Source: Gordonia aichiensis NBRC 108223 (GTDB taxonomy: Bacteria; Actinomycetota; Actinomycetes; Mycobacteriales; Mycobacteriaceae). From it: DNA of 64,000 nt. Location: positions 124,001-188,000 of the forward strand of contig NZ_BANR01000007.1 of assembly GCF_000332975.1 (NCBI RefSeq). The letters are read 5' to 3'. This document shows, one piece after another, positions 1 to 64,000 of the stretch; within the stretch, counting starts at the first letter, position 1, and every line of letters starts with the position of its first letter. The translations under genes were made by a program, and so were the position numbers. The notes beneath the pieces were generated by a model that was not told where the DNA came from, did no database searches, and saw only the letters and a program-made list of their open reading frames with translations.

Positions 1-1837
1 GATGGCACCACGTGGCGTTGCGCAGCACCTCACCCATACGGCCCTTCACCCCGAGGGCCTGGTAGGCCGCGAGCAGATGCTCGTTACCGGTCTGCCCGAA
101 CAGGTAGTCGTGGAAGGCCGCGTTGGTTTCGGTGTATTCGACTGCGTCGACAAACTTCTCGCCCTCGACGTAGGGCACCGTTGCCTCGGCGAGGAGTCGG
201 TAACCTGCGAGTTGCCGACTCGTCATCCTGCCGAATGTGAGCTCGAGCGCCCCCAGTTCCAGTGCTGCTCGCGCCTCGAACAGCGCGTCGGACTCGTGGA
301 TGCCTGGGTGTTCCTCACCGATTTCGTAGCCCTGGGTCGTCACGGTCGCCGGCGTAGGCGGCCCTGAAGCGGCTACCGGGGCCGGTTCGGCGTCGGTGGC
401 CGTCACCCGTGGCGAGACCACGTCGGTGCTGTCGTCTCGCCGCGGGAAGACGGATTGTCCTGCGATCGAGCGGGAGTCGCCGGAGGCGAGCAGTGTGACG
501 CCGTCGGGGTCGAGCGGTGTGGCGCCGCCGGAGGTGAGCGTCGGCAGTGTTGGCGATGCCTGCGCACCGGGCCAGACCTGTTGGCCTGCGACACGTCTGA
601 TCGCTCCGGCGTCGTCGACCGATGTGCCCTGCCCGGATAGGGCTGTCAGTTCGGTGGGTGCGAGCACCTCCTGCCCGGCGACGGCGCGAGCATCTGCGGC
701 CTCGATGATCTCGTGCTCGCGCGCAGGCGTCAGGCGTAACGAGGAATCCATCGGCATGGAATCCGTTTCGCGGACAACCGGTTCCGCCGGGATGGTCGGC
801 GCGGGCACGGCAAGTGCGAACTTCTCGTAGTAGAAGCCGACCGGTTCGATGCCCGCATCGGCGACGTGTGTGCGCACGGATTCGACCATCGGTGGTGGGC
901 CGCACAGGTAGATGGCGACGTCGCCGTCGTAGAGGTGCTCCGGGCGGATGAGACTCATCACGTAACCGTTGTTGGTCGCGGTGGTCTTCGGGTCGGACAC
1001 ACAGTGATCCCAGGTGAACCCCGACAGTTCGCGCGCGTAGAACTCGATGTCGTCGAGGGCCACCAGATCGGTGTCGGTCGACACTCCGTAGATGAGGTGT
1101 ACCTTGCGGGACGTGTTGTCGTCGAGCATCTTCCGGAGCATCGACAGGATCGGCGCCAATCCGGTTCCGCCTGCGAGAAGCAGAACCGGTCGTGCCGATT
1201 CGCGGAGGAAGAACGACCCGTGCGGGCCGGTGAAGGTGATCTCGTCGCCGCGTGTCGCTCGTTCGGTGAGGTAGTCCGACATCACACCGCCCGGCGTCAG
1301 CTTGATGAGGAAGACCAGCTGCTCGTCGTGCGGACCGTTGGCAAACGAGTAGGACCGACGCACCGTGGCGTCCGAGCCGCCGGTGTGTGTACTGTCGGGG
1401 GACTGTGTCCCCGGCACCGCGATGTTCACGTACTGGCCGGGCAGAAAGGCCAGATCCGCACGGTTGGGGATCGCGATGGTCAGGCGCATCGTCGACGACG
1501 AGAGCCGCTCCAGATCGACGATGGTGCCGGTGAACTCGCCGGCAGCGGTCTTGGCGATGTCGGAGGTCGCAGCTATCTGGAGCACCAGATCCGACTGGGG
1601 CTTCATACAGCACGGCAATGCGAACCCGTCCGCGCATTCCGATTCCGAGAGCGCGTCGTCGATGTAGGTGCCGCCGTCGTAGTCGCCGGACTCACAGAAT
1701 GCCTTGCACGTTCCGCATGCACCGTCGCGGCAGTCGAGCGGGATGTTGATGCGCTGCCGGTACGAGGCGTCGGCCACCGTCTGATCCTCGCGGCAGGTGA
1801 TGAATCGCGTGACCCCGTCCTCGAATGTCAGAGCCAC
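1..1837 (-). CDS. benC: Benzoate 1,2-dioxygenase reductase BenC with C-terminal FCD-like extension (partial, runs off left edge)
   Basis: Electron-transfer component that passes electrons from NADH through FAD and a [2Fe-2S] centre to BenAB. Reading from 1837 leftwards, the protein starts VALTFEDGVTRF, as known BenC proteins do. It shows the ferredoxin cysteine cluster CRDGACGTC with a later CC pair, the FAD-binding RRSYSFAN, and an NAD domain with LLAGGTGLAP and YLCGPPPMV ending at FYYEKF. That would complete a normal BenC of about 340 residues. Here the frame stays open for about 270 more codons to the window edge: a low-complexity linker with three R-x-[VI]-A-G-Q repeats, then a stretch like the FCD ligand-binding domain of GntR regulators (FEARAALELGALEL...NAAFHDYLFGQTGNEHLL). 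The start is uncertain: the in-frame GTG at 1837 has a poor ribosome site, while the better-placed ATG at 1926 is out of frame (see the CA tract). It lies 3' of benB in the same transcript. Confidence 0.88.
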   Translation of the reverse strand, partial: MALTFEDGVTRFITCREDQTVADASYRQRINIPLDCRDGACGTCKAFCESGDYDGGTYIDDALSESECADGFALPCCMKPQSDLVLQIAATSDIAKTAAGEFTGTIVDLERLSSSTMRLTIAIPNRADLAFLPGQYVNIAVPGTQSPDSTHTGGSDATVRRSYSFANGPHDEQLVFLIKLTPGGVMSDYLTERATRGDEITFTGPHGSFFLRESARPVLLLAGGTGLAPILSMLRKMLDDNTSRKVHLIYGVSTDTDLVALDDIEFYARELSGFTWDHCVSDPKTTATNNGYVMSLIRPEHLYDGDVAIYLCGPPPMVESVRTHVADAGIEPVGFYYEKFALAVPAPTIPAEPVVRETDSMPMDSSLRLTPAREHEIIEAADARAVAGQEVLAPTELTALSGQGTSVDDAGAIRRVAGQQVWPGAQASPTLPTLTSGGATPLDPDGVTLLASGDSRSIAGQSVFPRRDDSTDVVSPRVTATDAEPAPVAASGPPTPATVTTQGYEIGEEHPGIHESDALFEARAALELGALELTFGRMTSRQLAGYRLLAEATVPYVEGEKFVDAVEYTETNAAFHDYLFGQTGNEHLLAAYQALGVKGRMGEVLRNATWCH

Positions 1838-1901
1838 CTGATGCGTCGGCCCCGCAGCGGCCGGCTCGGCGACGGTGTGTCCGGGGTGTGGGTGCCCGGG
1901 A

Positions 1902-1910
1902 TGTGTGTGT
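1902..1910 (-). repeat. Dinucleotide (AC)n tract between the best benC start and its reading frame
   Basis: On the minus strand the tract ACACACACA lies 14 nt downstream of the ATG at 1926. That ATG has an AAGG ribosome site 8 nt upstream. In its own frame the ATG gives a 32-residue peptide that stops before the ferredoxin domain. Removing one CA unit joins it in frame, without stops, to the BenC ferredoxin domain. The surrounding DNA also repeats the unit CACCCCGGACACAC twice. Confidence 0.5.
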
Positions 1911-1937
1911 CCGGGGTGAGTGTCATCGGTATCGCCT

Positions 1938-2492
1938 TCAGAAGTGGTAGACGTCCACCACGTGGTGGATGTAGTCGTTCTTGAGCACCACAGTCTTTCG
2001 GCGGATCAGTGGCGACTCTCCGGAGAAGTCGATGGTGTAGAACGAGGTTCCGTAGTACGGGTCGATCGTGTGATAGCGGAAATACATGGTGTGCCAATTG
2101 AATCGGACATCCACGAGGTCGCCGCGACGCTCGATGACCTCGACGTTGGTGATGTTGTGTGACGTCCGGGGCTCGGGAATCGAGGTGGCCGACGACCGTT
2201 CGGTCCGGATACGGAAGACGCGGTCCTCGAGACCGCCCTTGTTGGCGTAGTAGATGAGCGAGATCTCGCGCTGCGGATTCTCGACGAGTCGGTCATCGTC
2301 GTCCCATGCGGGCATCCAGTACTCGACGTCGTCGGCGTAGCAGTCGAGCCACTTCTCGAACTCGCGGTCGTCGAGGTAGCGGGCTTCGCGGTAGAGGAAC
2401 TGCTCGATCATGTTCTGCGTGATGAGCTTGTCCGTGTCGGGGGTGAGGTCGGCGGCACTGATGTCGGCCGCCGACGTCGCTGATGTGGTCAT
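1938..2492 (-). CDS. benB: Benzoate 1,2-dioxygenase beta subunit
   Basis: Small subunit of the ring-hydroxylating dioxygenase that converts benzoate to the cis-diol carboxylate. It is structural and forms the alpha3beta3 hexamer with BenA. The 184-residue product has the SnoaL-like cone fold signature of the beta family: EQFLYREARYLDDREFEKWLDCYADDVEYWMP near residues 30-60, and a C-terminal IRRKTVVLKND stretch. It is about 20 residues longer at the N terminus than common BenB proteins, through an Ala/Ser-rich tail. An AGAAGG ribosome site sits 8 nt before the ATG. It lies 30 nt downstream of benA and its stop is 11 nt before the out-of-frame benC ATG, so benABC is one transcript. Confidence 0.95.
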   Translation of the reverse strand: MTTSATSAADISAADLTPDTDKLITQNMIEQFLYREARYLDDREFEKWLDCYADDVEYWMPAWDDDDRLVENPQREISLIYYANKGGLEDRVFRIRTERSSATSIPEPRTSHNITNVEVIERRGDLVDVRFNWHTMYFRYHTIDPYYGTSFYTIDFSGESPLIRRKTVVLKNDYIHHVVDVYHF

Positions 2493-2522
2493 GTCACAGT
2501 CCTTCTGGCTCGGTGGCGGTCG

Positions 2523-3926
2523 TTACTGCTGCGCAACGGAATGCGTGTCGTCGGCATCGTTGTCGATGGCCGCGCGCATGGTCTTTAGCCAGTACCCGTG
2601 CTGGATCGGGTACAAGCCCTCGTCCTCGTTCTTCACCCCGGCGGAGACGACCCCGGTCATGCCGAGGCTCTCGGCCACCGGGTCGGGTCCTGAAAGCCAA
2701 TGCTGTGCACCACGACTCATGTCATTCCACGGTGCCGCGGTGGCGCGGAAGGTCAGTTGGCAGGATCGGAACTCCTCGAGGTCGTCGGGAGTGGCCATAC
2801 CCGAGGCATTGAAGAAGTCCTCGTACTGGCGAATTCGATGCGCTCGGGCGTCGTCGCTCTCACCCTTCGGGGCGATGCAATAGATGGTGACCTCGGTCTT
2901 GTCCGGGGCGATTGGCCGGAAGTGCCGGATCTGGGTCGAGAACTGATCCATCAGATAGACATTCGGGTACAGGCACAGGTTGCGTGATCCCTTGACCATG
3001 AATTCGCCCTTGGCGTCGCCGAATTCGCGTTTGAGGTCGTCCATCTTGTCCCAGAGGGGCCGGTCCTGTGGGTTGGCCGCCCAGGTCCACAAGCACAGGT
3101 GGCCGTGCGGGAACGACCAGTAACCGCCACCGGATTTGCCCCAGCCGCCCGCATCGAGCGCCTTGGTGTCGTTCTTCGACTCCCCGGTGTTGCGGCGCGA
3201 CGTGGTCGCGGCGTAGTTCCAGTGCGTGGCCGTCACGTGGTAGCCGTCTGCGCCGTTCTCCGCCTGCACCTTCCAGTTGCCGTCGTAGGTGTAGGTTGAC
3301 GATCCCCGAAGCACCTCGAGGCCTTCGGGGGACTGGTCGACGAGCATGTCGATCACTGCTCGCGTGTCGCCGAGGTGCTCCGACAGTGGCAGAACGTCGT
3401 CGTTGAGGCTGCCGAAGAGAAAGCCGCGGTAACTCTCGAACCGGGCCACCGCGGTCAGATTGTGTGAGCCCTCGACGTCGAAGGTGTCCGGATAGCCCGC
3501 GCCGTCGGGGTCCTTGACCTTCAGCAGCGTGCCATCGTTGCGGAAGGTCCAGCCGTGGAACGGGCACGTCAGTGTCATCCGGTTGTCGGTTTTGCGTCGG
3601 CAGATCATCGCCCCACGGTGCGCGCACGCGTTGATGAGGCAGTGCAGTTCGCCGTCCTTGCTGCGGGTGATGACGACGGGTTGCCTTCCGATGTAGGTGG
3701 TGAAGTAGTCGCCCGGCCGTGCCACCTGACTCTCGTGCGCGAGGTAGATCCAGTTGCCCTCGAAGATGTGGCGCATCTCCAGCTCGAAGATCTCCTCGTC
3801 GGTGAAGATCCGGCGATTCGCGCGGTACACACCGGCATCGCGGTCGTCGACGATGGCGTCGGCGAGAATGCCGCGCACGTGGTCGTCGGTACTCGTCGTC
3901 GATGCCGGATGATCTGCGAGTGTCAT
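2523..3926 (-). CDS. benA: Benzoate 1,2-dioxygenase alpha subunit
   Basis: Catalytic subunit of the Rieske non-haem iron dioxygenase for benzoate (467 residues). The Rieske cluster ligands are C101-x-H103 (CAHRG) and C121-x2-H124 (CPFHGW), separated by 17 residues. The mononuclear iron motif is [12 protein letters not shown], with D227 as the likely electron bridge and H230 and H235 as ligands. An upstream ATG would add 19 residues, but the ATG at 3926 has a near-perfect AGGAGG site with a 5-nt spacer and is chosen. It is the first gene of the leftward ben operon and shares a 259-nt promoter region with divergent catR. Toluate/anthranilate relatives are similar, so benzoate as substrate rests on family resemblance plus the cat neighbours. 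Confidence 0.95.
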
Positions 3927-3988
3927 CGTTGTCCTCCTGATGTGGGCTGTACGTCGACTCTCGCAGGACGTGCGCTCGGTCACACTAG

Positions 3989-4056
3989 GGCAATTGCCAG
4001 TCCTGACTCAGCGTCGTATTGATCGACAAAAGTGATCAATCAACCGAATCTGAGTC
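3989..4056. promoter_or_regulatory. Nested dyads in the benA-catR divergent promoter region
   Basis: Three dyads lie within 68 bp. The first is the perfect palindrome GGCAATTGCC (3989-3998). The second has outer arms GACTCAG (4005-4011) and CTGAGTC (4050-4056). The third has inner arms ATTGATC (4018-4024) and GATCAAT (4034-4040) with a 9-nt spacer. The inner dyad has the look of a LysR T-N11-A box, so CatR is a candidate ligand. An AraC or IclR regulator outside the window is equally possible for benABC. The rest of the 259-nt gap shows nothing else distinctive. Confidence 0.5.
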
Positions 4057-4185
4057 CTTGTCATGTATGTATTCGGCTTCTACCGTGGTGAGTGAACGTG
4101 GCAGTGATCACATCTGGATCGACACAGTGATGCGGACATCGCTCGCCATGCATCGCAGGTATCGGGTACGGAAGGAGCGTCGACG

Positions 4186-5106
4186 ATGGAACTGCGTCAC
4201 CTCCGCTACTTCGCGGCCGTCGCCGACACGTGCCACTTCGGACAGGCCGCGGCCTCGTTGCACGTTGCCCAACCCGCGCTGTCGTACGCGATCCGGCAAC
4301 TCGAAGCCGAACTCGACGTCACACTGCTGACCAGGACGACCCGGCAGGTCTCGCTGACACCTGCCGGCGAGTATTTCCGGGCCGAGGCGAGTCGGATTCT
4401 CGCCGACGTCGACGGCTGCGTCGACGAGGTCCGGCGCATCGCTGCGGGCCGCAGCGGTGTGGTGCGGCTCGGGTTGACCGGCATCGGGGCCTTCTCCCAT
4501 CTGCCGAGGATCGCCCGCGCACTCAAACAGCAGTTGCCCGACGTCGAGCTCGCCATCTCGGCCGACATGCTGACCCCGACGCAGCGCGACGCTCTCGTAG
4601 CCGGTGACATCGATCTGGGGCTGCTCCGCCCCCCGGTCGCCGGTGACGGTATCGAGGTACGCACCATCGACGTCGAACCACTCGTGCTCGCCGTGTCCAG
4701 TGACCACCGCCTGGCATCCGAACCGGTTGTGGCGCTGCAGGACCTGCGGAGCGAGCCGTTCGTCATGTACGACAGTCGTGATTCCGCCGTCAACGACGCC
4801 GTGCTACGCGCCTGCCGGACTGCGGATTTCGTTCCGCAACGTGCACACGACGCTTCGGGAACACCTGTCCTGCTCGCGCTCGTCGCCGCGGGACTCGGCG
4901 TCGCGGTGCTTCCCGGTTCGGTGCGTGCGCTGCAATCGGCAGGCGTGGTCATCCGCGACATCGCAGACGCGGGTTCCATCGAGGTCGCGCTCGCGTGGCG
5001 TTCGGACGACGCCAATCCGCTCGTGGCCTCGGTGTCCGAGGTGATCGCCGACGCCTTCGGAGTTGCTGATCTCCTGCCGTCCCCGCTCACCGAACTCTCG
5101 ACATAA
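4186..5106 (+). CDS. catR: LysR-type regulator, CatR-like
   Basis: A 306-residue LysR-family activator with an N-terminal winged helix-turn-helix (residues 1-60, MELRHLRYFAAVADTCHFGQAA...QPALSYAIRQLE) followed by a type 2 periplasmic-binding fold for the co-inducer, expected to be cis,cis-muconate. A GGAG site lies 8-10 nt before the ATG. It is only 8 nt upstream of catB on the same strand, so it is probably cotranscribed with the genes it controls; the classical LysR arrangement is divergent. It is divergent from benA. The name rests on family plus position; the effector is inferred. Confidence 0.85.
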   Translation: MELRHLRYFAAVADTCHFGQAAASLHVAQPALSYAIRQLEAELDVTLLTRTTRQVSLTPAGEYFRAEASRILADVDGCVDEVRRIAAGRSGVVRLGLTGIGAFSHLPRIARALKQQLPDVELAISADMLTPTQRDALVAGDIDLGLLRPPVAGDGIEVRTIDVEPLVLAVSSDHRLASEPVVALQDLRSEPFVMYDSRDSAVNDAVLRACRTADFVPQRAHDASGTPVLLALVAAGLGVAVLPGSVRALQSAGVVIRDIADAGSIEVALAWRSDDANPLVASVSEVIADAFGVADLLPSPLTELST

Positions 5107-5114
5107 GGACACAC

Positions 5115-6218
5115 ATGAAAATCACTGCGATCGAGGCGATTCCGTTCGCGATCCCGTACACCAAGCCGCTGCGCTTTGCCTCCGGCGAGGTCCACGCAGC
5201 CGAGCACGTGCTCGTGCGGGTGCATACCGACGACGGCGTCGTCGGCGTCGCCGAGGCACCGCCCCGACCATTCACCTACGGCGAGACCCAGGACGGCATC
5301 GTCGCTGTCATCGACAAGGTATTCGCACCACAGCTCGTTGGTCTGACCTTGCTCGAGCGCGAGGTCATCGGCGAGCGGCTCGCCCGTACGGTCGGCAACC
5401 CGACAGCGAAGTCGGCGATCGACATGGCCGTGTGGGACGCGCTCGGCAAAATACTCGGCTACCCGGTCGCCGACCTGCTCGGCGGTTACACAGACCGGAT
5501 GCGCGTGAGTCATATGCTCGGATTCGACGAGCCGTCGGTGATGGTCGCCGAGGCCGCCCGTATGCGGGACACCTACGGCATCAGCACGTTCAAGGTGAAG
5601 GTCGGCCGACACCCGGCTTCGTTGGACACCGCGGTCGTACGCGCACTGCGGGAGAGCTTCGGCGACTCCATCGACCTGTACGTGGACGGAAACAGAGGAT
5701 GGTCGGCATCGGAGTCGATGCGCGCCATGACGGAGATGGCTGATCTGGGGCTGCTCTTCGCCGAAGAGCTCTGCCCCGCAGACGATGTGCAGGGCCGGCG
5801 CTGGCTCGTCGAACGTCTCGACGTCCCGTTCATCGCCGACGAGTCCGTGCCAGAGCCCGCCGACATCACGCGCGAGGTGCTCGGCGGATCGGCAACGGCC
5901 ATCAGCATCAAAACGGCACGAATGGGTTTCACGCGATCGCGACGCGCCCACCACCTCGCAGAAGGGCTCGGCCTCGAGGTGGTGATGGGAAACCAGATCG
6001 ACGGACAGGTCGGTACCGCATGCACACTCGCCTTCGGCACCGCTTTCGAGTTGACCTCGCGACAGGCGGGGGAGCTGTCGAACTTCCTCGACATGAGCGA
6101 CGACCTGTTGGCCGAACCGCTGCGAATCTCCGACGGCGTGCTGCACCGCTCCGAAGCGCCGGGCATCGGCGTCGAGATCGACGCCGACAAGCTCGCCCAC
6201 TACCGACTCGACCGCTGA
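5115..6218 (+). CDS. catB: Muconate cycloisomerase
   Basis: Converts cis,cis-muconate to muconolactone in the ortho-cleavage branch of the beta-ketoadipate pathway. The 367-residue enolase-superfamily protein has an N-terminal capping domain and a barrel bearing the expected residues: the K160-x-K162 pair (FKVKVG), metal ligands D191 (DGN), E217/E218 and D242 (ADES), and K266 (SIKTAR). An AAGGA ribosome site precedes the ATG. It is followed 16 nt later by catC. A chloromuconate cycloisomerase is the main alternative, but the neighbouring catC and catA favour the non-chlorinated pathway. Confidence 0.93.
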   Translation: MKITAIEAIPFAIPYTKPLRFASGEVHAAEHVLVRVHTDDGVVGVAEAPPRPFTYGETQDGIVAVIDKVFAPQLVGLTLLEREVIGERLARTVGNPTAKSAIDMAVWDALGKILGYPVADLLGGYTDRMRVSHMLGFDEPSVMVAEAARMRDTYGISTFKVKVGRHPASLDTAVVRALRESFGDSIDLYVDGNRGWSASESMRAMTEMADLGLLFAEELCPADDVQGRRWLVERLDVPFIADESVPEPADITREVLGGSATAISIKTARMGFTRSRRAHHLAEGLGLEVVMGNQIDGQVGTACTLAFGTAFELTSRQAGELSNFLDMSDDLLAEPLRISDGVLHRSEAPGIGVEIDADKLAHYRLDR

Positions 6219-6234
6219 CAGGAGAGACCGAACG

Positions 6235-6519
6235 ATGCTCTTCCACGTACGTATGGACGTCGACATCCCGCACGACCTCGACCCCGATGTCCGGGCCGAT
6301 ACGATTGCGCGCGAGAAGGCGTATTCGCAAGAGCTGCAACGCAAGGGGATCTGGCCGCACATCTGGCGGATCGTCGGCGAGTACTCCAACATCTCCATCT
6401 TCGACGTCGCCGACAATGACGAGCTGCACGCCATCCTGTCCGGGCTCCCGTTGTTCCCCTACATGACGATCCGGGTGACGCCACTGGCCACCCACCCCTC
6501 AGATATCGCCGCGGGCTGA
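6235..6519 (+). CDS. catC: Muconolactone delta-isomerase
   Basis: Isomerises (+)-muconolactone to 3-oxoadipate enol-lactone. At 94 residues it has the normal size of this small decameric enzyme. The N terminus MLFHVRMDVDIPHDL and the central block YSQELQRKGIWPHIWRIVG are family hallmarks. GGAGAG lies 9 nt before the ATG. It sits between catB and catA, with a 63-nt gap to catA. Confidence 0.95.
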   Translation: MLFHVRMDVDIPHDLDPDVRADTIAREKAYSQELQRKGIWPHIWRIVGEYSNISIFDVADNDELHAILSGLPLFPYMTIRVTPLATHPSDIAAG

Positions 6520-7461
<942 letters not shown>

Positions 7462-7477
7462 GTTCAGCCGCTCAGAG

Positions 7478-7507
7478 ATCGGGCGTCCGGCGCGTCGGGC
7501 GCCCGAT
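7478..7507 (+). terminator. Stem-loop between catA and the AAA+ gene
   Basis: Arms ATCGGGCG (7478-7485) and CGCCCGAT (7500-7507) pair perfectly over 8 bp around a 14-nt GC-rich loop. No T-run follows, so it may be a weak terminator or an mRNA-stability/processing structure that sets the level of the downstream ATPase. The next start codon is only 22 nt further on. Confidence 0.45.
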
Positions 7508-7529
7508 CGACGAACACGGGAGGATGACC

Positions 7530-9131
7530 ATGCTGGTAGCCCCGACAACACTTGTCGCCAACACGTCGTCGGACGACCTGGCGCGGGTCCGCGGTCAGGC
7601 GACCTCATGGCGGTCGCCTGAGATCGCCATCACCGATCGCGATCTCAGCGATGACGCCCTGCGGGACCTGATCGACACGGCCGACGCGGCGGGGGAGGAG
7701 TCGTTCTCGCGGGCGGTCGGAGCGATCGTGGCGGCGCGCTCGGGCGACTTCCCGCGCATCCCGCACCTCGACGCCGCCGTCGAGATCTTCCGTACTTTTC
7801 TCCGGCACGAGATGATCGACGGTTGGCTGTATGTCCGCGAGTCTGACGGATATCTCCATCCCTACCTTGTCATGGATATCGTGCTCGAACACGGCGACCG
7901 CACCCATGGTCCCCGGATCAAGTTCACGATGGAAGCCGACAACGCCACCGTGAAACGACCTTCGCGCAAGCCCCGAGTCCTCTACTTCGACGACACCGAG
8001 GTAGTCGGCAAGGCTCCGGCCGATGTCCTGCTCGCGGGCGGTGCCTACAAGGAAAGCCCCGATCTCAGAGCCGAGTACCAGGCGCGACGAGACCGGTACC
8101 AGCACATCATCGACACCGGCTTCGGACAGCAGTACACGTTCAGCGGCAGGGTTATTCGTACCGACGACTACCGCTCGTCGAACTCGCGTGAGAACCGCAA
8201 GGTGGTGCACGACGTCGCGCCCGACGAGATCGCACCGCTCCGAATGGTTGCCGCGTCGGTCCTCTTCGACGGTCGGTACGGCGGAGACGATTTCGGTCCG
8301 GTGCCGGTGATCACGGCGGTCCGCGTATTCGACCTCGGTGCGCAGGACTTCCTCGACGTCAACACCGCCGACCTCACCGAGTACGTCTACGACGTCCACC
8401 TGCAGGACAAACTCGTCCTGCCCGATGATCAGCGCGAACTGTTGAACATCCTCACCACCGACATCTCGGTGTTCACCGGGGACATCATCGACGGGAAGTC
8501 GGCAGGCAACGTGATTCTCGCCAAGGGGCGGCCGGGCGTGGGAAAGACGCTGACCGCCGAGGTGTATGCGGAGGTCACTGGACGCCCGCTCTACTCGATC
8601 CACTCCGGATCACTGGGCATCACAGCAGAATTGGTGCGGAAGAACCTCGAGGTGATCTTCGATCGCGCGAAGAGATGGGACGCCGTGCTCCTGCTCGACG
8701 AGGCGGACGTCTTCGTCATGGAGCGGGGACTCGACCTGGCCCAGAACGCGATTGTCGCCGAGTTCCTGCGCACCCTGGAGTACTTCGACGGCCTGCTGTT
8801 CCTCACCACCAACCGCATCGACGGTGTCGACGAGGCAATCCTCGCGCGGTGCGCGGCGATCATCTCCTACGCGCCACCCGGCCCCAAGGATGCGCGGCAG
8901 GTCTGGCAGATCCTCGCCGCCGGAAACGACGTCATCCTCGGCGAGGATCTGCTCGACGACCTCGTCGGCGGCTTCCCCGACATCACGCCGCGGGACGTCA
9001 AGATGCTGCTGCGTCTGGCACTGCGCATGGCTCGGCACCGCGGTGTCGAGCTCGACGCATCGGTGTTCGCCAGCAGCGCGGTGTTCCGAGGGTTGCACTA
9101 TGTGCCGAAATCTGAGCGCGCTCAACGGTAG
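7530..9131 (+). CDS. AAA+ ATPase of unknown client, attached to the cat operon
   Basis: A 533-residue protein with a C-terminal AAA+ module: Walker A GRPGVGKT (about residues 334-341), Walker B VLLLDEADVF (about 386-395), sensor 1 LTTNR (N428), and an arginine-finger candidate in AILARC. The 300-residue N-terminal half matches nothing I recognise. It contains motifs such as YLHPYLVMDIVLEHGDRTHGPRIKF and may be the client-binding part. A GGGAGG site lies 6 nt before the ATG at 7530; an ATG at 7524 abuts that site and is unlikely. It follows catA by 68 nt on the same strand. By analogy with activase-type AAA+ proteins it could service a metal-dependent oxygenase, but this is inference only. Confidence 0.75.
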   Translation: MLVAPTTLVANTSSDDLARVRGQATSWRSPEIAITDRDLSDDALRDLIDTADAAGEESFSRAVGAIVAARSGDFPRIPHLDAAVEIFRTFLRHEMIDGWLYVRESDGYLHPYLVMDIVLEHGDRTHGPRIKFTMEADNATVKRPSRKPRVLYFDDTEVVGKAPADVLLAGGAYKESPDLRAEYQARRDRYQHIIDTGFGQQYTFSGRVIRTDDYRSSNSRENRKVVHDVAPDEIAPLRMVAASVLFDGRYGGDDFGPVPVITAVRVFDLGAQDFLDVNTADLTEYVYDVHLQDKLVLPDDQRELLNILTTDISVFTGDIIDGKSAGNVILAKGRPGVGKTLTAEVYAEVTGRPLYSIHSGSLGITAELVRKNLEVIFDRAKRWDAVLLLDEADVFVMERGLDLAQNAIVAEFLRTLEYFDGLLFLTTNRIDGVDEAILARCAAIISYAPPGPKDARQVWQILAAGNDVILGEDLLDDLVGGFPDITPRDVKMLLRLALRMARHRGVELDASVFASSAVFRGLHYVPKSERAQR

Positions 9132-9147
9132 TGGCCCGTGCGCCATC

Positions 9148-10476
9148 TCAGCTCGTGAGCACCCAGTCACGGATACCCGGGATGCTGTAGGCAACGCGCC
9201 AGGTGCCCATGTGCTCGGATGCCCCACCACCGGTCGCGGGTACGGTGCCCGCGAGGAACGAGACATAGTTGATCGATGTGTTGTGCTCGGTGACTTCGGA
9301 CACCTGGGTCGAGAACTGCTGTTGTGATGCTCGGCCGTCCCACGTGGCGCGGGTCACCTGTGCCCCCTGCTGCTCGAGCGCGCTCATGATCGAGTTCTCG
9401 GTGGGGTAGGCCTTCGTGTCTCCCTGTGACACTGTGACCCAGAAACGCTTGCGCGCCAGTGGAGCCGACTGCTCGGCAGGCCATTGCCCTGCGACGACGT
9501 ACGAGCTCGCGAAGAGGTCGGGATGCTTGATGTTCATCCCGAGGGTCATCATGGCCCCCATTGATTGGCCCGTGGCGTGTAGGCGTTTCGGATCGATCGA
9601 GTAGCGGCGGGTCAGTTCGTGGACGAGGTTAACGGTCGTGTCGAACAACGGCCCTGGTATGTAGTCGTCCGACAACACAACGGAATCGTACTGGGGTGCG
9701 AGAACGAAACATTCGTGTCGTGCTTGATCGTCCGGAGAAGCCCAACAGACGGCCCCGAGCCCCTGGACCAGCGGGCCTTTCACATCGGCCCCCACGACAC
9801 TGGCGTCATGCATGAACAGCACGAGCGGGTAGCTACGTGTCGGCGAGTAGTTCCGTGGAACAAACAGGTTGTACTTCAGTACCTGGCCATTCTCCGGGTC
9901 GGAGAACGACTTCTGTTCGAAGAGGTCGACAAGCGGGTCGACACTCGCGCTGGTCCTCATTGCAGTACCCGCTGCGGGATACGTGGTACCCGAGACCGTG
10001 CGAATCGCACGGGTTTGTCTCACCGTTGCCGCGGCAGACCGGATGACGGGTTTCGCGCTCGATCCCTGGGGTGGCCCGGACTGTGTCTGGTTCTGTGGTG
10101 CGGTGGACTTTGACGACCGGGTGGTCGATTGAGGGTCTCCCCAGAGCAACGCGTTTGCATCTGCGGATGACATCTCGACGATCACGTAGCGGCCGACCAC
10201 AGGCGTGGCGATAACCGCTGGTGCGCTATTCGTGTACACCCTGGTGATCGTGCGACCGGGCACCGAATACGACGATGTGCTGAGCGAAGTCGACTCGATG
10301 TCGATGTCGTACTCCACCGCGACCGCGATCAGCTTCTGACCATCGCCGAAGACCTGCGTGATCGCGGTTGCTCCTCGAGCACGGCTGGTTGGCGCCGGCT
10401 CGGATGAGCAGGCTGCCGCGACAACCGTCAGCGCACCCGCGCTCAACGCCCCCGTCAGGAACTGCCTTCTGTTCAC
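9148..10476 (-). CDS. Tat-exported lipoprotein with alpha/beta-hydrolase (esterase/depolymerase-like) domain
   Basis: The 442-residue product starts MNRRQFLTGALSAGALTVVAAAC: a twin-arginine motif, a hydrophobic stretch and a lipobox cysteine, so it is a lipoprotein exported by Tat. Residues about 30-150 form a separate beta-rich region. The rest resembles polyhydroxybutyrate-depolymerase/prolyl-oligopeptidase-type esterases: YNLFVPRNY, PLVLFMHDASV, then the nucleophile elbow GQSMGAMM (GxSxG) and a C-terminal HMGTWRVAY with a candidate catalytic His. Substrate unknown; a secreted esterase or depolymerase is the reasonable level of call. It converges on the AAA+ gene with 16 nt between stops. 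Confidence 0.75.
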   Translation of the reverse strand: MNRRQFLTGALSAGALTVVAAACSSEPAPTSRARGATAITQVFGDGQKLIAVAVEYDIDIESTSLSTSSYSVPGRTITRVYTNSAPAVIATPVVGRYVIVEMSSADANALLWGDPQSTTRSSKSTAPQNQTQSGPPQGSSAKPVIRSAAATVRQTRAIRTVSGTTYPAAGTAMRTSASVDPLVDLFEQKSFSDPENGQVLKYNLFVPRNYSPTRSYPLVLFMHDASVVGADVKGPLVQGLGAVCWASPDDQARHECFVLAPQYDSVVLSDDYIPGPLFDTTVNLVHELTRRYSIDPKRLHATGQSMGAMMTLGMNIKHPDLFASSYVVAGQWPAEQSAPLARKRFWVTVSQGDTKAYPTENSIMSALEQQGAQVTRATWDGRASQQQFSTQVSEVTEHNTSINYVSFLAGTVPATGGGASEHMGTWRVAYSIPGIRDWVLTS

Positions 10477-10634
10477 CCTGTACCTCGCTGCCGCAATGCC
10501 TGTGCAGTCGTGGGTTCGTCACCACACGACGGGCGACGGTCGCCCGATCACACAGCGTAGGAAGCGAGATCGCCCGGTCCGTGTGTACGAGCTGTTCGGT
10601 TGCTGAGAGAATTCACGTCGCTAGCCTGGAGGAC

Positions 10635-11186
10635 ATGGAATTCAGGTACGACGTCGAGATCGTGACATTCGTCGTCTCGCCTGCCCACGCCTACTTCGGG
10701 CGACCCAAGGACGGCCCAGCGGCCGACGTGGTAACCGATAGTCCCGAGGCGGTTGAGGTCGTGGCCGACAAGGGGATTCGCGGTGATCGGTTCTTCGGTG
10801 TACGTGCGCACACCGAGGCCGCTGTGACGTTCCTGGCGCTGGAGGCGTGGGAGGCGGCAGCGGGTGGGGCCGACCCGATCGTCGCGCGACGGAATGTGGT
10901 GGTGCGGGGCCTCGAACTCGACCCGCTGCGGGGGCGGGAGTTCGGCATCGACACTGGCGACGGCCTGGTGCGTTTCCGCGGCGGACGTCCGGCGCACCCG
11001 TGCTCGTGGATGGACGCGATGGCAGGCGACGGTGTCCGCAAGGCACTGATCGGTCGTGGCGGTCTGCGAGCGCAACCGTTGACGTCGGGAACCCTACGGC
11101 TGGGTGCCGCGACAATCGTCAGCGACGTCGAACTCGACGCCGACCGCGCGGCAGAGCAGGTCAAGCGCGCACAACCGTTACGGTGA
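10635..11186 (+). CDS. MOSC-domain protein
   Basis: A 183-residue protein made of a MOSC domain (molybdenum-cofactor sulfurase C-terminal fold): KGIRGDRFFG near residue 50, RRNVVVRG, and the conserved cysteine region RPAHPCSWMD. Stand-alone MOSC proteins transfer sulfur or handle molybdenum-pterin-bound reactions; the exact job here is unknown. The ATG at 10635 follows a GGAGGA site; upstream in-frame starts have no site. It is convergent with pruB (10 nt between stops). Confidence 0.8.
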   Translation: MEFRYDVEIVTFVVSPAHAYFGRPKDGPAADVVTDSPEAVEVVADKGIRGDRFFGVRAHTEAAVTFLALEAWEAAAGGADPIVARRNVVVRGLELDPLRGREFGIDTGDGLVRFRGGRPAHPCSWMDAMAGDGVRKALIGRGGLRAQPLTSGTLRLGAATIVSDVELDADRAAEQVKRAQPLR

Positions 11187-11196
11187 CCCGTTCGTG

Positions 11197-12147
11197 TTAC
11201 CCCGACGTCAGCGCGCGTAGGAAGAAGCCCAGGTTCGCGGGCTTCTCGGCGAGGCGTCGAACAAAGTAGCCGTACCACTCCTGGCCGTAGGGGATGTACA
11301 CACGGACCGCTGAACCGCGTGCCGCGAGGCGTCGTTGCTCGTCGGTACGGATGCCGTAGAGCATCTGGTGTTCCCAACTGCCCGAGTCTCGGCCGAACTC
11401 GACGGCCATGAGCTGAGTGGCGTCGATCATCGTCGGATCATGGCTGGCGACCATGGGATAACCGTTGCCCTTCATCAGGATTCGCAGGCAGCGCAGATAT
11501 GCTTCATCGATCATGCTGCGGTCGGGATAGGCGACCGAGGCCGGCTCGGCGTAGGCGCCCTTACACAGCCGGATGCGAGCGCCGGACGCCGCGAACTCGC
11601 GGCAATCGTCCTCGGTACGGCGCAGATATGCCTGTAGAACCGTCCCCAGGTCGGGATAGTCGGCGCGGAGAGTGCGAACGATGTCCAGCCGTTCGTCGAC
11701 CGTCCCGTGATCCTCGGCGTCGACGGTCACCAGCACGCCTGCGGCTGCGGCGGCGCCACAGATGGTGTGCGCGTTCTCCTCGGCTATCTTGCGCCCGTGC
11801 CGGGGAAGACACTGTCCGAGAGCAGTCAGTTTCAGCGACACCTCGAGTGTTCCCGGTGGGGTGGTGAACGCCGACATCTGCTGGATGAGAGACATATATG
11901 CCGCCACCGTCGCAGACGCCTGCGACTCCGCTGTGGTGTCCTCGCCGAGGTGGTCGACGGTCACCGACAGTCCGCTGTCTAGCGCGGTCGTGATCGCGCC
12001 GAGTACATCGGACTCGTTCTCACCCGCGACGAAACGATCGACAACGCGCTCGGTGATCGGCAGTCGTTGTGACGTCGCCTTGATCCGATCGCTGGCTGCT
12101 GCGCGCGTGATCACCGGGCGCAGAACGGAATCGAAGAGTGTACTCAT
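11197..12147 (-). CDS. pruB: Proline dehydrogenase (monofunctional)
   Basis: FAD enzyme that oxidises proline to 1-pyrroline-5-carboxylate, passing electrons to the membrane quinone pool. The 316-residue TIM-barrel shows family blocks SLKLTALGQ, VTVDAEDHG, RLCKGAYAEP, SHDPTMID, EHQMLYGIR and the C-terminal EWYGYFVRRLAEKP that closes over the substrate. It is 3 nt downstream of the P5C dehydrogenase gene, so the two steps are made as separate proteins from one transcript, as in mycobacteria (pruA-pruB) and unlike the fused PutA of proteobacteria. Confidence 0.93.
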   Translation of the reverse strand: MSTLFDSVLRPVITRAAASDRIKATSQRLPITERVVDRFVAGENESDVLGAITTALDSGLSVTVDHLGEDTTAESQASATVAAYMSLIQQMSAFTTPPGTLEVSLKLTALGQCLPRHGRKIAEENAHTICGAAAAAGVLVTVDAEDHGTVDERLDIVRTLRADYPDLGTVLQAYLRRTEDDCREFAASGARIRLCKGAYAEPASVAYPDRSMIDEAYLRCLRILMKGNGYPMVASHDPTMIDATQLMAVEFGRDSGSWEHQMLYGIRTDEQRRLAARGSAVRVYIPYGQEWYGYFVRRLAEKPANLGFFLRALTSG

Positions 12148-12150
12148 CGT

Positions 12151-13794
12151 CTACTCACCTGCCTCTGTCGTCATGTGCGGATACGACGAATCCGTCGGCG
12201 GTACAAAGGTTTCCTTGATGGTGCGCGTCGACGTCCAGCGCATCAGGTTGGCCTTCGACCCCGCCTTGTCGTTGGTGCCCGACGCTCGTGCACCACCGAA
12301 CGGTTGCTGACCGACAACCGCACCGGTCGGCTTGTCGTTGATGTAGAAGTTGCCCGCGGCGTTGCGCAGCCCGTCCGATGCCGTGGTCACCGCGGCGATG
12401 TCGTTCGCGATGATGGATCCGGTGAGTGCATAGCGCGCGGTCGAATCCACCAGGCGCAGCATGGAATCGAAATCCGCGTCGTCGTAGACGTGGACCGACA
12501 GGATCGGCCCGAAGTACTCCGTCGAGAAGGCCTCGTCGGACGGGTCGTCGCCGAGCAGGACCGTCGGGCGTACGAAGTAGCCGTCGGTGTCATCGCAGTG
12601 GCCGCCGACCGCGACGGTCATCGATGCGACGGTTTTCGCGCGATCGATCGCCGCGACCTGCTTGTCGAAGGCCCTCCGGTCGATCACTGCGCCGCCGAAG
12701 TTGGACAGGTCACGCACGTCTCCGTAGCGCAGATCTGCTGCCTCGCTGAGAAAGTCGTCTCCCATGACGTCCCATACCGACCGCGCGATATATGCGCGTG
12801 ACGCCGCCGAACACTTCTGTCCCTGATACTCGAATGCGCCGCGGATGAGTGCGGCGCGCAGCACGTCGGGATCGGCGGAGGCGTGCGCGACGACAAAGTC
12901 CTTGCCACCGGTCTCGCCGACGAGTCGCGGGTAGTTGCGGTACCGGTCGATGTGTGTGCCGACCTGCCGCCACAGGTGCTGGAAGGTGCCGGTGGAGCCG
13001 GTGAAGTGGATGCCCGCGAGATTCTCGTCGGAGAGTGCGACGTCGGACACGGCACGTCCGTCACCGTTGACCAGGTTGATCACACCCGCGGGCAGTCCGG
13101 CTGCTTCCAGGAGCGTCATCGTCAGGTAGGCCGAGTAGGCCTGGGTGGGCGAGGGTTTCCAGACCACGGTGTTGCCCATCAGCATCGGCGCTGTCGGGAG
13201 ATTCCCTGCGATGGCGGTGAAGTTGAAGGGGGTGATGGCGTAGACGAAGCCGTCGAGCGGGCGATGGTCGAGCCGGTTCCACACCCCGGCCGACGAGGCG
13301 GGTTGCTCGGCGAGGATTTCGCGCGCGAAGTCGACGTTGAATCGCCAGAAGTCGACGAGTTCGCATGGGGCGTCTATCTCGGCCTGTTGCACGGACTTGG
13401 ACTGTCCGAGCATCGTCGCTGCAGCGATCCTCTCTCGCCACGGACCGCTCAGTAGATCGGCTGCGCGCAGGAGGATCGCCGCGCGTTCGTCGAAGGTTGT
13501 GTGGGCCCACGAGTCTCGCGCCGCGAGCGCGGCGTCGACGGCGGCGCGCGCATCGTCGTGGGTGGCGTTGGTCATCGTGCCCAGGACCTCGCGATGGGCA
13601 TGCGGTTGCACGACGTCGACGCGGTCGCCGTCGCCGATGTGCGCGGACCCACCGATGACGTGTGGCAGCTCGGTCGGCTCACCGGATGCCTGCCTGGCGA
13701 GTTCGTTCACGACTCGTGTGCGTTCGGGGGTGCCGGGGGCGTAGGTGTGCACCGGCTCGTTGATCGGGCGTGGGGGTGTGGTGATCGCATCCAT
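12151..13794 (-). CDS. pruA: 1-pyrroline-5-carboxylate dehydrogenase
   Basis: NAD-dependent aldehyde dehydrogenase that turns glutamate semialdehyde into glutamate, completing proline catabolism. The 547 residues match the family length. Visible motifs are the substrate/NAD region FNFTAIAGNLPTAPMLMGNTVVWKPS, the general-base Glu in GETGGKDFVV, the catalytic Cys in EYQGQKCSAASRAY, and GPILSVHVYDD. It is the first gene of the pruAB pair. The 177-nt gap to the divergent DUF418 gene must carry its promoter; I see no obvious operator there. Confidence 0.95.
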   Translation of the reverse strand: MDAITTPPRPINEPVHTYAPGTPERTRVVNELARQASGEPTELPHVIGGSAHIGDGDRVDVVQPHAHREVLGTMTNATHDDARAAVDAALAARDSWAHTTFDERAAILLRAADLLSGPWRERIAAATMLGQSKSVQQAEIDAPCELVDFWRFNVDFAREILAEQPASSAGVWNRLDHRPLDGFVYAITPFNFTAIAGNLPTAPMLMGNTVVWKPSPTQAYSAYLTMTLLEAAGLPAGVINLVNGDGRAVSDVALSDENLAGIHFTGSTGTFQHLWRQVGTHIDRYRNYPRLVGETGGKDFVVAHASADPDVLRAALIRGAFEYQGQKCSAASRAYIARSVWDVMGDDFLSEAADLRYGDVRDLSNFGGAVIDRRAFDKQVAAIDRAKTVASMTVAVGGHCDDTDGYFVRPTVLLGDDPSDEAFSTEYFGPILSVHVYDDADFDSMLRLVDSTARYALTGSIIANDIAAVTTASDGLRNAAGNFYINDKPTGAVVGQQPFGGARASGTNDKAGSKANLMRWTSTRTIKETFVPPTDSSYPHMTTEAGE

Positions 13795-13971
13795 TGTCCC
13801 AGTTCAACGCGACAACAGGACGAATTCTATGGCCAATCTGCCAAGAAATGCTGGGTCGAGTCGTTCGAACGGACAAGCGGAGGGCGGTCTGACGCCGTGG
13901 CCGAACGGTCGACTCCGTGCACGCGAGATCCGACTTTCGGCTGAGGCCGGTGAGGGGGCGCCTCGCCGACC

Positions 13972-15060
13972 ATGAATCGCATGAAGCAACGATATGAGTT
14001 CCTGGACATGCTCCGCGGCGTCGCGCTGCTGGGCATCATCGGCGTGAACGCCTGCGACATCACGAGAGTCGGCGATGATCATGTGGCGTCGTCGCACTAC
14101 ATGGACGGACGGATGTTTCTCGACTTCGGCGTCCAGTGTCGATTCGTACCGATCTTCGCGATCCTCTTCGGCGCAACGATGTGGTTCATCGCCGACGGCG
14201 CTCGACGCCGCGGTCGGGCGGGTTGGTCGGCCCTGCTGTTGCGCATGGTCGCGCTCGGCGCGATCGGTGTGCTGCATTCACTTCTCTACAGCGGGGACAT
14301 CTTGCGGGAGTCCGCGATCGTCGGGGCGGTACTCGTGCCCTGCGCAGTGTGGTTGTCGCCGTGGATCTCGCTTGTCGTCGGCGCGGTTCTGACCGGTGTC
14401 TCGTTCGGCTTCGTCGGTGGTGGCCTCGATTCGCTGCCCGGATTGATGTTGCTCGGTATGGGGGTGGCCGGTGTCGGGGCGGCTGCGGCCGTCGACCGAG
14501 GGTCGCGCTGGATCTGGCCCGCTCTCGTCGTGGCGATCGCGGCGTCGTCGGCTCTGGCATTCAGGCAGTACGTCAGCGACCCGAATACCGACCCCCGCTT
14601 CACGATCGACGGCACGCGTGCAGGCCTGGCCATGGCGATCGCCTACACCTGTGTGCTCGCCGCGCTCTGGCAGTCGCGCCACGTGCGTGCGGTCCTGTCC
14701 GCGGTGTTCACTCCGCTCGGCCGGATGGCACTGACGAACTACGTGACCGCGAGTGCTGTGCTGTTGGCCACGACCCTCGTCGTCGATCTCCGGGGCGCAT
14801 GGTCGGTCTGGCCCGCCGTGCTCATCGGCGTCGCGGTGATCATCGTGCAATCGTTCGCGAGTCGGCTCTGGCTCAACCACTTCGTCAACGGACCGCTCGA
14901 ATGGTGCGTGCGAGCGGTGACATGGCGGACCATCCCGCCGATGCGCCGTGACAGCGGACGCGGATCGCACGCGGTGCCGACTCTCGAGAACGCCGGCCCC
15001 GCCGCGTCCGACACGACGCCGCCGACCGTGATCCACGCGACGCCCACTGCGGCTCAGTAG
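13972..15060 (+). CDS. DUF418-family integral membrane protein
   Basis: A 362-residue protein with about eight to ten hydrophobic segments. It starts with the family's YEFLDMLRGVALLGIIGVN block and ends with the DUF418 signature FVNGPLEWCVRAVTW followed by a hydrophilic tail. YeiB-like proteins of this family have no firmly established function. The start could also be the ATG at 13981. It ends 11 nt before the sensor kinase gene, so the membrane protein and the two-component system are probably cotranscribed and may be functionally linked. Confidence 0.8.
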   Translation: MNRMKQRYEFLDMLRGVALLGIIGVNACDITRVGDDHVASSHYMDGRMFLDFGVQCRFVPIFAILFGATMWFIADGARRRGRAGWSALLLRMVALGAIGVLHSLLYSGDILRESAIVGAVLVPCAVWLSPWISLVVGAVLTGVSFGFVGGGLDSLPGLMLLGMGVAGVGAAAAVDRGSRWIWPALVVAIAASSALAFRQYVSDPNTDPRFTIDGTRAGLAMAIAYTCVLAALWQSRHVRAVLSAVFTPLGRMALTNYVTASAVLLATTLVVDLRGAWSVWPAVLIGVAVIIVQSFASRLWLNHFVNGPLEWCVRAVTWRTIPPMRRDSGRGSHAVPTLENAGPAASDTTPPTVIHATPTAAQ

Positions 15061-15071
15061 GATACGGCCTG

Positions 15072-16322
15072 ATGCTCACCACTCGATCCCGGCGAACGGC
15101 ACGGTACGTCGCCATCGGCATTCCGGCGGTGCTCGGCTCGCTGCTCGCGATTGAGCAGTTCCGCGGGTTCGGAGTCGCTGAAGTCGTCGGCGCAGCGGTG
15201 GTCGTGCTGGTCGGGCTGGTGGGGTGTGTGAGCTCGTATGCGGTGATCGAGTCGGGGGGCCGACCACGGTACGTCGCCGCGGGTCTGGCCGCGTTCGGCG
15301 CTGCGATACTGGTCGGTCTGCTCCTTCCCGCACTCCCGGGTTGGAAGGGCGGCGCGGTGTGGCCCGCTGGGGCGATCTGGGTGGTCGTGTGGATCGTCTA
15401 TCAGGCCATCACCGTCGCGGGTTCGGTGGCCGACGGCGTCGTGATCGGCGCGTCGATACTGCTCGCGGTCATCCCGTCGCTGCCGGTCGATACCGACGAG
15501 CCCTATGACCCCGTCTTCCTGGTGGCGACCGTCGTGGCGCTGGCGGTCGCGGTCGCTGTAGGCCTACGCACGCGCGCATCGCACGCGAGGGTGACCCACG
15601 CGGTCGCGAGCACCCGGGAATCTGAAAGGGCGAGAATGGCCATGGAACTCCATGACGTGATAGCTCACGAGGTCGCAGGCATCGCAGTTCTGGCGCAGGC
15701 GGGTCAGATGGCAGGTGCGGGCGACACCGAGATCCTGGCAAAGATCGAGGGCAGCGCCCGTCGTGCGCTCACCGATATCCGGGCGATGGTGCAGACGCTG
15801 CGCGATCCCGCCGAGATGGATCGGCCGATCACCGCGCCCGGTGGAGCGGACTCCGGCTCGATCCCGCGGCTTGTCGACGAATTCGACTCCACCACAGAGT
15901 GTTCAGTCGACAAGGCGATCGACGAGCATGCTCTTGCGCTGGCGTCGGACACGGTGCGGCTCGTGGTGCACAGGGTGCTCGCCGAATCGTTGACCAACAT
16001 CCGCAGGCATGCGAGTACGGCGTCGTCGGTGTCGATCGATATCGGACCCGATGGCGCGGTTTCGGCGTCGAGCCTCGTGGTGCGCGTGCACAATTCGTCG
16101 TCGGCCCGTGTCGGGCATGACACCAGGCTGGCCGGCTCGGGCAGCGGCCTCGCGGGACTACGTGAACGCCTTGCCGCAGTGGGTGGTTCGCTGGAGGCGG
16201 GACCTGACGCCGACGGCTGGACGGTCACCGCGTCCATACCGCAGGCCACAGCCCCCAACGCGCTACAACCGCGTGGTGTGGGTGCGTCGCGGGACGATGT
16301 CGGACGAGGAGAGCGCCGATGA
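15072..16322 (+). CDS. Sensor histidine kinase, NarL/HisKA_3 type
   Basis: A 416-residue membrane kinase. Four to six hydrophobic helices fill residues 1-165 with little extracellular sequence, so it probably senses an intramembrane or envelope signal. The phosphoacceptor block is ERARMAMELHDVIAHEVAGIAVLAQAG, with the histidine in ELHDVIAHE. An HATPase_c domain follows, with ESLTNIRRHA (N box) and GSGSGLAGLRERLAAVGG (G box). It overlaps the response-regulator gene by 4 nt (ATGA), so the partners are clear. The signal is unknown. Confidence 0.9.
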   Translation: MLTTRSRRTARYVAIGIPAVLGSLLAIEQFRGFGVAEVVGAAVVVLVGLVGCVSSYAVIESGGRPRYVAAGLAAFGAAILVGLLLPALPGWKGGAVWPAGAIWVVVWIVYQAITVAGSVADGVVIGASILLAVIPSLPVDTDEPYDPVFLVATVVALAVAVAVGLRTRASHARVTHAVASTRESERARMAMELHDVIAHEVAGIAVLAQAGQMAGAGDTEILAKIEGSARRALTDIRAMVQTLRDPAEMDRPITAPGGADSGSIPRLVDEFDSTTECSVDKAIDEHALALASDTVRLVVHRVLAESLTNIRRHASTASSVSIDIGPDGAVSASSLVVRVHNSSSARVGHDTRLAGSGSGLAGLRERLAAVGGSLEAGPDADGWTVTASIPQATAPNALQPRGVGASRDDVGRGERR

Positions 16323-16981
16323 GCATCCGTGTGGTGGTCGCCGACGACCAGGAGATGGTCCGCACCGGATTCTCGATGATCCTCAGCGCCCAGCCCGACA
16401 TCGAGGTGGTCGGAGAGGCGGGCGACGGTGTGTCGGCGTTGTCGACGATCGGTGCCGAGCGCCCCGACGTCGCGTTGCTCGACATCCGGATGCCGACGCT
16501 CGACGGGATCGAGGTCTGCAGACGCGTTCGGCATGCCGACGCCGGGACACAGGTCGTCATCGTGACGACGTTCGGCGATCCGGCCTACGTGGACGCGGCG
16601 CTGGCGGCCGGGGCTTCGGGATTCCTGCTGAAGGACTCCGGACCGTCGCTGCTCGTTGCCGCTGTGCGTGCGGCAGCGGCGGGAGATGCGCTGGTGAGCC
16701 CCGAGCTCACGGTGGATCTCCTTGCGCGGCACAGTGCACGCGGCCGTGTCGACGAGGCGGCTGCCGAACTCGTCGCCACCCTCACCGAACGTGAGCGCGA
16801 GATCGCCGTGTTGGTCGCCGGTGGTGCGACGAATGCCGAATTGGCCGAGCGGCTGGTCATCTCGCTGGGTACGGTCAAGACCCATGTCACCAACGTCGCC
16901 CGTCGTCTGCAGGCGCGCAACCGTGTCGAGATCGCCGCGGCGATGTGGGCAGCGGGCGTGATGGCCGACGACCGTCGGTGA
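16319..16981 (+). CDS. Response regulator, NarL/LuxR type
   Basis: A 220-residue regulator. The receiver domain (1-120) has the acidic pair DDQ, the phosphoacceptor Asp in LLDIRMP and the conserved Lys in LLKDSG. The LuxR-type helix-turn-helix (about 145-210) contains LTEREREIAVLVAGGATNAELAERLVISLGTVKTHV. It is translationally coupled to the kinase gene. Targets are unknown; the linked DUF418 gene is a candidate. It ends 20 nt from the convergent end of phnV. Confidence 0.93.
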   Translation: MSIRVVVADDQEMVRTGFSMILSAQPDIEVVGEAGDGVSALSTIGAERPDVALLDIRMPTLDGIEVCRRVRHADAGTQVVIVTTFGDPAYVDAALAAGASGFLLKDSGPSLLVAAVRAAAAGDALVSPELTVDLLARHSARGRVDEAAAELVATLTEREREIAVLVAGGATNAELAERLVISLGTVKTHVTNVARRLQARNRVEIAAAMWAAGVMADDRR

Positions 16982-17001
16982 CGCTCGCCGGCCATCACCA
17001 T

Positions 17002-17799
17002 TCAGCGAGCCGCCGAGCGGGTACGAATCCTGCCGAGGACGATGAGCGCCACCAGCGTCGTCGCCAACAACACCGTCGTGCACGCCGCGGCCGAGAACAC
17101 CTGCCCGCGATCGGAGAGCCCGAAGATGGTGACAGGAAGGGTTTTCCACGTCGCCGGATACACCATCACCGTGGCGCCCAGTTCTCCCATCGACAGCGCG
17201 ATCGCGAGACCGGCCGCTGCGCCCAGGGCAGGTGTCAGCATTGGCAGGGTAACCCGGGTCAGTACCCGGAACGGGCTGGCACCCAACGATTCCGCAGCCT
17301 GCGCGTAGGCGGGGTCGAGACGTTCGAGCGCAGCGGTGACGGCGCTGAACGCGAATGCGAGGACCAGTACCGTGTGTGCCACGATCACGATCCACCGTGT
17401 TCCGCCGAGCAGCAGCGGTCTGGCGTTGAAGCTGATCAGCAGACCCAGTCCGACGGCGACCGAGGGTACTGCGATCGGCAGGTGGAAGACCGCGTCGGTG
17501 AAGCGGCGCACCGGTGCCGGTGCCTTTCGCGACGAGAGGGCAGCCCAGGTGCCGAGGACCAACGCGATGGCACCCGCGATGAACGCCGTCTGCAAGCTGA
17601 CCGAGAGCGATGCCAGATTCTCTCCCGAGAGTGCGTCGCCGAAGTGCGTGAAGCCGAGATTCGACGGCAGCGGGCCGGTCCACGACCCCGCGAAACCGGC
17701 GATCACCACGGTGGCGATCGGGGCGACGAACACCATCAGGACGACGACGGCGAAGACGATCCAGGTGATCATCCGACTGGTGCGGGTCCACAACAACAT
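17002..17799 (-). CDS. phnV: Aminophosphonate ABC transporter permease 2
   Basis: A 265-residue inner-membrane permease with about six hydrophobic helices and the ATPase-contact EAA loop AYAQAAESLGASPFRVLTRVTLP. It is of the same class as PhnV of 2-aminoethylphosphonate (AEP) importers. The ATG at 17799 shares its A with the TGA of phnU (TGATG), showing translational coupling; longer upstream ORF readings overlap phnU and are artefacts. Last gene of the leftward operon. Substrate is assigned from the neighbouring phosphonate enzymes. Confidence 0.82.
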   Translation of the reverse strand: MLLWTRTSRMITWIVFAVVVLMVFVAPIATVVIAGFAGSWTGPLPSNLGFTHFGDALSGENLASLSVSLQTAFIAGAIALVLGTWAALSSRKAPAPVRRFTDAVFHLPIAVPSVAVGLGLLISFNARPLLLGGTRWIVIVAHTVLVLAFAFSAVTAALERLDPAYAQAAESLGASPFRVLTRVTLPMLTPALGAAAGLAIALSMGELGATVMVYPATWKTLPVTIFGLSDRGQVFSAAACTTVLLATTLVALIVLGRIRTRSAAR

Positions 17800-18677
17800 C
17801 AGATCTTCTCTCGACGAGTGGTCAGGCGGGCGAACAACAGGCGATAGGCGCCGTAGAGCACCAGCGACAACGCGACCTGCACTGTCGCGAGCACCGCCGC
17901 TCCCGGTAGGTCGAAGGTGACGATCCCACGGGTGTAGATGAGGACGGGGAGGGTGGTGACGTCCTTCGCTCCGGTGAACGCGACGATGCCGAATTCGTTG
18001 AGCGTCAACAGCAGGACCAGGCTGCCGCCTGCGGCGAGCGCAGGCCACGCTTCGGGCATGATCACCGAGCGCAGTACGCGCAGAGGTGAGGCACCCAGCG
18101 ATGCGGCGACATTGAGTTGATCGGTCGACATCACCGCGAACGCCGCCAGCAGTGGGCGTACGACGAACGGCGTGAAGAAGGTGATCTCTGCGAGGATCAC
18201 ACCCCACGGCGTCGTGAGGAAGTGCAGTGGGCGTTCACCGGTGACCGCGGCGATGGCCGAATTGACCGCTCCCGCAGAACCGTACAGAAAAGTGAATGCG
18301 AGGGTGATCAGGAACGAGGGCAGCGCCAGCACGGTGTCGATCATGCGCGCCACCAAACGTGAACCGGGGAACGGTACGAAGGCCAGCACCACCGACAAGA
18401 ACGTACCGAGCACGACGCAGCCGATCGTCGAGGCCACCGCGATCCATGCGGTGGTGCCAAGCGAACGCAGGAACACCTCGCTGCTCAGTACTGCGCCCCA
18501 GGTGCTCTGGCCCTGTCCGCCGGCCGATTCCGCGAGCATGCGGATCAGCGGATAGACGGCGATGACCACGATGACCACCAGCGGCGGTACAGCCCAGGCC
18601 GTCGCGGTGATCCGTCCCGGCGTCCGATTCCGTGGCGGGTCGGTCGGGGGTGCGGGTTCGGCGAGGGTTGTGGTCAT
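17799..18677 (-). CDS. phnU: Aminophosphonate ABC transporter permease 1
   Basis: A 292-residue permease with about six hydrophobic segments and an EAA loop QLNVAASLGASPLRVLRSVIMP. It pairs with phnV, phnT and phnS as an importer. The ATG at 18677 overlaps the stop of the ATPase gene by 4 nt (ATGA). The N-terminal 25 residues are Pro/Thr-rich and cytoplasmic. An iron- or thiamine-type transporter would look similar, so the phosphonate role depends on context. Confidence 0.82.
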   Translation of the reverse strand: MTTTLAEPAPPTDPPRNRTPGRITATAWAVPPLVVIVVIAVYPLIRMLAESAGGQGQSTWGAVLSSEVFLRSLGTTAWIAVASTIGCVVLGTFLSVVLAFVPFPGSRLVARMIDTVLALPSFLITLAFTFLYGSAGAVNSAIAAVTGERPLHFLTTPWGVILAEITFFTPFVVRPLLAAFAVMSTDQLNVAASLGASPLRVLRSVIMPEAWPALAAGGSLVLLLTLNEFGIVAFTGAKDVTTLPVLIYTRGIVTFDLPGAAVLATVQVALSLVLYGAYRLLFARLTTRREKI

Positions 18678-19852
18678 CGTGGCCCTCCCGCGGTGTCGAC
18701 GAGTGTGCCCGCCGGGTCGGGCAACCGGATCCCGACGACCTCGTCGACGGGATGATCGGCGCGCCCGGCGACGTCGGCGTCGATGAGCTGATCGGGCAGG
18801 CCGTCGACCGACAGCGTCACGCGCGTCGTCGCGCCCCGCCAGACCGACGAGGTGACCCGTGCCCGCAGGGATCGGTGCGCTCCCATCGCGGTGACCTCGA
18901 TCTCGTGCGGCCGGATGCACAGGTGTGCGGGAAGCCCGGGCGTCCAGCGAGATATCGGGTCGGGAGCGGTGGCCGACAACATCTTGTCACCGACCTCGAC
19001 GAGGGCTGTGGCCCCCGAGACACGGCCGACACGGCAGGGCAGCAGATTCGCTCCGCCGAGAAACGACGCCGTGAAGCCCGACGGTGGTCGGTTCCACAAC
19101 TCCTCGGTGGTGCCGAGGTCGACGAGTCGCGCGTCCCGCATCACTCCGATGCGGTCCGCGAGCGCCAACGCCTCGGTCTGGTCGTGGGTGACGTAGAGCA
19201 TCGTCGTGTCGGGCAGTGCATCACGTAGATGCTGCAGCTCGCCGACCATGGACTGGCGTAGTGCGGCGTCGAGGGCCGCGAGCGGCTCGTCGAGCAGCAG
19301 AACGTCGGGGCGGATCGCCAGTGCGCGTGCGATCGCCACGCGCTGTTGCTGGCCACCGGAGAGTTCACGCGGGAGACGTGCCGCGTAGTCGGACATACTC
19401 ACCATGGACAACGCTTCGTCGACGCGATCACCGATCTCGCGCTTGGGTATCCGCCGAGCCCGCAACCCGAAGGCGACGTTGTCGCGCACCCGCATGTGCG
19501 GGAACAGCGCATAGGACTGCACCACCACTCCGATACCGCGACGAGCCGGGGGTAAATCGGTGATGTCGTCGCCGGACAACCGGACCCGGCCCGCGGTGGG
19601 ACGGACGAACCCGGCGAGCGCCTTGAGCGCCGTCGACTTGCCAGAACCGCTCGGCCCCAGGAGTGCGACGGTCTCGCCGCGTGGTACCCGCAAGGTGAAG
19701 TCGCGCAACGCATCCGTGACATTCTTGCCACGTCCGTAGGAGACCGACACCCTGTCGAATGCGATGGCCGGCTGTGCGGGGGCCGCGGTGACGCCGGAAG
19801 AGCCGGTGCTCTCGGCGGTGACGGTCTTACGTGTCAACGGATTACGCGCCAT
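18674..19852 (-). CDS. phnT: Aminophosphonate ABC transporter ATP-binding protein
   Basis: A 392-residue ABC ATPase with Walker [11 protein letters not shown]-loop [11 protein letters not shown], signature [15 protein letters not shown], Walker [12 protein letters not shown] and H-loop [11 protein letters not shown]-terminal TOBE-like regulatory region follows (about 270-392: [11 protein letters not shown]...). The N terminus carries an extra 25 residues before the ATPase core. It starts 1 nt after the binding-protein gene ends. Confidence 0.88.
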
Positions 19853-19853
19853 G

Positions 19854-20909
19854 TCAGCTGCCCGTCGCCTTCTGGTACGCGGCGACGTCGGAATCGAGTG
19901 ATTCGAGAACCGACTTCCACTCGGGTCGCCAGATCGTCACGCCGTCAACGGTCTTGGCCGGACTCGGTGACGTGGTGGGTGCGGTGACGTCGGTGCGGAC
20001 CGAGACGCCGAGCGCGTCGGGACCGACCGTGGTCTGCACCTCCTTGGACAGCAGGAAGGTCAGCAGCTTCTTGGCCTGGTCCGCATGCGGTGCGCCCTTG
20101 GTGATACCCGCGTAGTAGGGCAGCGAGACCGTGGTGCGCGATCCATCGGGCATGGCGGGGAAGAAGAGATCGAACTTCGACCCGTCATCACGGATCGACG
20201 CCAGATTCATCTGCACGTCACCGTTGGCGACGAGGAGTTCGCCGTTGCTGACCTTGGGCTGCAGCTTGCCCGTCGAACTCGACGGACCGACGTTGTTCGA
20301 CTGCAGCTTGGCGAGGTAGTCGAGCGCTCCCTGCTTGCCCATCAGGTGCTGCAACAGGAGCAGAACGGCGGTGCCGTCACCTGCCTGGCCTGGCGTCGAG
20401 TACTGGATCTTGCCCTTGAAGCGCGAGTCGAGCAGGTCGTTCCACGACGCGGGAGCCGGCTGTGCAGACGGGTTACGGATGAACGACAGGTAGTTGTCGA
20501 CGATGGCGACATAGTTTCCGCCGGGTCCGATCGCCGACGGGTCGACGCCGGAAGTGTCGGCGCCGTTCGCGACGAGCAGCCCGTCGGCGTCGGCCTTCTG
20601 GATGAACGGGGGCAGCGTCACCAGCAGGTCGGCCTGGGGATTGGACTGCTCCTTCTGGACACGTGAGACCACCTCACCCGATCCGGCCTCCACGATGTTG
20701 ACCGAGATGCCCGTCTGGTCGGTGAACTTTGCGAATTCGCTTTTGTACCAAGAGCCGAGGCCGTCGGCGGTGTAGACGGTCAGTGAGTTGCCGCCGGACG
20801 TATCCGACGATCCGGTGCCGCCGCAGGCTGCGGTCAGTGTCATCGCGGCCACCGTTGCGGCGAGAGCGATGGCCCGCGTCGACGAACGGGCGAGAGCGGA
20901 AAAGCGCAT
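19854..20909 (-). CDS. phnS: Aminophosphonate-binding lipoprotein
   Basis: A 351-residue extracellular solute-binding lipoprotein: signal MRFSALARSSTRAIALAATVAAMTLTAAC with lipobox cysteine, a Gly/Ser linker, then a type 2 periplasmic-binding fold of the Fe3+/AEP class (LTVYTADGLGSWYKSEFAKF, IQYSTPGQAGDGTAVLLLL). The ATG at 20909 is chosen because the signal peptide starts there; an upstream extension lacks signal character. A 109-nt gap separates it from the hydrolase gene upstream, and it might have its own promoter. AEP is the inferred ligand. Confidence 0.83.
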   Translation of the reverse strand: MRFSALARSSTRAIALAATVAAMTLTAACGGTGSSDTSGGNSLTVYTADGLGSWYKSEFAKFTDQTGISVNIVEAGSGEVVSRVQKEQSNPQADLLVTLPPFIQKADADGLLVANGADTSGVDPSAIGPGGNYVAIVDNYLSFIRNPSAQPAPASWNDLLDSRFKGKIQYSTPGQAGDGTAVLLLLQHLMGKQGALDYLAKLQSNNVGPSSSTGKLQPKVSNGELLVANGDVQMNLASIRDDGSKFDLFFPAMPDGSRTTVSLPYYAGITKGAPHADQAKKLLTFLLSKEVQTTVGPDALGVSVRTDVTAPTTSPSPAKTVDGVTIWRPEWKSVLESLDSDVAAYQKATGS

Positions 20910-21018
20910 GAGGGAACCCCTTGTGGAGTGGCGTGTGAACAGGATGTGCAGTGCTGCGCCGATGCAGCACAGCGGAGATAGGTGGATGGCGTGTCGCCCG
21001 GAGGTGTCGGGCCGGTGA

Positions 21019-21702
21019 TCAGTTGAGGAATAGTGCTGCGGCAGCTCTGATGTCGGGTACGACGTCGGTCGTTCCCGCGCCGCGGAGGGTGCCTTCGTCA
21101 TGTGCTCCGGTGAGCACACCCGCGACGATTCCCGCACCGGCGCGTACTCCGCTGGTGATGTCGTTGGCGGTGTCGCCGAGGACCGCGACCTCACGGACGT
21201 CGTTGACACGCAGGGTGATCAGCGCGGAGAGGATCATGTCGGGATACGGGCGTCCGCGCAGAGTGTCCGACGGCGCGACGATGAGGTCGGCGATGTCGTG
21301 CCAGCCCAGTGAATCGATCAGCAGCTTCTGGGTTGCCGCGCTGAATCCGGTCGTCAGCGCCACCTTGATTCCGGCGTCGCGCAGCGCCGTGATGGCCTCG
21401 GCAGCACCGTCGATGGGGCGCACACCACCGTCGATGATTGCGGCGTCGTATGCCTTCTCGAAGGCTGTGTTCGCGGCCTGCGCACGCGCCTCGTCACCGT
21501 CGACGAGGTGACGGAAGACGACGATCTTCGACTGCCCCATCGTGTCGACGACGTAGCGTCGGATCTCGTCGTGGTCGGGGCCCTCGGTGGGGAGGCCGAC
21601 AGCTGCGGCGGCGGCATCGAATGCGGCCAGTACTGTACCGCCATCAGCCACGGTCGTACCGGCCATGTCGAGTGCTGCGAGCGTGATCTGGTTGTCGGAC
21701 AA
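21019..21702 (-). CDS. Phosphonatase-like HAD hydrolase (PhnX-like)
   Basis: A 227-residue HAD-superfamily protein of the phosphonatase-like class that cleaves the C-P bond of an aldehyde phosphonate. Nucleophile D12 is in LDMAGTT. K59 lies in TMGQSKI, at the position of the Schiff-base lysine of true phosphonoacetaldehyde hydrolase (MGxxK). The motif IV acids are in VLGDTANDI. It is shorter than PhnX (about 270). It sits 33 nt after the FAD oxidoreductase gene, an association described for this clade (TIGR03351/TIGR03364, from memory). Substrate may be phosphonoacetaldehyde or a hydroxylated relative. Confidence 0.82.
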   Translation of the reverse strand: MSDNQITLAALDMAGTTVADGGTVLAAFDAAAAAVGLPTEGPDHDEIRRYVVDTMGQSKIVVFRHLVDGDEARAQAANTAFEKAYDAAIIDGGVRPIDGAAEAITALRDAGIKVALTTGFSAATQKLLIDSLGWHDIADLIVAPSDTLRGRPYPDMILSALITLRVNDVREVAVLGDTANDITSGVRAGAGIVAGVLTGAHDEGTLRGAGTTDVVPDIRAAAALFLN

Positions 21703-21735
21703 GGTTTTCTCCTTCGAGAAGTCGATGGTGCCGGG

Positions 21736-22890
21736 TCAGAGGTTGAGGAGGTCTGCGGTCTGTTCGCCGATCGCCGGGCCGAGTGTCATCCCGCGGCCGC
21801 CGGGGCCGGTGACAGCCCACACGCCGGGTGCGACCTGCTCGCGATACACCAGGTGCGAGGAGTCGAGGCACTGCGAGTACACGCCCGCCCATCGTCGAGC
21901 GATGGGGGGCAGCGACCGACCGAGCAGGTTTTCGACGACGCCAATGAGGTGCTGGTAGGGATCCTCGGTGACGTCGAACCCGAAGACGTCGGCGTCGTCG
22001 CCGTCGACGGTCCGGTCGTAGACATGGGTATCGCCGATGGTGAGGCCGCCGTCGAGTCGTTGTACGCAGAGCAACTGCATGTGATGGGTTGCTGCCACCG
22101 GTGTTTGGGGCTGTACGGCACCGAGGTGGTCGAGTGCGTTACCGGCGAAGGCGGGGTAGTAGCGGAAGCTGTCGCCGTCGGCGATGGCTGTGGTGAGCTT
22201 CTCGTCGAGCGGGGCGGTCTGCATCATCTGCAGTCGTACGCGCCGCACCGGCGGTTCGGCGCCGACCAGCTCGCGCAGCAGTCCCGCATGCGCCGCGCCG
22301 GGACAGACGATCGCCTGATCTCCGTGGTGGACAACGCCTCGGTCGTCGGTGACCCGTACCGACCCGGACGTCGAGTCGACGGCCCGTACCTCGCGTCCCC
22401 CGACGAACTCGAAACGTCCGGTGGCGGCGAGGAAGGCGCGCAGTGCCGGCAATGCAACTCGGGATTCGACGGCTCCGTCACGCCCGCAGTGCAGCCCTGC
22501 GACGTAGGTGCCGCGCAGCGCGGGATTGAGTGCGCGGACCGCGGCGGGATCGAGGAGCGTGAACTCGCGCTCCGTCGAATCTGTCCGTGCCACAGTCTCT
22601 TCCGCCACGGCCAACTCGGCTTCGGTGCGCACCAGGGTGATCGAGCCGCACGGCCGGAACCCGATTCCCGGGACGTCGGTGCCGATCTTCTCCCAGAGGT
22701 CTCGTGAGCGTTGTGCCGCGGCGAGCTCGCCGGGGGAGCGGCCGGAGACCCAGACGAGACCGAAATTGCGGACCGTGGCGCCGCGCGCTTCACGCTCCCG
22801 TTCGATGAGGACCACCTCGTGCCCCCGCTCGATGGCTGCAAGTGCATGAGATGTGCCGAGGATTCCGCCTCCGACGATGATCAACTTCAT
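21736..22890 (-). CDS. FAD-dependent amine oxidoreductase of phosphonate clusters
   Basis: A 384-residue DAO-type flavoprotein with the N-terminal dinucleotide motif IIVGGGILGTSHALAAIERGHEV, the flavin contact ATVRNFGLVWVSG, and a C-terminal GPGGRGMTLGPAIGEQTADLL. The clade is proposed to deaminate an aminophosphonate oxidatively to the aldehyde that the neighbouring hydrolase cleaves, replacing the transaminase PhnW, which is absent here. Exact substrate (AEP, N-methyl-AEP or 1-hydroxy-AEP) cannot be told from sequence. It is the first gene of the operon and divergent from the GntR gene. Confidence 0.82.
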   Translation of the reverse strand: MKLIIVGGGILGTSHALAAIERGHEVVLIEREREARGATVRNFGLVWVSGRSPGELAAAQRSRDLWEKIGTDVPGIGFRPCGSITLVRTEAELAVAEETVARTDSTEREFTLLDPAAVRALNPALRGTYVAGLHCGRDGAVESRVALPALRAFLAATGRFEFVGGREVRAVDSTSGSVRVTDDRGVVHHGDQAIVCPGAAHAGLLRELVGAEPPVRRVRLQMMQTAPLDEKLTTAIADGDSFRYYPAFAGNALDHLGAVQPQTPVAATHHMQLLCVQRLDGGLTIGDTHVYDRTVDGDDADVFGFDVTEDPYQHLIGVVENLLGRSLPPIARRWAGVYSQCLDSSHLVYREQVAPGVWAVTGPGGRGMTLGPAIGEQTADLLNL

Positions 22891-22908
22891 GCAGACCAGT
22901 CTGACTCA

Positions 22909-22922
22909 TTGGTCTAGACCAA
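22909..22922. promoter_or_regulatory. Perfect palindromic operator of the GntR/HutC class
   Basis: TTGGTCTAGACCAA is a perfect 14-bp palindrome 19 nt upstream of the FAD oxidoreductase start codon, matching the TGGTCTAGACCA consensus of HutC-subfamily regulators. It probably represses the leftward phosphonate operon. Confidence 0.8.
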
Positions 22923-22955
22923 ACAGCGACGATTCTGAGAACACTGGGTTAACTT

Positions 22956-22969
22956 TTGGTCTAGACCGG
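22956..22969. promoter_or_regulatory. Second GntR/HutC-type operator
   Basis: TTGGTCTAGACCGG shares the 10-bp core GGTCTAGACC with the first site. The two centres are 47 bp apart, close to four and a half helical turns. It lies 10 nt before the GntR start, so autoregulation is likely. A weaker dyad, CAGAC-CA-GTCTG, covers 22892-22903. Confidence 0.75.
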
Positions 22970-22979
22970 ATTGGGTAGC

Positions 22980-23711
22980 ATGAATCGCATGCAGACACGC
23001 GCGCACGAGCTCGACGACGTTCAGCCCAAATATCTTCGCGTGCGTGCCGAACTCGAGAGCGTGCTGGCCGACCTCGAGGAGGGCGACGCGATGCCCTCCG
23101 AACGTGTGTTGTCCGAGCGCTTCTCGGTTGCCAGGGAGACCGTGCGTCAGGCATTGCAGGAACTGCTTGTCGAAGGGCGCATCGAACGACGCGGCCGGGG
23201 CACCGTGGTGTCGGCACCGAAGATGGTGCAACCGCTGTCGCTGAAGTCCTATACCGAAGGTGCGCGGCAGTTCGGTCGGGTGCCCAGCCGTATCAGAATC
23301 GACTTCGACGACGTCGTGGCCGACGACTCGGTCTGTGCCGGTTTGGGACTGGCACCGGGGTCGACCGTGATGCACCTCGAACGGGTGCTGCTCGCCGACG
23401 GGCAGCGGCTCGGACTGGAGAGCACGTTCCTGCCCAAGGAACGGTTCGGGCACTTCTACGAGACCTTCGACCCGGAGACATCGCTGTACACGGCGATCCG
23501 TGCCGAGGGGGTGACATTCGCCAGTGCGGAAGAGCGCATCGAGACAGCGCTTCCCAGTCCACGCCAGGCGCGGCTGTTGGAGACGACCACCGCCATGCCG
23601 ATGCTGTTGCTGCGCAGAAGATCTCTCGATCAGCACGGCGACCCGGTCGAGGTGGTCTGGTCGCTGTTCCGCGGTGACCGCATCGCATTTCAGGCGACAT
23701 TGCGGGAGTGA
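22980..23711 (+). CDS. GntR-family (HutC/UTRA) regulator of the phosphonate operon
   Basis: A 243-residue repressor with an N-terminal winged helix (MPSERVLSERFSVARETVRQALQELLVEGRIERRGRGTVVS) and a C-terminal UTRA ligand-binding domain (LERVLLADGQRLGLESTFLP ... MLLLRRRSLDQHGDPVEVVWSLFRGDR). The start is taken at the ATG at 22980; a TTG at 22971 and an ATG at 22989 are alternatives. It is divergent from the phosphonate genes, with two HutC-type operators in the shared gap, so it very probably controls them. Likely effectors are AEP or a catabolic intermediate. Confidence 0.88.
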   Translation: MNRMQTRAHELDDVQPKYLRVRAELESVLADLEEGDAMPSERVLSERFSVARETVRQALQELLVEGRIERRGRGTVVSAPKMVQPLSLKSYTEGARQFGRVPSRIRIDFDDVVADDSVCAGLGLAPGSTVMHLERVLLADGQRLGLESTFLPKERFGHFYETFDPETSLYTAIRAEGVTFASAEERIETALPSPRQARLLETTTAMPMLLLRRRSLDQHGDPVEVVWSLFRGDRIAFQATLRE

Positions 23712-23741
23712 TCGCGACCGACCCGCTCGGCACGTGCGTCC

Positions 23742-25382
23742 TCAGCGGGGTACCCGCAACGTCAGTGCGACAACCAGCCTTGTCGCCGGATCATCGAGGT
23801 CGATGCCGGTGAGTTCGTGCACCCGGCGGATGCGGTAACGCAGTGTGTTCGGGTGGACGTGCAGGGCGTCGGCCGCGGCCCGCACGTCGCCGAAATGGTC
23901 GAGATAGGCGCGCAATGATTTCGTCAGGTCGCTGCCGGACTCCTCGTCGCGCTGCGCGAGGTCGAGAACGCGCGCGTCGATCAATTCGGGATTGTCCTCG
24001 ATCAGTGCCACGATCTCGCCGAGCAGTACTCCCGTCGTCGACGCGGCGACCGTTGTGACGGGTTCGATCAGATCCGATTCCCGTTGCGCAGCATCGAGAA
24101 CACGATCGCCTTGGGTCCGGAGAGCGTGTACCGACGCGAGGCCCGCATCGGGACCCGCGACGACGGCCCGTGCGTCGACGCCGAACTGTCGGCGGGCCGC
24201 GGCAACCGCAGAGCCCGCCCACGCCACAGTCGGCTCCTGCTCGGCGTCGGGAAGAACCACGTAGGCGCGCGGGCCGAGTGTCGTCGTCACCGACAGGGGA
24301 CTGAATGCGCTGGCGTGCAACGTCAATGCCGACACCATCGCGGGCGTCGGTCCTGTCCCGAAGGCTTTCGACCATCCTGTTCCGGAGGCATTCGACGAAT
24401 CGCTGTTCAATCCACCGAACGCCACCACGTGCATGTCCGCGTCAGGCCTCATCCCCAGCTGCGTGCCCAGAAACGTCGCGTCGATCGTGTCGCCCCGCGC
24501 GCCGAGCAGCCTGCGCACCAGGTCGTCGTGTCCGCTGCCCGCGCTACGGCGTCGCGCGATGATCCGGGCGGCGACCGCGGCCGCACCGCGGAGGATGTCG
24601 GAAGTATTGTCGGCAAAGGGTTCTCGCCCCTGCTGTAACCAGATCGCCCCCAGGAACTCGCCGCTGCCGTCCCCGTGCGGGGTGCGGATCGAGATGGCCA
24701 GGCGGGGTCGCAAACCCAGCTCGTGGCGTTCGGCGACCGGCACGGGTGCGTCGGTGGTGCGCAGAGCGTCGAGCACGCCCCACTGGCGCAGCCAGGCGAG
24801 CATCTCCGCGGGCCCCTCGCGCCCGAGTATCGACAGTCGGCGTAGTTCGTCGGCTTCGTCGCCCGCGCTGCTGTAGGCCAGGACGTGTGAGCGCGCGTCC
24901 TCGATGCTCACCAGGCCACCGGTGCGGCGGGCCACTTCTCCGGCGAGTTCGAAAAGATCGCCGATGCTGCCCGCCTGCATCGATTCGGCGCCGGGAGCAG
25001 CCGCAGCCGCGTCGAGCACGCGCAGGACCAATCGGTAGATGCGTTCCCATCGGGCGTGCGGATCGACGTCGATGACGGCGACCGAGAGTTCGTCGAGCCG
25101 CGAGACAACCTCGGGTGGAGGGGATTTGAGCATCACGGCGACCGGCAACCGCACTCCGGGCTTGTCGAGCCATACGACGACATCGGCGGGGTCGACGCCG
25201 ACCATCAGGAACAGGTCGGCGTCGCGTGCCGAGGCATGCGGCGGAAGGTGTAGATCATCGGGATCGATGAGGGCGACAGAGCTGATCGTGACGTCGAGGC
25301 CGCGCGGTGCCGCGGCCAGCGACGCCAGGGTTGCATCGAGTGCGAGCAATAGCCGACCCACACCGACTCCAGGCTCGTCCAT
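23742..25382 (-). CDS. PucR-family transcriptional regulator
   Basis: A 546-residue regulator. The C terminus (about 480-546) has the PucR helix-turn-helix: LRAYLDHFGDVRAAADALHVHPNTLRYRIRRVHELTGIDLDDP. The upstream half carries a GGDEF-like/GAF-like domain typical of CdaR/PucR proteins. The start at 25382 gives MDEPGVGVGRLLLALDATLASL; a longer reading has no better site. It follows glnN on the same strand with 110 nt and a strong hairpin between, so it may regulate nitrogen or purine use, but no target site was seen. Confidence 0.82.
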   Translation of the reverse strand: MDEPGVGVGRLLLALDATLASLAAAPRGLDVTISSVALIDPDDLHLPPHASARDADLFLMVGVDPADVVVWLDKPGVRLPVAVMLKSPPPEVVSRLDELSVAVIDVDPHARWERIYRLVLRVLDAAAAAPGAESMQAGSIGDLFELAGEVARRTGGLVSIEDARSHVLAYSSAGDEADELRRLSILGREGPAEMLAWLRQWGVLDALRTTDAPVPVAERHELGLRPRLAISIRTPHGDGSGEFLGAIWLQQGREPFADNTSDILRGAAAVAARIIARRRSAGSGHDDLVRRLLGARGDTIDATFLGTQLGMRPDADMHVVAFGGLNSDSSNASGTGWSKAFGTGPTPAMVSALTLHASAFSPLSVTTTLGPRAYVVLPDAEQEPTVAWAGSAVAAARRQFGVDARAVVAGPDAGLASVHALRTQGDRVLDAAQRESDLIEPVTTVAASTTGVLLGEIVALIEDNPELIDARVLDLAQRDEESGSDLTKSLRAYLDHFGDVRAAADALHVHPNTLRYRIRRVHELTGIDLDDPATRLVVALTLRVPR

Positions 25383-25441
25383 GTGGACAAAGATACCGCT
25401 CGGTTCTGGCCGATCGGCTCGAGAAAGTGCGTGTGAACGCA

Positions 25442-25478
25442 CGTGTGCCCGCCGGGACCGGGTCCTGGCGGGCACACG
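25442..25478 (-). terminator. Strong stem-loop downstream of glnN
   Basis: Arms CGTGTGCCCGCC (25442-25453) and GGCGGGCACACG (25467-25478) form a perfect 12-bp stem with a 13-nt loop, 14 nt after the glnN stop codon. No T-run follows on the minus strand, as is common for actinobacterial terminators. It probably separates glnN from the PucR gene. Confidence 0.7.
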
Positions 25479-25492
25479 CGAGCTCTCTCGGG

Positions 25493-27664
25493 TCAGAGGA
25501 TGGTCAGCATCTCGTTGTAGGTCGGAAGCGGCCACAGATCGTCGGCGACGACGCTCTCGAGCGCGTCCGACACCTCTCGCACGCCGGTCATCGCGGGGAT
25601 CAGCGAGCCGAGCGCGTACTCCGACTCCGCCTCGACGGTGTCGCCGTGGAAGCCGTCGATGGCCGCCTCGAGCGCGTCCATCGCGGCGTTGAGTTCGCTC
25701 ACCTTGCCGGTCATGGTGGCCAGCACCGGGGTCTCCATGTCGATTCCGGCGGCCTTGAGGCTTGCCGCGGTGCTCGCCAGTTCCCCCATGTAGCGGGTGG
25801 CTGCGGGCAGGATCATCGTCTTGGCGATCTCGAGGGTCTCCTTCGCCTCGACGAGGAGTGCCAGCGAATACTGTTCGAGCACAACCTCTTTACGGGCTTC
25901 GAGCTCGCGCTCGGACAGGATGCCGTACTTGCTGAACACCTCCTTGATCTCCGGAAGGTCGTACTGTGCCATCGCGTCGACGGTGGTGCGCAGGTTGAGC
26001 AGTCCGCGCGACTCCGCCTCCTCCTGCCATTCGTCGGAGTAGCCGTTGCCATTGAAGACCACCTTGCCGTGCTCGGTGATGATCTCCTCGAGGAGCTTCT
26101 GGACGGCGCCGTGGAATTCGGTGCCCGCCTCCTTCTCCTTCTCGAGGAAGTCGGCGACGTACTCGAGCGAATCGGCGAGCATCGCGTTGATCGCGATCAT
26201 CGGATCGGCGATCGACTGGTTGGAACCGGGCGCGCGGAACTCGAATCGGTTGCCGGTGAACGCAAACGGGCTGGTGCGGTTGCGATCGCCGGCGTCGGCC
26301 TTGAACGGCGGGAGGGTGTCGACGCCGAGTTCGATGACGCCCGTCGACTTGCTCTCCTTCGCGCCGCCCTTGGCGATCTGGTCGAAGATGTCGGCGAGCT
26401 GTTCGCCGAGGAAGATCGAGATGATCGCCGGGGGAGCCTCGTTCGCTCCGAGACGGTGGTCGTTCGACGCCGAGGCGATCGAGGCGCGCAACAGTCCGCC
26501 GAACTTGTGTACGCCGCGGATGATCGCTGCACAGAACACCAGGAACTGCTCGTTCTCGTGCGGGGTGTCGCCGGGGTTGAGCAGGTTGCCCTGGTTCGAG
26601 TTGCCCATCGAGAAGTTGACGTGCTTGCCCGAGCCGTTGACGCCTGCGAACGGCTTCTCGTGTAGGAGTGCGACCATGCCGTAGCGCTCGGCGACCTTCT
26701 TGATCGTCGTCATCATGAGTTGCTGGTGGTCGTGGGCGATGTTGGAACGCTCGAAGACCGGGGCGATCTCGAACTGACCGGGCGCGACCTCGTTGTGTCG
26801 TGTCTTGGCCGGGATGGCCTGCTTGAACAGCTCGCGATCGAGCTCGATCATGAATGCGAGCACGCGGTCGGGGATGGCGCCGAAGTAGTGGTCGTCGAAC
26901 TCCTGCCCCTTGGACGGCTTGGCGCCGAAGAGCGTGCGGTTCGTCGTCATGAGGTCGGGGCGGGCGAAGTAGAAGTGGCGGTCGATCAGGAAGTACTCCT
27001 GCTCGGGGCCCGCGTAGGAGACGACGGTGTCGACGTCCTCGTGGCCGAACAGTTTCAGCACGCGCATCGCCTGCTTGCTCATCGCCTGTTGGCTGCGCAG
27101 CAGCGGCACCTTCTTGTCGAGGGCCTCGCCGGTCCACGAGATGAAGATCGTCGGGATGCACAGGGTGTTGCCGTTTGGGTTCTCCAGAATGTACGCCGGG
27201 CTGGTCACATCCCACCCGGTGTAGCCGCGGGCCTCGAAGGTGCCGCGCAGGCCGCCGTTGGGGAAGCTCGACGCGTCGGGCTCACCCTGCAACAGCGTCT
27301 TGCCCGCGAACTCGGCGAGCGAGCCGTCCGCGCCGTCGGGTTCGAGGAACGAGTCGTGCTTCTCCGCGGTGAAGCCGGTCAACGGATAGAAGACGTGCGC
27401 GTAGTGCGACGCCCCCTTCTCGATGGCCCAGTCCTTCATCGCGGCGGCGACGTAGTCGGCGAGGGTCGGGTCGAGTGGAACGCCCTTGTCGATGGTTGCT
27501 GCGACAGCCTTGAAGACGTGCTTGGGCAGGCGCGTCTTCATCGCCGAGAGCGTGAAGACATTGCGGCCGAAGGTGTCTGCCAGGGGCTCGGGGAAGCCGT
27601 CGCATTCCATCTCGTATGTGGTCACGGCCTCGATGGCCTGACGGCGGGACATGCTGCCACTCAT
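25493..27664 (-). CDS. glnN: Glutamine synthetase type III
   Basis: ATP-dependent glutamine synthetase of the large GSIII class: 723 residues against about 450 for GSI. Class features are the N-terminal [21 protein letters not shown], the block [34 protein letters not shown], and ATP/metal-site stretches [28 protein letters not shown] and [11 protein letters not shown]. No adenylylation site of the GSI type is expected. An AGGAG site lies 7 nt before the ATG. The 184-nt gap upstream holds a dyad. It probably acts beside a main GSI elsewhere. Confidence 0.95.
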
Positions 27665-27796
27665 ACATAAACTCCTGGGTCGGCTCTCCGGTTGCGACGC
27701 GTCTGCGTCCGCCGTGGCCGGGTGGCCCCGAAGAGTGAGTGTCGTTGATCAAGCGATACGACGCTAAGAGCACGACGTACCCAGGTCATTGCCTTC

Positions 27797-27826
27797 GTGT
27801 GACGCCCGTGAAAACACGCTTCACAC
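27797..27826. promoter_or_regulatory. Dyad upstream of glnN
   Basis: GTGTGA (27797-27802) and TCACAC (27821-27826) form a dyad enclosing a second one, GTGAA (27808-27812) and TTCAC (27820-27824). It resembles CRP-type half-sites but with wrong spacing, and does not fit the GlnR consensus I know. It could serve the glnN promoter. The rest of 27665-27848 shows nothing distinctive. Confidence 0.25.
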
Positions 27827-27848
27827 TGGTGCGAACTCCGGTGGGCTG

Positions 27849-29093
27849 CTAGCTACGCGAACGATACCCGGCGGTGCTCGACTCGGGTGCTGCATCGTCG
27901 TGGGCAGTGGATTCGGCCGATACCGGTACGGTCGCTACGCGCTCGGGTGCGCTGTGTAGCGTTGCCATCTCGTGTCCGCGGATCGTCAGTGCCGCCACCA
28001 CGATTCCGACGACGATGCCGATGGCGGTGTCGAGAACTCGGTCGACTGCCGCTTCGGGACTCAGGCCCGCGCTGAGTCCGGTCAGCAGCAGGGCCATCGG
28101 TGTCACGGCCAGCGAGCAGAGGGCGTAGTTGACGGTCGACAGGATCTCCGCGAGCACCTGGAAGATGATGATGCCCGCGACCGCGCCCCAGTAGCCGAGC
28201 GGGATCGAGAGCAGGAGTCCGGCGATCAGCGCGCCGCCGAGGTTGCCGAGCAGTCGCTGTACGCCGCGTCGGACGGTGAGGTGATACTCGACGCCCTGCA
28301 TCGCCGCCACTGCGCCCATCGCTGCCCACATCGGATGGTCGAGGTGCACCGCGACGGCGATGACCGCGGCGATCGTCGCGGCAACGGCGATGCGGAATGC
28401 GGTGAGGGCGAGATGGCGGCGGTTGGCCGGTGAATGTCCTCCCGCGAGGCTGACCCACAGTGATTCACGTCGTGCGGTGACCGAAGTCGACGACGAACCC
28501 GTACGCGTGCCGCGTAGGAGCGCCATAGCTGTGTTGGCCAGCCACGGGGCCAGCGCGATGACGATTCCGATCACCGCTCCGATGACCGAGGCCAGGACTG
28601 CGCGGCCGATATCGGCGGGGCTGTGGGCGAAGCCTGCGGCGCCGGTTGCTGCAAACACAAAGATCACTGCGCCCGGGCCGACGATGCGCAACGCCGACAC
28701 GAAGTAGCAGGCGATCCCGGCCAGCAGTGCGGTGACGATGATCTCGACGACGATCGAATTCGCGTAGACGCCCATCGTCGAGCCCAGTGCGATTGCCGCG
28801 GTGATTCCGACCGCGAGGGCGACGAGTCGCGGAGCACGGACGGGGTAGGGGTCTGGGCGGCAGAAGGCCGACACGAGCGCGCCGAGCGCGGCAAGTCCTG
28901 CGAGATCTCGCTGGCCGAGCAGCGCGCCAACGACGAGGACCACGCCCACGGCCACGCCCACGCGGAGCGGCGCCGCCACCCCGGCACGGCTGAAGTCGAC
29001 CCGCAATGCCTCGCGCCAGGTCGTCGGTGTCACGGCGTGCTGCAGGGCTGCGCCGCTGGTTCGGATGTAGGGGGTGACGAGAGAGCGCTGCAT
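27849..29093 (-). CDS. FUSC-family inner membrane protein
   Basis: A 414-residue membrane protein with two clusters of hydrophobic helices (about residues 45-165 and 230-375) separated by a hydrophilic, Arg/Ser-rich stretch, as in fusaric-acid-resistance (FUSC) and aromatic-acid-exporter-like proteins. The block VHLDHPMWAAMGAVAAMQGVEYHL...RGVQRLLGNLGGALIAG is the FUSC signature. It is probably an efflux component. It is divergent from a MarR regulator with a dyad between them, so inducible export of an aromatic or hydrophobic compound is likely. Confidence 0.82.
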   Translation of the reverse strand: MQRSLVTPYIRTSGAALQHAVTPTTWREALRVDFSRAGVAAPLRVGVAVGVVLVVGALLGQRDLAGLAALGALVSAFCRPDPYPVRAPRLVALAVGITAAIALGSTMGVYANSIVVEIIVTALLAGIACYFVSALRIVGPGAVIFVFAATGAAGFAHSPADIGRAVLASVIGAVIGIVIALAPWLANTAMALLRGTRTGSSSTSVTARRESLWVSLAGGHSPANRRHLALTAFRIAVAATIAAVIAVAVHLDHPMWAAMGAVAAMQGVEYHLTVRRGVQRLLGNLGGALIAGLLLSIPLGYWGAVAGIIIFQVLAEILSTVNYALCSLAVTPMALLLTGLSAGLSPEAAVDRVLDTAIGIVVGIVVAALTIRGHEMATLHSAPERVATVPVSAESTAHDDAAPESSTAGYRSRS

Positions 29094-29107
29094 GCCAATA
29101 CTTTAAC

Positions 29108-29129
29108 ACTATTTTAGTAGTGAAATAGT
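29108..29129. promoter_or_regulatory. Candidate MarR operator between FUSC and marR genes
   Basis: Perfect arms ACTATTT (29108-29114) and AAATAGT (29123-29129) flank an 8-nt spacer in an unusually AT-rich 61-nt gap. The size and position fit a MarR-dimer site that could silence both divergent promoters. Confidence 0.6.
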
Positions 29130-29154
29130 TTCGCGCGATGGTTATCATCGTCAC

Positions 29155-29664
29155 GTGAACAGCAGCGCCGACGCCCGGCCGGGTCGCGACCTGGTCGACA
29201 GGATCGAGGCCGAGTGGGCGCAGTCGTATCCCGACCTCGACGTCGCGCCGATCGGGATTCTCGGCCGTATCCAGCGGATAGCGACGGTGTCGAATCATCG
29301 TCTCGACCGAAAACTCGAGGCGCACGGCATCGGGCGGTCGGAGTTCGACGTCCTGGGTGCGCTGGCCAGGTCCGGCCGCCCGCTTCGTGCCAGCGAGGTG
29401 GTGTCGACGACGATGCTGAGCGGGGCGTCGATCACCAAGATCAGTGAGACGCTCTCGCGTCGCGGACTGATCGCGCGGCGCAGGTCCGAGCGCGACGGGC
29501 GCGTGGTGCTGCTCGAGCTCACCGATGCGGGCAGGGAGTTGGTCGACGCCGAGCTACCCAACCGACTCGCAGATGACGCCGACGTTGTCGCGCCGCTGAG
29601 CGCGCAGGAGCGCTCTGTGCTCGTCGACCTGCTCCGTCGCATCTCGATGGATCTCGGGGACTGA
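29155..29664 (+). CDS. MarR-family regulator
   Basis: A 169-residue winged-helix regulator. Helices around residues 65-130 carry the MarR pattern RSEFDVLGALARSGRPLRASEVVSTTMLSGASITKISETLSRRGLIARRRSERDGRVVLLELTDAGRELV. A GTG start is used. It is divergent from the FUSC exporter with a dyad between, so it probably represses that gene and itself. The ligand is unknown, perhaps a phenolic compound. Confidence 0.88.
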   Translation: MNSSADARPGRDLVDRIEAEWAQSYPDLDVAPIGILGRIQRIATVSNHRLDRKLEAHGIGRSEFDVLGALARSGRPLRASEVVSTTMLSGASITKISETLSRRGLIARRRSERDGRVVLLELTDAGRELVDAELPNRLADDADVVAPLSAQERSVLVDLLRRISMDLGD

Positions 29665-29790
29665 TCGCGGGCACCTGGCGTGCGAGCACTCCCGGTCACT
29701 TACCCCGGGCGCTGACGTCGACACCGGGTAATGGAACATTGACCGTAGTTGCGTCCACCGCCGTATGGCGGAACAACACGAGGAGTGCAG

Positions 29791-30222
29791 ATGCCCGGGG
29801 TCAGCCACACGGCCACCATCGACGTGCCACGTCAGACCGTCTTCGACTACGTGAACACCTACGCCAACGTGCCGCAGTACATGTTCGGGATCACCCGGTT
29901 CGATCCCGTGACCGAGCACACGTCGGGGCTCGGTGCCACGTTCGCTGCCGAGATGAACGTCGGTCCGAAGACGTTGAAGTCCACCGTGGAAACCCAGGAG
30001 TGGGTCGAGGGCGAGCTGATCAGGCTCGTCTCCGTCGACGGTTTCCCGGCGAACACCACCTGGCGCTTCGCCGACACGGAGGGTGGCACCGAGGTGCAGG
30101 TCGAGTTCGAATACAAGCTGCCCGGCGGACTCGGCGGCCGCGCGCTCGGGGCCATCCTGGAGCCGTTCGTCGGGCAGGCGATCAAGCAGACCGACGGCAA
30201 TCTGCGGTCGCAGCTCACCTGA
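29791..30222 (+). CDS. SRPBCC (START-like) family protein
   Basis: A 143-residue helix-grip protein with the family pattern ATIDVPRQTVFDYVNTYANVPQYMFGI near the N terminus and a long C-terminal helix GGLGGRALGAILEPFVGQAIKQTDGNL. Such proteins bind hydrophobic ligands or act as cyclases/carriers; no function can be assigned. AGGAG lies 5 nt before the ATG. A palindromic repeat begins 6 nt after its stop and may terminate it. Confidence 0.82.
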   Translation: MPGVSHTATIDVPRQTVFDYVNTYANVPQYMFGITRFDPVTEHTSGLGATFAAEMNVGPKTLKSTVETQEWVEGELIRLVSVDGFPANTTWRFADTEGGTEVQVEFEYKLPGGLGGRALGAILEPFVGQAIKQTDGNLRSQLT

Positions 30223-30228
30223 GCTCGA

Positions 30229-30278
30229 GTTGCGTGGGATCCTCGGGGGCGTTTCTGCACCCCTGGATCCCACACAAC
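30229..30278. repeat. Palindromic repeat, copy 1 (left of the AbiEi/DUF559 gene)
   Basis: Arms GTTGCGTGGGATCC (30229-30242) and GGATCCCACACAAC (30265-30278) pair with one mismatch around a GC-rich loop that can itself pair GGGG with CCCC. The 50-nt unit matches copy 2 at 47 of 50 positions. The gene-facing edge extends with TGAGC (30279-30283), which complements the GGCTCA on the gene-facing edge of copy 2. Confidence 0.9.
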
Positions 30279-30289
30279 TGAGCGTCCGT

Positions 30290-31234
30290 TCAGAGTTGTG
30301 GCACCCCGGCGTCGATGAGGTCGCGCACCACCTCTTCGGGCTCCGTGCGCAACTCGACGGCGGTGCACCGGAGTTCACGCCGACTCGGTGCGGCCAACCT
30401 CCGCTGGCGACGCAGATCGCTCTCCCACGACGTGTGGGTGCGATGAAAGGCCCCGTCGACCTCGAGCACCAGCGTCGATCCGTCTGGTAGATCCCATTCG
30501 GCGTCGGTGTACCTTGTCCGGCCCGTGCTGTCGGAGCGACGGCGCTGACGCACCGGCGGCTGCAACGAGAAGTCGCGGCATGTCCGGACGAGGTCGATCT
30601 CGGCCATCGACTCGGACCCGCCCGCGATGTCGTCGAGGAATCCGCGCAGCAGAGGCTTGTGACGAAGTCGCGGGAGCTTGTCGCACCACGCGAGCAGCGA
30701 CTCCGCTGTGCTCAACCGTTGCTGCACGACCGCGGCGACGAGACCTCCGGCCGAACGTGACGATCGATGCTCGCCCCACGATCCCGCGGCGAGCGCGGAA
30801 GCGAGCGTGAGGGCTGCGGGCTCGACCCGCAACGTCTCTGTCCCCGCACGTTCCACCGACAGCGCGGTCAGGTCATGGCGCGTACGGACGTAGGTGATTC
30901 CCTCCGGCGGGGTCCGGGCACTGCGATCACCCGCCCCCACGAAGAACACGACAGGCCCCTCGGCCCAGCCCTTCAGGCCGTGCGCCTCCAGCGCCGCGCG
31001 ACCCGCGAGAGACGTCGGACCACACGAATACAGTGCACCGATTCGAATGCGTTGGAGCTCCGTCGGGGCTCCCGGTGCGAGCATCACGACTCTCGGACCG
31101 AGAGCCTGCCACTCACCGAGCGCTATCCGTCGCCGCACGGACCGCTTGTCCACTCCCGCAGCCGCGAGCTGCGCGCGTGTGACGATATTCTCCTGCCGCC
31201 GCGCAAGCGCGACCCACCCCTTGCCTGACTGCAC
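30290..31234 (-). CDS. AbiEi-like/DUF559-type protein
   Basis: A 314-residue protein. The N terminus (VALARRQENIVTRAQLAAAGVDKRSVRRRIALGEWQALGPRVVMLAPG) matches the winged-helix AbiEi_4-type domain used by type IV antitoxins. The C terminus (about 225-314: AEIDLVRTCRDF...AEWDLPDGSTLVLEVDGAFHRTHTSWESDLRRQRRL) resembles DUF559/Vsr-like restriction-endonuclease folds, with candidate metal-binding acids in EWD and LEVDG. No toxin gene adjoins it, so a classical AbiE pair is not present. Such genes often occur in several copies in actinobacterial genomes. It lies between two near-identical palindromes, which suggests a cassette. Function unknown. Confidence 0.75.
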   Translation of the reverse strand: MQSGKGWVALARRQENIVTRAQLAAAGVDKRSVRRRIALGEWQALGPRVVMLAPGAPTELQRIRIGALYSCGPTSLAGRAALEAHGLKGWAEGPVVFFVGAGDRSARTPPEGITYVRTRHDLTALSVERAGTETLRVEPAALTLASALAAGSWGEHRSSRSAGGLVAAVVQQRLSTAESLLAWCDKLPRLRHKPLLRGFLDDIAGGSESMAEIDLVRTCRDFSLQPPVRQRRRSDSTGRTRYTDAEWDLPDGSTLVLEVDGAFHRTHTSWESDLRRQRRLAAPSRRELRCTAVELRTEPEEVVRDLIDAGVPQL

Positions 31235-31288
31235 CGCTTCAGGATGTCGGAACCAAGAAGGGTCGTCGAAAATCCATCCACAGGCTCA

Positions 31289-31338
31289 GTTGCGTGGGAT
31301 CCTCGGGGGCATTTCTGCACCTCTGGATCCCACGCAAC
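31289..31338. repeat. Palindromic repeat, copy 2 (right of the AbiEi/DUF559 gene)
   Basis: Arms GTTGCGTGGGATCC (31289-31302) and GGATCCCACGCAAC (31325-31338) pair perfectly over 14 bp. The unit is in the same loop orientation as copy 1, with start positions 1060 nt apart. The gene-facing edge reads GGCTCA (31283-31288). It lies 54 nt upstream of the start codon of the AbiEi/DUF559 gene. Confidence 0.9.
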
Positions 31339-31558
31339 ACGGTCGAACCGCCTGTGAGAATCGGGCGTGATCTCTCAGGCTGTGTCGGGCTCAGCTCTCA
31401 GGGTCTGTTCATGTCGAAATGTCCCTTCCTGCGTGGTCGTGGAACCACCTGGGAGTTCGTATGTGATGAGCCTCACGTCGGTGACTTCTGTTGATGTGCA
31501 GTACTTTTCGTAGTTCCTCGCTCTCAGTTCACTCTGTTCGCCGCGGTAACGACTGAAC

Positions 31559-31574
31559 TTGATCGTTCGATCAA
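31559..31574. promoter_or_regulatory. Palindrome upstream of the mycolyltransferase gene
   Basis: TTGATCG-TT-CGATCAA has 7-bp perfect arms 69 nt before the GTG of the mycolyltransferase gene. It may be an operator. The remainder of the 409-nt gap 31235-31643 (apart from repeat copy 2) shows no convincing ORF or RNA. Confidence 0.4.
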
Positions 31575-31643
31575 CTCTTCGTGGTCCGCGTTGCCTGGTG
31601 CGTGGATTCTCGGTGTTGAAACCAGGTTCGAGGAGTGATGTAG

Positions 31644-32669
31644 GTGGGAGCTTCGCGCCGTGGGTGGCCGGGGTCAACGCTGAGACGTATCGGACGTCGG
31701 CTGGGTGTGTCGGCAGTTGCGGTCATGACCATCGGTGGTGTCATCGCGGTCGGGGAGGGTACGGCGCACGCGGCGCCTGCGGCTCAGACGTGGTGGGTCA
31801 ACTCGTGCGGTATGCCCACGCAGAGTCCAGGGGGGCCTGCGGGGACGGTGAAGGTGCGCGCGTGGACGCGTCCGCAGAACAAGAAGACCGTCGTCCTGCT
31901 CGACGGCCTGCGCGCGACCAACGATGTCAGCGGCTGGGAGCACAACACCAACGTCGCGAAGCTCGCCGACCACGGCGTCAACGTCGTGCAGCCGGTCGGG
32001 GGTTACATGAGCTTCTACACCGACTGGAATGCGCCCGACAACTTCAGCAACCAGGGCTACACCTACAAGTGGGGCTGCGTGATCAACAGGAGTCTGGTCG
32101 CGGCGATGGATCAGCGTGGATTGCGCGGTCCCTCAGGGCATTACGCCATCATGGGGCTGTCGATGAGTGGCAGCTCCGCGTTGATCACTGCGGCCAACAA
32201 TCACCGCGACTTCGACGCGGCGGGCTCGCTATCGGGTCTGCTCAACCTGTCGGCGCCCGGCATGCGGGAGGCGATCCGCGCTGCCATGATCTTCCCGATG
32301 CTCGACGGCGGCACACCGGCGATGAACGTCGACGCGATGTGGGGTCCGCCGTGGAGTACCCGATGGCTCGACAACGATCCCTTTGTCCAGGTGAACAAGC
32401 TTCGCGGGATTCGCACCTTCATCTACACCGGCAGTGGGATTCCCGGTTACACCGCGACTCCGCAGGCGTTGCTGGCCAACCCGGCGTTGATATTGCAGGG
32501 CGCCCCGCTCGAACTGCTGTCGTCGGCGCTGACGCATGTCTTCGACGTCCAGACCATGGTCAACCGCGTGCCGACGATGACCGATTTCCCGGTCCAGGGT
32601 CTCCACGACTGGCCGTACTGGCAGGACGCCGTGTGGAACGCACTGAACAGGGGGTTCTTCCGTGTCTGA
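31644..32669 (+). CDS. Secreted mycolyltransferase (antigen-85/esterase family)
   Basis: Cell-envelope enzyme that transfers mycolic acids between trehalose mycolates and arabinogalactan. The 341-residue precursor has a signal peptide (Arg-rich start, hydrophobic core about 22-38, cleavage after AHA near residue 43). The alpha/beta-hydrolase fold shows VVLLDGLRA and SGWE near the N terminus, the nucleophile elbow GLSMSGSSAL and the C-terminal GLHDWPYWQ, which carries the catalytic His as in antigen 85. A GTG start is used; an AGGAG lies 15 nt upstream. The downstream lipoprotein gene overlaps its stop. The presence of this gene marks a mycolate-producing host. Confidence 0.88.
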   Translation: MGASRRGWPGSTLRRIGRRLGVSAVAVMTIGGVIAVGEGTAHAAPAAQTWWVNSCGMPTQSPGGPAGTVKVRAWTRPQNKKTVVLLDGLRATNDVSGWEHNTNVAKLADHGVNVVQPVGGYMSFYTDWNAPDNFSNQGYTYKWGCVINRSLVAAMDQRGLRGPSGHYAIMGLSMSGSSALITAANNHRDFDAAGSLSGLLNLSAPGMREAIRAAMIFPMLDGGTPAMNVDAMWGPPWSTRWLDNDPFVQVNKLRGIRTFIYTGSGIPGYTATPQALLANPALILQGAPLELLSSALTHVFDVQTMVNRVPTMTDFPVQGLHDWPYWQDAVWNALNRGFFRV

Positions 32670-33189
32670 GCAACATCGTGCCCGCCGTCATCGTGTATCC
32701 GCGGCGATGCTGGGGCTGGCCTGCGCCGGTCTGATGGCCGCTTGCGGAACCGACGACAGCGCCGCCTCCGGCGACAGCTCGGCCGTGGCGGCGTCGAGTT
32801 CAGCGGCGTCGAGTTCAGCGGCGTCGAGCTCGGTGGCGAAGTCTGCGAGTCCGTCGAGCGTGTCCACGACGCCCGCGGCCCCGGAGCCGAGCGCACCACC
32901 GCAGGCGACGCGGCCGGCCGAACTGCCCACGGATGGGTCGGTGGAGTCCGTCGCACCTCCGCAGCCTGCGCAGCAGTCCGCGTTCGAGCGGAAGCTGAGG
33001 GAAGGTGGTCTGGAGATCGACCCGAGCGCCGCGGCATCACTGGGCGACGCGGTCTGCCGAGTAGGGGAGAGTAGCGGCCGCGAGAACGCGAAGAAGTACG
33101 CCGCTGCGCTCCTGCAGGCCCAACTACACAGGGCTGCGACCGACAAGGAAGTGGCCGTGTTCGTCGACGCGTCGACGTCGCTCTGCTGA
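32662..33189 (+). CDS. DUF732-type lipoprotein
   Basis: A 175-residue lipoprotein: signal with lipobox (LGLACAGLMAAC), a Ser/Ala/Pro-rich spacer of about 70 residues, then a helical DUF732-like domain with two conserved cysteines (DAVCRVGE and the C-terminal STSLC). DUF732 proteins are typical of mycolate actinobacteria; function unknown. The GTG start overlaps the mycolyltransferase stop by 8 nt, so the two are coupled and may act together in the envelope. Confidence 0.78.
   Translation: MSEQHRARRHRVSAAMLGLACAGLMAACGTDDSAASGDSSAVAASSSAASSSAASSSVAKSASPSSVSTTPAAPEPSAPPQATRPAELPTDGSVESVAPPQPAQQSAFERKLREGGLEIDPSAAASLGDAVCRVGESSGRENAKKYAAALLQAQLHRAATDKEVAVFVDASTSLC
32791..32835 (+). repeat. 15-bp in-frame tandem repeat in the lipoprotein spacer
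   Basis: GCGTCGAGTTCAGCG occurs twice exactly (32791-32805, 32806-32820), followed by a degenerate third unit (32821-32835). It encodes repeated ASSSA in the wall-spanning spacer, where length variation would be harmless. Confidence 0.85.
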
Positions 33190-33236
33190 GGAGACAGGCG
33201 CGTCACACCAACCGGAGGGCAGCAGGGTGATCACAG

Positions 33237-33309
33237 TGCCCCAGGCAGGATTCGAACCTGCGACCCTTCCTTTAGGAGAGGAATGCTCTATCCCCTGAGC
33301 TACTGAGGC
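33237..33309 (-). tRNA. tRNA-Arg (anticodon CCU)
   Basis: Read on the minus strand, a full cloverleaf folds. The acceptor arms are GCCTCAG and CTGGGGC, the D stem is GCTC/GAGC, and the anticodon stem TTCCT/AGGAA encloses the loop CTCCTAA with anticodon CCT. The T arm contains GGTTCGAATCC. The discriminator base is A, and CCA is not encoded. Confidence 0.95.
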
Positions 33310-33453
33310 GACGTGTGGAGTCTACGACAGCGCGCCACCGCAATGGCAATGCACCTCGCGCCGCGGTCGGCCGGGGTGCATTGCCGTGTTGTTTCGACGA
33401 TTCGGGGTCGCCCGCTTCGGCGCGATCGCGCGGGCAGGCGATACGGTGAAGTC

Positions 33454-34275
33454 GTGACCACAGCATCCTCTCCGCTCACCGTCCTCGTCACCGGCGCCAC
33501 CAGTGGCATCGGCGAAGAGGTCGCCCGGCAGTTCGCATCGGCCGGCCATCGTGTGTACGGGACCAGCCGCCACCCCGACAGCGTGGCCGACCCCGTAGCC
33601 GGGGTGACATACGTCCGGCTCGACAATGCCGACTACGACAGTGCCGCCGAGTGTGCACGCGAGGTGGGCGACGTCGACATCCTGATCAACAATGCGGGCG
33701 AATCGCAGGCGGGTGCGCTCGAGGACACCCCCATCACTGCTGTCGAGGATCTGTTCCGTGTCAACGTATTCGGACCCATCGCGCTGACCAAGGCCGTGCT
33801 CCCAGGGATGCGCCAACGGCGCCGGGGAACCGTGGTCATGGTCGGATCGATGCTGTCGAGTTTTCCCGTCGCATTCCGATCGAACTATGCGGCAACGAAA
33901 TCAGCCCTCAAGGCGTTCGCCTTCGCCACCCGCCGCGAGGTCGCACCCTATGGAATTCGCATGATCAGCGTGGAGCCGGGCACCATCGCGACCGGAATCG
34001 GTGACCGGCGCAGCATCTACATCGGCGACGACTCGCCCTACCGTGCCGAGTACGAGACGCTCGCCGCCGCGACCCGGCACAACGAGGACGAGGGCATCTC
34101 GGGCTCGGAGATGGCGCGGGTGATCGTCGACGCCGCACTGGCAGAACATCCGAAGCCGTTCTACGCCGAGGGAAACTCTGCTGGACTGGTGTTCGCGCTG
34201 CGTCGGCTGCTGCCGCGCCAGTTCATCCTCGACATGACAGCGCGCAAACACGGACTGCGACGTGTGAAGATCTGA
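33454..34275 (+). CDS. Short-chain dehydrogenase/reductase
   Basis: A 273-residue classical SDR with the cofactor motif TGATSGIG near residue 12, NNAG near residue 80 and the catalytic S...YAATK tetrad (Tyr about residue 147 in SNYAATKSALKAFA). The GTG at 33454 places the Rossmann motif at the usual distance from the N terminus; upstream in-frame extension is Arg-rich and unlikely. Substrate unknown. It ends 7 nt before cobF, but a shared pathway is not evident. Confidence 0.85.
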   Translation: MTTASSPLTVLVTGATSGIGEEVARQFASAGHRVYGTSRHPDSVADPVAGVTYVRLDNADYDSAAECAREVGDVDILINNAGESQAGALEDTPITAVEDLFRVNVFGPIALTKAVLPGMRQRRRGTVVMVGSMLSSFPVAFRSNYAATKSALKAFAFATRREVAPYGIRMISVEPGTIATGIGDRRSIYIGDDSPYRAEYETLAAATRHNEDEGISGSEMARVIVDAALAEHPKPFYAEGNSAGLVFALRRLLPRQFILDMTARKHGLRRVKI

Positions 34276-34282
34276 GTCGACG

Positions 34283-35041
34283 ATGCGAATAGCGTTGCGG
34301 GTCATCGGAATCGGCCCCGGCGATCCTCGGCAGATCACGCTGCAGGCGATCGAGGCCATGGCCGACGTTGACGTTTTCGTCGCGCTGGAGAAAGGCACTG
34401 CCAAGACCGGACTCCTCGATGCACGCAAGGACATCCTTGCGCGCCATGCCGATTCATCACACCGACTCATCGAGCTCGCCGACCCGCCACGTGACCGCAA
34501 CCCCGTCGACTACGACGCCGAGGTCCGCCGCTGGCACGCCGCCCGCGCGGACCTCATAGCGACCGCGCTGCGCGACGAGCTCCCCGACGGAGGAGTCGCG
34601 GCGTTTCTCGTCTGGGGCGATCCCGCGCTCTACGACAGCACGTTGCGCATCGTCGACGACCTGTCGGAGCGGTCCGATCTCACACTCGACGTCGAGGTCA
34701 TCCCAGGTGTGACGAGTGCCAGCGCGCTGACCGCCGCGCACCGGATCGTCGCCAACAGGATCGGCGAACCGATCCACATCACCACGGGGCGTCGACTCGC
34801 CGACACCCCCGCGGGCGCCGACGCCAATCAGATTGTCATGCTCGACGCCGACCTCGCGTTCCGTGCCACCGCCGATCCCGACGACCACATCTGGTGGGGC
34901 GCCTACCTCGGTACTCCCGACGAGATCCTGATCAGCGGTCGGGTGGGCGAGGTGGGCGAGCAGATCGCCGCCGAACGCGCTGCTGCCCGTGCACGGATCG
35001 GCTGGATCATGGACATCTACCTGCTCCGCAAGGGTCGCTGA
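34283..35041 (+). CDS. cobF: Precorrin-6A synthase (deacetylating)
   Basis: SAM-dependent methyltransferase of aerobic cobalamin synthesis that methylates C-1 of precorrin-5 with loss of acetate. The 252-residue tetrapyrrole-methylase protein has the N-terminal GIGPGDP motif, FVALEKG, the WGDPALYDSTLRI block and EVIPGVTSASAL. No other cob genes are near, so it is an isolated member of the pathway. It stands close to the nei/fpg gene, the context recalled for cobF in some mycobacteria. Confidence 0.9.
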   Translation: MRIALRVIGIGPGDPRQITLQAIEAMADVDVFVALEKGTAKTGLLDARKDILARHADSSHRLIELADPPRDRNPVDYDAEVRRWHAARADLIATALRDELPDGGVAAFLVWGDPALYDSTLRIVDDLSERSDLTLDVEVIPGVTSASALTAAHRIVANRIGEPIHITTGRRLADTPAGADANQIVMLDADLAFRATADPDDHIWWGAYLGTPDEILISGRVGEVGEQIAAERAAARARIGWIMDIYLLRKGR

Positions 35042-35100
35042 GCGCGCTGTCCCGGCGCAGTGCGCATCACGCTGATGCTCACATCACGCTCGTGCAGAGT

Positions 35101-35841
35101 TCACCAGACGAGGGCGAGTGCACCGAGCAGGTCGTCGGCGATCTCGGAGCGGCAGATCACGAAGTCGGGCATGTACGGGTGCGGTCGGTTGTAGACGATG
35201 GGCGAGCCGTCGAGCCGGCTGCAGTGCAGGCCTGCGGCGAGTGCGACGCCGACCGGCGCACAGTTGTCCCATTCGTACTGGCCGCCGGAGTGCACGTAGG
35301 CGTCGACGTCGCCGCGGACCACGGCCATCGCCTTGGCGCCCGCGGAGCCGATCTCGACCGGCGCCAGCCCCAGCGCACGCGATACGACGGCGACCTCATA
35401 GGTGCCGCCCCACCGCGATATCGCCATCCGGCCCGATAGCGGCCCGGTTGTCCGCTCGACGGTGTCGGTGCGGAACAGTTCGCCGGTTGCGGGCAGGGAC
35501 ACAGCGGCTGCGGTTGGTGCGCCGCCCTCGGTGAGTGCGACGTGTACGGCCCAGTCGGAGGTTCCCGACGCGAACTCACGGGTGCCGTCGAGCGGATCGA
35601 TGATCCAGACGCGGTCGGCGCTGGCGCGGTCGCCCACGTCGTCGGCTTCCTCCGAGAGGACGGCGTCGGAACCGCGGTGGCGTCGCAGGACCTGCGCGAT
35701 CCACGCCTGTGCCATCGCATCGCCGACGTCGCCGAGCTGCCGACCGGCCAGTAGCTGACCCGAGCGCACGCCGACGAGGATCTCGCCTGCCCCGTCCGCG
35801 ATCCGAGCAGCGAGCTCGGCGTCGGAATGTGCGGAGATCAT
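35101..35841 (-). CDS. cysQ: Inositol-monophosphatase-family phosphatase, CysQ-like
   Basis: Mg2+-dependent phosphatase of the FIG/IMPase superfamily, probably acting on 3'-phosphoadenosine 5'-phosphate/PAPS and possibly inositol or fructose phosphates, as mycobacterial CysQ does. The 246-residue protein has the metal motifs SEEADD, IDPLDGTREF and YEWDNCAP. The ATG at 35841 is used, because the longer reading adds a Ser-rich stretch with no site. It is divergent from the nei/fpg gene (25 nt between starts). Confidence 0.85.
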   Translation of the reverse strand: MISAHSDAELAARIADGAGEILVGVRSGQLLAGRQLGDVGDAMAQAWIAQVLRRHRGSDAVLSEEADDVGDRASADRVWIIDPLDGTREFASGTSDWAVHVALTEGGAPTAAAVSLPATGELFRTDTVERTTGPLSGRMAISRWGGTYEVAVVSRALGLAPVEIGSAGAKAMAVVRGDVDAYVHSGGQYEWDNCAPVGVALAAGLHCSRLDGSPIVYNRPHPYMPDFVICRSEIADDLLGALALVW

Positions 35842-35866
35842 CCGTTTACTAGAGCACACTGGAGGT

Positions 35867-36757
35867 ATGCCCGAACTGCCCGAGGTCGCCGCCATCGCCG
35901 ACTACGTCGACGATCACGCGGCAGGATTTCCGATCCGACGCATCGACGTCGCCTCCCTGTCGGTGCTCAAGACCGCAGATCCGCCCTACACCGCGTTGGT
36001 CGGGCGCATCGTCGACTCGGCCACCCGGATCGGCAAGTACCTGGTGATCACCACCATCCCCGGAAGCGCAGAACAGGTCGACGAGCCGACGATCAGCCTG
36101 GTCATCCACCTCTCACGCGCCGGGTGGCTGCGATGGAGCGAGGACCTCTCGCCACGTCCGCTGCGCCCCGGCGGCAAGAGTCCGATCGCGCTGCGGGTGC
36201 ACTGCGGTCTTCCCGGCGAGGGGTTCGATGTCACCGAGGCGGGTACCCAGAAGCGGCTGGCGGTGTGGGTGGTCCGTGATGTCGCCGACGTCGATCGCAT
36301 CGCCTCACTCGGCCCGGATGCGATGGTGGTGAGCCGTGACGAGCTCGCCGGGATTCTGCACGGCACCTCGGGGCGGATCAAGAACGTGCTCACCGATCAA
36401 CGGGTCATCGCCGGGATCGGCAACGCCTACTCCGACGAGATCCTGCACACCGCGAAGCTCTCGCCGTTCGCGTCGTCGAAGTCGTTGTCCGACGGCCAGC
36501 TCGACACCCTCTACGACGCGATGCGCGGCGTGCTGACCGACGCCACCGAACGCCTCGAAGGTCTCGGGGTGGCAAAACTGAAGTCGGAGAAGCGAACCGG
36601 TCTGCGGGTGCACGCGCGTACGGGCATGCCGTGTCCGGTCTGCGGCGACACGATCCGCGAAGTGAGTTTCACCGACCGTTCATTCCAGTACTGCCCGACG
36701 TGTCAGACCGGTGGAAAGGTACTCGCCGACCGCCGGATGTCGCGGCTGCTCAAGTGA
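35867..36757 (+). CDS. Fpg/Nei-family DNA glycosylase-AP lyase
   Basis: Base-excision repair enzyme for oxidised bases, 296 residues. The mature N terminus PELPEVAAIADYV supplies the catalytic Pro and Glu. An H2TH region carries the DNA-binding QRVIAGIGNAYSDEILHTAKLSPF, and the C-terminal zinc finger CPVCGD...FQYCPTC has four cysteines. The long DELAGIL...GRIKNVLTD stretch fits Nei-like enzymes. It is the positional counterpart of M. tuberculosis Rv0944 (MutM2), which as I recall is truncated there; here it is full length. It overlaps the next gene by 4 nt (GTGA). Confidence 0.88.
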   Translation: MPELPEVAAIADYVDDHAAGFPIRRIDVASLSVLKTADPPYTALVGRIVDSATRIGKYLVITTIPGSAEQVDEPTISLVIHLSRAGWLRWSEDLSPRPLRPGGKSPIALRVHCGLPGEGFDVTEAGTQKRLAVWVVRDVADVDRIASLGPDAMVVSRDELAGILHGTSGRIKNVLTDQRVIAGIGNAYSDEILHTAKLSPFASSKSLSDGQLDTLYDAMRGVLTDATERLEGLGVAKLKSEKRTGLRVHARTGMPCPVCGDTIREVSFTDRSFQYCPTCQTGGKVLADRRMSRLLK

Positions 36758-37563
36758 CGGAGGCAACCGGGTGCGCGCAGTCGGCGCTGGTGGAAACACT
36801 GCGCGCGGCGGGATGTGTGTTCGCGGAGGAAGAGGCCGCAATACTGCTCGACGCCGCGCGAGATCGCGGACATCTCGCCGAGATGACTGCCCGACGATGC
36901 GCCGGTGAGCCGCTCGAGCATGTGGTCGGCGCGGTTCGGTTCGGTGCTGTGGACCTGTCCGTGGGACCCGGCGTGTTCATTCCTCGACAGCGATCGCTGT
37001 CGCTCGCGGACGTCGCAGTGGAGGCGGTGCGCGTCCGCAGTGGCGAGCAACCCGTTGTGGTCGAGGCGTATTGCGGCGTCGCGCCGATTGCGGCGTCGGT
37101 GGCGGCCGCGGTGAGGCAGTGCCGACTCCACGTCGTCGATGTCGATGCGACAGCGCTGGAGTACGCGCGCCGAAACCTGCCCACCGACGCGGTGATCCAT
37201 CGCGGCGACGGATTGTCGGCGCTGCCGCGGCACCTACTCGGCACGATCGACGTGATCGCGGCCGTGCCGCCGTATGTCCCCGACGGCGCTGCGGGCCTGC
37301 TGCCCCACGAGACAGACCATGAGCCGACAAGGGCGCTGCTGGCCGGTGCTGACGGCCTCGACCACGCCCGACGGCTCGTCGCCGAAGCGCCGGACTGGCT
37401 CGCCGACGACGGAGCGCTGCTGATGGAGCTGAACGTGACACAGGCCGAGCAACTGCTCGCGCCGACGAGCGGCGGAATCTGGTGCGACGCGCACAGCGTC
37501 GTGGGAGACGACGCGCAGACCGCAGTGGTGCTGCTGACTCGTCGCTCCCGTGTCTCGGGGTAG
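36754..37563 (+). CDS. PrmC-related methyltransferase with degenerate active site
   Basis: A 269-residue Rossmann methyltransferase related to protein-(glutamine-N5) methyltransferases. It shares PGVFIPRQRS, DVDATALEYARRNLP, and the C-terminal block TRALLAGADGLDHARRLVAEAPDWL. The SAM motif I reads VVVEAYCGVAPIAASV instead of D-L-G-x-G-S, and the catalytic NPPY is AVPPYVP, so the key Asn is missing. It may act on another substrate or be inactive. Start is GTG at 36754, overlapping the glycosylase stop. Confidence 0.75.
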   Translation: MTEATGCAQSALVETLRAAGCVFAEEEAAILLDAARDRGHLAEMTARRCAGEPLEHVVGAVRFGAVDLSVGPGVFIPRQRSLSLADVAVEAVRVRSGEQPVVVEAYCGVAPIAASVAAAVRQCRLHVVDVDATALEYARRNLPTDAVIHRGDGLSALPRHLLGTIDVIAAVPPYVPDGAAGLLPHETDHEPTRALLAGADGLDHARRLVAEAPDWLADDGALLMELNVTQAEQLLAPTSGGIWCDAHSVVGDDAQTAVVLLTRRSRVSG

Positions 37564-37573
37564 GTTGTCGGGC

Positions 37574-38317
37574 GTGACGACCCGACAGAAGATCCTGATC
37601 ACCGGTGCGAGCTCGGGGCTCGGCGAAGGCATGGCGCGAGAGTTCGCTGCACAGGGCCGCGCGCTCGGCCTCGCTGCCCGCAGACTCGATCGCCTCGAGA
37701 CGCTCGCAGACGAATTGCGCCCGAGCGCGGCCCACGTGGCCGTGAGTCCGCTCGACGTCACCGATGTCGACGCGGTTCCCGTCGTCTTCGGCAAGCTCCG
37801 TGACGAGCTTGGTGGACTCGATCGCGTGATTGTCAACGCGGGGCTGGGCAAGGGCGCACCCCTCGGTACGGGCAAGGCCCACGCCAACATCGAGACGGTG
37901 CAGACCAATCTGGTCGGCGCGCTGGCGCAGGCCGAGGCCGCGTTGGAGATTTTCCGCGCGCAGAACCATGGCCACCTGGTCCTGGTCAGCTCGATCAGCG
38001 GTATCCGTGGTCTGCCGAAGGCGCAGACGGCGTACTCGGCGTCGAAGGCCGGTGTGACGGCGATAGGGCAGGGGCTGCAGGCAGAGTTCGCGAACTCGCC
38101 GATCACGGTGTCGGTGATCGCGCCCGGCTACATTGAGACCGACATCAACCGTGGGGTGAAGACCTCACTGATGGCGGATACACGGTCGGGGGTCGCCGCG
38201 ATGGTCAAGGCCATCGAGGCGGAGAAGTCGTACGCGCCGGTTCCGCCGTGGCCGTGGGTGCCGATCGCGGCAGCGTTGAGGTACTTACCCGGATTCCTGA
38301 CCCGCCGGATGATCTGA
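37574..38317 (+). CDS. Short-chain dehydrogenase/reductase (Rv0945-like)
   Basis: A 247-residue SDR with cofactor motif TGASSGLGEGMA, VNAG near residue 85 and the catalytic S...YSASK (QTAYSASKAGVTAIGQGL). Its position between the nei/fpg gene and pgi matches M. tuberculosis Rv0945. GTG start at 37574, 10 nt after the methyltransferase stop. The substrate is unknown; the hydrophobic C terminus (WPWVPIAAALRYLPGFLTRRMI) may touch membranes. Confidence 0.85.
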   Translation: MTTRQKILITGASSGLGEGMAREFAAQGRALGLAARRLDRLETLADELRPSAAHVAVSPLDVTDVDAVPVVFGKLRDELGGLDRVIVNAGLGKGAPLGTGKAHANIETVQTNLVGALAQAEAALEIFRAQNHGHLVLVSSISGIRGLPKAQTAYSASKAGVTAIGQGLQAEFANSPITVSVIAPGYIETDINRGVKTSLMADTRSGVAAMVKAIEAEKSYAPVPPWPWVPIAAALRYLPGFLTRRMI

Positions 38318-38361
38318 CCGGGGCCCCTCAACGGGTTCGACCGGCTTATTGCGGGACACCC

Positions 38362-39024
38362 TCAGCCTGCAGGAGCGGGAGCAGGCGAACTGCTGGCGGG
38401 CTCGGCCGGGTTACGCCACACGACAGGTGACGCCTTGTAGTTGAGCGCGTCGTCGCCGGTCGTGTCGGCCCAGTAGATGACCGACGAGAGCTTCTGGCCC
38501 TCATCGGCGTAGGCGACGAGACACGTGGCGTAGGAGTCGCCGCGACGCATGGTCTCGGGAGGCTTCGGATTGGCGCAGTCGGCGAGTGAAGTCGACGGCG
38601 GCATCGTCAGCGCGGCGGTGCGACCGTCCGCGGATCCCGCGAATCCGAGAACTCCGGGCGCAGGCGCAGGCCGCGCCGCCAGCGACGTCACCGTGACGTA
38701 GACGAAGTAGGCTGTGCCACCGCGTGTCTGCGCGCTGGGTACGTCTTTGCCCTGCGTGATGCCGGTGACGGTGTACATCGCCGTCGACCCCGCGGCGCGG
38801 AAGGCGTCCGCGGGAAGCACCGCGGAGGCGCCGAAATCGAGTGCGGTTCCCGGTACGGTCCGTGCCTGCTGACCCGGCGGTACGGTCACCGCGGCCGAAC
38901 GGGGGACCGACGTGGCGCTCTCGCCCGTGCCCGCGGAGTCCGACGAGCATGCCGCGACTCCGAGTAGTCCCGCGACAGCGGCCAGCGTCGCCCCGAGGCG
39001 TAGCGGCGATACGGTAGTTCTCAC
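38362..39024 (-). CDS. Putative lipoprotein of unknown function
   Basis: A 220-residue lipoprotein: signal RLGATLAAVAGLLGVAAC with lipobox cysteine, a Ser/Thr linker, and a beta-rich domain (AMYTVTGITQGKDVPSAQTRGGTAYFVYVTVTSLA) with one internal cysteine pair (SLADCANP and YATCLVAY). It ends in a Pro/Ala/Ser tail. No family recognised. The GTG at 39024 lies 18 nt from the start of the divergent gene, so the two promoters must lie within the opposing coding regions or transcripts are leaderless. Confidence 0.75.
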   Translation of the reverse strand: MRTTVSPLRLGATLAAVAGLLGVAACSSDSAGTGESATSVPRSAAVTVPPGQQARTVPGTALDFGASAVLPADAFRAAGSTAMYTVTGITQGKDVPSAQTRGGTAYFVYVTVTSLAARPAPAPGVLGFAGSADGRTAALTMPPSTSLADCANPKPPETMRRGDSYATCLVAYADEGQKLSSVIYWADTTGDDALNYKASPVVWRNPAEPASSSPAPAPAG

Positions 39025-39042
39025 GTGCGTAAGGTAGCCGAT

Positions 39043-39576
39043 GTGGGTACCACACAGGGCCAAGTGGTCGCCAATGGCGCGTTCTCGCTCTTCTCTCGCC
39101 GACGCTCCGACGAGGTGAGTGAGCTGCTCGAGTCGATCTTCGGCCGCGAGGACATCACCGCTGTAGGCGCCGATTGGCGCGGGATCGTCTACTTCACTCT
39201 CGACGATGACGACGAACTCGCCCCCGACACCGTTGTCGGATTCGACCCGTCGAGCGGGGCGTCGGGACCACTGGCGACGCTCGACGACGTGCGCGCGGCA
39301 GTCCGTGACGGCGAGATCGCCGACGCCGTCGATGTCACGGGGTTCGATGCCTGGCGTACCGCGACGGGCACACGCGACCTCGCGATGGGCGACTGCGTGC
39401 CGCCGCGGGTCCTCGAGTTCCTCGGTGGCGACGCAACCGATCGAGCCGACGAGCCGCAGGACCTCATCACCTACGTCGCTGTCGCGGCTGCGCTGATGGG
39501 TCGCCTCGAGGCGCTCGGCGTCCAACCGGGCGACGAGATCCCTCCCGAGGTGTTCGACGACGACCGCTGGGGCTGA
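39043..39576 (+). CDS. Hypothetical acidic protein
   Basis: A 177-residue soluble, acidic protein without signal or membrane segments. Visible are SLFSRRRSDEVSELLESIFG at the N terminus and repeated acidic stretches (LDDDDELAPD, PPEVFDDDRWG). I do not recognise a family; a SUKH/DUF1851-like immunity fold is possible but not shown. The GTG at 39043 has AAGG 8 nt upstream; another GTG at 39025 would abut the divergent lipoprotein start. It ends 1 nt from the pgi stop. Confidence 0.6.
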   Translation: MGTTQGQVVANGAFSLFSRRRSDEVSELLESIFGREDITAVGADWRGIVYFTLDDDDELAPDTVVGFDPSSGASGPLATLDDVRAAVRDGEIADAVDVTGFDAWRTATGTRDLAMGDCVPPRVLEFLGGDATDRADEPQDLITYVAVAAALMGRLEALGVQPGDEIPPEVFDDDRWG

Positions 39577-39577
39577 C

Positions 39578-41251
39578 TCAGGCCTTGCGTCCGCGCTCGG
39601 CGCGGTACCAGCGGACCAGGGCGTCCGTCGACGAATCCCCTTGCTGTGCAGGGGATTGCACGTCGGTGATGACACCGAGAAGTTCCTTGGCCTGGGTTTT
39701 ACCGAGTTCGACGCCCCACTGGTCGAACGAGTTGATTCCCCACAGCGTGCCCTCGACGAAGACCTGGTGCTCGTAGAGCGCGATCAGCTGGCCGATCACC
39801 GACGGCGTCAGTTCGGGTGCGAGGATCGACGTCGACGGACGGTTGCCCGGCATCACCTTGTGCGGCACCACCTTTTCCTTGACGCCCTCGGCCTCGATCT
39901 CCTCGGCGGTCTTGCCGAATGCCAGTACCTTGGTCTGCGCGAAGTAGTTGCTCATCAGCAGGTCGTGCATGGAGCCGGTGCCGTCCGAGGTGGGGAGGTC
40001 GTCGGTCGGATTGGCGAACCCGATGAAATCGGCGGGCACCATCCGTGTCCCCTGGTGGAGCAGCTGGTAGAAGGCGTGCTGGCCGTTGGTTCCCGGCTCG
40101 CCCCAGAAGATCTCTCCGGTGTCGGTTGTCACGTGCTCGCCGTCGGCCTTCACCGATTTGCCGTTGGACTCCATGGTCAACTGCTGCAGGTAGGCCGCGA
40201 ATCGTGCCATGTCGTTGGAATAGGGGAGCACCACTCGCGATTGTGCATCCCAGAAGTTCGAGTACCAGAATCCGATCAAGGCCAGGAGAACCGGTGCGTT
40301 GCTCTCCAGTGGCTGGGTGCGGAAGTGTGTGTCGACGGTGTGGAATCCGGCGAGGAACTCGGCGAAACGTTCCTTGCCGATCGCGGCCATCACCGACAAC
40401 CCGATGGCCGAGTCGACCGAGTAGCGTCCACCGACCCAATCCCAGAAGCCGAACATGTTGACCGGGTCGATCCCGAAGTCCGACACAGCCTGTGCATTGG
40501 TGCTGACGGCGGCGAAATGCTTGGCGACGGCGTCCGCGCCGGCACCGAGCTTGTCAAGGAGCCACCGCTTGGCGGCTGCCGCGTTGGTCAGTGTCTCCAG
40601 CGTCGTGAAGGTCTTCGACGCCACGATGAACAGGGTCTGCTCGGCGTCGAGGTCGGCGAGGGTCGCCACCATGTCGGCCGGGTCGACGTTGGACACGAAG
40701 TGGCAGCGGATGTCGGTGTCGACGTAGTGGCGCAGCGAGCCGTAGACCATGACCGGCCCGAGGTCGGAACCGCCGATGCCGATGTTGACGACGTCGGTGA
40801 TGGGTTTTCCGGTGTGGCCCTTCCATTCTCCGCTGCGGAGCTTGTCTGTGAAGGCGCCCATCGCGTCGAGGACCTCGTGGACGTCGTGCACCACGTCCTG
40901 ACCGTCGACGACGAGCTGGGCGTCGGACGGCAGTCGGAGCGCGGTGTGCAGCACGGCACGGTCTTCGGACGTGTTGATGTGCACGCCCGCGAACATGTCG
41001 TCGCGGTGCTGTTCGAGATCTGCCTCGCGGGCGAGCGAGACGAGCAACTCGATCGTCTCGGAGTCGATGCGGTGTTTGGAGTAGTCGATGTGCAGATCGC
41101 CGACGTCGATGGTGAGGTCGCTGCCACGGGAGGGGTTGTCGGCGAACAGTTCACGGAGATGGCGCGCGGCGAGACGCGGCTGATGAGCCGCCAATGCCTG
41201 CCAGGATTGAGTCGCTGTGATGTCCTTGCCGCTGCTGACGTCGGTGCCCAT
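39578..41251 (-). CDS. pgi: Glucose-6-phosphate isomerase
   Basis: Interconverts glucose 6-phosphate and fructose 6-phosphate in the cytosol. The 557-residue protein has both PGI signatures: [13 protein letters not shown] with [13 protein letters not shown], and [13 protein letters not shown] near the centre. The active-site Glu lies in [18 protein letters not shown]. It is the counterpart of Rv0946c in the conserved block. The ATG is followed by a short Ser/Thr-rich tail before the core. Confidence 0.96.
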
Positions 41252-41353
41252 GTACTCACACTATGTGCTCACGGGCCCGCGCGGGTCGCGATGAGACGCC
41301 GACTGACGTCTCGTTACCGACGGTTCACCATGACAACGTGTGCGCTCCTTCGC

Positions 41354-41722
41354 TCAGCGGCCCAGTGGCCCCCTGCCGAGGCGGAGCAGCAACATGGCCA
41401 GCGTGTGTCCCTCTTGCCCGAGAGCGGCGAAGCGGTCGATGACCTTGACCTCACGGGAATGCACGAGGCGCGGGCCGCCCGAGGCCATCCGGGTCGCGCC
41501 CACCTTCTTCGACACCGCGGTCCTGCGCTTGATCGCGGCCAGGATGATGGCGTCGAGGCGATCGATCTCGAGCCGCAGGTCGTCGATCTCGTCGGACAGG
41601 TCGTCGATGGAGGGGTCGAGGCGGTAGTACTCGAGGTCGATCGTCTCCTCGAACGGCACCGGAGCAGCCGAGGACGACTCGGATGTCGGTGCAGGGTTCT
41701 GATCGTTGCTCGCATCGCTCAC
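41354..41722 (-). CDS. Chorismate mutase, AroQ type
   Basis: Small all-helical enzyme rearranging chorismate to prephenate for Phe/Tyr synthesis. The 122-residue product has a 40-residue acidic N-terminal tail, then helix 1 IDDLRLEIDRLDAIILAAIKRRTAVSKKVGATRMASGG, with the Arg and Lys residues that bind the substrate. It corresponds to M. tuberculosis Rv0948c, an intracellular mutase boosted by DAHP synthase. Start GTG at 41722; a longer reading runs into the divergent gene and is rejected. Confidence 0.88.
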   Translation of the reverse strand: MSDASNDQNPAPTSESSSAAPVPFEETIDLEYYRLDPSIDDLSDEIDDLRLEIDRLDAIILAAIKRRTAVSKKVGATRMASGGPRLVHSREVKVIDRFAALGQEGHTLAMLLLRLGRGPLGR

Positions 41723-41769
41723 CGGGGTGATTTTGCCACGCGCCACCCGCGACGGTTCTACTAGATCCC

Positions 41770-43806
41770 ATGCCGAGCAGCCCGACGGTGACGTCGCAGT
41801 CACCCACCTCCGACGAGCCGCACCCGCGAGGTGCGCTCGCAGGCCGGATCGGTTCGCTCACGGTCGTGACGGCGATCGTGCTGATCGTCGCGCACCTGGT
41901 GGTCCGGGCGTGGCTGGTGGCCACCGGCAACTTCTACTGGGACGATCTCGTCCTCATCGGGCGGGCATCGACAGTTCCGGTGTGGTCGTGGGAGTACCTC
42001 GGTCACAGCCACGACGGTCACTTCATGCCTGCTGCGTTCCTTGTCGCAGGTCTCTCCACGCTCGCGGCACCGGTCAACTGGGTGGTTCCCGCGATCACGC
42101 TGGTGATCCTCCAGGGACTCGCGTCGCTGTCGGTGTGGCGGATGATCCGCGTGGTGCTGGGAACAGCCGGTCAGCGGGTGGGGCTGCGTCGGCCCGCGAT
42201 CGAGGTGGGTGCGCTGACCGCCCTTGCGTTCTATCTGTTCACCCCGCTGACGGTGCCCGCATACATCTGGTGGGCCGCGGGTCTCAACTCGCTGCCGATG
42301 CAGGCGGCGATGGCGTGGATCGTCGCCGACGCCGTGCTGCTGTGCACCGGACGTGTCCCCGCCTCGTCACGCAGGCTCGTCGTGATCAGGTCGACGGTGA
42401 TCTTCGTGGTGGCACTGGCGTTCTTCGAGAAGTCGCTGTTCATCCTGCCCGTGGCCTTCATCGCCGCCGTGCTGGTCGCGCGCTTCGACGGCACCGCAAA
42501 GCCTGACGTGGGCACCGGGAAGGTCGACGGCGACACCGAGAGGCTCGACGAGGGGGCCGGCCTAACTGCCGATGGCGCCAGGGAACCGGCCGTCCCGCGA
42601 ACGCCGTTGGTCGTCGCGTTCGTACGCGGTCGCGCACTGTGGACGCCGCTGGCAGTGGTCTTCGTGGTGTGGGTGATCCTCTACTTCTCGGTCTCGGATG
42701 CCACGGCGGGGACGCACTCGCTGTCGCAGACCGCGCAACTGGTGTGGCGCTCGATCAACAAAGCAGTCATCCCCTCGCTGGTCGGCGGGCCGTGGGAGTG
42801 GGAGCGCTGGGTGCCAAGCCCGCCGATGGGATTCCCGTCGATCTGGATGATCGTCGCAGGCTGGGTCGTGGTCGCCGGGTTCGCCATCTGGGCGATCCGG
42901 ACGCGGGTCGGCGCGCTCGGAGTCCTCGTGGCGGTCGGTCTGTACGTGGTGGTCGTGCAGATCCCGCCCATGTGGAACCGCTCGAGCGCCAACACCGCTC
43001 TCGAGCTCGCGCAGACGATGCGCTACCTGCCCGACGCCGCGCTCGTCATGGCTCTGGCCTTTGTACTGCTGGTGGCGTCACCGACGCGGGAAATGACGCG
43101 GGCGCGTGCGGTCGACACTGCGGGCGCACGACATGCGCGCGAGGCGGGAGCGTCGCCGCTCCTGCTCGCCGGGGTGATGGCCGTGGCGTTTGCCGTCGCG
43201 TCGTCGATCATCTCCACCGCGGCGTACTCGACGTCGTGGAGCGACGACCCGACCGGCGCCTACCTCGCCAACGCCAAGCGGGCGCTGGCTGCGAACAAGG
43301 ACACGACGATGTTCGATCAGGCGCTGCCGCTCGAGGTGCTTCTGCCGGTGGCCTACCCCGAGAACCAGATCAGCCATACGTTCGGCAGGCTCCGGGATCG
43401 TCCCGAGTTCGGCGACCACACCGACCGTCTCGTCGTCCTCGACAACTCGGGCAATGCGACACCCGGCGCGGTGACCCCGCGTCGATCGATCGCCGCCGGA
43501 CGCGGTTCCTGCGCGCGACCGGAACTCGACGCTCCGCGTCGCCTGCGGCTCGACGGTCCGCTGATCCAGTGGCGGTGGACGATCGCACTGGGGTACTGTG
43601 CGAATTCGGCTGGGCAGGTGCGCCTTTCGCTCGACGGTGGGGCGCCGGTCACGGTGCCGGTCACCGCGGGGCTGCACGTCGTGTATGTGCAGCTCGACGG
43701 TCACGGGACCGAACTCGACGTCCGGCCGCTGACTCCGGGGCTCGCGCTGCACACGGGGGCCGGGCGTGTGGGCGAGGTCGTCGACGCACGTCTCCTCGGC
43801 GGCTGA
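41770..43806 (+). CDS. Polytopic membrane protein, glycosyltransferase-C-like
   Basis: A 678-residue membrane protein with about ten to twelve hydrophobic helices in residues 25-490 and a C-terminal extracytoplasmic domain of about 180 residues (from about 495). The first loop has FYWDDLVLIG followed by SHDGHFMP, like the acidic catalytic loop of GT-C glycosyltransferases that use polyprenyl-phosphate sugars. A role in envelope polysaccharide building is inferred only. It is divergent from chorismate mutase (47 nt) and 33 nt upstream of pcrA. Confidence 0.75.
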   Translation: MPSSPTVTSQSPTSDEPHPRGALAGRIGSLTVVTAIVLIVAHLVVRAWLVATGNFYWDDLVLIGRASTVPVWSWEYLGHSHDGHFMPAAFLVAGLSTLAAPVNWVVPAITLVILQGLASLSVWRMIRVVLGTAGQRVGLRRPAIEVGALTALAFYLFTPLTVPAYIWWAAGLNSLPMQAAMAWIVADAVLLCTGRVPASSRRLVVIRSTVIFVVALAFFEKSLFILPVAFIAAVLVARFDGTAKPDVGTGKVDGDTERLDEGAGLTADGAREPAVPRTPLVVAFVRGRALWTPLAVVFVVWVILYFSVSDATAGTHSLSQTAQLVWRSINKAVIPSLVGGPWEWERWVPSPPMGFPSIWMIVAGWVVVAGFAIWAIRTRVGALGVLVAVGLYVVVVQIPPMWNRSSANTALELAQTMRYLPDAALVMALAFVLLVASPTREMTRARAVDTAGARHAREAGASPLLLAGVMAVAFAVASSIISTAAYSTSWSDDPTGAYLANAKRALAANKDTTMFDQALPLEVLLPVAYPENQISHTFGRLRDRPEFGDHTDRLVVLDNSGNATPGAVTPRRSIAAGRGSCARPELDAPRRLRLDGPLIQWRWTIALGYCANSAGQVRLSLDGGAPVTVPVTAGLHVVYVQLDGHGTELDVRPLTPGLALHTGAGRVGEVVDARLLGG

Positions 43807-43839
43807 GGTGTCGGTGGCTCCGGGTAACCTGGACTCTCG

Positions 43840-46383
43840 ATGACTAGTTCTACCCGCCCCACTCCTCACGCCGGTAGCCGCAGCCCCGTGGCCGGCGCCC
43901 CGGCAGCACGCCCCGACGACGCGACCGCGCGCCTGCTGGCAGGCCTCAACCCGCAGCAGCGCGCCGCTGTGTTGCACAGCGGATCACCGCTGCTCATCGT
44001 CGCGGGCGCGGGGTCGGGCAAGACCGCGGTGCTCACGCGCCGCATCGCCTACCTACTCGCCGAGCGCGACGTCGCGCCCGGCCAGGTGCTTGCGATCACC
44101 TTCACCAACAAGGCCGCGGCCGAGATGCGTGAGCGCGTGATCGGTCTGGTGGGCCCGCGGGCCAACTTCATGTGGATCTCCACGTTCCACTCGACGTGTG
44201 TGCGCATCCTGCGTGCCCAGTCGGCGCTTCTGGAGGGCCGCAACTCCAACTTCTCGATCTACGACGCCGACGACTCCAAGCGGCTGCTCGGCATGATCAT
44301 CAAAGATCTCGACCTCGACCCGAAGAAGTTCGCCCCGCGCGGCGTCTCCGTGGTCATCTCGAACTACAAGAACGAACTGGTCACGCCCGACGAGGCGATC
44401 GCCGCGACGGCCGAGGGCGATCCCACCGAGCAGGCGATCGCGACGATCTACGCGGAGTACCAACGCAGACTGCGCACCGCGAACGCCTTCGACTTCGACG
44501 ACCTGATCGGTGAGACCGTCGGACTACTCAAGCGGCACCCCGAGGTCGCCGAGTACTACCGTCGACGCTTCCGTCACGTCCTCGTCGACGAGTACCAGGA
44601 CACCAACCATGCGCAGTACGTGCTGGTCCGTGAACTCGTACTCGGCAGCGGATCCGACGACGCCGCCGAGGAGCAGGGGGCACCAGGGGCCGGCAGGCAG
44701 ACCGTCGAGCCGTCGGAGTTGTGCGTCGTCGGTGATGCGGATCAGTCGATCTACGCCTTCCGAGGCGCGACGATCCGCAACATCGAGGAGTTCGAGCGCG
44801 ACTTCCCGAACGCCGAAACCATTCTGCTCGAACAGAATTACCGTTCGACGCAAACCATTCTGTCCGCGGCGAATGCGGTGATCGCACGTAACCCGAACCG
44901 TCGGGAGAAGCGACTGTGGACCGATTCCGGTGATGGCGAACTGATCGTCGGGTACGTCTCGGATTCCGATCGTGACGAGTCGATGTTCATCGGCACCGAG
45001 ATCGAGCGGCTCACCGACCACACGATCGGCGGGGTGTCGGAGTCGTACAAGTACTCCGACATCGCCGTGTTCTACCGCACCAACACCGGTTCGCGACCGA
45101 TCGAAGAAGTCTTCGTGCGGCACGGGATTCCGTACAAGGTGGTCGGCGGGACCAGGTTCTATGAGCGGAAGGAGGTCCGCGACGTCGTGGCCTATCTGCG
45201 CACCGTCGCCAACCCCGACGACTCGGTGAGCCTGCGCCGCATCCTCAACACCCCGCGACGCGGGATCGGCGACCGCGCCGAGGCGTGCGTCGCGGTACAT
45301 GCCGAGAACACCGGTGCCAGCTTCTACCAAGCGCTGCTCGACGGCGCCGAGGGTAAGGTGCCGTTGCTCAATTCGCGTGCGGTCAAACAGATCAGCGGGT
45401 TCGTCGAGCTGATCGAGGGCTTGCGGCGCGACTTCCTGACCACCTTCGGGCAGGCCGACGATGAGGCGGCCGACGTCGCGACGGTCTCCGACGCGACGGA
45501 GGAGGGTGCCGATATCGGCGAGCTGGTGGCAGCAATCATCGATCGCAGCGGCTACCGCGCCGAACTGGAGGGCTCCAGCGACCCGCAGGACGCCGCGCGA
45601 CTCGACAACCTCAACGAACTGATCTCCGTCGCAGCCGAATTCAGCATGGAGGCGGCTGCCGCGGATGAGGTCGACGACGACGTCGACATCGACGAGGAGG
45701 CGGGCGGCACCGACGGCGAACCCGAGCCCGGATCGCTCGCGGCGTTCCTCGAAAAGGTTGCGCTCGTCGCCGACGCCGACCAGGTGCCCGACGAGGGTGA
45801 CGGCGTCGTCACTCTGATGACCCTGCACACCGCCAAAGGACTGGAGTTCCCGGTCGTCTTCGTGACCGGTTGGGAGGACGGGCATTTCCCGCACATGCGT
45901 GCGCTCGGCGATCCCGCCGAGTTGAGCGAGGAGCGTCGACTCGCGTATGTGGGTATCACGCGCGCCAAGGAGCGGCTCTACCTGACCCGGTCGATGACGC
46001 GTGCCTCGTGGGGGCAACCTGTCTCGAACCCCGAATCACGCTTCCTGCAAGAGATTCCGCAGCACCTGATCGATTGGCGACGTACCGAGCCGAAGCGTGG
46101 CGTGCGCGGATTCGGTTCCAGCGGAGGCGTTTTCGGACGTTCAGACGGCGGATCGTCGCGCACGCTTGGCCGCTCGCAGTACTCGACCGATCCCAATCGC
46201 GGTCGCAACAAGCAGATCCATCTCGACGTGGGCGATCGGCACAACCATCCCAAGTACGGCATGGGAAAGGTCGTCGGCAAAGAGGGGAGCGGTGCCACCG
46301 AACGCGTGGTCATCGACTACGGCGGCAACACCGGGCGCGTCACGCTGCTGACGGCAGGCGGGATTCCCGGAGAGAAACTCTGA
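43840..46383 (+). CDS. pcrA: ATP-dependent DNA helicase PcrA/UvrD1
   Basis: Superfamily 1A 3'-5' helicase for repair and replication restart, 847 residues. Motifs in order: I (AGAGSGKTAVLTRRIAYLL, about residue 55), Ia (TFTNKAAAEMRER), II (VDEYQDTNH), III (GDADQSIYAFRGA), IV (LEQNYRST), V (MTLHTAKGLEFPVVF) and VI (EERRLAYVGITRAKERL). An acidic insertion (about 600-635) and a C-terminal Tudor-like Ku-interaction region (DRHNHPKYGMGKVVGKEG) match actinobacterial UvrD1. It is the counterpart of Rv0949 in the conserved block. Confidence 0.95.
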   Translation: MTSSTRPTPHAGSRSPVAGAPAARPDDATARLLAGLNPQQRAAVLHSGSPLLIVAGAGSGKTAVLTRRIAYLLAERDVAPGQVLAITFTNKAAAEMRERVIGLVGPRANFMWISTFHSTCVRILRAQSALLEGRNSNFSIYDADDSKRLLGMIIKDLDLDPKKFAPRGVSVVISNYKNELVTPDEAIAATAEGDPTEQAIATIYAEYQRRLRTANAFDFDDLIGETVGLLKRHPEVAEYYRRRFRHVLVDEYQDTNHAQYVLVRELVLGSGSDDAAEEQGAPGAGRQTVEPSELCVVGDADQSIYAFRGATIRNIEEFERDFPNAETILLEQNYRSTQTILSAANAVIARNPNRREKRLWTDSGDGELIVGYVSDSDRDESMFIGTEIERLTDHTIGGVSESYKYSDIAVFYRTNTGSRPIEEVFVRHGIPYKVVGGTRFYERKEVRDVVAYLRTVANPDDSVSLRRILNTPRRGIGDRAEACVAVHAENTGASFYQALLDGAEGKVPLLNSRAVKQISGFVELIEGLRRDFLTTFGQADDEAADVATVSDATEEGADIGELVAAIIDRSGYRAELEGSSDPQDAARLDNLNELISVAAEFSMEAAAADEVDDDVDIDEEAGGTDGEPEPGSLAAFLEKVALVADADQVPDEGDGVVTLMTLHTAKGLEFPVVFVTGWEDGHFPHMRALGDPAELSEERRLAYVGITRAKERLYLTRSMTRASWGQPVSNPESRFLQEIPQHLIDWRRTEPKRGVRGFGSSGGVFGRSDGGSSRTLGRSQYSTDPNRGRNKQIHLDVGDRHNHPKYGMGKVVGKEGSGATERVVIDYGGNTGRVTLLTAGGIPGEKL

Positions 46384-46465
46384 TCTATTCGGGCGTGCGC
46401 TGTACGGGCGTGCCGGACCATGGGGTGGGCGGCCCGCAGCTGGGTGGAACCCGGTTGGAGCGTCC

Positions 46466-47599
46466 CTAGCCCGTATACGCCGACATCCGGACGCCGTGCT
46501 CGGCGAGCCAGGGGGCCGGATCGATCTTGGTGGTGCCGTTCTTCCAGACCTCGAAGTGGCAGTGCGGACCGGTCGACTGGCCGTCGGAACCGACGAGACC
46601 GATGAGCTGTCCTGCCCTGACGGTCATGCCCTTCTGCACCAGCACGCCGGACGAGAACATGTGGCCGTAGACGGTGATGGTGCCGTCAGGCGCCTGGACC
46701 TGAATCCAGTTGCCGAAGCCCGACGCCGGTCCGGCTTCTTTGATGACCCCATCGGTGGCCGCGTGGATGGGCGTACCGAGCGGAGCGGCGAAGTCGACGC
46801 CGCCGTGCATGCTGCCCCAGCGCATCGCGAAACCCGAGGTGAACTGGTACTCGCCGAGCGGGATGGGGGACACATAAAACGGCACGCTCTCAGCTGCCTT
46901 GCGTGCAGCCTCGTTCTTGACGAGTTGCTCGCCCTCGGCGAGCTGGGAGGTGAAGACGCTCATGTCCTGCGTGGACTGCTCGGGCGCTGCGACACCCGGC
47001 CCCGGATCGGGGGCCGGTGCTGCGGCGTCGACATTTGCGGCGTTGGTGGGCGTGGAGGTGGGTGCTGGCGCTTCTTCGGTGGTGCCCGCGTGGGCTCCCG
47101 CGGCGACCGCTGCGCCGGCGGCCATGGCGATGAGTGCGGCACGGCCACCGCGCAGGGCGGTCGGCGGTGCGGCGACACGATGCTTACCACGGGTGCGCGT
47201 GCGGCCGGGCTCGGAAATCTGGCGGAACGGCTTCTCGACGGGGCGTAGATCGATCTCGCCGCTGTCGGTGAGACCTGCCTCGGCGGCGAACGAATCGAAC
47301 TCCGCGCCCTCACTGTCGAAGGGGTCGTCGGCGTACGCCTCGAAGCCGCCCTCGGGGATCAGGATGTCTTGCGTGAGTTCGGAGCGGGTGGGCCGGTAAT
47401 ACGGCTCCCAGCTCGACGGAGACCACGACTGTTGGTCGTCGGCGGTCCAGGGATCGTAGGAGTCGAGATCGTCGATCGGGATGATCGCGGTCATCTCCTC
47501 GGCGGGGATCTCGTCGTACGCAGCGCCGCGTCGTCTTGTCACGGTGCCGACCGCCGACGTCGACCTGCCCGGAGCTCCGCGTTCCGCCAAGTCGCCCAC
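46466..47599 (-). CDS. M23 family peptidoglycan endopeptidase, membrane anchored
   Basis: A 377-residue protein with a long acidic cytoplasmic N terminus, one hydrophobic anchor (AALIAMAAGAAVAAGAHAG), a Pro/Ala-rich spacer, a short helical linker and a C-terminal LytM/M23 domain. The zinc motifs are HGGVD and the later HCHFEVW, which supply the ligands. It cleaves peptide cross-links of the wall. It is the counterpart of Rv0950c. The GTG at 47599 has AAGGA 5 nt upstream; a TTG at 47707 would add 36 residues and has no ribosome site. Confidence 0.85.
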   Translation of the reverse strand: MGDLAERGAPGRSTSAVGTVTRRRGAAYDEIPAEEMTAIIPIDDLDSYDPWTADDQQSWSPSSWEPYYRPTRSELTQDILIPEGGFEAYADDPFDSEGAEFDSFAAEAGLTDSGEIDLRPVEKPFRQISEPGRTRTRGKHRVAAPPTALRGGRAALIAMAAGAAVAAGAHAGTTEEAPAPTSTPTNAANVDAAAPAPDPGPGVAAPEQSTQDMSVFTSQLAEGEQLVKNEAARKAAESVPFYVSPIPLGEYQFTSGFAMRWGSMHGGVDFAAPLGTPIHAATDGVIKEAGPASGFGNWIQVQAPDGTITVYGHMFSSGVLVQKGMTVRAGQLIGLVGSDGQSTGPHCHFEVWKNGTTKIDPAPWLAEHGVRMSAYTG

Positions 47600-48059
47600 C
47601 TCAATCCTTGTTGCTGCGTTCCCGATGTCGGTCTCGTTACCGTTCGTGACCGATTCGTGATCCGTTGTGCTCGACTGACGGTAACGAAACGATTGCGGCA
47701 AGTCCAACGATCAGAGGAAAGAACCCACCCAAATGTGAGTTGGGTCACCGACGCAAGCCGGGTTTCCACACATCGCGAAGACGGTGTTCTCGATGTTAAA
47801 TCTCGCCCAAAACCGTTGCGCTACGCCCTTCTTGCCGACTCTGCACCCGCGTGCAGCGGACCGAGGGCAGACTCTATACGAGGAGCGTGGCGCGCTGATC
47901 GATGCCCTGGTGTCCTGCGATGGGGACGCCGACCGAGCGAGTGATCTGTCGCACATGCCGCGGAGGCCCTCACTAGGCCTGTATCCGGCAGGTTTAGAGT
48001 CCGATATGGCCCGTGTTACACCCAACATCAGCGGGCACAACGACGAAATGGTGAGCTGA
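47600..48059. other. 460-nt divergent gap between the M23 peptidase and sucC
   Basis: No convincing gene is seen. It holds the GTTACC-type boxes near the peptidase start and a small hairpin with arms ACCCAA (47727-47732) and TTGGGT (47740-47745). A 91-codon plus-strand ORF (47784-48059) lacks a ribosome site and any family feature. The promoter of sucCD should lie in the right half, but no clear -35/-10 pair is visible. Confidence 0.6.
47636..47685. promoter_or_regulatory. MtrA-like boxes upstream of the M23 peptidase
   Basis: Direct repeats GTTACC (47636-47641), GTGACC (47646-47651) and GTGATCC (from 47657), with 10-11 bp period, are followed by an inverted GGTAAC (47680-47685). They resemble the GTAAC/GTCAC-type repeats bound by MtrA, which controls wall hydrolases in mycolate actinobacteria. 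They lie 37-86 nt upstream of the GTG. Confidence 0.4.
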
Positions 48060-49223
48060 ATGGATCTCTTCGAATATCAGGCGAAGGAACTGTTCGCCAA
48101 GCATGGGGTTCCCACCACACCCGGTCGGGTCACCGACTCCGCCACCGATGCACGAGCTATCGCCGAGGAAATCGGCAAGCCCGTGATGATCAAGGCGCAG
48201 GTCAAGACCGGCGGACGTGGCAAGGCAGGCGGCGTGAAGTACGCCGCGACCCCTGACGACGCGCAGACCAACGCAGAAAACATCCTGGGCCTCGACATCA
48301 AGGGGCACATCGTCAAGAAGCTCCTCGTGGCGGAAGCCAGCGACATCGCCGAGGAGTACTACATCTCGTTCCTTCTCGATCGCGCCAACCGCACCTACCT
48401 GGCCATGTGCTCGGTAGAGGGCGGCATGGAGATCGAAGAAGTCGCAGCGACCAAGCCGGAGCGGCTGGCGCGGGTGCCCGTCGATGCCGTCAAGGGTGTC
48501 GACGTCGCGACCGCGCGGTCGATCGCCGAACAGGGCCATCTGCCCGCCGAGGTGCTCGACGCCGCTGCGGTCACGATCGCCAAGCTGTGGGAGGTCTTCG
48601 TCGCAGAAGACGCCACCCTCGTCGAGGTCAACCCGCTGGTCCGCACCCCCGATGATCAGATCCTGGCCCTCGACGGCAAGGTGACCCTCGACGAGAACGC
48701 TGATTTCCGGCACCCCGATCACGCAGAGTTCGAGGACAAGGACGCCACGGACCCGCTCGAGCAGAAGGCCAAGGAGAACGACCTCAACTACGTCAAGCTC
48801 GACGGACAGGTCGGCATCATCGGCAACGGCGCAGGTCTCGTGATGAGCACCCTCGACGTTGTCGCCTACGCGGGTGAGAAGCACAACGGCGTCAAGCCGG
48901 CCAACTTCCTCGATATCGGTGGCGGCGCCTCGGCCGAGGTCATGGCGGCAGGCCTCGACGTCATCCTCGGTGACGATCAGGTCAAGAGCGTCTTCGTGAA
49001 TGTTTTCGGCGGCATCACCGCGTGCGACGCCGTGGCCAATGGCATCGTCGGCGCACTGAACAAGCTCGGCGACGAGGCCAACAAGCCGCTGGTCGTCCGC
49101 CTCGACGGCAACAAGGTCGACGAGGGCCGCAAGATCCTGGCCGATGCGAATCACCCGCTGGTGACGCTCGCCGAAACGATGGACTCGGGCGCCGACAAGG
49201 CCGCCGAGCTGGCGAGCAAGTAA
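48060..49223 (+). CDS. sucC: Succinyl-CoA ligase, beta subunit
   Basis: TCA-cycle enzyme subunit; ATP-grasp protein of 387 residues that binds nucleotide and succinate. Family features are the start [35 protein letters not shown] (nucleotide lysine), EVNPLV and [14 protein letters not shown] near the C terminus. It is followed 13 nt later by sucD, with which it forms the heterodimer. Counterpart of Rv0951. Confidence 0.97.
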
Positions 49224-49236
49224 GGGAGCGTCGGAC

Positions 49237-50139
49237 ATGTCTATTTTTCTGAACAAGGACAACAAGGTCATCGTCCAGGGCATCACCGGCGGTGAGGGCA
49301 CCAAGCACACCGCGCTGATGCTGAAGGCCGGCACCAACGTCGTCGGCGGCGTGAACGCACGCAAGGCCGGCACAACCGTCACCCACAAGGATTCCGACGG
49401 CAACGACATCGAGCTGCCCGTCTTCGGGTCTGTCGCCGAGGCGATGGAGAAGACCGGCGCCGACACGTCGATCGCGTTCGTGCCGCCGAAGTTCTCCAAG
49501 GACGCCATCATCGAGGCGATCGACGCGGAGATCCCGCTGCTCGTCGTCATCACCGAGGGCATCCCTGTGCAGGACACCGCGTACGCGTGGGCCTACAACG
49601 TCGACAAGGGCGCCAAGACGCGCATCATCGGCCCGAACTGCCCCGGCATCATCACGCCGGAGGAGTCGCTGGTCGGCATCACCCCGGCGAACATCACCGG
49701 CAAGGGCCCGATCGGTCTCGTCTCGAAGTCGGGCACCCTGACCTACCAGATGATGTACGAGCTGCGTGACCTCGGCTTCTCGACCGCCATCGGTATCGGC
49801 GGCGACCCGGTCATCGGAACCACGCACATCGATGCCATCGAGGCCTTCGAGAAGGACCCCGACACCAAGGTGATCGTGATGATCGGCGAGATCGGCGGCG
49901 ACGCCGAGGAGCGTGCTGCCGACTACATCAAGGCCAATGTCTCCAAGCCCGTTGTCGGCTATGTCGCGGGCTTCACCGCTCCCGAAGGCAAGACGATGGG
50001 TCACGCCGGTGCGATCGTGTCTGGTAGTTCCGGCACCGCGCAGGCGAAGAAGGAAGCCCTCGAGGCCGCAGGCGTGAAGGTCGGCAAGACGCCGAGCGAA
50101 ACCGCCAAGCTGGCTCGTGAACTGTACGAGAACCTGTGA
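49237..50139 (+). CDS. sucD: Succinyl-CoA ligase, alpha subunit
   Basis: CoA-binding subunit (300 residues) carrying the phosphohistidine. Features are the N-terminal [29 protein letters not shown], the [10 protein letters not shown] turn and the active-site histidine in [13 protein letters not shown]. It ends 21 nt before a strong terminator. Counterpart of Rv0952. Confidence 0.97.
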
Positions 50140-50160
50140 TCTCGTAGTCGTCGATTCTCA

Positions 50161-50208
50161 CAAGACACCCCCGCTGGGGCCCCTCCGGGCCCTGCCGGGG
50201 GTGTCTTG
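50161..50208 (+). terminator. Strong terminator after sucCD
   Basis: CAAGACACCCCCG (50161-50173) pairs perfectly over 13 bp with CGGGGGTGTCTTG (50196-50208), and the loop adds a GGGGCCC/GGGCCC pairing. TTG follows on the plus strand. This closes the sucCD transcript and isolates it from the repeat-protein gene. Confidence 0.92.
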
Positions 50209-50249
50209 TTGTCGGCGTGCGGTGGTCCCCGGGGTGAGATACTGCACCG

Positions 50250-51032
50250 GTGACCAACGATGCCGCGGTTGCCGGAGCAGGCCAGAGCGCCGTGCTCGGC
50301 GCGATGAGGCTTCCGTTCCGCGTCGCGTCGGCGATGGCCGACGCAGCCGAGCGCGTGCCCGTGGCAGGGACGGTTGTCCGTGATGGGCGACGCGCAGTGC
50401 ACTCCGCGATCGATTCCGCGGGGGCGCTGGTAACCATTGGCACGCGCGCCTCTCTGGCGGCGTTGATCCGTGAGATCGTCGATGCGTTCACTTCCGAGAT
50501 CGACCTCACCGCGCTGGTGCTCGACAATGTGGACCTCGACAGGGTCATTGCCTCGGTCGACATGAACGCGATCGTCGACCTCCTCGATCTCGACGCCATC
50601 GTGGCCCGCGTTGATCTCGATACCGCGGTGGCGCGGGTGGATCTCGATGCCGCGGTCGCGCGGGTCGACCTCGACATGATCATCGACCGCATCGATGTGG
50701 ACAGGGTGATCTCGCGTGTCGACATCGAGGCGGTCATCGCCGGCGTCGATCTCGACGCGATCATCGAGACCGTTGACCTCGACCGTGCCGTCTCGCGTGT
50801 CGACATCGACGCAGTGATCAACCGCGTCGACCTCATCGGACTCGCCGATGTCATCATCGACGGCGTCGACCTTCCCGGAATTATCCGCGAGGCGAGCACC
50901 TCGGTGACCGCGGACGTGATGACCGACGTGCGCAGTACCAGTGAACGAGCGGACGATGCCGTCGCCGACATGGTGGGCCGTCTGCTGCGTCGACGTGTGG
51001 TTGCGGAGGTGGAGTCCGGTGAGCGTGACTGA
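50250..51032 (+). CDS. Nonapeptide-repeat protein of unknown function
   Basis: A 260-residue protein without signal peptide. Residues 94-192 are eleven uninterrupted nine-residue units of the pattern [VIL]-D-[LIVM]-[DEN]-x-[VIA]-[IV]-x-x (for example VDLDTAVAR, VDLDAAVAR, VDIEAVIAG). One or two looser units flank them on each side. The regular alternation of Asp and aliphatic residues suggests a solenoid or an amphipathic coil lying on a membrane. The N-terminal 80 residues contain amphipathic helices, and the C terminus ends LLRRRVVAEVESGERD. GTG start; its stop lies inside the next gene (RDD protein), so the two are coupled. I do not recognise a characterised family. Confidence 0.7.
   Translation: MTNDAAVAGAGQSAVLGAMRLPFRVASAMADAAERVPVAGTVVRDGRRAVHSAIDSAGALVTIGTRASLAALIREIVDAFTSEIDLTALVLDNVDLDRVIASVDMNAIVDLLDLDAIVARVDLDTAVARVDLDAAVARVDLDMIIDRIDVDRVISRVDIEAVIAGVDLDAIIETVDLDRAVSRVDIDAVINRVDLIGLADVIIDGVDLPGIIREASTSVTADVMTDVRSTSERADDAVADMVGRLLRRRVVAEVESGERD
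50529..50825 (+). repeat. Eleven 27-bp in-frame repeats
   Basis: The DNA underlying residues 94-192 of the repeat protein is a diverged tandem array of 27-bp units, many beginning GTCGAcCTCGA or GTGGATCTCGA. Neighbouring units at 50610-50690 are the most alike, consistent with local duplication. Confidence 0.85.
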
Positions 51033-51612
51033 ATCCCACCCCGATCCGTCACACTCCGATCCCTCCCACTCCGATGTGTTCGGGCAGGGAGCGCGGCACG
51101 AACACGACGGCGGATGCGACTCCTCCGACGTCGTGTCCGGTGATCGGGCTGCGCGCCGCGAGGCGCGGAAGAACCAGTTCCACGCCGTTCACGACACCTC
51201 GAAGTCGGCGGGGATCGTGAGCCGCGGGGTCGGTGCGGTGATCGACCTGATCGTCGTGCTGGTCATCATGAGTGCCATCTATCTGGGGGTCGTGATGGCC
51301 AGGCTGCTCTATAGCGTCCACGACTTCTCGATGCCGAGTACCAACGGATTCTTCACGGTGGGTGCATTCATCCTCGTGTCGATCGTGTACCTCGCGACGT
51401 GCTGGGCAGTGTCCGGCCGAACGCTTGGCAGCGTGGTGATGGGGATTCGGGTGGTGAACCGCAAGGGGAATCGTCTGCGCCCCACGGTCGCGGTGTTGCG
51501 CTCGGTAATCTGCGTGTTCTTCGCCATCGGGCTGCTGTGGGTTGGCGTCGACAGCAAACGTCGCTCGGTGGCCGACATGCTGCTGCGCACTCGGGTCGTG
51601 TACTCGCGCTAG
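51019..51612 (+). CDS. RDD-family membrane protein
   Basis: A 197-residue protein with a 60-residue His/Asp/Ser-rich N-terminal tail, then the RDD domain: GIVSRGVGAVIDLIVVLVIM (Arg and Asp at the first helix), two further hydrophobic helices, and GRTLGSVVMGIRVVNRKGNRLR with VGVDSKRRSVADMLLRTRVVYSR. RDD proteins are small membrane proteins of mostly unknown, sometimes transport-related, function. The GTG at 51019 overlaps the end of the repeat-protein gene by 14 nt. Confidence 0.82.
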   Translation: MSVTESHPDPSHSDPSHSDVFGQGARHEHDGGCDSSDVVSGDRAARREARKNQFHAVHDTSKSAGIVSRGVGAVIDLIVVLVIMSAIYLGVVMARLLYSVHDFSMPSTNGFFTVGAFILVSIVYLATCWAVSGRTLGSVVMGIRVVNRKGNRLRPTVAVLRSVICVFFAIGLLWVGVDSKRRSVADMLLRTRVVYSR

Positions 51613-51656
51613 GTTCATCACCCGCGCGGCGGTCGTCGACGACTAGCGTGAGGGGC

Positions 51657-53552
51657 GTGGTCGACTCCGAGCGAATGACGGCACAGAACCTGGTGACCTC
51701 GCTGGTCGACGAGGGCACCTGGCAGTCGTGGGACACCGCACCCGGTTACGTTGCACTCGACGTCGACTACGCGGCCGCGCTGGGTCGGGCACGCAGACGT
51801 ACCGGGGTCGACGAGTCGGTACTCACCGGAGTAGGGGAGTTCTCCGGTACGCCGATCGTGCTGGTGGTCAGCGAGTTCGGGTTCCTGGGCGGGTCCATCG
51901 GGCGCGCAGCCGGGGAGCGGGTGGTTGCGGCGGTCCGGCGCGCGACGCGTGAGCGGCTGCCCGTCCTGGCGTTACCCGCGTCCGGTGGAACCAGGATGCA
52001 GGAGGGCACTGCCGCGTTCCTGCAGATGGCGTCGATTGCCGAGGCTGTTGAGAGTCACCGGCGCGCGGGGCTGCCGTACCTGGTCTATCTGCGCAACCCG
52101 ACCACCGGAGGGGTGTTCGCGTCGTGGGGTTCGATGGGACACATCACCTGGGCGGAACCGCACGCGCTCATCGGATTCCTCGGCCCACGCGTGTACGAGG
52201 GACTGCACCACAAGCCATTTCCCGACGGCGTGCAGATGTCGGAGAACCTCGCCGCCCAGGGCATCGTCGACGCGATCGTGCCGGTGGCTGAGCTTGCAGA
52301 ACGTGTCGGGCGGGTCGTCGAACTGCTCGCCGAGCCGGACGATTCGACGGACACCGCGTCGTCGACGACCACATACAGTTCCTCACCAGCACAGCCGAAT
52401 TCATCGCTGAGCGAGTCCAGCGGAGGCACGCCGTGGGACCGCGTGCGCGCCACGCGAGCGCCGGGCCGTCCCGGTCTGCGTGACCTACTCGGCGCCGATA
52501 CCGCGATGATCCACGACGTCGGCCCGATCGTCCTGGCGCTGAGTCGATTCGGACAGACGACGGCGGTCGTGATCGGTCAGGACAGGAGTGTTCAGGCCGA
52601 GGGTCGGCTGATCGGCCCCGCGGACCTACGGGTCGCGCGGCGGGGGCTGGCCGCGGCGACAGAACTGCGGCTTCCCGTGGTCACGGTGATCGACACCCCC
52701 GGCGCGGAGTTGTCCGTCGCCGCGGAGGAGGGAGGACTCGCGCGGGAGATCGCGCTCTGCCTCGCAGATCTCGTCGCAGTGCCGCGACCCACGGTGTCGG
52801 TCCTGCTCGGTGAAGGGGCCGGGGGCGCTGCACTCGCGTTGTTTCCCGCGGATCGTCGACTCGCGGCGGACGACGCGTGGTTGTCGCCGCTACCTCCGGA
52901 GGGGGCGAGCGTGATCGTGCACCGCGACACCGCGCACGCGCCGGAACTCGCTGCGGCACAGGGCATTGCCGCGACCGATCTGGCCGCACAAGGCGAGATC
53001 GACCAAGTGGTGCACTGGAGATTGGATGTGGCAGCAGACGTCCGCACGGATATCGGGCATGCGTTGGCCGGCCTGGCGCCCGATCGCGCACGGCGAGTGC
53101 GTCACTCGGCAGACAGGGGCGGACACCGTATCCTCGCCGTCGGCGCGATCATCCGTGACGACCGCGAACGCTTCCTGCTCGTACAGCGGCTGCGTGACCC
53201 ACAGGCGGGCCGCTGGACAGTGCCCGGCGGGAAGGTCGACCCGGTTGACGCAGTCGGTCCGAACGGAATCCGTGACGACGCAGATGTACTCGTCGCAGAA
53301 GTGATTCGCGAGATTGCCGAGGAAACGGGCATCGATGTCGCCGTCCGTGCACAGGCGTGGGTGGTCGAGATCCCCGATGGTAAGGGCGGGATCTTCGAGA
53401 TACATGACTTCGTCGCTGTCCCGGTCGGCGGGACACTGCGTGCCGCCGACGACGCGGCTGACGCCGGGTGGTTCACGATCGAGGAGATGCGTGGACTGCC
53501 GCTCACCGACGGACTCATCGAGCACCTGACGGCGGGCGGGTTCGTCGACTAG
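51657..53552 (+). CDS. Carboxyltransferase (AccD3-like) fused to a C-terminal Nudix hydrolase
   Basis: A 631-residue single reading frame. Residues 1-225 form the N-terminal carboxyltransferase half (VVSEFGFLGGSIGRAAGERV, ALPASGGTRMQEG, WGSMGHITWAEPHALIGFLGPRVYE). A Ser-rich linker follows, then the C-terminal half (about 270-480: TVIDTPGAELSVAAEEGGLAREIA, SVLLGEGAGGAALALFPADRR), as in one-chain AccDA/AccD3 proteins. The frame continues without a stop into a Nudix domain (about 485-631: HRILAVGAIIRDDRERFLLVQR, WTVPGGKV, REIAEETGI), whose Nudix box carries a 13-residue insertion. The start is uncertain (GTG 51657 or ATG 51675). An in-frame GTG at 53097 could yield a separate Nudix protein. The acyl-CoA substrate is unknown. 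Confidence 0.8.
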   Translation: MVDSERMTAQNLVTSLVDEGTWQSWDTAPGYVALDVDYAAALGRARRRTGVDESVLTGVGEFSGTPIVLVVSEFGFLGGSIGRAAGERVVAAVRRATRERLPVLALPASGGTRMQEGTAAFLQMASIAEAVESHRRAGLPYLVYLRNPTTGGVFASWGSMGHITWAEPHALIGFLGPRVYEGLHHKPFPDGVQMSENLAAQGIVDAIVPVAELAERVGRVVELLAEPDDSTDTASSTTTYSSSPAQPNSSLSESSGGTPWDRVRATRAPGRPGLRDLLGADTAMIHDVGPIVLALSRFGQTTAVVIGQDRSVQAEGRLIGPADLRVARRGLAAATELRLPVVTVIDTPGAELSVAAEEGGLAREIALCLADLVAVPRPTVSVLLGEGAGGAALALFPADRRLAADDAWLSPLPPEGASVIVHRDTAHAPELAAAQGIAATDLAAQGEIDQVVHWRLDVAADVRTDIGHALAGLAPDRARRVRHSADRGGHRILAVGAIIRDDRERFLLVQRLRDPQAGRWTVPGGKVDPVDAVGPNGIRDDADVLVAEVIREIAEETGIDVAVRAQAWVVEIPDGKGGIFEIHDFVAVPVGGTLRAADDAADAGWFTIEEMRGLPLTDGLIEHLTAGGFVD

Positions 53553-53667
53553 CGTCGATTCGGTTCACCGTGAACACAATTCGGCAGGCGGCCAGTACGT
53601 TGGGAACTGGCTGACTCGCGCGCACGCCACCGATGACACCGCGCGGCACCGACGACCGAGGAGCGAG

Positions 53668-54288
53668 ATGACCGACCTTCTGCCGCTGGACCCTGATGAG
53701 TTGCTCACGACGACACGCTCGGTGCGCAAGCGACTCGACCTGCAGCGACCGGTTCCGATCGAGGTGGTCCGCGAGGCGCTCGAGGTGGCGACACAGGCCC
53801 CGACCGGCTCGAACGCGCAGGGGTGGCATTGGATCGTCATCACCGATGCCGACCTCAAGCGCCAGGTCGCCGACTACTACGCACGCTCGTTTGCCGCGTA
53901 TTCGGCGCAACGGACGGTCTCGACCGAGACCGCCCGACGTGTCGCGGCCAGTGCCCAATACCTCGCCGACGTGATGGGCGACGTGCCCGTGCTCGTACTG
54001 GGAGCGATCAAGACCGGCGGTGATCTTCCCGAGGGCAATCAGGCCGGGGTGTGGGGATCGCTGCTTCCCGGCGCGTGGAGCCTGATGTTGGCACTGCGTG
54101 CACGCGGACTCGGCTCGGCATGGACCACCCTGCACCTGACCTACGAGCAGGAGGTGGCCGAACTTCTCGGCATCCCCGACGGCGTGCACCAGGGCGTCCT
54201 CCTGCCGGTCGCCTACACCCAGGGCACCGACTTCTCGCCCGCTCAGCGCAAGCCGCTCGACGACATCCTGCACGTCAACGGGTGGTGA
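53668..54288 (+). CDS. Nitroreductase family protein
   Basis: A 206-residue FMN-dependent NAD(P)H oxidoreductase. Visible are the FMN contact TTRSVRKRLDL near the N terminus, QAPTGSNAQGWHWIVITD, GSLLPGAWSLMLALRARGLGSAWTT and a C-terminal LLPVAYTQGTDFSPAQRKPLDDIL. The physiological substrate is not deducible. AGGAGCGAG lies just before the ATG. It is 57 nt upstream of the TetR gene and on the same strand, so they may be cotranscribed. Confidence 0.85.
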   Translation: MTDLLPLDPDELLTTTRSVRKRLDLQRPVPIEVVREALEVATQAPTGSNAQGWHWIVITDADLKRQVADYYARSFAAYSAQRTVSTETARRVAASAQYLADVMGDVPVLVLGAIKTGGDLPEGNQAGVWGSLLPGAWSLMLALRARGLGSAWTTLHLTYEQEVAELLGIPDGVHQGVLLPVAYTQGTDFSPAQRKPLDDILHVNGW

Positions 54289-54345
54289 CCGACTTGGCGA
54301 CGGCGTCGCGTCCCCGACCGCCGCGGCGGTAGATTCGATGACACC

Positions 54346-54990
54346 ATGAGCCCAGCAGACCCCGTCGAGACCGCAACGCGGTCCGCACCTGTCACACCGC
54401 CGCTCACCAAACGCGGCGAGGCAAAGGCTGCGCGACGTCGGGAAATGCTCGACGCCGCTGCCCGACAGATGGCTGCCAGGGGATTCGCCGGGGTGCGTCT
54501 CGAGGACATCGGCGGTGCCGTAGGTGTGAGCGGACCCGCGATGTATCGGCACTTCGCGTCGAAGACCGACCTCCTCGACCAGATGTTGCTCGACATCAGC
54601 CGTCGTCTGCGCGATGGTGGTGCCGACGTCGTCGATCGCGGACTGACACCGGCTGACACGCTCGAAGCGCTGATTCACTTCCACATTGACGTGCTGGTCA
54701 CCAAGCCAGACCTGATCGTCGTGCAGGACCGCGACCTGCACAACCTGACGCCCGAGGCGAACCACGAGGTGCGGTCGCTGCAGCGTCGCTACGTCGAGCA
54801 GTGGGTCGACGTGCTGTTGGCGCTGATGACCGAACGCGGCGTGACGCTGGCCAGACAGGAGGCCCGCGTGCGGATACACGCGATGTTCGGCCTGCTCAAC
54901 TCGTCGCCGCGACTGCCCGCGCTCGACGGTGAGCGACTGCGCGCCGTGCTGACCGCGATGGCCACCGCCGCGCTGGAGTGCGCCCCGTAG
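54346..54990 (+). CDS. TetR-family regulator, probable controller of the acc/fadE genes
   Basis: A 214-residue regulator with a 20-residue leader and a TetR helix-turn-helix (REMLDAAARQMAARGFAGVRLEDIGGAVGVSGPAMYRHFASKTDLLDQ) followed by a helical ligand domain. The length and nearby accD1-accA1-fadE operon recall M. tuberculosis Rv2506, which stands near its accD1/accA1/fadE19 genes. The palindrome before accD1 (59256-59279) is the obvious candidate site. The link is inferred from context. Confidence 0.82.
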   Translation: MSPADPVETATRSAPVTPPLTKRGEAKAARRREMLDAAARQMAARGFAGVRLEDIGGAVGVSGPAMYRHFASKTDLLDQMLLDISRRLRDGGADVVDRGLTPADTLEALIHFHIDVLVTKPDLIVVQDRDLHNLTPEANHEVRSLQRRYVEQWVDVLLALMTERGVTLARQEARVRIHAMFGLLNSSPRLPALDGERLRAVLTAMATAALECAP

Positions 54991-55026
54991 TCGCGCGGTG
55001 GCTGGTGGGGCCGCCACTGCAGAGCG

Positions 55027-55409
55027 GCGCCGCGCAGAAAGTAGGGGAAGGGTCTGGGTGAGAGTTCTGCGCCGCGCAGAAAGTAGGGGAAGCGGTGTTT
55101 CCGCTGGTTTTGGGCGTTTCCGCTGGGAATTTCCGGGGGAAGCGTCGAAAACCCGCGGAAGGATATAGGGGAGAAATTCGCGCTCGACTCTTCCCGCACT
55201 TTTCGACGTTCCGGCTGGAAACTTCTACGGGAAATGTCGAGAACCCGTGGAAAGATCAGGGAGAGGTCCGCGTCCCGCAGAAAGTAGAGGAAGAGTTGTT
55301 TCCTCTAGTTTTCGACGTTCGCTCCGGAAACTTCTGCGGGAAACGTCGAAAACCCGCGGAAGAAAGCAGGGGAAGGCTCCGCGCTCGACCCTTCCCCTAC
55401 TTCCGCGCC
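55027..55409. repeat. Non-coding array of three hairpin units bounded by inverted terminal motifs
   Basis: A motif containing CGCAGAAAGTAGGGGAAG occurs at 55033-55050 and 55075-55092 (a 24-nt exact repeat, 42 nt apart). A related inverted motif, CCCTTCCCCTACTTCCGCGC, closes the right end (about 55389-55408). Between them lie three tandem units, each a hairpin of TTTTCGACGTT-like and AACGTCGAAAA-like arms. Unit starts are 55108, 55200 and 55309; the last unit (55309-55319 with 55342-55352) is a perfect 11-bp stem. Each is followed by an ACCCGCGGAAG-type tail and a GTAGGGGAAG-like motif. It lies between the convergent ends of the TetR and oxidoreductase genes. The ORFs across it simply translate the repeats. 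Confidence 0.85.
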
Positions 55410-55432
55410 CCGGCTCCCGCCCGGCGGTAGCG

Positions 55433-58400
55433 TCAGACTCCCAACTCGGCGCGGCGGCGCTCGACCTCCGCGCGATACTTCGCGACGTTGTCCATCTTGA
55501 TCTGCTCGTAGCCGCGGACCATGTCGGGCAGCCCTGCCAGTTCGACAAGCGCAGCGAGACGTTCTGGCTCCACAAGCCCGGAACCGAGGGCACCGAGAAT
55601 CGCGTCGACGAGCTCTCGGTATTCGACGATGAGCTCGCGCTCGGTGCGACGGATCTCGGTGTAGCCGAACGGATCGAGGCGCGTGCCGCGCATCTTCTTC
55701 ATCCTCGCGAGCCCGGCGAGCACGGGCGCGGTGCGGGCGCCGAACGACATCTTCTCCTTGCGGCCGAGCGCACGCAGTAGCGGGGGATGCAAGCGTACGG
55801 CGACCTTCGCGTCGTCGCCGTACTCGCCCGCGATCTGCGCGGCGAATGCCGGGTCTGCGGTGAGCCGTGCCACCTCGTACTCGTCCTTGTACGCCATGAG
55901 CTTGTAGAGGTTGCGGGCCACGGCGTCGACGAGTTCGGGACTACCCGACGTGCGGGCCACTCGGCCGACGACATCGAGATACTCACCGGCATAACGCTCG
56001 TCGGCGTAGGCGACGAGCTCGTCGACGCGGATTCCGACGGTGTGGGCGAGTTCATCGCTGAGAACGAGGTGCGCAATCTGCCCACGGGCGAACGAACTCG
56101 GCTCCACCGCAACGGGTTCGACGCCTGCTGCGGAGATCTCACGCGAGACCATTTCGGGATCCGCAATCACCTGGCGTCCCCGTCGGAATGCCTGGAGGTT
56201 GGCCGCGACGGCCACGCCGTTGAGCTCGATGGCCCGCTCGATCGACTCTGCCGAGATCGGTAGTGCGCCGGTTTGATACGCCGCGCCGACCATCAGCATG
56301 TTGGCGAACTGCTCGTCGTCGAACAGTTCGGTGGCGAGGGCTCCGGCGTCGAGATAGGCCGCCCGTGACACCCTGGCGTCGATCGAATCATGTATCGAGA
56401 CGTCGGCGGGGAAGCCCACCGACGTGTCGATGACCATGGCACCGGTGGGGATTCGGGTCGTCGAGACCACCGCGACGGTGCGGTCGGGTGCGGTCACCTT
56501 CAGGTTCACCGGATCGGTCCCGACGATGGAGTCGCACGCGAGGTACAGATCGCAGGTGTCGGCAGCGGCCTTGGCGGCCTGCTCGACGGGACTCGGGTCG
56601 GCGTCTCGACCATCGCCCGAATCAGGAGCAGTCAGTGCAGAAGCCTTGATGTCACTCACGACCGCGCCGCCCTTCTGCGCGAGGCCGGTCATGTCGACAG
56701 TTCGCGCGGCGTATCCGTCGAGAAATGCTGCGGTGGCGAGGATCTGCGAGACGGTGACCACTCCGGTTCCGCCGATGCCGGTGATGCGCATCGTGAAATC
56801 GTCGGCGGGGGTGATAGGTCGTGACACGTGGGGGCTGGGGATCGCGGCCGCGTCGATCTCTGGTGCGCGGCGCGACTCGGGCGTGTGACCCGGCGTGACG
56901 GTGACGAACGACGGGCAGTCGCCCTTGAGGCAGGAGAAGTCGAGATTGCACGAGCTCTGGTCGATGCGTGTCTTACGGCCGAACTCGGTCGAGACCGGAT
57001 GTACCGACAGGCAATTCGACTTCTCGCCGCAGTCGCCGCACCCTTCGCAGATGCGTTCGTTGATCACGACGCGCTGCGTGGGGGTGGGCATCTGATGACG
57101 CTTACGCTTTCGACGCTTCTCCGCCGCGCAGTGCTGGTCATGGATCAGGACCGTCACGCCGGGAATCTCCGCGAGCTCGCGTTGGACGTCGGCGAGGTCG
57201 TCCCGATCGCGCACGACGACACCGTCGGCCAGGTCTGCCGCACGCGTGCGCGACGGATCGTCGGAGGTGACCACGATGCGAGAAACGCCCTCGGCGCAGA
57301 GCAGACGTGTCAACTGCGCGAGACTGAACTCGCCGACCGGATCCTGTCCGCCGGTCATCGCGACCGTGCCGTTGTAGAGCAGCTTGTAGGTGATGTTCTC
57401 ACCCGACGCCACTGCAGCACGCAGGGCGAGCGAGCCCGAATGCGTGAACGTCCCGTCGCCGATGTTCTGCACGAAGTGGTCGGCGGGTACGAATGGCGCC
57501 ATGCCGAGCCACTGCGCCCCCTCGCCGCCCATCTGCGTGACTCCGGCGATGTCGCCGACCTGCTGCGGGTCCATCATCAGAACCATGGCGTGACAGCCGA
57601 TTCCGCCGCCGACGAGGGTTCCGGGACTGACCTTGGTGGAGCTGTTGTGGGGGCAGCCCGAGCAGAAGTACGGCGTGCGGACGGCCAGTGGCAGATCGAT
57701 GCGGGTGCTCGACCGACGCGCCGAGTGTTCGTCGAGCCACGTCTGTGCGGCGTCGAGATCATGATGTCGGGCCAGCCGCGTCGCGAGTCCGAGAGTGACT
57801 GCGTCGACGTCGAGTTCGCCAAACCGCGAGAACAACGTCGAGCCGTCCTCGTGGACCTTGCCGACGATGCGCGGGGCTCGGGGATGGCGATAGAGCATGT
57901 CGCGCATCATGGTCTCGATGAAGTCGCGCTTCTCCTCGACGACGATGACCTCGTCGAGTCGACCCGCGGCGGTGTCGGTGATGAAGCGTTCGAGGATCTC
58001 GCGGTCGAGCGGATAGACCATGCCGAGCTTGAGGATGCGAATACCCGCGCGCTGCAGGTCTGCGTCGTCGAGGCCCATGAGGCGCAATGCATTACGCAGA
58101 TCGAGGTAGGTCTTTCCGGCGGCGACCAGACCGATCCTGTCGTCGCCGCTTCGCACCGCGATCCGGTTGATGCCGTTGAGTCGCGCGTATGCGAGCGCGC
58201 GCGGGATGCGGGTGGTGAGCTGATTCTGCTCGAGTTCCATCAGGTTGGCGCCGAGCAGCTTGCCGCTCGGTACGTGGGGGCTGCGACCGAGATCGCCGTA
58301 GACGGGTAGCACGCGGTCGGGATGCACCACAGCGGTCGACGACCCGTCGGCCACGTGTGCGGAAATCTTGAGCGAGGTCCACAAACCGCTGACCCGACTC

Positions 58401-59077
58401 ATCACCGCAGCGTGCACGCCGAGGTCGAGGATGTCCTGGGAATCGGCAGGGTAGAGGGTCGGGATGTAGAGGTCTGCCAGGGCCATCTCCGAGGTGCACG
58501 GGACCGTCGAACTCTTGGCGGCGGGATCGTCGCCGACGAGCGCCACAGCGCCTCCGTCGGGATGCGTGCCGATGAGATTGGCGTGCCGGAGTGCGTCCGA
58601 CGCCCGGTCGAGACCCGGCGCCTTGCCGTACCAGTATCCGACGACACCGTCACGTCGGTGGCCGTCGTCATCGGTGGCCAGCGGGCCCAACGTCGGCGCG
58701 AGTTGCGATCCCATCACCGACGTCGCGGCCAGTTCTTCGTTGAGCCCCGGTCGGTGCACGACATCGAACGGCTCGAGAAGCGCCCGACGTCGCATGAGTT
58801 CGAGGTCGAAGCCCGCCAGTGGGGACCCCTCGTAACCGGAGACGAACGACGCCGTGCGGAGATTCTGTCTGCGATCGACTCGTGCGCGGTCGGCGATCAT
58901 CCGAACCAGTGCGGCGATCCCGCCGAGGAAGATCGGCCCGTCTTCGCGGGTGTAGCGGTCGTCGAGTGTGAAGTCGGCGATGCGCGATGTCGCACGCGCT
59001 CCTGCCTGCGTTGATGCTGAGTTGTTCGCGGTGGTGTCGCGCCGGAATCGGTCGGCTCGATCATCTGCGAGGGTCAC
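55433..59077 (-). CDS. Indolepyruvate ferredoxin oxidoreductase-type 2-oxoacid oxidoreductase
   Basis: A 1214-residue single-chain enzyme that oxidatively decarboxylates aryl or branched-chain 2-oxoacids to acyl-CoA, reducing ferredoxin. Domains in order: pyrimidine-binding region (SFVSGYEGSPLAGFDLELMRR), TPP-binding region with CSGCPHNSSTKV and GDGTFTHSG, an iron-sulfur region CEGCGDCGEKSNCL with CNLDFSCLKGDCPSF, a gamma domain GIGGTGVVTVSQILATAAFLDG, and a long C-terminal helical part. It is divergent from accD1, so the acyl-CoA products of Leu/Ile/Val-type oxoacids would feed the neighbouring acyl-CoA pathway (inference). The 5' palindromes may coordinate both sides. Confidence 0.9.
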   Translation of the reverse strand: MTLADDRADRFRRDTTANNSASTQAGARATSRIADFTLDDRYTREDGPIFLGGIAALVRMIADRARVDRRQNLRTASFVSGYEGSPLAGFDLELMRRRALLEPFDVVHRPGLNEELAATSVMGSQLAPTLGPLATDDDGHRRDGVVGYWYGKAPGLDRASDALRHANLIGTHPDGGAVALVGDDPAAKSSTVPCTSEMALADLYIPTLYPADSQDILDLGVHAAVMSRVSGLWTSLKISAHVADGSSTAVVHPDRVLPVYGDLGRSPHVPSGKLLGANLMELEQNQLTTRIPRALAYARLNGINRIAVRSGDDRIGLVAAGKTYLDLRNALRLMGLDDADLQRAGIRILKLGMVYPLDREILERFITDTAAGRLDEVIVVEEKRDFIETMMRDMLYRHPRAPRIVGKVHEDGSTLFSRFGELDVDAVTLGLATRLARHHDLDAAQTWLDEHSARRSSTRIDLPLAVRTPYFCSGCPHNSSTKVSPGTLVGGGIGCHAMVLMMDPQQVGDIAGVTQMGGEGAQWLGMAPFVPADHFVQNIGDGTFTHSGSLALRAAVASGENITYKLLYNGTVAMTGGQDPVGEFSLAQLTRLLCAEGVSRIVVTSDDPSRTRAADLADGVVVRDRDDLADVQRELAEIPGVTVLIHDQHCAAEKRRKRKRHQMPTPTQRVVINERICEGCGDCGEKSNCLSVHPVSTEFGRKTRIDQSSCNLDFSCLKGDCPSFVTVTPGHTPESRRAPEIDAAAIPSPHVSRPITPADDFTMRITGIGGTGVVTVSQILATAAFLDGYAARTVDMTGLAQKGGAVVSDIKASALTAPDSGDGRDADPSPVEQAAKAAADTCDLYLACDSIVGTDPVNLKVTAPDRTVAVVSTTRIPTGAMVIDTSVGFPADVSIHDSIDARVSRAAYLDAGALATELFDDEQFANMLMVGAAYQTGALPISAESIERAIELNGVAVAANLQAFRRGRQVIADPEMVSREISAAGVEPVAVEPSSFARGQIAHLVLSDELAHTVGIRVDELVAYADERYAGEYLDVVGRVARTSGSPELVDAVARNLYKLMAYKDEYEVARLTADPAFAAQIAGEYGDDAKVAVRLHPPLLRALGRKEKMSFGARTAPVLAGLARMKKMRGTRLDPFGYTEIRRTERELIVEYRELVDAILGALGSGLVEPERLAALVELAGLPDMVRGYEQIKMDNVAKYRAEVERRRAELGV

Positions 59078-59184
59078 GGGTTCACCTGGCCTTCGTGTTG
59101 TGTCGACGTCGGTAGGGGATGCGGCCGACGACGGGTGGGCTGGGTCCGGGGGTGGTGGACCACACTGTCCACCCTACGAAATTG

Positions 59185-59200
59185 CGTGACGCGCGTCACG
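59185..59200. promoter_or_regulatory. Perfect 16-bp palindrome in the divergent gap
   Basis: CGTGACGCGCGTCACG is a perfect palindrome 108 nt upstream of the indolepyruvate oxidoreductase start and 90 nt upstream of accD1. It differs in sequence from the palindrome next to accD1, so it probably serves a second regulator. Confidence 0.65.
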
Positions 59201-59255
59201 TCAGACTCGACAATGACAAGTGGATGACAGCAGCCAGCCGATCGGCTACAGTCGA

Positions 59256-59279
59256 TTCAGTTAATGGCAGCTAACTGAA
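59256..59279. promoter_or_regulatory. Candidate TetR operator overlapping the accD1 leader
   Basis: Perfect 8-bp arms TTCAGTTA (59256-59263) and TAACTGAA (59272-59279) flank ATGGCAGC. The site ends 10 nt before the accD1 GTG, where binding would block transcription or initiation. The TetR protein encoded at 54346 is the nearest candidate. Confidence 0.7.
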
Positions 59280-59289
59280 AGGCGAGACT

Positions 59290-60927
59290 GTGACGAGGGT
59301 GCTCTCGACAAGCTCGACCAGCGGTGCGGGCTCGACCAGTGATGGCCACGCCGAGGGGGCGCGTGCGAGCGGCCGCGAGGTGCACGAGTCCAACGTCGCA
59401 GCACTGCGCGATCGCCTCGCGCGCGTCGCGGTCGGCGGTGGCGAACGCGCCCGCGAGCGTCACATCTCCCGGGGCAAGCTGCTGCCACGCGACCGGGTCG
59501 ACGGGCTGCTCGACGTCGGCTCCCCGTTTCTCGAGGTCGCGCCGCTCGCGGCGTTCGGTATGTACGACGACAAGGTGCCCTCCGCAGGCGTCATCGCGGG
59601 TGTCGGGCGCGTGACCGGACGCGAGTGCATGATCGTCGCCAACGACGCGACGGTCTCGGGGGGTACCTACTACCCGATGACGGTCAAGAAGCATCTGCGC
59701 GCGCAGGAGATCGCTGCCGCGAATCGGCTGCCGTGCATCTATCTCGTCGATTCGGGTGGAGCCATGCTGCTCCAACAGGACGAGGTCTTTCCCGACCGCG
59801 AGCACTTCGGCCGGATCTTCTATAACCAGGCCACCATGAGTGCCGCGGGCATCCCTCAGATCGCTGCGGTGCTCGGATCGTCGACGGCCGGCGGGGCGTA
59901 TGTGCCCGCGATGAGCGACGAGACCGTGATCGTCCGTAATCAGGGCACCATCTTCCTCGCCGGTCCGCCACTGGTGAAGGCGGCGACGGGTGAGGATGTC
60001 ACCGCAGAGGACCTCGGCGGCGGTGCGATGCATTCGTCGGTGTCCGGTGTCACCGACCACCTCGTCGACAACGATCAGCAGGCGCTCGCCAAGGTGCGTG
60101 AGATCGTCGCGACTCTCGGGCCGCGTGAGTCTCCTCAGTGGGAGACGGTGGCACCGCGCGAACCCAAGCGTAGCCAGACCGACATCTACGACGTCGTCCC
60201 CACCGATGCGCGCACCCCGTACGACGTCCGCCAGGTGATCGAGATCATCAGCGACGCAGGTGAGTTCACCGAGTTCAAGGCGAACTATGGCACGACGCTG
60301 GTCACGGCCTTCGCCCACGTGCACGGACATCCCGTCGGGTTCGTGGCCAACAACGGGGTGCTGTTCAGCGAATCGGCCCTCAAGGGAGCACATTTCATCG
60401 AATTGTGCGATCAGCGTCGAATCCCGTTGGTGTTCCTGCAGAACATCACCGGCTTCATGGTGGGTCGAGCATACGAGGAGGGCGGGATCGCCAAGAACGG
60501 CGCAAAGATGGTGAATGCCGTCGCATGTGCTCGTGTGCCGAAGTTCACCGTGATGATCGGCGGCTCGTTCGGTGCGGGCAACTACTCGATGTGCGGCCGC
60601 GCCTACTCTCCGCGATTCCTGTGGTCGTGGCCGAATGCGCGCATCTCGGTGATGGGCGGACCGCAAGCCGCCGACACCCTCGCGACGGTGCGCCGCAATC
60701 AGATCGAGCGATCCGGTGAGGAGTGGTCGACCGACGACGAGGAGGCGTTCAAGGCGCCTATCCGCGAACAGTTCGACGAACAGTCCGATGCCTACTACTC
60801 GACGGCACGGCTGTGGGACGACGGCATCGTCGATCCGGCACAGACACGCACGCTGCTCGGGTTGGCACTGGAAACCGCCCGCTATGCGCCGCTGGCCGAC
60901 CAGCGCTACGGCGTCTTCCGGATGTGA
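59290..60927 (+). CDS. accD1: Acyl-CoA carboxylase beta subunit (methylcrotonyl-CoA type)
   Basis: Carboxyltransferase subunit, 545 residues, resembling methylcrotonyl-CoA carboxylase beta of leucine breakdown. Both crotonase-fold halves are present: [88 protein letters not shown], and [32 protein letters not shown] with [20 protein letters not shown] start preceded by GAAAGGCGAG is used. The first 30 residues are a Ser/Gly-rich tail. It is 6 nt upstream of accA1, its biotin-carrying partner. Confidence 0.93.
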
Positions 60928-60933
60928 CACGAG

Positions 60934-63015
60934 ATGATGGATGAGAACGTCATGACGACACCGATACCCCGCCCCGTCCGCAGTGTGCTCGTCGCCAACC
61001 GTGGCGAAATCGCGTGCCGGGTGATCGAGACCTTGCGCCGCATGGGGATTCGCAGCATCGCAGTCTATTCCGACGCAGACGCCGACGCGCTGCACGTGCG
61101 CATGGCCGACGTCGCCGTGCGGCTCGGACCCGCACCCGCGGCGCAGAGCTACCTCGACATCGACGCGGTGGTGCGTGCTGCCCGGCAGACCGGTGCCGAC
61201 GCGGTTCACCCCGGTTACGGATTCCTGTCCGAGAACCAGAAATTCGCGGCAGCGCTTGACGCCGCCGGCATCACGTTCATCGGACCGCCCGTTGCGGCGA
61301 TCGCGACGATGGGCGACAAGATCACCGCACGCGCGGCCGTCGTCGAACGCGACGTCCCGGTGGTGCCCGGCCTGTCACGTCCCGGCCTGACCGACGACGA
61401 CCTGATCACTGCGGCGCCCGACATCGGATTCCCGGTGCTGATCAAGCCAAGTGCCGGCGGTGGCGGCAAGGGTATGCACCGCGTGGAGGAAGCCGCCGAA
61501 CTGCCTGCCGCACTGCAGCGCGCGCGTCGTGAGGCGGGATCGGCGTTCGGCGACGACTCGCTGTTCCTCGAGCACTTCGTCGACACGCCCCGCCATATCG
61601 AGGTGCAGATACTCGCCGACCAGTACGGCAACGTGATCCACCTCGGTGAGCGCGAGTGTTCGCTGCAACGCCGCCATCAGAAGGTCATCGAGGAGGCACC
61701 CTCTGCGCTCCTCGACGAGGCGACGCGCGCCAGAATCGGTGAGGCGGCATGCGACGCCGCGCGCAGCGTCGGTTACACCGGAGCGGGTACCGTCGAGTTC
61801 ATCGTGTCGGCCAAGCGCCCGGAACAGTTCTTCTTCATGGAGATGAACACCCGTCTGCAGGTCGAGCATCCCGTCACCGAGATGGTCACCGGGATTGACC
61901 TCGTGGAACAACAGATCAGGGTGGCGCGTGGTGAGAAGCTCGCGCTCACGCAAGCCGACGTTGTCCTGACAGGCCACGCGATCGAGGCGAGGGTGTACGC
62001 AGAGGACCCCGCACGTGGATTCCTGCCGACCGGCGGCACCATCGTCGCACTCGACCAACCGGCCGGCGCCGGTACGACCACCGAATACAGCGGAGTTCGA
62101 GTCGATTCGGCGATGTTCGAGGGCATGGTCGTCGGCAGCGATTACGACCCGATGCTGGCCAAGGTGATCGCATACGGCAGTGACCGCGACGAGGCGATCG
62201 AGCGTCTCGACCAGGCGCTTGCACACACCAGGGTGCTCGGCGTGGTGACGAACATCGACTTCTGCCGTTTCGTGCTGGCGCAGGATCGTGTCCGCGACGC
62301 CGACCTCGACACCGAACTCCTCGACAGACTCGTTGTCGATTACGCTGCGCCGCAGCCGGTCCCGGAGGCACTGGTCCTCGTCGGTGCTGCGCGCACCGGT
62401 CTACGGCGTCCCGGCGACGTCTGGCACACCGAGGTCGGCTGGCGGATCGGTGCGCAGGCCCCCGTCGTGACCCGCATCGTCGACGACGCCGGGAGGCACG
62501 CGACGATCTCACTGCGGGTCGACGAGGCAACCGGCGACACCCTGCGCGGACGCGCGTCGATCACCGGAGATGATGTCGAGAGCTGGGACGCCGATGTCGA
62601 GTACCGTCGAATCGACAGGGGCGACAACGGCGATCACGCCGACCGTCTGATCGTCGACGGTGTCAGTCAGTCGTGGTCGCACACCGAGATCGACGGCACC
62701 TGGTGGGTGTCGGGACCGCGGGGGTCGTGGACACTCGAACTCGCCCGACCGGTCCTTGACGAGGCGGCCGACGAGAAGGCGGGTGAGATCACCTCACCCA
62801 TGCCGGGAACCGTTGTGGCCGTGGCGGTCGCAGATGGCGACGAGGTCGAGTCGGGTGTGCCCGTGCTCGTCGTCGAGGCTATGAAGATGGAACACACCCT
62901 CACCGCGCCGACCGCGGGCGTCGTGGCGCTGGCGGCCAAGGTCGGCGACAAGGTCGCGGCCGGTCAAACACTTGCACAGGTAACCGACGAGAACTCGATG
63001 GAGCAGGTCAACTGA
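60934..63015 (+). CDS. accA1: Acyl-CoA carboxylase alpha subunit (biotin carboxylase + biotin carrier)
   Basis: A 693-residue biotin-dependent subunit. Biotin carboxylase features are [31 protein letters not shown], the ATP loop [33 protein letters not shown]; a BT-like linker follows. The C-terminal carrier domain has the biotinylation site EAMKMEHTL (Lys about 50 residues from the end). The start may be the ATG at 60934, 60937 or 60952. It ends with a TGATG overlap into the acyl-CoA dehydrogenase gene, so the three genes are coupled. Confidence 0.94.
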
Positions 63016-64000
63016 TGGAACTCAGCCAGGAATACACCGACCTGATCGGCAGCGTGCGCGACTTCGCGCAGTCGGTGGTCGCGCCGGTCGCGGCGAAACA
63101 CGATGCCGAACACAGCTTCCCGTACGACGTGGTGTCCCAGATGGGCAAGATGGGATTGTTCGGCCTGCCCTTCCCCGAGGAGTACGGCGGTATGGGCGGA
63201 GACTACTTCGCGTTATCGCTGGCACTCGAAGAACTCGGCAAGGTCGACCAGTCCGTTGCGATCACACTCGAAGCCGGGGTCAGCCTCGGTGCGATGCCGA
63301 TCTACAAGTTCGGCACCGACGAGCAGAAGAAGCGCTACCTGCCCGACCTCACCTCGGGTGTGGCGCTGGCGGGCTTCGGCCTCACCGAACCGGGGGCGGG
63401 TTCAGACGCGGGCGCGACCGCGACAACAGCACGCGATGACGGTGACAGTTGGATCATCAACGGCGCCAAGCAGTTCATCACCAACTCGGGCACCGACATC
63501 ACGTCCCTGGTGACCGTCACCGCGGTGACCGGTGTCAAGGACAACGGGCGCAAGGAGATCTCTACGATCATCGTGCCGTCGGATACCGAAGGATTCACCG
63601 CAGAACCCGCGTACAACAAGGTCGGCTGGAACGCCTCTGATACCCATCCGCTCACATTCAGCGACGCGCGCGTACCCAAGGAGAACCTGCTCGGCGAACG
63701 CGGCCGCGGGTACGCCAACTTCCTGTCGATCCTCGACGAGGGACGCATCGCCATCGCGGCACTCGCGACGGGCGTGGCGCAGGGATGCGTCGACGAGAGC
63801 GTGAAGTACGCCAAGGAGCGGCAGTCATTCGGGCAGCCGATCGGAAACTACCAATCGGTGTCCTTCGCGATCGCCCGGATGGAGGCGAGGGCGCATGTCG
63901 CCCGAACGGCTTACTACGACGCCGCGGCGAAGATGTTGGCGGGCAAGCCGTTCAAGAAGGAGGCGTCGATCGCCAAGATGATCGCCAGCGAGGCCGCCAT
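63015..64000 (+). CDS. fadE19: Acyl-CoA dehydrogenase (isovaleryl-CoA type), cut by the right edge
   Basis: The 328 codons present encode the FAD acyl-CoA dehydrogenase core: LSQEYTDLIGSVRDFAQSVVAP at the N terminus, FPEEYGGMGGDY, signature LTEPGAGSDAGA near residue 120, WIINGAKQFITNSG, and SILDEGRIAIAALATGVAQGCVDESVKYAKERQSFGQPIGNYQ. The Glu of the isovaleryl/acyl-CoA active site and the C terminus would lie at or beyond the edge. Position after accD1-accA1 matches fadE19 of the mycobacterial leucine cluster, so isovaleryl-CoA is the likely substrate. No stop is reached. Confidence 0.9.
   Translation, partial: MELSQEYTDLIGSVRDFAQSVVAPVAAKHDAEHSFPYDVVSQMGKMGLFGLPFPEEYGGMGGDYFALSLALEELGKVDQSVAITLEAGVSLGAMPIYKFGTDEQKKRYLPDLTSGVALAGFGLTEPGAGSDAGATATTARDDGDSWIINGAKQFITNSGTDITSLVTVTAVTGVKDNGRKEISTIIVPSDTEGFTAEPAYNKVGWNASDTHPLTFSDARVPKENLLGERGRGYANFLSILDEGRIAIAALATGVAQGCVDESVKYAKERQSFGQPIGNYQSVSFAIARMEARAHVARTAYYDAAAKMLAGKPFKKEASIAKMIASEAA

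Follow-up and report, generated by a model that had tools for sequence, protein, structure and literature searches.

A sensor-type FCD domain and a repeat-bearing linker in fused BenC reductases of Gordonia aichiensis and other actinobacteria

The gene that crosses the left window edge

The window, a stretch of 64,000 nucleotides from Gordonia aichiensis NBRC 108223 (contig NZ_BANR01000007.1, bases 124001-188000), begins inside a gene on the minus strand that encodes a BenC reductase, with benB and benA directly upstream on the same strand (Table 1). The coordinates given for benA are those of the longest frame, and its true start may be later. The residues that a first-pass annotation had quoted for window positions 1-310 were found on the minus strand, in a frame that has its first possible start codon, a GTG, at 1837. 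They belong to a stretch of 271 codons between the BenC match (residues 1-341) and the window edge, in agreement with the approximately 270 extra codons that had been counted after the NAD domain. The gene was completed past the left edge with the DNA lying to the left of the window (flank L003), in which the frame continues for 313 more codons, containing the whole of BenD, to a stop at L003:4060. By Pfam and NCBIfam matches, this single frame of 925 codons comprises BenC, an FCD domain (PF07729) joined to it by a long linker, and a BenD dehydrogenase that is complete. The FCD domain, which had been described as C-terminal, is the middle part of this fusion.

The BenC part scored 451 bits against the NCBIfam equivalog NF040810 (cut-off 430), which identifies it as BenC, and the Pfam families Fer2, FAD_binding_6 and NAD_binding_1 were all matched in it. 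Likewise, the BenD part scored 403.7 bits against the equivalog NF040811 (cut-off 380), which identifies it as BenD; it starts about 25 residues after the end of the FCD match. A search of the organism's own genome gave a single BenC match at E<=1e-40, and the next-best BenD match after the fusion protein was only 39% identical, so that no BenC and no close BenD other than the fused protein was found in this genome.

An ATG at window position 1924, preceded by what by eye is a likely ribosome site, lies one frame off the BenC frame. Between this ATG and the GTG at 1837 there is a 15-bp tandem repeat (1875-1923), and the BenC frame is His-rich when read through positions 1838-1924 of the minus strand. 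In two relatives (L004 and L005) an upstream ATG is in frame with BenC; for the out-of-frame ATG, an error, a later start and real variation are the candidates.

Table 1. Features of the BenC-FCD-BenD gene and of its partner genes, in window coordinates
Feature	Residues	Window position	Strand	Basis
BenC: 2Fe-2S, FAD and NAD domains	1-341	815..1837	-	NF040810 and Pfam
Ala/Pro-rich linker	342-514	296..814	-	Low identity among relatives
Linker motif copy 1, RAVAGQEVL	384-392	662..688	-	
Linker motif copy 2, RRVAGQQVW	414-422	572..598	-	
Linker motif copy 3, RSIAGQSVF	456-464	446..472	-	
FCD, part inside the window	515-612	2..295	-	Pfam match 519-643, extending beyond the left edge
Arg523, R of R-x-x-L-E		269..271	-	Present in 113/113 FCDs
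N-A-A-F-H, Asn572 and His576 of the predicted metal site		110..124	-	Conservation; alignment to LldR 2di3
BenD	669-925	Beyond the left edge	-	NF040811
benB, oxygenase beta subunit (partner)		1938..2492	-	ORF; named by eye and from operon context
benA, oxygenase alpha subunit (partner)		2523..3983	-	ORF; named by eye and from operon context

Distribution and history of the fusion

A scan of named genomes with short patterns derived from the query, which favours close relatives, gave 33 loci, 30 of which encode BenC-FCD-BenD in a single frame (triple fusions). These 30 loci were found in Gordonia, Williamsia, Mycolicibacterium/Mycobacterium, Nocardioides, Flexivirga, Amycolatopsis, Rhodococcus and a metagenome-assembled genome of the Mycobacteriaceae. 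Other arrangements were a BenC-BenD frame with three linker motifs and no FCD in Nocardioides luteus JCM 3358 (L033), a BenC-FCD protein with a separate BenD in Arthrobacter (L034), and plain, separate BenC and BenD without an FCD in Paraburkholderia (L036). The 301 genomes surveyed from the family to which the window belongs contain 101 BenC genes at E<=1e-90, all of which were retrieved: 52 triple fusions, some from one-contig genomes, 41 BenC-FCD genes with a separate BenD, four genes without an FCD, and four cut by contig ends. The attachment of the FCD, for which a survey of actinobacterial BenC proteins had been proposed as a check, is therefore the common state in this family. One of the four FCD-less family genes (L122) retains a linker motif and resembles a triple fusion that has decayed. 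At the level of the class, family members included, 13 of 394 genomes had a BenC at E<=1e-80.

The first-pass annotation had itself named a sequencing error joining two genes as the alternative to a real fusion. The best-looking upstream ATG lies one frame off and a small error near the start is possible, but the same single frame recurs in 30 of the 33 named loci, even if that set favours close relatives, and in 52 of the 101 family genes, including those from one-contig genomes. A sequencing error or misassembly was therefore rejected as the source of the fusion, its probability being negligible.

Proteobacterial BenC and BenD, as in Paraburkholderia and on plasmids, have catalytic parts homologous to those of the Gordonia fusion, but the Paraburkholderia enzymes, unlike the fusion, are two separate short proteins with neither an FCD nor a repeat linker. 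A plasmid search with a BenC-FCD query of 668 residues matched 103 records, none of them covering 80% of the query. Among the best 40 of the 103, the match ends at query residue 340-353 with two exceptions, H3 spanning residues 1-466 and H13 residues 1-381. In three genomes of genus code g2 (L041, L042 and L043), a BenC-like reductase with 38-39% identity forms part of a larger single frame of 864-932 codons, the second part of which looks by eye like an FAD-dependent monooxygenase.

After seven repeat fetches had been left out, 145 locus rows gave 130 distinct BenC domains, from which seven low-scoring reductases (<330 bits) were dropped. The remaining 123 comprise 70 triple fusions, 43 BenC-FCD forms, nine cases of BenC alone (four of them cut) and one BenC-BenD form. 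A quick tree, with SH-aLRT support only and rooted on one Paraburkholderia sequence, was made from 65 of the 123, leaving out near-copies (>90% identical, same architecture), rows of fewer than 300 residues and the four rows cut by contig ends. In this tree, one group (SH-aLRT 100) contained 45 triple fusions as well as L033 and L122. The BenC-FCD forms fell outside this group, and the remaining plain forms from actinobacteria, three in number, were nested among FCD-bearing ones; 16 of the 62 inner branches are open. The simplest reading is that the FCD joined BenC once in the actinobacteria, that BenD was joined later, also once, and that the FCD was lost several times, the direction of these events being beyond what a quick tree can prove. 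As L033 is nested among triple fusions, it has probably lost its FCD.

The fusion was already in print, contrary to the expectation that it had not been described. A 2019 paper on Gordonia alkanivorans YC-RL2 reports benC and benD fused with an FCD characteristic of GntR regulators, the same fusion as here, within a benABCD operon that is followed by the gene of a LuxR-type regulator (PMC6362181). That paper calls the FCD C-terminal, whereas it lies mid-protein here. Its passages on the fusion give no account of distribution, metal site, linker repeats or mechanism, and the words 'linker' and 'repeat' occur 0 times in its main text. In Rhodococcus, BenC has been labelled 'FCD domain-containing protein' (PMC11858498), and in R. 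ruber Chol-4 reductase component/dehydrogenase (PMC6498646). Full-text searches of the open literature brought up no study of how these proteins are distributed, of their metal site or of their linker repeats, which is weak evidence that such a study is lacking.

The FCD domain and the linker

The FCD scored 58 bits against the Pfam model (cut-off 24.3), and the same model matched all 31 FCD stretches of relatives at E<=0.001, so that the assignment made in the first-pass annotation is not due to chance. A Pfam model for a minor capsid protein also matched, below threshold and over residues that overlap the FCD; this was judged to be due to chance. A PDB search with a profile of close relatives gave weak and partly unrelated matches (IF1, NanR, HemAT), and the assignment therefore rests on Pfam and on a broader profile, built from nine diverse FCDs (eight of BenC type and that of locus L203, described below). 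With the broader profile, seven PDB sequences matched at E<=0.01, all of them named transcriptional regulators or repressors; they include McbR, PdhR and NanR, all three identified by title, 2di3 (LldR according to PMC4746285) and 7c7e, the last of which we take from its residue numbers to be DgoR. The Gordonia protein itself does not belong to the GntR/FadR transcription regulators: a Pfam search of the full-length protein, with matches considered up to E=1, gave no helix-turn-helix family, not even the winged PF00392 that precedes the FCD in these regulators. A moonlighting role in transcription was rejected because no helix-turn-helix was found.

The residue pattern of the metal-binding FCD subgroup, Asp or Asn with three His at known positions, is present. 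Two of the His residues, His619 and His641, fall outside the window, because its edge cuts the FCD at residue 612. Counted by hand on the profile alignment, the three His align with His148, His196 and His218 of LldR (2di3), which are Zn ligands (PMC4746285), and in the weak matches of the close-relative profile the site residues also align with the ligands of NanR. The spacing (N+4-H, +43-H, +22-H) is nearly that of Ps5454 (+4, +44, +22 from its residue numbers), the Ni site of which consists of Asn144, His148, His192 and His214 (paper on DgoR). Family, site residues and spacing are thus shared with the FadR/GntR regulators that have a metal-binding FCD (LldR 2di3, DgoR, NanR 6on4, Ps5454 3c7j, TM0439 3fms), but these carry a winged-helix DNA-binding domain, whereas none was found in the Gordonia protein and its FCD is attached to enzymes.

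Each of the three His is invariant in the 113 distinct BenC-attached FCDs, as are the Arg and Glu of the R-x-x-L-E motif; the metal-site position of Asn572 is Asn in 109 and Thr in the other four, and in a smaller set of 31 FCDs both the Asn and the His of N-A-A-F-H are invariant. The Asn had been regarded as an odd substitute for the usual Asp, a view that its prevalence and the Ni-binding Asn144 of Ps5454 do not bear out. As Ps5454 has Asn as a metal ligand, Asn572 is no defect, and it was rejected as a reason to assume loss of metal binding. Arg523 aligns with an Arg of PdhR and an Arg of McbR; its putative role in carboxylate binding comes from a comparison with Arg128 of NanR, which stands outside any alignment made here.

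Selection was estimated between the window's protein and four Gordonia relatives, with dS near or above 1 in several of the four pairs. The dN/dS of the FCD was 0.056-0.092, in each pair no higher than that of either catalytic part (BenC 0.066-0.162, BenD 0.071-0.160), and that of the linker was 0.25-0.48. The invariant site and the low dN/dS suggest that the FCD is kept as if functional. Some FCD residues distinguish the two architectures: the position of Cys615 is Cys in 70/70 triple fusions and Ile or Val in 43/43 BenC-FCD forms, that of His587 is His in 70/70 versus 1/43, and that of Cys611 is Cys in 66/70 versus 0/43. Cys611, Cys615 and the metal ligand His619 follow at four-residue steps and, judging by this spacing, may face the same side of a helix.

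The linker is the least conserved segment, with a mean pairwise identity of 0.32 among 30 fused relatives versus 0.71-0.85 for the other segments, and no Pfam or NCBIfam family was matched in it. Triple fusions have linkers of 84-188 residues, whereas in 37 of the 43 BenC-FCD forms the linker measures 23-50 residues. The motif R-x-[IV]-[AG]-G-Q-x-[VM]-[FLW] recurs up to three times in the linkers of triple fusions, and the three copies in the G. aichiensis protein follow the stricter form R-x-[IV]-A-G-Q-x-[VM]-[FLW]. In the linkers of 70 triple fusions there are 125 occurrences of the core R-x-[IVLM]-[AG]-G-Q, where composition-preserving shuffles predict 0.08. This test counts related linkers as separate and shows that the motif is not due to chance, nothing more; the core did not occur in the 43 BenC-FCD linkers. 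With a looser core, 3 of 71 linkers had no copy, 17 had one, 34 had two and 17 had three. The 68 neighbouring pairs are spaced by 29-42 or by 60-66 residues, as if the middle copy of a series had sometimes been worn away. In the organism's own genome there were six pattern hits, two in this linker and four single hits in other, putative frames; copy 2 escapes the pattern, which accepts no arginine codons but CGN. Inspection by eye of both termini of BenA and of BenB at 52 loci (30 triple-fusion, 20 BenC-FCD, one BenC-BenD and one plain) revealed no feature that accompanied the motif. The other six BenC-FCD forms (L151, L156-L159 and L163; genus code g239) have linkers of 149-214 residues with two or three copies of A-R-P-x-G-[YFLH] in place of the AGQ motif, so that the two long-linker groups carry repeats of different sequence.

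Possible roles of the FCD domain

The reading that we prefer, tentatively and with a probability of roughly 0.4, is that the FCD is a metal-dependent carboxylate-sensing domain of regulator origin that would control the attached BenC or BenD; the architecture, the conservation, the metal-site residues and the spread among relatives are observed, and metal binding, ligand and gating are inferred. BenC feeds electrons to benzoate 1,2-dioxygenase and BenD, on the same polypeptide, oxidizes the dioxygenase product. A divalent metal, presumably held by Asn572, His576, His619 and His641 with Arg523 nearby, would bind benzoate or, more likely, the cis-diol product, and binding would alter the activity of BenC (in the two-domain form) or of BenD, so that NADH would be spent only while there is substrate. 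As an alpha-hydroxy carboxylate, the cis-diol that BenABC makes resembles known FCD ligands, which makes it the likelier ligand. In NanR, the ligand at the Zn of the FCD-type domain is sialic acid, and the Zn is held by Asp172, His176, His222 and His244 together with the carboxyl and hydroxyl of the ligand (PMC8012715); DgoR responds to D-galactonate (DgoR paper), and LldR is involved in L-lactate use (PMC4746285). From these ligands and the nature of the diol, the FCD on BenC could sense diol or benzoate. The first-pass annotation had likewise taken the domain for a small-molecule sensor, and what stands of this is that an FCD without a detected DNA-binding domain sits on an electron-transfer subunit; the suggested role in binding metal and small acids would fit the conserved site, and the gating of the dioxygenase that it proposed is a hypothesis.

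A comparable arrangement is found in AbHpaC (C1), the reductase of 4-hydroxyphenylacetate 3-hydroxylase from Acinetobacter baumannii, likewise an aromatic-oxygenase reductase with a regulator-type effector domain, in which binding of 4-HPA to the C-terminal MarR domain relieves self-inhibition and raises flavin reduction at least 30-fold (review PMC10816480). AbHpaC combines a flavin reductase with MarR, whereas the Gordonia protein combines a ferredoxin-FAD-NAD reductase with an FCD and a dehydrogenase, and gating is reported for the former and inferred for the latter. Neither Flavin_Reduct nor MarR was among the Pfam matches up to E=1 in the Gordonia fusion, which is therefore not a member of the AbHpaC type, though by analogy it may work like AbHpaC. 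The best-scoring FCD outside BenC in 296 genomes of the class, also on a reductase, is a further point in favour: it belongs to a Flavin_Reduct-GntR-FCD protein (L203/L206; G909 contig 26, 4889-5977) with 145.4, 32.5 and 68.6 bits for the three domains. Against this, only one of 15 flavin-reductase loci examined, from 39 genomes with a match, carries an FCD, so that the second reductase-FCD case is a rare one. The domain is also dispensable, being absent from four of 97 classifiable family genes and from one Nocardioides locus. In four flavin reductases from small genomes (L212, L214, L216 and L220; family code f79), frames of 376 codons include about 200 extra C-terminal residues, in which there was no FCD match.

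Within the triple fusion, direct gating of BenC is harder to picture, because 84-188 linker residues separate the FCD from BenC; as the FCD adjoins BenD and lies far from BenC in the sequence, BenD may be the controlled part. The ligand may also differ between the fused and the two-domain forms, since the fused clade changed the residues at positions 611, 615 and 587.

The adjacency of FCD and BenD, without exception in the 70 distinct triple fusions, would also be expected if the FCD took the cis-diol from the dioxygenase and presented it to BenD, channelling the intermediate while BenD regenerated within the fusion the NADH that BenC consumes, with no switch involved. The residues proper to the fused forms (Cys615 and His587, each in 70/70, versus 0/43 and 1/43) look as if the pocket had been retuned when BenD joined. 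However, the 43 distinct BenC-FCD genes with a separate BenD lie outside the fused group on the tree, which makes channelling unlikely as the first role, and we know of no FCD that hands its ligand on; we regard this explanation as unlikely. We give no more credit to the view that the FCD merely dimerizes and holds BenC and BenD together, the pocket being a relic. A dimeric spacer would suit a reductase-dehydrogenase assembly, and the C-terminal FCD-type domain of NanR also dimerizes (PMC8012715), but a relic pocket would hardly keep three His and an Arg in 113/113 domains, or a dN/dS below 0.1 in four pairs. The invariant three-His site might instead store or deliver metal for the Rieske/mononuclear-iron oxygenase, or be purely structural, and the benABCD genes of a Rhodococcus strain were up-regulated in Fe3+-supplemented toluene cultures (PMC11858498). 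That effect is tied there to expression and not to the FCD domain. In the sources consulted, the metal of the FCD sites is Zn or Ni, in several cases together with an organic ligand, and nothing indicates iron transfer, so that this is an improbable explanation.

A wider arrangement, more speculative than the sensor and doubtful as a whole, would be a one-chain benzoate metabolon in the fused actinobacterial clade. The BenAB oxygenase is three-fold symmetric. The evenly spaced linker motifs would dock BenAB or another fixed partner, holding reductase, oxygenase, FCD and BenD together, BenD would regenerate the NADH of BenC, and a diol-sensing FCD would set the electron flow.

The fusion is real and widespread, its sensor-type domain is well preserved and its linker bears repeats. 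Annotation gains directly, as BenC of Rhodococcus is named solely after its FCD domain in PMC11858498. If the linker motif docks the oxygenase, these proteins would offer a natural model for reductase-oxygenase tethering. If the FCD gates BenC or BenD, this would be a Rieske dioxygenase system controlled at the level of the protein by a sensor domain known from transcription factors, an alternative to the MarR gating of AbHpaC; direct control by metabolites would then extend to much of the benzoate pathway of actinobacteria.
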